From: Actinomycetota bacterium
GTDB taxonomy: Bacteria; Actinomycetota; Humimicrobiia; Humimicrobiales; Humimicrobiaceae
NCBI GenBank assembly: GCA_023475715.1
Contig: JAMCVO010000119.1
Coordinates: 1 to 20,368 of the forward strand
Length of the DNA: 20,368 nt
Direction: 5' to 3'
The notes beneath the pieces are model-generated. The model was not told the DNA's origin and made no database searches. It worked only from the letters and a program-made list of their open reading frames with translations. Positions 1-20,368 of the stretch are shown here, piece by piece; within the stretch, counting starts at the first letter, position 1; every line of letters begins with the position of its first letter. The position numbers and the translations under genes were made by a program.

Positions 1-320
1 GGGCTTGTTGATGTGAAAGTAATTTCATTTAGGTCAGTATTTATTTTAGACGATTTTTTTGGCCATGAAATCCAGAAAGCGCCATTATATTCAAGAAATT
101 CTTTTAAAACAGGAAATTCATTTTTAAGTTGAACAATATCATCACAAAAGAAATGAATGAAACTATATTTCCCTTCGTATTTTTTTGATATCTTTATTTT
201 AGATGTAATTCCACCAATTAGGCTTTCATAGTTGTAAGGAGAATTAACAACCAGTATCGATAAATCTTTTTTGATACCAAGTTTTTCGACAAGTGACTTT
301 TTTGAATATAATTTACTCAT
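1..320 (-). CDS. DUF3052 family protein, 3' end outside window
   Basis: This is the first 106 codons of a gene read leftwards from an ATG at 320; the rest lies beyond position 1. The translation starts MSKLYSKKSLVEKLGIKKD and then shows a Rossmann-like opening (LSILVVNSPYNYESL), followed at about residues 85-95 by FWISWPKKSSK. The early 'KLGIK' and the later 'WISWPKKSSK' are the hallmarks of DUF3052 proteins, a small family of unknown function found in many bacteria. No good ribosome binding site is visible; only a weak purine run precedes the ATG. The family assignment is by recognition of these motifs; no biochemical role is known to me. Confidence 0.8.
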   Translation of the reverse strand, partial: MSKLYSKKSLVEKLGIKKDLSILVVNSPYNYESLIGGITSKIKISKKYEGKYSFIHFFCDDIVQLKNEFPVLKEFLEYNGAFWISWPKKSSKINTDLNEITFTSTS

Positions 321-419
321 GTTTATAATTCTATCTTTTATTTTATAAATATCACTTAATTCTAATAAGTTTTATTATTAGATATAATATTTAAAAAATC
401 TTTTACAAAGTGTATTAAT

Positions 420-554
420 ATGGATAATTTAAAATCCATTTTAAAAGATGATCCAACAGGCTGGCTGTTGGAAGGAAATAATCCATCTGTAAAATATTAT
501 ACATTGCAACCTCAGGAGAGCTTGCCAGATAAATCATTGTTTGTGCTCCTATAG
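420..554 (+). pseudogene. 44-codon fragment, N-terminus like a prenyltransferase/squalene-cyclase-fold protein
   Basis: An ATG at 420 opens 44 codons ending in TAG at 552-554. The peptide contains LKDDPTGWLLEGNNPSVKYY. A leading 'WLLEENNPSVRYFTL' is what I recall from the N-terminus of a family of several-hundred-residue alpha-helical barrel proteins (prenyltransferase/squalene-cyclase-like, sometimes annotated as nitrogen-fixation-like). Homology seems to stop right after YYTL, so the gene was cut or joined to unrelated DNA at about 510. It is most likely a 5' remnant with no function. The family call is uncertain; the truncation is clear if the family call is right. Confidence 0.4.
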
Positions 555-635
555 TCCTCCCTTTTATTTTAAATAACATTATATTAATTTTTTTGCTTTT
601 AAAAGTAAAAGATAAGTCAGAAAAAATTGCATCAT

Positions 636-664
636 TTGACATTACATATCATTATAAGTATAAT
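636..664 (+). promoter_or_regulatory. sigma70 promoter, copy 1 of a duplicated promoter region
   Basis: TTGACA (636-641), a 17-base spacer, and TATAAT (659-664) make a perfect consensus promoter reading right into the chimeric frame at 715. It sits in an imperfect palindrome (about 639-677, ACATTACATA against TATGTAATGT), so a regulator may bind over it. The same 82 bases recur on the other strand at 2908-2989. Confidence 0.8.
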
Positions 665-717
665 ATGTATGTAATGTAAGTAAATACGTAATTATTATAA
701 TTCGTAGGTAATAAATG
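636..717 (+). repeat. 82-bp promoter/leader repeat, copy 1 (partner 2908-2989, inverted)
   Basis: From the -35 box to the ATG, bases 636-717 match the reverse complement of 2908-2989 at 68 of 82 positions without a gap (counted by hand). The first 40 bases differ at only three positions. In this copy the terminal ATG is the start of the frame at 715; in the other copy the equivalent ATG is followed two codons later by a stop. Confidence 0.85.
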
Positions 718-1440
718 TCTATACTACGTGAAAAAAACAGAATTGGTTATATAGCTAAAAGACCGGAAAGAAAGAATTTTTTAATATTTGGCAGTCCTCA
801 AATACTTGATGATGAAATTGAAGAAGTAGTAAAAACTATGCGTTCATGTTGGATTGGAACCGGACCTAAGGTTATTAAATTTGAGGATGAGTTTAGAAAG
901 TATATAGGAAGCAGGTATGCCATAGCTGTAAATTCCTGCACAGCTGGTCTTCATCTTTCATTAGTTTCTATTGGTATAGATAAAGGAGATGAAGTAATAA
1001 CAACGCCAATGACTTTTTGTGCTACAGCAAATGCCATAATTCATGCCGGAGGATACGATATAGCAACTGCTCATAGAATTAGTAAATTTACGATATATTC
1101 TCTATATAGAAATATTTCTCATACAATATAGCATTGGATTACTAAATATTATTTAAATATTCCCTTAAATGATACCGAAGCAGGTTTTAAATTCTTCAAC
1201 AGGCAAAAAATACTGCCTATAATTGATAAAACTATTAATAAGCATTGGTTTTGGGATACTGAAGTTATGGCAATTTCTTATTTTAATAATTTAAAGATTA
1301 AAGAAATTCCTTGTTTATTCATAAGGAGAAAAGATAAAAAATCTACTGTCAGGCCATGGCAGGATTGCTGGGAATATATAAATGAGGTTTTAAAATTTAA
1401 ATTCAGGATAAAGGAATTACTTACCATAGAAGCTACTTAA
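715..1440 (+). pseudogene. DegT-type aminotransferase N-terminus fused in frame to glycosyltransferase family 2 C-terminus, with internal TAG
   Basis: Codons 1-113 (715-1053) are the N-terminal part of a DegT/DnrJ/EryC1 sugar aminotransferase: WIGTGPKVIKFEDEFRKYIG, then AVNSCTAGLHL, then GDEVITTPMTFCATAN. After 'HAGG' the frame switches without a shift to the C-terminal part of a DPM1-like family 2 glycosyltransferase: YDIATAHRISK, then DTEAGFKFFNRQ, WFWDTEV, IKEIP and STVRPWQD, ending at TAA 1438-1440. A TAG at 1129-1131 interrupts the second part at a place where Tyr (TAT) would fit. The aminotransferase has lost its PLP lysine and about two thirds of its length; the glycosyltransferase has lost its nucleotide-sugar binding half. 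Neither can be active. The 3' end overlaps the convergent gene at 1417 by 24 bases. It looks like a deletion that joined two cell-surface sugar genes, later hit by a nonsense mutation. Confidence 0.8.
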
Positions 1441-1908
1441 ACTAAAATTATTCAGTAAGCGATAAGTAAAGAAATAAGCTAAAGGATGATGAGAGAAGTG
1501 AAACTGGTCCCAAAGTAAGTGGGTGCTGTATGAAAGAACGACTGCCCACATCAAACCCTTTATTTTTAATTTTCGTTCCAGAACTGTGCCTGCAAAACTA
1601 AGAATTGGGATGAGCTCCCAACTATGCAGTAAAAGATAAATTTTCCCTGTTTTTGATATCATTTCTCCAGACATTATAAGTTCATAGCTGAATCTGGAAA
1701 AATTCATCAAAATATATATAAATAATTCAAAGAAATGATCGATGTCGATGAAGATGCCGCTTAAAACTATTGCTAAAATCAAGCGCCAGTTTCTATACTT
1801 CCAATAGAAAAACCAACTAATTCCTCCAACTAAAATAAAATGGACTAATTCTTTTAACAAAAAAATCATCAACCGGCTTGAGTCCATGCTGCTCACAATT
1901 TCCTGCAA
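1417..1908 (-). CDS. small membrane protein, putative metal-dependent hydrolase (YdjM/DUF457-like)
   Basis: The 163-residue protein has about four hydrophobic segments (roughly residues 21-37, 42-70, 99-112, 118-132). Histidines and acidic residues lie at membrane edges: H23, DIDH at 55-58, HSWE at 95-98, H130 with D134 and H137 (HLLWDQFHF). This spacing is typical of the membrane-bound metal-dependent hydrolase group related to YdjM/DUF457, whose substrate is generally unknown. The start at 1908 (MQEIV) could instead be the Met at residue 8. It lies 12 bases downstream of the AbrB-type gene and is probably transcribed with it from the promoter at 2218-2246. Its end overlaps the convergent chimeric pseudogene. 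The family call is by motif pattern only. Confidence 0.65.
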   Translation of the reverse strand: MQEIVSSMDSSRLMIFLLKELVHFILVGGISWFFYWKYRNWRLILAIVLSGIFIDIDHFFELFIYILMNFSRFSYELIMSGEMISKTGKIYLLLHSWELIPILSFAGTVLERKLKIKGLMWAVVLSYSTHLLWDQFHFSHHPLAYFFTYRLLNNFSLSSFYGK

Positions 1909-1920
1909 TTTCCCTGATTT

Positions 1921-2166
1921 TTATCTGGATTTCTTTATTTTATCTGCTTCCTCTGGGTTTTTACTGAAAATATCATCAATAACAGAAGTTAGAATTTTTG
2001 AATCAACCAGGACAATACCAGAATTATCCATTTTCTTGATTAGAAGCACTGCAAGCTTATCTCCAGCTTTAATCTTAAGTTCACGTCTTAATTCAGCAGG
2101 AAGCACAACTTGACCTTTTTCTCCAACTGTAGTTGTACCATAAAATTTACTATCTTTTATATCCAT
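1921..2166 (-). CDS. AbrB/SpoVT-type DNA-binding protein
   Basis: This 81-residue protein has the swapped-hairpin AbrB/MazE fold signature at residues 10-45: TTVGEKGQVVLPAELRREL followed by IKAGDKLAVL. Such proteins are either transition-state-type regulators or antitoxins. Here the downstream partner is a membrane protein, not a PIN or MazF toxin, so a transcriptional role is more likely. It starts with ATG at 2166 behind a purine-rich AAAGGGGC site and has a near-consensus promoter (2218-2246). That promoter begins with the same TTGACATTAC as the two duplicated promoters at 636 and 2989, so the three could share a regulator, perhaps this protein; that link is inference. Confidence 0.8.
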   Translation of the reverse strand: MDIKDSKFYGTTTVGEKGQVVLPAELRRELKIKAGDKLAVLLIKKMDNSGIVLVDSKILTSVIDDIFSKNPEEADKIKKSR

Positions 2167-2217
2167 ATGAGCCCCTTTATTTTATATATTTAATTATATA
2201 ACTTACTTTCCGTACTA

Positions 2218-2246
2218 ATTGTACTTTTGCTAATAAGTAATGTCAA
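2218..2246 (-). promoter_or_regulatory. promoter of the AbrB-type gene
   Basis: Read on the minus strand: TTGACA (2246-2241), 17 bases, TACAAT (2223-2218). The first ten bases (TTGACATTAC) match those of the promoters at 636 and 2989. A second AT-rich TATAAT-like hexamer lies closer to the gene but without a good -35. Confidence 0.7.
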
Positions 2247-2304
2247 ACAGACAATAAATAAAATGGCTCATTAAGGGCTTGGTCTTGATAGATCTGAAAA
2301 ATTG

Positions 2305-2853
2305 TTATCTCATCATCATTTTTCTAAATAGTGGCACTGCTATTGCAAATGTTACAATGCCAAAAACTAAAAGAATTATAATATCATAAGAAACTACACT
2401 TAATGAAACTCCGATGGTCATCACACGTCTTAATGCATCAACTGCATATGTTAAAGGTAAAATACGGGAAATATACTGCATAAAATGAGGCATTTGATCA
2501 GTTGGAAACAAAACTCCAGAAAAAAGTAACATAGGAAACATAAAAGTTGATACTAACATTGAGGCAGTTTCTTGATCGCGTGCTATGGAAGTTAGCAAAA
2601 TGCCTAATCCGATAAAGCTCAATACTCCCAAAAGAATAAGTATAAAAACTAAAAATATGCTGCCATTGACTCTGACTTTAAAAAGAAATATCGAAAGTAA
2701 AAGGATTATTATTGCCTGTATCAACCCACGTATGGTCTGTGCAGGTAATCCAAAAACTTCTCCTCTTTTTACTGTAAAAGAAATGTGATCAACAGCAATA
2801 AAATCCCCAAATTTTTTTGTTAAGTTTTCTACTTCAATTATTGAATCATTCAT
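2305..2853 (-). CDS. in-frame deletion fusion of an ABC ATPase N-terminus and an ABC-2 permease C-terminus (remnant)
   Basis: Residues 1-36 are the start of a drug/antibiotic-type ABC ATPase (IIEVENLTKKFGDFIAVDHI ... GEVFGL). Exactly where LGPNGAGKTT (Walker A) should follow, the frame continues as PAQTIRGLIQAIII, the middle of an ABC-2 type permease with about four membrane segments and the typical SGVLFP and LPLTYAVDALR stretches near the C-terminus. The Walker A, signature and Walker B motifs and the first permease helices are all gone. The simplest explanation is one deletion from inside the ATPase gene into the downstream permease gene, with the frame kept by chance. It still has a consensus promoter (2961-2989) so a small membrane protein may be made, but it cannot hydrolyse ATP. 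Whether the piece has any use is unknown. Confidence 0.8.
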   Translation of the reverse strand: MNDSIIEVENLTKKFGDFIAVDHISFTVKRGEVFGLPAQTIRGLIQAIIILLLSIFLFKVRVNGSIFLVFILILLGVLSFIGLGILLTSIARDQETASMLVSTFMFPMLLFSGVLFPTDQMPHFMQYISRILPLTYAVDALRRVMTIGVSLSVVSYDIIILLVFGIVTFAIAVPLFRKMMMR

Positions 2854-2907
2854 GAAATTTTAGTCTTTTAAATGCAGGTTTTAATCATTTAAAAAATTTT
2901 AAATATA

Positions 2908-2989
2908 CATTTATTACTTATAAATTATAAAAGTAATGATATTACTTATATTTCATACATATTATACTTATATTAATATGTAATGTCAA
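2908..2989 (-). repeat. 82-bp promoter/leader repeat, copy 2 (partner 636-717)
   Basis: This is the inverted partner of 636-717 with 68 of 82 identical positions. Together the two copies frame the 1417-2853 genes as a long inverted repeat with about 2.2 kb between the arms. Confidence 0.85.
2961..2989 (-). promoter_or_regulatory. sigma70 promoter upstream of the ABC fusion, copy 2
   Basis: Minus strand TTGACA (2989-2984), 17-base spacer, TATAAT (2966-2961). The overlapping palindrome ACATATTA-N9-TAATATGT (about 2957-2981) is a plausible operator. Confidence 0.8.
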
Positions 2990-3036
2990 CAAAAAATATA
3001 ATACAATAGAGCAGACTGATAAAATAACTAATAGAA

Positions 3037-3318
3037 TTGTGCAATGTCTTAAAACATTTAGGTTTTAAAGAACGTGTAAGAGGCAGCCATTATATTTTTT
3101 ATAAGGATGGAATTAAAGAAATTATAAATTTGCAACCAAAGAATTCAAATGCCAAAGCCTATCAGGTAAAGCAAATTAGAAATATTATTTACTAGATTTT
3201 TTATAAGGATGGAATTAAAGAAATTATAAATTTGCAACCAAAGAATTCAAATGCCAAAGCCTATCAGGTAAAGCAAATTAGAAATATTATTGTTCAATAT
3301 AAAATCAAAGGTGAGTGA
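3037..3318 (+). pseudogene. hicA: hicA-type mRNA interferase toxin, broken by a 102-bp tandem duplication
   Basis: The frame reads LKHLGFKERVRGSHYIFYKD, then INLQPK and AYQVKQIRNII: the double-stranded-RNA-binding-like HicA fold with the catalytic His in 'GSH'. At 3190-3195 the bases TACTAG create a stop, and from 3196 the last 32 codons are repeated, this time reaching the natural C-terminus VQYKIKGE and TGA at 3316-3318. The upstream side has a stop at 3025-3027 and no ATG; only a TTG at 3037 is available, so about 20 N-terminal residues expected for this HicA subtype also seem to be missing. The toxin is therefore most likely dead or changed. The real stop lies one base before the hicB ATG, as in a normal hicAB operon. 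Confidence 0.75.
3094..3291 (+). repeat. tandem direct repeat inside hicA (2 x 96 bp, 6 bp apart)
   Basis: Bases 3094-3189 are identical to 3196-3291; the six bases TACTAG lie between. The period of 102 is a multiple of three, so the frame is kept. If the unit is taken to begin one codon earlier, TAT in the first copy corresponds to TAG in the second. Confidence 0.95.
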
Positions 3319-3319
3319 A

Positions 3320-3529
3320 ATGTTTAAATATGAAATAATTATTTACTGGAGCAATGATGACGAGGCCTATATTGCAGAGGTTCCTGAGCTGCCTGGTTGT
3401 ATGGCTGATGGGAAAACATATGATGAAGTGCTTGAAAATGTTACTCAGGTAATAAAAGAATGGCTTGAAACTGCAGAAGAACTAGGCCGTGAAATTCCTA
3501 AACCTAAAGGTCGCTTAATATATGCTTAA
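3320..3529 (+). CDS. hicB: HicB-type antitoxin
   Basis: The 69-residue protein has the HicB partial RNase-H-like fold: YEIIIYWSNDDEAYIAEVPE, LPGCMADG, then the helix TYDEVLENVTQVIKEWLE and the final proline-rich KPKGR. HicB binds and blocks HicA. It lacks the C-terminal helix-turn-helix or ribbon-helix-helix of long HicB forms, so it is the short type. The start chosen is the ATG at 3320, preceded by GGTGAG and directly behind the hicA stop; the in-frame ATG at 3290 lies inside hicA and has no site. With hicA broken, this is now an orphan antitoxin, which could still neutralise related HicA toxins elsewhere in the genome (inference). Confidence 0.85.
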   Translation: MFKYEIIIYWSNDDEAYIAEVPELPGCMADGKTYDEVLENVTQVIKEWLETAEELGREIPKPKGRLIYA

Positions 3530-3550
3530 CATAAAGTTGATGTTAAATGA

Positions 3551-3646
3551 CTAACTTTTAATCTTATATTTTCTTATCACAACCTTAAATACATTTTTTA
3601 AATATTTTTAGATCGGCTTATAGACTAAATCCACATTTTTAGATAA
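3551..3646 (+). repeat. diverged intergenic repeat, copy 1 (partner 4207-4325)
   Basis: Downstream of hicB, CTAACTTTTA followed by TTATCACAA, TTAAA, ACAT and later AGAC and TCC recurs in the same order downstream of relE. The similarity is patchy with small gaps, so an old duplication is possible but not proved. No coding potential is seen in this 220-base gap. Confidence 0.4.
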
Positions 3647-3752
3647 CAAATTACAGAATTCATCAATTGTGATTGATAGTTCAAGTTAATTTTAGTAATA
3701 TTGATTGTAAAGTTATAAAAAATCTAGTAAATAATTAAGAAGGTTATTAAAT

Positions 3753-3944
3753 ATGAAATCAAAAATTAAAGATTTAACTGTTGAAGAATTCCAATCTTTA
3801 ATTTCTTCTACGGTCAAAGATACAATTGAAGACGCGATGGAGGATTTACTTGCCCTATCAAGTGAGAATTTTTTGAAATCTATCAAGGAAGCCAGAAATG
3901 ATTACAAGAAAGGTAATTATAAATATCTGGAGGATATCTCTTGA
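3753..3944 (+). CDS. RelB-like antitoxin of a RelE/ParE-type pair
   Basis: A 63-residue acidic, helical protein: KDLTVEEFQSLISSTVKDTI, then EDAMEDLLALSS and a basic tail with KKGNYKYLEDIS. 'LTVEEFQxLI' and the C-terminal 'YKxLED' are common in small antitoxins placed directly before RelE-type toxins. It begins at an ATG with AGAAGG about seven bases upstream. Its TGA overlaps the next start (TTGA), a typical translationally coupled antitoxin-toxin order. No DNA-binding domain is obvious; the N-terminal half may still dimerise and bind the operator. Confidence 0.75.
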   Translation: MKSKIKDLTVEEFQSLISSTVKDTIEDAMEDLLALSSENFLKSIKEARNDYKKGNYKYLEDIS

Positions 3945-4192
3945 GCTACAGGATAGTTTTCACCAATAGAGCTTTAAGAGATTTAAAAGGAATAAATGAA
4001 GAAAATAAAAAAACCATAGTTTCAAAACTAAAAGAATTTTTAATTAACCCCTACTTACATTTAAAAAAATTAACAAATCCAAAAATTGGATCATATAGGT
4101 TTAGAATTGGCAACTATAGAATCATTTTTGATATTGATGGTGATAATATAGTTATTTTAAGAGTTGGAGATAGAAAGAGTATCTACAAATAA
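3941..4192 (+). CDS. RelE/ParE-superfamily toxin
   Basis: The 83-residue protein is a compact RelE/ParE fold: YRIVFTNRALRDLKGI at the N-terminus, a helix, then LTNPKIGSYRFRIGNYRIIF and ILRVGDRKSIYK. The SYRFRIGNYRIIFDID and VGDRKSIY strands carry the basic and aromatic residues used by RelE-type ribosome-dependent mRNA nucleases. The start codon is TTG at 3941, overlapping the antitoxin stop, with a good GGAGG at 3929-3933. Whether it cuts mRNA (RelE) or targets gyrase (ParE) cannot be settled from sequence; the conserved C-terminal R-x-x-x-Y fits RelE better. Confidence 0.85.
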   Translation: MSYRIVFTNRALRDLKGINEENKKTIVSKLKEFLINPYLHLKKLTNPKIGSYRFRIGNYRIIFDIDGDNIVILRVGDRKSIYK

Positions 4193-4206
4193 TCCAATTT
4201 AAAAAC

Positions 4207-4325
4207 CTAACTTTTATTAAAATGACTTTTTTATTTAAAAAAAATTTAAAATATTATCACAAGTTTAAACACATCTTCTAAGATTTTTTAATAGCTCGGT
4301 GTACAGACAGGCTCCTATTTTATAA
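4207..4325 (+). repeat. diverged intergenic repeat, copy 2 (partner 3551-3646)
   Basis: After relE the gap of about 230 bases contains CTAACTTTTA, TTATCACAA, TTTAAACACAT and ACAGAC...TCC in the same order as the gap after hicB. Apart from the vapB promoter nothing else is seen in the gap. Confidence 0.4.
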
Positions 4326-4365
4326 TGCGAAACAGTTAAAAATAAACTGGAGTACAAAAATCTTA

Positions 4366-4393
4366 TTTACAAATTCCTACTTTCAGCTAAAAT
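4366..4393 (+). promoter_or_regulatory. promoter of the vapBC-like operon
   Basis: TTTACA (4366-4371), 16-base spacer, TAAAAT (4388-4393), 32 bases before the vapB start. A strong AAAGGAGA ribosome site follows. Confidence 0.6.
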
Positions 4394-4425
4394 ACTACTT
4401 ATATAGATAAGAAAGGAGATATGTA

Positions 4426-4677
4426 ATGGGTAAGACTAAAGTTACCAGGAAAGGACAGGTAACAATTCCAAAAGAAATCAGAGAACAGCTTTCAATAAAA
4501 GAATCTGATAACCTTGAAGTCAAGGTAGTGGGTAATTCTATAGTAATGGAGAGACTGGAATCTTTTGAAAATTTAAGGGGATCAGTAAAAATACCAAATA
4601 AATATAAAAATATGAAATGGAAAGAAATTGAATCTATTGCACAAAGGGAACATGCAAGAGAGGTGATGAATGAGTAA
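4426..4677 (+). CDS. vapB: AbrB/VapB-type antitoxin
   Basis: An 83-residue protein with an AbrB DNA-binding hairpin at residues 3-45 (VTRKGQVTIPKEIREQLSIK ... DNLEVKVVG) and a C-terminal tail with a proline-lysine-tryptophan stretch (KIPNKYKNMKWKEIE) that would wrap the toxin active site. It sits directly upstream of, and overlaps by 8 bases, a PIN-domain toxin, which settles its role as the antitoxin and auto-repressor. The ribosome site AAGGAGA lies about eight bases before the ATG. Confidence 0.9.
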   Translation: MGKTKVTRKGQVTIPKEIREQLSIKESDNLEVKVVGNSIVMERLESFENLRGSVKIPNKYKNMKWKEIESIAQREHAREVMNE

Positions 4678-5077
4678 TATTGTATATGCTGATACTAATA
4701 TATTTTTAAGGTATTTAACAAATGAGCCGGAAGGTTTGTCTGAAAAAGTTTACAATTTTTTTAATGAAATGGAATTGGGAAAATACAGGTTATTTGTTTG
4801 CGATCTGGTAGTCTCCGAATTGGTTTATGTATTGGAAAAAGTTTTTGAAATACCAAAAACAGAAATTTGTGAAAAAGTTAAAATTTTAATGTTAAAAAAA
4901 AATATAATTTTAGAGAATAGTCAAATCATTTTTAAAGCACTGGAAGTTTATAGGGATTTTAATATAAATTTTGTTGATGCATATATTTATAGTCATTCAT
5001 CTAATAATGGAGTAAAAAAATATTTTTCTTTTGATAATCATTTTAAAAAGTTTAATAATATTGAATTGGTACAATAA
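4670..5077 (+). CDS. vapC: PIN-domain ribonuclease toxin, VapC type
   Basis: A 135-residue PIN-domain protein. The metal-binding acidic residues are all in place: D8 in YADTNIFLRYL, E50 in LVVSELVYVLE, D103 in INFVDAYIYSHS and D122 in FSFDNHFKKF. VapC enzymes are Mg-dependent RNases, usually cutting tRNA or rRNA, held in check by VapB. The start overlaps the antitoxin gene. Nothing suggests it is inactive, so of the three toxin-antitoxin pairs in a row the RelE and VapC pairs look functional and the HicA pair does not. Confidence 0.92.
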   Translation: MSNIVYADTNIFLRYLTNEPEGLSEKVYNFFNEMELGKYRLFVCDLVVSELVYVLEKVFEIPKTEICEKVKILMLKKNIILENSQIIFKALEVYRDFNINFVDAYIYSHSSNNGVKKYFSFDNHFKKFNNIELVQ

Positions 5078-5303
5078 AAAGAATAATTAAAAAGCAGTTA
5101 TTATCGTGTTCATAGTGTAAAAGAGCTGGTACTTTAATTTAATATCTTCAACATTTCATCTATATTATTTGTCGGCAGCTTACAACTATAATTAGAATTT
5201 AGTATTAAAACATGGCAGCATCATCAATATGTTTGCTGATAAAATTAATTGTAAATTAGACTTTTTAAAAAAAATTAATAATAATATTTATATGGAAAAT
5301 TAT

Positions 5304-6806
5304 ATGGAAAGCAAGAAGAGCAAAAAATATATCATAGCTGATTTTGGTGCAAGCAACGGACCTGATAGTGTTGGGACTTACTACGGAAATAAATTTGAAA
5401 TTGAAATACTGCACAGATTTGAAAACAGCCAGGTGCTATTAAGCGGCAGATATTACTGGGATATATTAAGACTTTTCAGTGAATTGAAAAAAGGCATTTC
5501 AGCAGCTTTTAATAAGTTCGACAATATCAGGTCCGTTGCTGTTGATACATGGGGATTGGATTTCGGCCTTATTGATAAATCAGGGAAGCTTATTTCCAAT
5601 CCTTTAACTTACAGGGATCCCGATAAATCAAGCAGAGCTCCGGAGAATCTTTTGAAAACAATAACACAGGAAGAATTTTATGAGCTTATAGGATATTTTG
5701 CTCTGCCGATTGCACCTGCATTTTATCTCGAGAAGCTTGTCAGCGAAAAAAGCTATGAACTTGAAAATACTTACAAATTCCTGCCGTTGTCCGATCTTCT
5801 TAATTATTTTCTGACCGGAAATTTCGCCATAGAATACTCAATGGCATGCAGTACCCTTATGGTGAATTGCAGGACAAAGACCTGGGAGGATAAAATAATC
5901 AAAAATTCCGGTTTCTCAAAAAGTATTCTCTCCGATATTATTGACCCTGGAGTAAAAGTAGGCAATGTTTCAATGGAGCTGTGCAATGAAATGAGCATAA
6001 AACCTTTTCCGGTTGCAGCAGCAACAGGCCATGATACAGCTTCGGCAGTTGCCGGTATTCCTCTGGATTCTAAAGAGACGGCGCCGACTTTTCTTTCAAC
6101 GGGAACATGGCTGGTCCTTGGAATAGAAACTGATAGTCCGATTATAAATTTTGATGCATTAAAGCATATGTTCACAAATGAAGGTGGTGTTTTAAAAAAG
6201 AATTTTTTTGCAAGAAACTTAACCGGATTCTGGATTATACAGCAATGTATTGACAAATGGCAAAGATTAAATGGCAATAAAATTTCATGGAGAGAAATTG
6301 ACGAGTCATACAGAGTGGCGCAACCTTTTTTGACGTTCATTAATACGGAAGATCCGGTTTTCCTGCAAAATAATGATGACATGCCTCAACTGATAAGAAA
6401 CTATTGCTTGCAAAACAACATGCCTGTACCTCAGTCTATCGGTGAGATTTCAAGATGTATTTATGAAAGTTTGGTAATGACTGTTAAACATTATTATGAA
6501 TTACTTGTTAAATATTGCGGCAGGAAAATAAATAAACTCCACCTGAATGGAGGAGGAGTGCACAACAGACTTTTCTGCCAATGGCTTTCAAATGCCATCG
6601 GGATTACAATTGTTGCAGGGACTGCTGAAGCATCTTCTGTCGGCAATTTATTGATGCAGCTTATGGCAGACAATGAAATTAAGAGTATTGAAGAAGGAAG
6701 GCTGCTGTCATTTAATTCAAGCAATTTGATAATATATGAGCCCTTAGATTACGATTTATGGGAAAACAAATATAAGGAATATTTAAATATTTTTAATATA
6801 AAATAA
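5304..6806 (+). CDS. rhaB: FGGY carbohydrate kinase, rhamnulokinase-like
   Basis: The protein phosphorylates a sugar, by homology L-rhamnulose, with ATP. Family landmarks run in order: ATP-site start YIIADFGASNG, HRFENSQV, YYWDILRLF, VDTWGLDFGLIDKSG, LTYRD, ATGHDTASAVAGIPL (its Asp is the catalytic base), FLSTGTW, NEGGV, LNGGGVHNRLFCQWL and AGTAEASSVGN. This set is that of RhaB rather than glycerol or xylulose kinase. The open frame reaches back to an ATG at 5229, but conserved sequence starts only about 33 codons later and no clear ribosome site is seen; I chose the Met at 5304 (500 residues, near the usual length); 5292 is equally possible. A lone TATAAT lies at 5187-5192. The residue after GAS is N rather than the usual S. 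No rhamnose isomerase or aldolase is in the window, so the true sugar may be another deoxyketose. Confidence 0.88.
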   Translation: MESKKSKKYIIADFGASNGPDSVGTYYGNKFEIEILHRFENSQVLLSGRYYWDILRLFSELKKGISAAFNKFDNIRSVAVDTWGLDFGLIDKSGKLISNPLTYRDPDKSSRAPENLLKTITQEEFYELIGYFALPIAPAFYLEKLVSEKSYELENTYKFLPLSDLLNYFLTGNFAIEYSMACSTLMVNCRTKTWEDKIIKNSGFSKSILSDIIDPGVKVGNVSMELCNEMSIKPFPVAAATGHDTASAVAGIPLDSKETAPTFLSTGTWLVLGIETDSPIINFDALKHMFTNEGGVLKKNFFARNLTGFWIIQQCIDKWQRLNGNKISWREIDESYRVAQPFLTFINTEDPVFLQNNDDMPQLIRNYCLQNNMPVPQSIGEISRCIYESLVMTVKHYYELLVKYCGRKINKLHLNGGGVHNRLFCQWLSNAIGITIVAGTAEASSVGNLLMQLMADNEIKSIEEGRLLSFNSSNLIIYEPLDYDLWENKYKEYLNIFNIK

Positions 6807-6888
6807 ATTTTTTGCTTCGGATCGCACAGATAATTTTCCGTTTTTAAAAATTATTCCAGACAAAATAGATTACAATAGATATTTTTTA

Positions 6889-6900
6889 TTAAACGTTTAC
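6889..6900 (+). promoter_or_regulatory. LacI-family operator candidate
   Basis: TTAAACGTTTAC contains the perfect palindrome TAAACGTTTA with the central CG that most LacI/GalR-family operators share. It lies 83 bases before the first UroD-like gene and about 1.2 kb before the LacI-type gene of the same run. A weak -35/-10 (GTTTAC 6895-6900, TATAAG 6917-6922, 16 apart) overlaps its right half, which would fit repression. I saw no second copy in the window. Confidence 0.55.
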
Positions 6901-6982
6901 TTTTTTATAAAAATTTTATAAGATTACTTAACAAAAAAATTTTTTTATTAAAAATAACCAGTTAATTTTTTCAGAAGTAGAA

Positions 6983-8095
6983 ATGATAAAGCTAAATTCA
7001 ACCGAAAGGGTACTAAACACATTTGAAGGAAAGCTCCTGGACAGGCTGCCTGTTTTTGACATTATCCATAATGTGGAATTCATAGAACACGTAAGCGGAG
7101 AGAAGTTGACTTCTTCAAATGCAGAAGATATAACATGCAAAGCTGTACGCAATACTCTTGACCTGGTAAGGCATTTCAGGGTTCCTGATTTCCTGGGCAA
7201 GTTTGAAACAGAAGATGAGGATGGGTTTAAATACAGAGAAGAGTGGTGGACAAAACAAATAACATATATTCCCATAAAAACTCTCCAGCAGGCAAAAGAA
7301 ATGATGTTAAGGGATATTGAAAGAATATATAAAGCCATTGACTTGAAAAAATTCTGTTTTCAGGCACTGGAACAGGTCAACCTTTTTGGTGAATATTTTA
7401 GAGATCCTGAAGAGTTAAATATGGCTTTTGAAAGAGTTGCCGGGAAATTAGACGACACAATGATGATTGCGCCTGAGACAGTGCCCGGTCTTTACACAGC
7501 TACTCACAGGTTTGGTTTTCAATGGCTTATATATGTATATTATGATTATCCTGATGTTTTTAATCAATATTATGATGCACTTGTTGATCATGAGCTTTTT
7601 AAGATAGACTGCTTTGGTCCTACAGGACTTTCAAAAGTTGCGATGATTTCTGAAGCTGTAGCTTTTAATACAGGACTTTTATGGCCCCTGCCTTTTATAA
7701 AAGAAAATGTTTATCCAAGAATAAAGAAATGTATAGACAGATGGAAAAAATACGGATATTACGTTATCTATCATAGCGACGGCAATAAATGGGAAATTTG
7801 CCAGGATATTATAAAAATGGGAGCCGATTCAATAAATCCATTTGAACCTCTGGCGACAATGGATATAAAGAAATTCAGGCAGCTTTATCCTGACACCGTT
7901 TGCGGTTCAATGATCGATTGCCAGGATTTGCTTGCATTTGGGAACCCCCGGCAGGTTAAAGAAGCTACATTGAAAGCAATAGAGGATTCCGGCGGCGCAA
8001 GGACTCTTATCGGTTCTACCTCTGAAATTCATCCGGAAATAAAGCTTGAAAATGCTCTGATGATGTATGAAACTGCCCGGAATTATTCGCTTTAA
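6983..8095 (+). CDS. UroD-superfamily protein (uroporphyrinogen decarboxylase/methyltransferase fold), group with HSDGN motif
   Basis: A 370-residue TIM-barrel protein of the UroD/MtaA/CmuA superfamily. Landmarks: an N-terminal STERVLNTFEGKLLDRLPVF, the core MIAPETVPGLYTATHRFGFQ, the strand YYVIYHSDGNKWEICQDIIK (H264, D266), GADSINPFEP and the C-terminal GGARTLIGSTSEIHPE. It is not a heme-pathway HemE: the HemE N-terminal RQAGRY motif is absent. Relatives include zinc-dependent corrinoid methyltransferases, but the zinc motif HxC is here HSD, so catalysis may differ. Members of this group often sit with sugar transporters and are uncharacterised. It starts behind a weak purine site and probably forms an operon with the LacI gene 35 bases downstream. 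Confidence 0.8.
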   Translation: MIKLNSTERVLNTFEGKLLDRLPVFDIIHNVEFIEHVSGEKLTSSNAEDITCKAVRNTLDLVRHFRVPDFLGKFETEDEDGFKYREEWWTKQITYIPIKTLQQAKEMMLRDIERIYKAIDLKKFCFQALEQVNLFGEYFRDPEELNMAFERVAGKLDDTMMIAPETVPGLYTATHRFGFQWLIYVYYDYPDVFNQYYDALVDHELFKIDCFGPTGLSKVAMISEAVAFNTGLLWPLPFIKENVYPRIKKCIDRWKKYGYYVIYHSDGNKWEICQDIIKMGADSINPFEPLATMDIKKFRQLYPDTVCGSMIDCQDLLAFGNPRQVKEATLKAIEDSGGARTLIGSTSEIHPEIKLENALMMYETARNYSL

Positions 8096-8130
8096 ATATT
8101 TATTATTTATCAAAAAAATAACCATTTTTT

Positions 8131-9174
8131 ATGGACAAGATAAAAAAAAGGGCAACAATTAAAGATATTGCAAAGCATACAGGTTTTTCAATAGCTACAG
8201 TATCAAGAGTTCTTAATAAAAAAGGATTATTCTATAGCACCAAAACCTTTGAAAAGATACAGAAAGCAATAAAGGAAATGGATTACCACCCTGATGCGGT
8301 TGCCAGAGGTTTAAAAACGCAAAAAACTTTTAACATAGCATTTCTGGAACCATGGATTTCAGATTTCTTTTCGGAAGTTTTTTTAGGTGTACAGGATGCA
8401 GCAAATAAAGCAGGCTATTCGGTAGCTATATTCAGTTCAAACTACGACAAAGAACAGGAAAAAAGAAATGTTAATACAATATTGTCAAACAGACTTGATG
8501 GTATTATCATCTCATCGGCAATCCTGGATAAGCAAAGCCTGGTAAAAATCAGCCAGCAGAAGATTCCTGTTGTTGCTATAGAAAAAATTATTGATGGTTC
8601 TTTAATATCCTGTATAACTATAAAAAATAAAGAAATATCAAAGAGAGCTATAGAATACCTGATAAATCTGGGGCACAAAAATATTGGTTTTATCTCTGAA
8701 CCTCTGGATATGGGTAATCTGATATACAGGTTTAAAGGTTATAAAGAGGCACTTTCGGATAATGGATTGACTTTGGATGAATCTATTGTTTTTATCGATG
8801 AAACATTCAGGAGGCAGAGATATTTGACTTATTATGATTTTACAAAAAAGAATTTAGAAAAAATAAAATCCTGCACAGCATTGTTTATAACTTCTGATGA
8901 AGCCGCGCTCGCCGTCATGAAAGCATTGAGCGATGAAGGAATAAGCGTTCCTTATGATATTTCTATTATAGGTTTCGATGGTCTGGATATGTCAAAATAT
9001 TTAATTCCCAGTATTACTACCATAGTGCAGCCAAGATATGAAATGGGATTTAAGGCCATGGCGTTATTGCTGGATTTAATTGATGGTAAAAATACGGGAA
9101 GTATTGAACTTAAAGCTGAGTTATTAATTGGGGAATCGACTTGTAAACCTAATAAAAAAAAGAAAACTAAATAA
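8131..9174 (+). CDS. LacI-family transcriptional regulator
   Basis: A 347-residue repressor of the LacI/GalR family. Residues 8-30 form the helix-turn-helix and start of the hinge: ATIKDIAKHTGFSIATVSRV, followed by YHPDAVARGLKTQKT. The periplasmic-binding-protein-like core follows (IAFLEPWISDFFSEVFLGVQ, RLDGIIISSA, NLGHKNIGFIS, ALFITSDEAALAVMKAL, ISIIGFDGLDMSKYLIPSIT). It ends in a Lys-rich tail. It should bind a sugar or sugar phosphate as inducer and control the neighbouring genes, probably through the palindrome at 6889. There is no good ribosome site before the ATG at 8131, which may keep its level low. Confidence 0.93.
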   Translation: MDKIKKRATIKDIAKHTGFSIATVSRVLNKKGLFYSTKTFEKIQKAIKEMDYHPDAVARGLKTQKTFNIAFLEPWISDFFSEVFLGVQDAANKAGYSVAIFSSNYDKEQEKRNVNTILSNRLDGIIISSAILDKQSLVKISQQKIPVVAIEKIIDGSLISCITIKNKEISKRAIEYLINLGHKNIGFISEPLDMGNLIYRFKGYKEALSDNGLTLDESIVFIDETFRRQRYLTYYDFTKKNLEKIKSCTALFITSDEAALAVMKALSDEGISVPYDISIIGFDGLDMSKYLIPSITTIVQPRYEMGFKAMALLLDLIDGKNTGSIELKAELLIGESTCKPNKKKKTK

Positions 9175-9227
9175 TAAAAGTAAGTTTTTAATAAATGCAG
9201 CCTTTATGAAAAGGAGTTAAAAAATTT

Positions 9228-10412
9228 ATGATTGAAATTAATAATAAAATAGACTTTGAAATAAATTATGCAGAAATTGAAAAAAGAAAAGAGCGGATAA
9301 GGAAAACCTGGCAATACAAACAGGTTGACCACATACCAATTGGCATTTATGTAATAGATAATAAAGAGAGATTTACCAGAAAAGAAATAGAAACAGAAAA
9401 GGAAAAAAACTTACGGTTTGACCTTAATTCAATTAAAAAATCTCTGAACCTGCTGCCTGATGATTATATACCTTTTTTAAAGCCCGAAGTCGGGTGTACC
9501 ACAGTTCCAACAATCCTGGGATGCAAAGTAAGCTATACCGAACAATTTGAAAACTATTCTACCGTAAAAGAATCAATAGTCCATAGGATAGAAGATCTTG
9601 AAAAGCTGGATATACCGCAAGACAAAAATGAAATAATAAAAAAAGGTCTTATGCCGGTAAATCTTGAAAAAATTAATTATTATAAAACGGTGACAAAAGG
9701 CTCAATCGATATGACAGGTATTGACATTGGGGGTGTACTGTGCGGTTCTGTGGATATAATGGATTCAAATCTGTTTTATATGTCACTCATTACAGAAAAA
9801 GAAAGGATGCTGGATTATCTCGAAAAATTATCAGATTTATATATAAAAGTTCAGGAGATCCTAACCGGTGAAATCGGTGATTTAAATAAGATGACGAACA
9901 TTGATTGGGATGTATCCTGGTATCCCGAAGGTCATAAAGGCTATTTAAGTGATGATCCCTGTGCCAATTTTGGAATAAGCACTTTTGAAATATTCAGTAA
10001 ACCTTTTAATAAAAAAATATATGACAGATTTGGTTATGGCGGATTTCATAATTGTGGTCCTCATCCATGCGCACCTGCCTATCTTCAATATGATGAAAAA
10101 GATTCCAGCAAAAAAGTAAAAGCCATAAACTGCTCATTGCAGTTTACTTATAAGGAATTGGATAGATACATTTCGACTTTTAGCGGAAGTGAAACTATAT
10201 TATATTTTTTATTTGAGGAGGAGTTTTATGATTCAAAGAAGGCAATTGAATTATATAGAGAGCTTGCAGATAAGGGAATGAAATACAATGTTGTCTGCAT
10301 ACCTTCTTATCCTCTTGACGCTTCTTCACATAGCGACAATGATATAAGAGATATTTACAAAGAATTTTTAAAAATAAGTAAAGAATATGCATTATCACTT
10401 AAATTTGGATAA
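9228..10412 (+). CDS. second UroD-superfamily protein with HxC zinc-type motif
   Basis: A 394-residue, more diverged UroD-superfamily protein. It opens with RKERIRKTWQYKQVDHIPIG, the typical 'R...W..K.VDRIPV' entry, then IPFLKPEVGCTTVPTILGC, GIDIGGVLCGSVDI and, in the barrel's late strand, GFHNCGPHPCAPAYL (H274, C276, C281). H-x-C in this place is the zinc-binding pair of MtaA/MtbA-type methyltransferases that activate a thiol; a third ligand could be the Cys in YNVVCIPSYP. So methyl transfer from or to a corrinoid or thiol is a fair guess, though no corrinoid protein is in the window. AAGGAG lies about 14 bases before the ATG. It follows the LacI gene by 53 bases and is likely in its operon. 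Confidence 0.75.
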   Translation: MIEINNKIDFEINYAEIEKRKERIRKTWQYKQVDHIPIGIYVIDNKERFTRKEIETEKEKNLRFDLNSIKKSLNLLPDDYIPFLKPEVGCTTVPTILGCKVSYTEQFENYSTVKESIVHRIEDLEKLDIPQDKNEIIKKGLMPVNLEKINYYKTVTKGSIDMTGIDIGGVLCGSVDIMDSNLFYMSLITEKERMLDYLEKLSDLYIKVQEILTGEIGDLNKMTNIDWDVSWYPEGHKGYLSDDPCANFGISTFEIFSKPFNKKIYDRFGYGGFHNCGPHPCAPAYLQYDEKDSSKKVKAINCSLQFTYKELDRYISTFSGSETILYFLFEEEFYDSKKAIELYRELADKGMKYNVVCIPSYPLDASSHSDNDIRDIYKEFLKISKEYALSLKFG

Positions 10413-10421
10413 TTGTTTATA

Positions 10422-10481
10422 TTGACAATTTATATGATAATAGTAAAATTATTACAAATTATCAAAAAGAATCATTATAAT
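10422..10481 (+). promoter_or_regulatory. tandem promoters of the ABC importer operon
   Basis: Two overlapping candidates: TTGACA (10422-10427) with 16 bases to TAAAAT (10444-10449), and TTACAA (10452-10457) with 18 bases to TATAAT (10476-10481). Either gives a leader of 120 bases or more before the binding-protein gene. Confidence 0.55.
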
Positions 10482-10541
10482 ACATAATAATAATCCAATA
10501 ACCTAAAACCAAACCAATAAAATTTTTAATTGAAATAAGAC

Positions 10542-10613
10542 AGGAGGTGATTTATAGAGATTAAATTTATCCTTATGTTTTTTAAATTTATAAAACGAAA
10601 GGAAAAGCAATGA
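10542..10613 (+). promoter_or_regulatory. strong Shine-Dalgarno without a normal gene, and a 12-codon frame coupled to the binding-protein start
   Basis: AGGAGGTGA at 10542-10550 is a full anti-16S match, yet no ATG, GTG or TTG lies at the right distance. Downstream, ATG 10575 opens a 12-residue frame (MFFKFIKRKEKQ) whose TGA (10611-10613) overlaps the ATG at 10610 as ATGA. The same frame is open back to the TGA at 10548-10550, with ATA at 10554 and ATT at 10560 as the only candidates near the strong site. It may be a leader peptide coupled to the next gene; this is suggestive only. Confidence 0.3.
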
Positions 10614-12028
10614 AAAAATTTTGGGTATTTTTATTAATTGCGGTTTTTTCAGTTTCCATGGTAGGGTTGGGAGCAGGTTGCAAAACCAGCGGAACTGCAG
10701 CTACCGAAACTACCGCAGCAGAGACAACCTCAGTTGCTACGACGGCAGCTTCAGAGACAACCGCAGCCGAAACTCAAACCAGTGAAGTTGGCGAGCCTGC
10801 TTCACCAATAAAGATAGTTGTCTGGGATTGGCAAGCAGGTACTGCAGCATACGATAATGCTCTCAATGAAATCAACAGCAAATACAATCAAATGCATCCA
10901 AACGTTACCATTGAAAGAACAGCTTACAACCTGTCCGAATATTCAGAGCTCATAAAAACAGCAGTTCAAAGCAATACACTTCCGGATTTGTTCGGGCTTT
11001 ATCAGGGCACGATGGAAAGGGAAGTTGAAAAAACGGGCATACTTCATGTTTTTGATAATGATATAAACGCTGACCCGGTATGGAAGGAAAACCTTGGCAA
11101 AACCCTTGAATTAGGCGGTATTAGAAGCGCAGACAATAAAATAGTTCAGATACCTTACGATATTTTCTATCTGGCAGGCATTGGATATAGAAATGTTCTT
11201 GAAAATATGAAAAGCTCGGAAGATGAAGTAAAAGGTCTAAAGTCTTATAAAGCACTCGGAGATCTCTGTCAGAGATTTAAAGAAGAAGGATACCCGACAT
11301 GGTTCCTTAGCGCAGGCCTTGCGGGAGCATATCTTCTCAGGGAAAGATTTTATGTATGGTCATATTCAGTAGCTAAAGATGCTAATGTCATATATGAAGC
11401 AGAAAACGGAAAACGTTCATGGACGGAAGAACCTTTCCTTAAAGCTGCTGAAGCTGTAAAAGAAACAGCAAGAATGATGAGGGAAGATACTGCTGCTCTG
11501 GATGCACAAACCGACAACTACGGAATTCTTCTTAAACAGGAAGCATGGGGCGGATGGTATGAAGGGCCCTGGTCGGTAGGTATTCTGCTAGATAATAAAA
11601 CGGCTATCGACAACGTATTTTATTTCTTCCTGCCGCCCGTTTCAGACGATGCTCTTCCAAACACCTGGGCTGCTGATGCAGGGCAGGTTCTTGCAATGAG
11701 GGAAGATAATCCCAACAAAGATCAGGTAATTAAATATCTTAAATATCTCGCAACTCCGGAAGTAAGTGCAATATTTATCAAAAACCTGATACATCCCGCA
11801 GGAAAATTTCCGGATAATTGGAAAGACATAGCTCCGGTTCCTGTGTTTGTACAGGGTGTAGAGATGTATCAGAGCAGTAATGTAGCTCCATGGATAGTTT
11901 ATACACCTGATGTAGAGACGGCTTTGCTTACTAACATTTCACTGATTTATACAGGTGAGCTTACACCTATGGAAGGGCTTCAGAAAATAGATGAAGCAAC
12001 CAAAGCTTACTGGGATACACAGAAGTAA
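10610..12028 (+). CDS. sugar ABC importer, extracellular substrate-binding lipoprotein (family 1)
   Basis: The 472-residue protein captures a sugar outside the membrane and hands it to the two permeases encoded downstream. Residues 1-23 are a lipoprotein signal (KKFWVFLLIAVFSVSMVGLG) with lipobox LGAG before Cys24, the lipidation site. Residues 25-62 are a flexible linker built almost only of Thr, Ala, Glu and Ser. The binding domain begins at IKIVVWDWQAG and shows the family pattern NEINSKYNQMHPNVTIE, LPDLFGLYQG, and near the end DNPNKDQVIKYLKYLATPE. The ligand cannot be read from sequence. The ribosome site GAAAGGAAAAG precedes the ATG. A stable hairpin follows the gene, as is common after highly expressed binding-protein genes. 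Confidence 0.92.
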   Translation: MKKFWVFLLIAVFSVSMVGLGAGCKTSGTAATETTAAETTSVATTAASETTAAETQTSEVGEPASPIKIVVWDWQAGTAAYDNALNEINSKYNQMHPNVTIERTAYNLSEYSELIKTAVQSNTLPDLFGLYQGTMEREVEKTGILHVFDNDINADPVWKENLGKTLELGGIRSADNKIVQIPYDIFYLAGIGYRNVLENMKSSEDEVKGLKSYKALGDLCQRFKEEGYPTWFLSAGLAGAYLLRERFYVWSYSVAKDANVIYEAENGKRSWTEEPFLKAAEAVKETARMMREDTAALDAQTDNYGILLKQEAWGGWYEGPWSVGILLDNKTAIDNVFYFFLPPVSDDALPNTWAADAGQVLAMREDNPNKDQVIKYLKYLATPEVSAIFIKNLIHPAGKFPDNWKDIAPVPVFVQGVEMYQSSNVAPWIVYTPDVETALLTNISLIYTGELTPMEGLQKIDEATKAYWDTQK

Positions 12029-12080
12029 TCAAAAACTTTTGAAGTTTATTTAATAAACCTTAAAAGCTTTGTTTGGAAAA

Positions 12081-12112
12081 TAATGCAGGACATGCAAAAC
12101 TGTCCTGCATTA
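12081..12112 (+). promoter_or_regulatory. 12-bp perfect hairpin between binding-protein and permease genes
   Basis: TAATGCAGGACA (12081-12092) pairs perfectly with TGTCCTGCATTA (12101-12112) around the 8-base loop TGCAAAAC. It is followed by a run of A, not T, so it is not a classical terminator on this strand. It more likely protects the 3' end of the binding-protein message or lowers read-through into the permease genes, giving more binding protein than permease. Confidence 0.75.
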
Positions 12113-12182
12113 AAAAAAAATAGACAGATATTTTAAAGACTAATTTTATGGATATTTTTTATAAATCAGGCAGAAACTTGTT

Positions 12183-13094
12183 ATGGAAGCTTATTTAAAT
12201 CGCAGAAGATTTACAAGAAATATTGAACCTTACGGCTGGCTTTCCCCTTCAATGCTTCTTTTTATTATTTTTTTAGTTTATCCTATCATTTTTTCAATTA
12301 TTTTAAGCTTTTTCGAATGGCGAGGTTACAGTACCGATATATTCAGCAAGTTTGTCGGTTTTCAGAATTTTATCAAACTTCTTAAGGATGGACTTTACTG
12401 GCAGTCATTAAAAAACACATTAATACTTGTTTTAGTTGTGGTTTTTATTCAAAATGCGATTGCATTGTTTCTTGCTCTTGTTCTTTATTTTGGAAAATTC
12501 AAATACAGCAATTTAATCAGGGCGCTCATTTTTTTTCCGGGAGTAATTTCAGCGATAATTATCGGTCTTGTATTCAGAAAATTTTTGGAGTTGAGCGGAC
12601 CTGTAAACACACTTTTAAAATCAATGGGTTTGGATATGCTTGCCCAACCCTGGCTTGCAACCAAATCTTTAACGATATGGATAGTTTCTATTGTGACAAC
12701 CTGGCAATGGGTAGGTTATAACATGGTAATTTTTTATGCCGGACTTCAGAATGTTGAAAATAACCTTTTAGAAGCCGCTTACATTGACGGAGCTAATATG
12801 AACCAGGCTATATTCAGAATTGTAATACCAATGTTAAAACCTGTAATTTTTCTTTCAATGATTTTAAATTTCATTGGAGGATTCAGGATTTATGATATAA
12901 TTTGGGCTACGACAAGGGGCGGGCCCGTTCATTCTTCTGAAGTGCTTACAACTTATATGTATTACCAGTCATTTCAGTCAAATGGGCCGAGCAACATGGG
13001 CTATGCATCCGCTATTTCGGTTACTCTTACGCTAATTGTAATTATTTTTGCCGCTGTAAGGATTAAATTCTTTGTAAAAGAAGGCAGGATCTGA
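12183..13094 (+). CDS. sugar ABC importer permease, MalF/UgpA type
   Basis: A 303-residue inner-membrane permease with about six membrane segments (roughly 22-43, 78-103, 112-131, 162-186, 218-237, 273-294). The cytoplasmic EAA loop, which docks the ATPase, is at residues 197-216 (EAAYIDGANMNQAIFRIVIP). The N-terminal LSPSMLLFIIFLVYPIIFSI is typical for this subunit of family-1 carbohydrate importers. The ATG at 12183 has only a weak site, and the gene lies 154 bases after the binding-protein gene, beyond the hairpin. Confidence 0.93.
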   Translation: MEAYLNRRRFTRNIEPYGWLSPSMLLFIIFLVYPIIFSIILSFFEWRGYSTDIFSKFVGFQNFIKLLKDGLYWQSLKNTLILVLVVVFIQNAIALFLALVLYFGKFKYSNLIRALIFFPGVISAIIIGLVFRKFLELSGPVNTLLKSMGLDMLAQPWLATKSLTIWIVSIVTTWQWVGYNMVIFYAGLQNVENNLLEAAYIDGANMNQAIFRIVIPMLKPVIFLSMILNFIGGFRIYDIIWATTRGGPVHSSEVLTTYMYYQSFQSNGPSNMGYASAISVTLTLIVIIFAAVRIKFFVKEGRI

Positions 13095-13137
13095 TTGGAA
13101 TGTTGGTAATAAGATTCAAAAAGGAAAGAAAAGTTTA

Positions 13138-14001
13138 ATGCAGAAATTAACAATAGGCCAAAAATTATTTACAAGGATTGTCATAACAATTACGCTTATC
13201 ATAATATTGGTACCTTTATTTTGGATTTTTTTCCTTGCATTTAAAAGGCCAAATGAAATATTTGAATCAACTTTATTTATTTTCCCAAAGAATTTCCATT
13301 TTACATTGGATAATTTTTTAACCTCCGTAACTTTTATTCAAAAAACCTTAAAAATTTCTTATGTAAGGATGTATTTAAACAGTATAATTGTAACAAGCGG
13401 AGGACTCATAATTTCGATGCTGGCTGCTTCTTTTGCAGCTTTTGCTATGGTTCATTATAAATTCAGAACCAAAGAACTTTACTATACATTCATATTGCTT
13501 AGCTACATGATTCCCGTGCAGGTGCTTTTAATACCTCTTTATATAGTTTTGCAGAAATTGTCTCTTTTAAATACCTATGCGGCACTTATTTTTCCTTATG
13601 CAACCATGTCTATTCCCATTGCAACTTTAATTTTACGCAACTTTTTTTCGCAGGTGCCTTATGAATTTACGGAAGCTGCACATCTCGATGGAGCAACAAG
13701 TTTTCAGATATTCAAAAATATCTATCTTCCTCTCGCAAGACCCGCACTTGCAACTTGTATCATTTTTCTTTTTTTGGAGATGTGGAACGAATTTTTATTT
13801 GCATTTATATTCATCAGGGTTGACAGTCTTCAGACGCTCCCGCTTGCAATGTCCAGGATAGGAATTGGTGCGCGGGCAGTTATCCCATGGGGAATTTACG
13901 GCGCTTCAATAGTTATAGCAATTGTGCCGATATTTATAATATTTATGATATTTCAAAAATGGTTCATAAGCGGGCTTATAGCAGGAGGGATAAAAGGTTA
14001 A
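13138..14001 (+). CDS. sugar ABC importer permease, MalG/UgpE type
   Basis: The 287-residue partner permease has six membrane segments and the EAA loop at about 179-198 (EAAHLDGATSFQIFKNIYLP). It ends with the usual QKWFISGLIAGGIKG, a strong family signature. AAGGAAAG lies upstream of the ATG. No ATP-binding subunit is encoded in the window, so a shared MsmX/UgpC-like ATPase from elsewhere must energise the importer. Its stop codon overlaps the ATG of the DeoR gene (TAATG), and the last codons carry the AGGAGGG that serves as that gene's ribosome site. Confidence 0.94.
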   Translation: MQKLTIGQKLFTRIVITITLIIILVPLFWIFFLAFKRPNEIFESTLFIFPKNFHFTLDNFLTSVTFIQKTLKISYVRMYLNSIIVTSGGLIISMLAASFAAFAMVHYKFRTKELYYTFILLSYMIPVQVLLIPLYIVLQKLSLLNTYAALIFPYATMSIPIATLILRNFFSQVPYEFTEAAHLDGATSFQIFKNIYLPLARPALATCIIFLFLEMWNEFLFAFIFIRVDSLQTLPLAMSRIGIGARAVIPWGIYGASIVIAIVPIFIIFMIFQKWFISGLIAGGIKG

Positions 14002-14783
14002 TGGATGTTCCTGAAAAAAGAAGATTAGAAATTAAAAAAATTATTACTAAGAATAATTCTATATCAGTAATCAGTCTTGCAAAATTATTTAATGTTTCCG
14101 AAATTACCGTAAGAAGAGATTTACAAAAATTGGAAAAAGACGGATTTTTGGATAAAGTTCACGGCGGGGCCATAGCAAGATGCATCAAAACTGAATATGA
14201 TCCTGTTTATTTGGAAGATATTAAGCTCAACAAAGATAAAAAGGAAAAAATAGCAAAAGAGGCTGTAAAAGAAATAAATGATGGGGATGCGGTAATAATT
14301 GAATCAGGTACCACATGTCTTGAACTGGTTTACAACCTGACAAATAAGAGAAATTTAGCTGTTTTTACAGCTTCAGTCCCCTTAGCTTATGAATTATGGA
14401 AAGTATCTTTAAACCGAAACGATCTGGAGGTAAATATATGCGGAGGTCTTATCGAAGCTAAATCCAATACGCTGATTGGCAGCCAGGCCGTACAGTTTTT
14501 CCAAAATATAAATGCAGATGTCGCTTTTATTGGAGCCGTTGCTATTTCCATTGATAAAGGTATATTGACTACTCACAGCCAGATGGATGCAGATGTGATC
14601 AGATCAATTGCAAATAATTCAAAGAGAAAAATTTTGCTTGCTGATAGTTCAAAATTTAAAAAGAGAGCACATATTTCCATACTGCCTCTAACTATATTCA
14701 ATAAAATAATTACTGACAAAGGAATCGATAAAGAAGTTGCGGATAAGATCATAAATTTAGGGATAGATCTGGAGATGGTCTGA
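14001..14783 (+). CDS. DeoR-family transcriptional regulator
   Basis: A 260-residue DeoR/GlpR-type regulator. The N-terminal winged helix is at residues 4-56 (KRRLEIKKIITKNN, SVISLAKLFNVSEITVRRDL, LEKDGFLDKVHGGAI). The sugar-phosphate-binding domain follows: GDAVIIESGTTCLELV, LAVFTASVPLA, VNICGGLIEAKSNTLIG, ADVAFIGAVAIS and KILLADSSKFKKRA. Such proteins sense phosphorylated sugars, which fits the kinase upstream. The ATG at 14001 is chosen because the conserved start lies right after it and AGGAGGG (13983-13989) is well placed; longer in-frame starts fall inside the permease gene. It is translationally coupled to the permease. A second regulator beside the LacI protein suggests two levels of control. 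Confidence 0.93.
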   Translation: MDVPEKRRLEIKKIITKNNSISVISLAKLFNVSEITVRRDLQKLEKDGFLDKVHGGAIARCIKTEYDPVYLEDIKLNKDKKEKIAKEAVKEINDGDAVIIESGTTCLELVYNLTNKRNLAVFTASVPLAYELWKVSLNRNDLEVNICGGLIEAKSNTLIGSQAVQFFQNINADVAFIGAVAISIDKGILTTHSQMDADVIRSIANNSKRKILLADSSKFKKRAHISILPLTIFNKIITDKGIDKEVADKIINLGIDLEMV

Positions 14784-14825
14784 ATTATAACATCCAAATG
14801 ATTTACAAATATCAATACTTTTATC

Positions 14826-14853
14826 TTGACATATATTTATGTTTCATTATAAT
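14826..14853 (+). promoter_or_regulatory. promoter of the aminotransferase gene
   Basis: TTGACA (14826-14831), 16-base spacer, TATAAT (14848-14853): perfect boxes about 70 bases before the start codon. The gene is therefore probably transcribed on its own, not only by read-through from the importer operon. Confidence 0.75.
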
Positions 14854-14920
14854 TCAAAATAGAACATATTAATTCATATTAAATATTTATTTTCTACTCA
14901 ATTGAGGAAGGGGATTTTTA

Positions 14921-16276
14921 ATGGATCCGGTACTAAAGGAAATATTTGATTTCAGGAAGGATAATATCCCGGATTATGAAAAATATCTGATGCTTGGCGG
15001 AGGAACACCGGGGGTTAATCTTGTCAAAGGTAAAGGTGTATATGTCTGGGATATTGAAGGTAATCAGTATATTGATTGCACATCTCAATCTTATTCTTTA
15101 ACTTTAGGATATTCTCACCCCGAAATAGTTAAAGTTATTCAGGAACAGGTTGAATATTCTTATCATATGCATACGGGATTTTTTACAATACCAAGATATA
15201 TTCTTGCCAGACGGATAGCAGAAATTTTTCCCGAAAAAATGAACAGAGTCTTATTTACCATTGGGGGCAGTATGGCAAATGAAGCAGCCCTGAAAATTGC
15301 AATTATAAACAGACCGGAAGCACACAATTTCATTGCCCTGCATGGAGCATATCATGGCACATCATTTATGATGACAGGAGCTACGCACATGGCAACTTAC
15401 GCTTATGAAAAATGGCTTGGTTCCGCTGAGCTTGCACATCATTCCTATAATTTTATACGTGTTCCGCCGCCATATTATTACAGGCCATATTATGAAGTCA
15501 GTAATGCAAATGATACGGATGAAGTTGACAGGCGTGCTTTGGAAGAGCTGGAAATGCAGATTAAATATGGAAGTACCGGTCCTGTTTGTGCAATGATCAT
15601 GGAACCTTTGCAGGGTTCAGGGGGACAGCTTATATTTTCCAAAAAATATCTGCAGGGAGTCAGAGACATATGTAATAAATACAATATTATTCTGATCTGG
15701 GATTGCATTCAAACTGCGTTCGGCAGAATGGGAACCTGGTCAGCCTCAGAATATTATGGTGTAACTCCGGACATAATGACTGTGAGCAAATGTATTGCAG
15801 CAGGATTACCGCTCAGCGCTGTTGTAGTTTCTGATGATATCGAAGGCATGAAAATGAATGGAATGGATCTTCATACATATGGCAATAATCAGCTTTCACA
15901 GGTTGTGGCACTGAAGCAAATGGAAATTATAAAAAGGGACAATATATTGGACAATGTTAAAAAAGTCGGCAGCCACCTGAAAGAAGAATTGGAAAAAATA
16001 CAGAAGGAATATCCGGTGATGGGTGATGTCAGGGCACTTGGTTTCCATATTGGTATTGAACTTGTAAAGGATCCTGTAACAAAAGAACCTGATTTTGAAG
16101 GCTGCACAAAGATGCGAACGGTTGGATATAAAAATGGCATGATATTTGGTGATGGAGGAGTTGCAGGCGGTAAAAATGTTCTGAAAATAAAACCGCCGCT
16201 GATAACAACGATGGCCGAGTCAGATTTAATACTTGAAAGATATTATAAAATAATGCATGAAGTATATGGTAAATAA
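14921..16276 (+). CDS. class III PLP-dependent aminotransferase
   Basis: A 451-residue class III (omega-type) aminotransferase. Landmarks: GVYVWDIEGNQYIDCTSQSY, the phosphate-binding GGSMANEAALKIA, HGAYHGTSFM, IMEPLQGSGG, the PLP-contacting Asp261 in IWDCIQTAFGRMG and the Schiff-base lysine K290 in SKCIAAGLPLSAV. The usual Glu after that Asp is Cys here, an uncommon change. The family moves an amino group from a distal or beta amine to a keto acid; relatives act on GABA, beta-alanine, taurine, ornithine or amino sugars, and sequence alone does not choose. The ribosome site GAGGAAGGGG (14904-14913) is strong. Next to a sugar importer it may act on an amino or keto derivative of the imported compound, or be an unrelated neighbour. 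Confidence 0.92.
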   Translation: MDPVLKEIFDFRKDNIPDYEKYLMLGGGTPGVNLVKGKGVYVWDIEGNQYIDCTSQSYSLTLGYSHPEIVKVIQEQVEYSYHMHTGFFTIPRYILARRIAEIFPEKMNRVLFTIGGSMANEAALKIAIINRPEAHNFIALHGAYHGTSFMMTGATHMATYAYEKWLGSAELAHHSYNFIRVPPPYYYRPYYEVSNANDTDEVDRRALEELEMQIKYGSTGPVCAMIMEPLQGSGGQLIFSKKYLQGVRDICNKYNIILIWDCIQTAFGRMGTWSASEYYGVTPDIMTVSKCIAAGLPLSAVVVSDDIEGMKMNGMDLHTYGNNQLSQVVALKQMEIIKRDNILDNVKKVGSHLKEELEKIQKEYPVMGDVRALGFHIGIELVKDPVTKEPDFEGCTKMRTVGYKNGMIFGDGGVAGGKNVLKIKPPLITTMAESDLILERYYKIMHEVYGK

Positions 16277-16440
16277 TCAATAAGTTCACCGATCATACAT
16301 TTTTTATCCTGACTTTTTACTTTTTGCTTAACAGTCAAGATACAAGTATGCATAGCAGTATTTGTTGATTGATAATTTTAATGATTTTTCCATTAAATTA
16401 CTAAATTAAATAAAATTCGTAGTTTTAAAATTGTAATTTT

Positions 16441-16465
16441 GGTTCGAATCCTCTCAGGTCAGCCA
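16441..16465 (+). other. tRNA 3'-end fragment, Gln-like, possible attachment site
   Basis: After GG comes the T-loop TTCGAAT, then CCTCT (3' T-stem), CAGGTCA (acceptor 3' strand), discriminator G and CCA: lengths 7-5-7-1-3 exactly as in a tRNA. A 5' acceptor would be TGACCTG; a leading T with a final AGCCA is typical of glutamine tRNA. The bases before it (TTTTG) do not pair with CCTCT and no cloverleaf exists upstream, so only the 3' end is present. Such fragments mark integrase attachment sites. The insertion sequence begins nine bases later. Confidence 0.65.
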
Positions 16466-16474
16466 AAGTATACC

Positions 16475-16495
16475 CGATGCCTCATATAAAAATCT
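16475..16495 (+). repeat. left terminal inverted repeat of the insertion sequence
   Basis: CGATGCCTCATATAAAAAT at the left edge matches CGATGCCTCATTTAAAAAT read inwards from 17901 on the other strand, with one mismatch in 19. A second copy of TCATATAAAAATCTAA follows at about 16516. Confidence 0.8.
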
Positions 16496-16540
16496 AAACG
16501 AATAATATTCGCTGCTTCATATAAAAATCTAATTGAAATT

Positions 16541-17794
16541 TTAATATCCGGGGACAGTATCATTGACTGATACGTCTATTAAGACCTGTCTTTTTAGAGC
16601 ATTCAATTTAACAAGCTTATTCTGCAGCTTTGTTATTTTTCTTTTTAGAGCTGCTGGATTTAGGCTGTCATACTCTCTTCTTAGCTTTGTCTTTATTCTA
16701 TCACCAATATGTTTTGACTCAAGTACTCTTCTGTATGGAGTCTTAGCATCATCATAGATTTTGGATATTTTAGCCCCTGTTCTTGTCTTTGATATAAGCT
16801 TTCTTACCGGAATAAAAAAATTAATATATAATCTTAAAATACTGTAGAGATCATTTAATAATTTAAGTTCCTCACTAGTATCGTACCTGAGATACCCTAC
16901 TGCTTTTCTCACAACACAGTAGTTTTTCTGTTCTACGTAGCAGCTGTCATTCTTTTTGTAAGGCCTGCTTCTTGTAAATGTAATTTTGTGTTTTTGACAG
17001 TACCTTACAAAATGGGAATTAATAAATTCGGAACCGTTATCTGAATCTAGCCCTAAAATATCAAATGGAAATCTTGCAGCTACCTTATCAAGTGCATCAG
17101 TTACCCATACTTGTGCTTTGTTTCTTATTGCAATAGTTTCATCCCAGCTAGTTGCAATATCAACAAAATTAATGCTAAAGCAAAAGTCCCCGGCAAAGTT
17201 TCCACCCTCATGACTAACCAGATCTGTTTCAAGAAAGCCTGGTTTTTGGCTGTCCCAATCAGAAAATGTCTTTATTGGTATTTGATGTTTAAGTAGAGTG
17301 CCAGGTTTTGTAGAGGACCGGCCCTTACCGATTCTTAACTTTTCTTTAATTGGCTTAAGAAGCCTATCAATTGTTGATGCAGATATGGCAAGCAGTTTTT
17401 GTTTTGTATTGCTTTTCATTTCTATTTCGCTAAAAGTTTCCAGTTTTAATATTATCTCTTCCATAAAAGGTGCCAGACGCTTGCCGCAAGGCATATCAAG
17501 TATTGCCCAGATCTTTTTTAAAATATCTGTAACATCGTCACTATAAAATCTTTTCCTATCTTTCTTTTTTCTTTTATCTTTTCCAATAACATAGCGTATT
17601 TTTCTTTTTCCTTGGCCAATACCGCCTATCTGTTTACCGTAGTACAGTCTTAATACCCTTGAAGCATAGTTTCTGTTATAACTGGTTAGCGCTACAAATT
17701 CATCAAGTATTATTTTCTTTTGCTTCTTTTTTGCTTTTTTGTACCGTGCCTGAACTTCAGCTGTTATTTCTTTTTTGTGCCTCATATTTAACAT
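16541..17794 (-). CDS. transposase with rve-type DDE domain
   Basis: The 417-residue protein starts with a basic helix-turn-helix region (KKIILDEFVALTSYNRNYAS) and a very Lys/Arg-rich stretch at 62-82. The RNase-H-like catalytic core follows with D191 (FLETDLVSHEG), D252 (LDSDNGSEFIN) and E288 (KKNDSCYVEQKN), the last two 35 residues apart as expected for DDE enzymes. All three acids are present so it may be active. It resembles integrase-type transposases annotated near IS481 or ISNCY; I cannot name the family with confidence. The ATG at 17794 has AGGAG eleven bases upstream; the ATG three codons later is possible. The C-terminal codons run close to the left end of the element. Confidence 0.88.
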   Translation of the reverse strand: MLNMRHKKEITAEVQARYKKAKKKQKKIILDEFVALTSYNRNYASRVLRLYYGKQIGGIGQGKRKIRYVIGKDKRKKKDRKRFYSDDVTDILKKIWAILDMPCGKRLAPFMEEIILKLETFSEIEMKSNTKQKLLAISASTIDRLLKPIKEKLRIGKGRSSTKPGTLLKHQIPIKTFSDWDSQKPGFLETDLVSHEGGNFAGDFCFSINFVDIATSWDETIAIRNKAQVWVTDALDKVAARFPFDILGLDSDNGSEFINSHFVRYCQKHKITFTRSRPYKKNDSCYVEQKNYCVVRKAVGYLRYDTSEELKLLNDLYSILRLYINFFIPVRKLISKTRTGAKISKIYDDAKTPYRRVLESKHIGDRIKTKLRREYDSLNPAALKRKITKLQNKLVKLNALKRQVLIDVSVNDTVPGY

Positions 17795-17880
17795 TGATAT
17801 CTCTACTCCTGCTATATTTGAAGATTGTTATTTGCTTTAAGACATAGCCAGAAGCAAAAATTGTTAAAATATTTTCGAGT

Positions 17881-17901
17881 ACATTTTTAAATGAGGCATC
17901 G
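17881..17901 (-). repeat. right terminal inverted repeat of the insertion sequence
   Basis: Partner of the left repeat, 18 of 19 identical. Outside it, a further related copy at about 17906-17934 ends directly at the -35 box of the next promoter. Confidence 0.75.
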
Positions 17902-17934
17902 ATTCAGTTTCAAGTACTTTTTAAATTCGTGATC

Positions 17935-17963
17935 TTGTAAAGGTAATCTTATTTGGTTATAAT
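17935..17963 (+). promoter_or_regulatory. strong promoter for the short RNA upstream of the Abi gene
   Basis: TTGTAA (17935-17940), 17-base spacer, TATAAT (17958-17963). Transcription would start near 17970, just before the hairpin, and not near the protein start at 18041. Confidence 0.7.
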
Positions 17964-17969
17964 AATAGT

Positions 17970-18023
17970 TAACAGATCCCAGGACGCCTCTTCACAATGC
18001 GGACCAGCCTGGGACATTTTTTT
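17970..18023 (+). ncRNA. putative small RNA antitoxin (AbiF-associated type): hairpin plus T-run
   Basis: From the predicted start near 17970 the transcript folds TCCCAGG (17977-17983) against CCTGGGA (18008-18014), with a possible inner CGC/GCG pairing in the 24-base loop (17985-17987 with 17999-18001), and ends at seven T (18017-18023). It has its own strong promoter, a GC-rich stem in AT-rich surroundings, and no open frame. AbiF-type genes are known from comparative and experimental work to carry a conserved upstream non-coding RNA that acts as antitoxin. The position here, 17 bases before the Abi start codon, fits that arrangement. I cannot confirm that the sequence matches the known RNA family. 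Read otherwise, it is simply an intrinsic terminator. Confidence 0.5.
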
Positions 18024-18040
18024 ATATACACAAAATAAAA

Positions 18041-18907
18041 TTGTTAAAACCTCCAAAGACAATAGATGAGCAGATTTCTCTTCTAAGAAGTCGAAATATT
18101 ATTATTGAAGACACTGAAGCAGTAAAATTTTTTTTGGAAAATAATAATTATTATCGGCTAATGGGTTATGCCTTTCACTTAAAAACAGATAAAGCAACTT
18201 ATGTATCCGGAACTAATATATCCACAATTATTGATATTTATAATTTTGATAAATTATTAAGACAACTAGTAATTTCATTACTAGAAGATTTTGAAATTTC
18301 TTTTAGGACTAAACTTGCTTATTATCTCAGCCATAAATATGGAGGTGAATGTTATCTAAAAAAAGATATTTTTGCAGAGCAAAGACTACATTCCGATTTT
18401 ATCTACACTATTGAGAAAAATATAAAACAATCAGTTAATGAACAATTTGTAAAACATCATTTTTCAAAATATGAAGGAAGGTTTCCCTTTTGGGTCTTAA
18501 TAGAGATTTTATCTTTCAGTACTATCTCAAAATTCTTTAAAAATCTTAATAACTCAGATAAAAATTTTTTTTCTAAAAACTTTTATAAGCATGATGCCGT
18601 TTTTTGCGAAAATTGGGTGCATCATTTTTCTGTATTAAGAAATACCTGCGCTCATTATGGGAGACTTTATAATAAAAACTTACTTCCCATTTTAAAATTT
18701 TTAAAAGAGGATGAAAATAAATTTAAAAGAACATTTAAAGTATTTGATTCTTTATTTATCTTGAAAAAAGTTTATTTTGACAAAGATTTATGGTTTAAAT
18801 TTTTAAACAAACTTGAAAATCTAATAACTGAATATAAAACTATAATTGACCTGAACTTAATAGGCTTTCCAGTGGATTATTTATTAATATTGAAAGAAGA
18901 AACTTAA
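18041..18907 (+). CDS. Abi_2 family protein (AbiD/AbiF type), HEPN RNase of abortive infection
   Basis: The 288-residue protein opens with KPPKTIDEQISLLRSRNIII and NNNYYRLMGYAFHLK, the classical Abi_2 start, then FEISFRTKLAYYLSHKYG and the HEPN active site R200-N-T-C-A-H205 (RNTCAHYGRLYN). HEPN domains of this kind are metal-free RNases; AbiD/AbiF proteins stop phage growth by stopping or killing the infected cell, and AbiF has been proposed as an ancestor of Cas13. The start is TTG at 18041; no ATG lies upstream in frame and no ribosome site is visible, so expression should be weak and depend on read-through of the short-RNA terminator. The nearby insertion sequence and tRNA fragment are typical surroundings for a mobile defence gene. 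Confidence 0.9.
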   Translation: MLKPPKTIDEQISLLRSRNIIIEDTEAVKFFLENNNYYRLMGYAFHLKTDKATYVSGTNISTIIDIYNFDKLLRQLVISLLEDFEISFRTKLAYYLSHKYGGECYLKKDIFAEQRLHSDFIYTIEKNIKQSVNEQFVKHHFSKYEGRFPFWVLIEILSFSTISKFFKNLNNSDKNFFSKNFYKHDAVFCENWVHHFSVLRNTCAHYGRLYNKNLLPILKFLKEDENKFKRTFKVFDSLFILKKVYFDKDLWFKFLNKLENLITEYKTIIDLNLIGFPVDYLLILKEET

Positions 18908-18940
18908 TTTTTTAAAATTTAAGTTTCTTTAGATTTATTA

Positions 18941-18978
18941 TTTCTTTTAAAAATTGGTTCGAAATTTCACTACCCGGG
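18941..18978 (+). repeat. 38-bp direct repeat, copy 1 (partner 19923-19960)
   Basis: Identical to 19923-19960 at 33 of 38 positions, the last 17 bases (AAATTTCACTACCCGGG) being the same. Here the repeat contains GGTTCGAA and is followed by CAGCCA, so it resembles a tRNA 3' end, but the T-loop is followed by extra bases and no T-stem or cloverleaf can be built. Confidence 0.85.
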
Positions 18979-19078
18979 CAGCCAGACTTAAAAGCTAAAT
19001 CATTTTAAATGCTACAATAACTTCTGGGAAAAGTGCTATTGATTGTTAATAGAGATTCTAATACTATATTTTCTAACT

Positions 19079-19877
19079 ATGGATTTAAATAAAATAATTA
19101 GTAAAACAAAAACTCCAATAACGATCAAGACTTTGGGAAAAGATTTTTCTAATATTGGTTTGAGTGATGGCATGACTGTATTACTGCATTCCTCACTTAG
19201 TTCGATAGGCTGGGTTTGTGGAGGTGCAGTTGCAGTTATTTTAGCATTGGAGAATGTATTAGGACCGAAAGGTACTCTTGTTATGCCGGCACACTCCGGT
19301 GACCTTTCTGACCCGAGCATATGGGAAAATCCTCCTGTGCACAAATCCTGGTGGAAAATAATAAAAGAGACAATGCCCCCTTATGATTGCGACCTTACAC
19401 CAACCATGGGAATCGGAGTAATTCCTGAAGTATTCAGGAAGCAAAAAGGTGTCTTAAGAAGTAATCATCCACAAGTGTCATTTACCGCCAAAGGGAAAAA
19501 TGCCGAATTTATTATATCTGAGCATAATTTGAATTTTGGATGTGGAGAGTGTTCACCTTTAAAAAAGGTTTATGATATTGATGGATATGTGCTGCTGCTT
19601 GGAGTAGACCATTCAAGCGATACTTCAATCCATCTTGCAGAAGCATTAGCAAATAATTTCAACTGGCGCTCCACTCTTTTATGATAAAAAGAGAAAATGG
19701 GTGGAGTTTAAGGATTATAAGGATTTTACCAGAGATTTTGTAAAACTCGGTAGAGACTTTGTTAAAGCCAAACGCAACTATATCAATATTAGTAATATCG
19801 GAAATGCAAAATCACAATTCTTTAAGCAGAGAGACCTTGTGGATTTTGCTGTCGGCTGGCTAAAGAAAAACAAGTAA
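19079..19877 (+). pseudogene. AAC(3)-like aminoglycoside N-acetyltransferase family gene, frameshifted
   Basis: The first frame (ATG 19079 to TGA 19682-19684) encodes the Antibiotic_NAT fold: TVLLHSSLSSIGWVCGGAVA, GTLVMPAHSGDLSDPS, CDLTPTMGIGVIPEVFR, RSNHPQVSFTAKG and LLLGVDHSSDTSIHLAE. The expected C-terminal part, GAPLFYDKKRKWVEFKDY up to VDFAVGWLKKNK, continues in the next frame from about 19665 to TAA 19875-19877. One surplus base (or two missing) near 19650-19667 explains the break. Joined, the product would be about 265 residues, normal for the family, which acetylates aminoglycosides or, often, unrelated amines. The strong conservation after the shift means it is recent or a sequencing or assembly error. 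An in-frame TTG at 19043 is less likely as start. No ribosome site is obvious. Confidence 0.82.
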
Positions 19878-19922
19878 AAATATTCAAGAATCCATAGCCA
19901 TAAAAATTTTTTAAAATTGATA

Positions 19923-19960
19923 TTTCCGTTAAAAAATAGTTCTAAATTTCACTACCCGGG
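19923..19960 (+). repeat. 38-bp direct repeat, copy 2 (partner 18941-18978)
   Basis: Second copy, with GTTCTAAATTTCACTACCCGGG followed by GCAATCG instead of CAGCCA. The two copies frame the acetyltransferase gene, 982 bases apart. Confidence 0.85.
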
Positions 19961-20005
19961 GCAATCGAAATTGGCTCAGGCTCCAAGGCCAAAATATATA
20001 TTGTA

Positions 20006-20047
20006 ATTGTGGTAAGTTTCTACTACAATTGTGGTATAAATTTACCA
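20006..20047 (+). promoter_or_regulatory. operator-like repeats before the last gene
   Basis: ATTGTGGTA occurs twice in direct order (20006-20014 and 20028-20036). Each has an inverted mate: TACTACAAT (20021-20029, one mismatch) and TACCA (20043-20047). They lie 19-60 bases before the ATG and overlap the likely promoter, so they probably bind the winged-helix protein encoded next. Confidence 0.55.
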
Positions 20048-20065
20048 TAATAATTAATAATCAAG

Positions 20066-20368
20066 ATGATCAATTTATTAGATTTAACAAAATCAAAATT
20101 AAGAAGAAAAATCCTTCAATATTTCTTTACTAATCCTGAACAAGAATTTTATTTAAGGGAAATTGCCAGAAAATTTCAGGAAGATCCAAGCAACCTTTCA
20201 AAAGAAATGATAAGACTTGAAAAAGAAGATATCTTTATTTCAAATTATAAGGGTATGCAAAAATATTATAAACTAAACAAATCTCATCCTTTATTTAATG
20301 AACTTAAATCCATAGTATTTAAAACCATTGGAGTTAAGGGTAGTCTTGAAAATACAGTTAATGAAGTT
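20066..20368 (+). CDS. winged-helix protein, likely N-terminus of a wHTH-nucleotidyltransferase (MNT) protein; continues past window
   Basis: The first 101 codons are present and open to the window end. Residues 5-75 form an ArsR-like winged helix: LTKSKLRRKILQYFFTNPEQ, EFYLREIARKF, PSNLSKEMIRLEKEDIFI, MQKYYKLNKSHPLFNEL. The following LKSIVFKTIGVKGSL is the link that, in proteins I recall, leads into a minimal nucleotidyltransferase domain with a GSYAKG-type motif. Such proteins often pair with a HEPN toxin as antitoxin. The catalytic domain is outside the window, so this part of the call is a prediction. The start at 20066 has only AAG before it. Confidence 0.75.
   Translation, partial: MINLLDLTKSKLRRKILQYFFTNPEQEFYLREIARKFQEDPSNLSKEMIRLEKEDIFISNYKGMQKYYKLNKSHPLFNELKSIVFKTIGVKGSLENTVNEV

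What the first reader, a model, noticed from the sequence alone, without database searches (positions are those of the whole stretch)
17935..18907. Candidate AbiF-type toxin with its own RNA antitoxin
A near-consensus promoter (TTGTAA-17-TATAAT) drives a roughly 54-base transcript that folds a 7-bp GC-rich stem and ends at seven T, only 17 bases before an Abi_2 gene with an intact HEPN site R200-x4-H205. The Abi gene itself has no ribosome site and a TTG start. The RNA is thus set up to be abundant and the toxin scarce, the logic of an RNA-antitoxin system. AbiF proteins are reported to be linked to a conserved upstream RNA and to be relatives of the Cas13 ancestor. The short hairpin here may be a compact variant of that RNA.
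Basis: partly seen in the sequence, partly recalled or inferred. Interest (0 to 1): 0.78.

Follow-up and report, generated by a model that had tools for sequence, protein, structure and literature searches.

The report
AbiF toxin with upstream RNA antitoxin
A bacterial growth-stopping enzyme sits directly behind a small structured RNA that very probably keeps it in check, a known kind of phage-defence pair, and here the pair appears to be carried as one ready-made gene cassette.

The parts
17935..17963 (+). Predicted promoter TTGTAA-17-TATAAT of the RNA (and, by read-through, of the gene)
   Evidence: 10/12; same position in relatives, L001 12/12
17970..18023 (+). Predicted ~54-nt AbiF-type antitoxin RNA, ending in seven T
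   Evidence: start and end are predictions; motif begins at +9, as reported for RCd22
17976..18015 (+). AbiF RNA hairpin: basal helix 17977-17983/18008-18014, inner helix 17985-17987/17999-18001
   Evidence: held-out model R1 29.9 bits, E 3.1e-5; RF03085 19.5 bits, below cut-off 37; covariation
18041..18907 (+). Abi_2/AbiF-type HEPN protein, 288 aa, TTG start, R200-x4-H205
18915..18985 (+). Cassette-end site, core GTTCGAAATTTCACTACCCGGGCAGCCA from 18957
   Evidence: nhmmer E 6.6e-17 (this copy was among the seeds); homology with L103 ends at its CCA
16441..16465 (+). tRNA-Gln-3'-end-like segment, probable upstream border of the array
19898..19966 (+). Second cassette-end site, behind the next gene
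   Evidence: nhmmer E 6.9e-14 (also among the seeds); repeat of 18925-18978, 81% over 54 nt
16475..17901 (-). Insertion sequence between the upstream border and the promoter; transposase 16541-17794
   Evidence: 28-nt inverted ends, 86%; rve domain

Best explanation
An AbiF-type RNA-antitoxin/toxin module. Step 1 (inferred from sequence): the promoter at 17935-17963 makes a ~54-nt RNA whose hairpin plus seven U stops most transcription, leaving mainly RNA. Step 2 (inferred; no second promoter fits in the 17-nt gap): toxin mRNA arises by read-through and is poorly translated (TTG, no ribosome site). Step 3 (by homology with AbiF of C. difficile and PbAbiF, not shown here): the RNA binds the dimeric HEPN RNase and blocks its R200/H205 site; when the RNA runs short, for example in phage infection, the RNase is freed and arrests growth. 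The trigger is unknown. RNA, promoter and gene seem to move together as one cassette, which independently suggests that they act together.
Against: Rfam's abiF model stays at 19.5 bits, below 37, E 0.48. R1 finds no RNA at E<=0.1 in 11 of 36 viral and 24 of 29 Actinomycetota abi loci, so not every Abi_2 gene has a recognisable one. Promoter and hairpin alone are near chance in single-sequence scans. Here there is one motif copy and no separate terminator, unlike RCd22. No expression, binding or toxicity data exist for this locus.
Confidence: 0.85

Rival explanations
1. The hairpin is only a cis-acting attenuator: it ends transcription before the abi gene and never acts on the protein.
For: Hairpin runs straight into seven T, 17 nt before the gene; T run of 4 or more behind 27 of 33 such RNAs.
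Against: Loop and linker letters (CGCCTCT..ATGCGGACCA) are conserved far beyond what a terminator needs, and RNA of this kind binds and neutralises AbiF in trans in C. difficile (PMC12373285).
Confidence: 0.1
2. The stretch encodes a short leader peptide (ATG at 17997, MRTSLGHFFIYTK) rather than a functional RNA.
For: Gene callers extend three relatives in frame through this stretch (P0001, P0003, P0025).
Against: The ATG is missing from several related RNAs whose stem still pairs (for example L010, L015, L016, L023), and in the window it is out of frame with the gene. Changes follow base pairs.
Confidence: 0.02
3. The hairpin belongs to the insertion sequence next door.
For: The insertion sequence ends at 17901, 76 nt before the hairpin.
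Against: Its transposase reads away, and L001 has the same RNA with other DNA upstream; viral loci likewise.
Confidence: 0.01

Closest known systems
RCd22-AbiFCd of Clostridioides difficile phages (PMC12373285)
   Same: Short RNA with the abiF motif starting at +9, upstream of an Abi_2 gene without a promoter of its own; R-x4-H active site.
   Different: There two motif copies, a separate terminator, an ATG with a ribosome site; here one copy, the motif stem itself meets the U tract, TTG and no ribosome site.
PbAbiF with its ncRNA (PDB 8vz6)
   Different: 26% identical; RNA-protein contacts not compared here.
Rfam RF03085 abiF RNA
   Same: Full-length alignment 1-37 with no broken pair and the conserved GCCUCU..AUGC core.
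   Different: 19.5 bits, below the gathering score of 37; basal helix and 3' linker letters differ.
Integron gene cassettes (for the surroundings; features recalled)
   Same: Short cargo units with a site at one end, one-orientation arrays, varied cargo including a type II TA pair.
   Different: The site ends like tRNA-Gln, not like attC; no integron integrase above cut-off in 6 genomes.

Membership tests
Abi_2 / AbiF HEPN proteins | PF07751 above the curated cut-off | tested here: met
   159.3 bits, cut-off 25.6
Abi_2 / AbiF HEPN proteins | HEPN active site R-x4-H | tested here: met
   R200-NTCA-H205, invariant in 27 sequences; aligned with R210/H215 of 8vz6
Abi_2 / AbiF HEPN proteins | AbiF fold | tested here: met
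Abi_2 / AbiF HEPN proteins | RNase activity, toxicity, phage defence | not testable with these tools
   needs experiments
Rfam RF03085 abiF RNA (strict) | gathering score of 37 bits | tested here: not met
   19.5 bits; so not filed as RF03085 by Rfam's own rule. The model also finds only 2 of 36 viral abi loci
AbiF-associated ncRNA (wider family) | match to a model built from other abi loci | tested here: met
   29.9 bits, E 3.1e-5, window held out
AbiF-associated ncRNA (wider family) | covarying basal and inner helix, directly 5' of the abi gene | tested here: met
Type III toxin-antitoxin systems | RNA antitoxin binds and neutralises the toxin protein | not testable with these tools
   known for C. 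difficile RCd22
Type III toxin-antitoxin systems | antitoxin RNA, then terminator, then toxin gene, under one promoter | tested here: met
   prediction only
Type III toxin-antitoxin systems | tandem repeats in the antitoxin RNA (ToxIN type, recalled) | tested here: not met
   a single R1 match in the window; not filed as ToxIN type
Integrons (for the surrounding arrays) | integron integrase (TIGR02249 above cut-off) | tested here: not met
   0 of 6 genomes above cut-off; weaker tyrosine-recombinase matches in 6 of 6 and in 14 of 14 controls
Integrons (for the surrounding arrays) | attC R' box GTTRRRY (recalled) | tested here: not met
   consensus GTTCGAA
Integrons (for the surrounding arrays) | one-orientation arrays of short cargo units | tested here: met
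   19 of 19 multi-site stretches uniform

The most novel reading that the evidence does not exclude
The abiF RNA-toxin pair is cargo of an undescribed gene-cassette system of an uncultured Actinomycetota class: cassettes of about 0.5-2.4 kb, each ending in a ~75-nt site whose last 29 nt mimic the tRNA-Gln 3' end (GGTTCGAA...CAGCCA), are added in one orientation behind tRNA-Gln 3' ends, working like an integron but with a tRNA-like site and an unknown recombinase.
Probability: 0.5. Interest if true: 0.8.

Novelty: new member of a known kind. Interest (0 to 1): 0.5.

Why it matters
It places an RNA-controlled RNase of the Cas13-ancestor type in an uncultured actinobacterial lineage and shows that the curated Rfam model misses many RNAs of this family. 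Carriage as a unit that holds little more than promoter, RNA and toxin would explain how such pairs spread, and points to a cassette system that could be tested directly.

Tried and rejected
Compact-variant idea: rejected, the RNA has the full length of the Rfam model. Leader peptide and insertion-sequence origin: rejected. Exact RNA pattern in viral contigs: no match. Single-sequence search of viral contigs: no relative. Whole tRNA genes in the window or L001: none, so the borders are not whole tRNAs. Classical integron: no integrase above cut-off, no attC box. Site pattern in viral contigs: 0. Paper searches on tRNA-anchored or integron-like cassette arrays (listings and starts of abstracts only) showed nothing that I recognised as the same; most subscription papers are not held. 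The source paper of the Rfam abiF family (recalled) is not held. In a first alignment (A2) RNAs with a five-base 3' linker were out of register, so the model used 10 sequences with a six-base linker. A script for tRNA-like ends first returned 0 because its spacing range was wrong; redone: 12.

Full report
WHAT IS THERE. The promoter TTGTAA-17-TATAAT ends at 17963; a start near 17970 gives a 54-nt RNA ending in seven T at 18023. The hairpin has a 7-bp basal helix (17977-17983 with 18008-18014), one unpaired A, a 3-bp inner helix CGC/GCG, the loop CTCTTCACAAT and the 3' linker GACCAG. Seventeen bases later a TTG, the first ATG/GTG/TTG of its frame, opens 288 codons to 18907. Taken alone some of this is weak: 19 promoter-like sites were found in 16400-20368 against 18.7 expected, the terminator scan (loops of 3-8) does not list the hairpin, and the fold beats shuffles for 71 nt (z -3.17) and 50 nt (-2.41) but not for 116 nt (-0.37).

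THE RNA. Rfam's abiF model aligns end to end, 1-37, with no broken pair, but at 19.5 bits, E 0.48, below its cut-off of 37. To test membership without it I took 36 viral loci with Abi_2 relatives, saw similar hairpins upstream of many, and built model R1 from 10 of them, leaving the window and L001 out. R1 has one match in the window at E<=10: 17976-18015, 29.9 bits, E 3.1e-05. Over 67 loci it gives 33 matches at E<=0.1: 25 of 36 viral loci (15 of the 26 not in the model), the window, L001, and 6 matches in 5 of 29 Actinomycetota loci; by their positions all 33 lie 5' of the abi gene on its strand. So 11 viral and 24 Actinomycetota loci show none at that threshold. In 41 stretches of related DNA (317 kb) that hold no Abi_2 match, R1 has no match at E<=0.1. 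Rfam at gathering finds abiF in 2 of the 36 viral loci, and not in L001, so its threshold is narrow. A Nature paper mentions AbiF covariance models by Zilberzwige-Tal et al. (PMC12804078, passages), so a wider family is not news.

COVARIATION. On the model-fitted alignment of 33 matches 98.6% of cells pair, 8 of 9 pairs change on both sides, score 0.481 against 0.173 shuffled and at most 0.124 when slid; the count of further pair types is not above shuffles. On the unfitted MAFFT alignment of 10: 98.9%, 5 of 9 pairs, 0.316 against 0.127 and at most 0.086. Relatedness inflates shuffle tests, and the structure came from these sequences, so neither control is perfect. The window has G-C at two basal pairs where most relatives have C-G: both sides exchanged.

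CLOSE RELATIVE. L001 (VGAZ01000077.1, Actinomycetota MAG) encodes a 76%-identical protein. Its RNA is 38 of 40 identical, both differences unpaired, while the gene DNA is 80% identical and its third positions 67%. Its promoter is TTGACA-16-TATAAT. Three other relatives (P0001, P0003, P0025) carry N-terminal extensions MRTSLG[QH]FF, which read as the translated 3' half of this RNA, so I infer that the RNA is adjacent there too. Across the 33 R1 matches, 20 have a promoter of at least 9/12 whose -10 ends 4-14 nt before the RNA (1.7 expected from base-shuffled flanks), and 27 have a T run of 4 or more.

HOW IT WORKS. Known for a relative (PMC12373285; abstract, the results sections on identification, ncRNA, motif mutants and structure prediction, and part 1 of the discussion): RNA and toxin share a promoter, most transcription stops behind the RNA, the RNA binds and neutralises the toxin in cis and in trans, stem-breaking changes abolish this, and the R and H are needed for toxicity. 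The abiF motif begins at +9 there; with a start at 17970 the Rfam match here begins at +9 too. Differences here: one motif copy, its own stem leads straight into the U tract, TTG start, no ribosome site. With 17 nt between U tract and start codon there is no room for a second promoter, so toxin mRNA must come from read-through (inference). Everything about binding, toxicity and trigger is inference by homology.

THE SURROUNDINGS. A block behind the gene (window 18925-18978, repeated at 19907-19960) led to a site GTTCGAAATTTCACTACCCGGGCAGCCA. In L001 the RNA-gene unit lies between GGTTCGAATCCTGCCTGGCCAGCCA and such a site, about 1.07 kb apart. In the window it lies between a tRNA-Gln-end-like segment at 16441 and the site at 18957, with an insertion sequence (16475-17901) in between; an acetyltransferase-like gene and a second site follow.

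CASSETTE ARRAYS. The site pattern (<=2 mismatches) occurs in 16 of 40 genomes of L001's class, with no hits for the reversed pattern. A stricter pattern occurs in 15 of 396 genomes drawn from the phylum, all 15 among those 40. A profile of the site, seeded with 52 copies, finds 75 sites (E<=1e-3) in 36 of 43 stretches (346 kb, chosen because they held a site or a border). In all 19 stretches with two or more sites they point one way (39 neighbour pairs). Spacing is 0.5-2.4 kb in 35 of 39 pairs, under 0.1 kb in 3 and 4.9 kb in 1. The 35 intervals of 0.2-3 kb hold 59 ORFs of at least 60 aa, 34 on the site's strand and 25 opposite; 15 hold exactly one. Conservation falls from 1.25 to 0.21 bits per column behind the CCA (74 sites). 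Of 47 DNA matches of 120 nt or more between stretches, 13 have matching ends near sites and 10 of these end at +24 to +31, the CAGCCA, including window against L103. Where left arms of two sites match (26 pairs, not independent, a few only 39-51 nt), the right arms differ in 23; the other 3 are duplicate sites next to each other; a few right arms were short. Right arms match in 9 pairs, with left arms differing in 6 and the same 3 duplicates. Twelve tRNA-Gln-3'-end-like segments occur, 4 inside tRNA-Gln genes and 8 displaced. Of the ORFs I gave 20 to Pfam: 17 hit, among them flavodoxin (2), NYN (2), HD, GGDEF and a BrnT/CopG pair.

AGAINST THE CASSETTE READING. No integron integrase above cut-off in 6 of 6 genomes, and none of the listed weaker tyrosine-recombinase matches lies on an array contig that I fetched; gene orientation is mixed; genomes are fragmentary and unnamed; no strain pair shows gain or loss; no match in viral contigs. 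A dispersed repeat at gene ends cannot be wholly excluded, though it would not by itself explain the uniform orientation and the sharp homology borders.

VERDICT. An AbiF toxin with its RNA antitoxin: real, a new member of a known kind. The cassette carriage is the part worth a second project.

Noticed in passing
window 16441-19966; L098-L104, L113-L147: tRNA-Gln-3'-end-like sites (GGTTCGAA...CAGCCA) form one-orientation arrays of short gene cassettes in an uncultured Actinomycetota class; 75 sites in 36 stretches, recombinase unknown.
   Followed up: partly
window 16475-17901: Insertion sequence with 28-nt inverted ends (86%) and an rve-type transposase on the - strand, sitting between the upstream border and the abiF promoter.
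   Followed up: partly
window 19043-19684: Aminoglycoside 3-N-acetyltransferase-like frame (PF02522, 231 bits; NCBIfam AAC(3) models below their cut-offs); it covers only part of the profile and seems to end early. It lies between the two cassette-end sites.
   Followed up: no
window 3290-5077 and 1921-2166: Several type II TA-like genes: HicB-like, ParE-like, MazE-like plus PIN, and a lone MazE-like gene.
   Followed up: no
window 3091-3189 and 3193-3291: A 99-nt direct tandem duplication, 99% identical, just before the HicB-like gene.
   Followed up: no
L045 1323-1370 and 1437-1481; L004 upstream region: Two AbiF RNA motifs in tandem before one abi gene, as reported for RCd22 (L045; L004: one R1 match plus a second look-alike core).
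   Followed up: no
L001 4120-4185: Fluoride riboswitch (RF01734, 61.2 bits) behind the abiF cassette in the relative.
   Followed up: no
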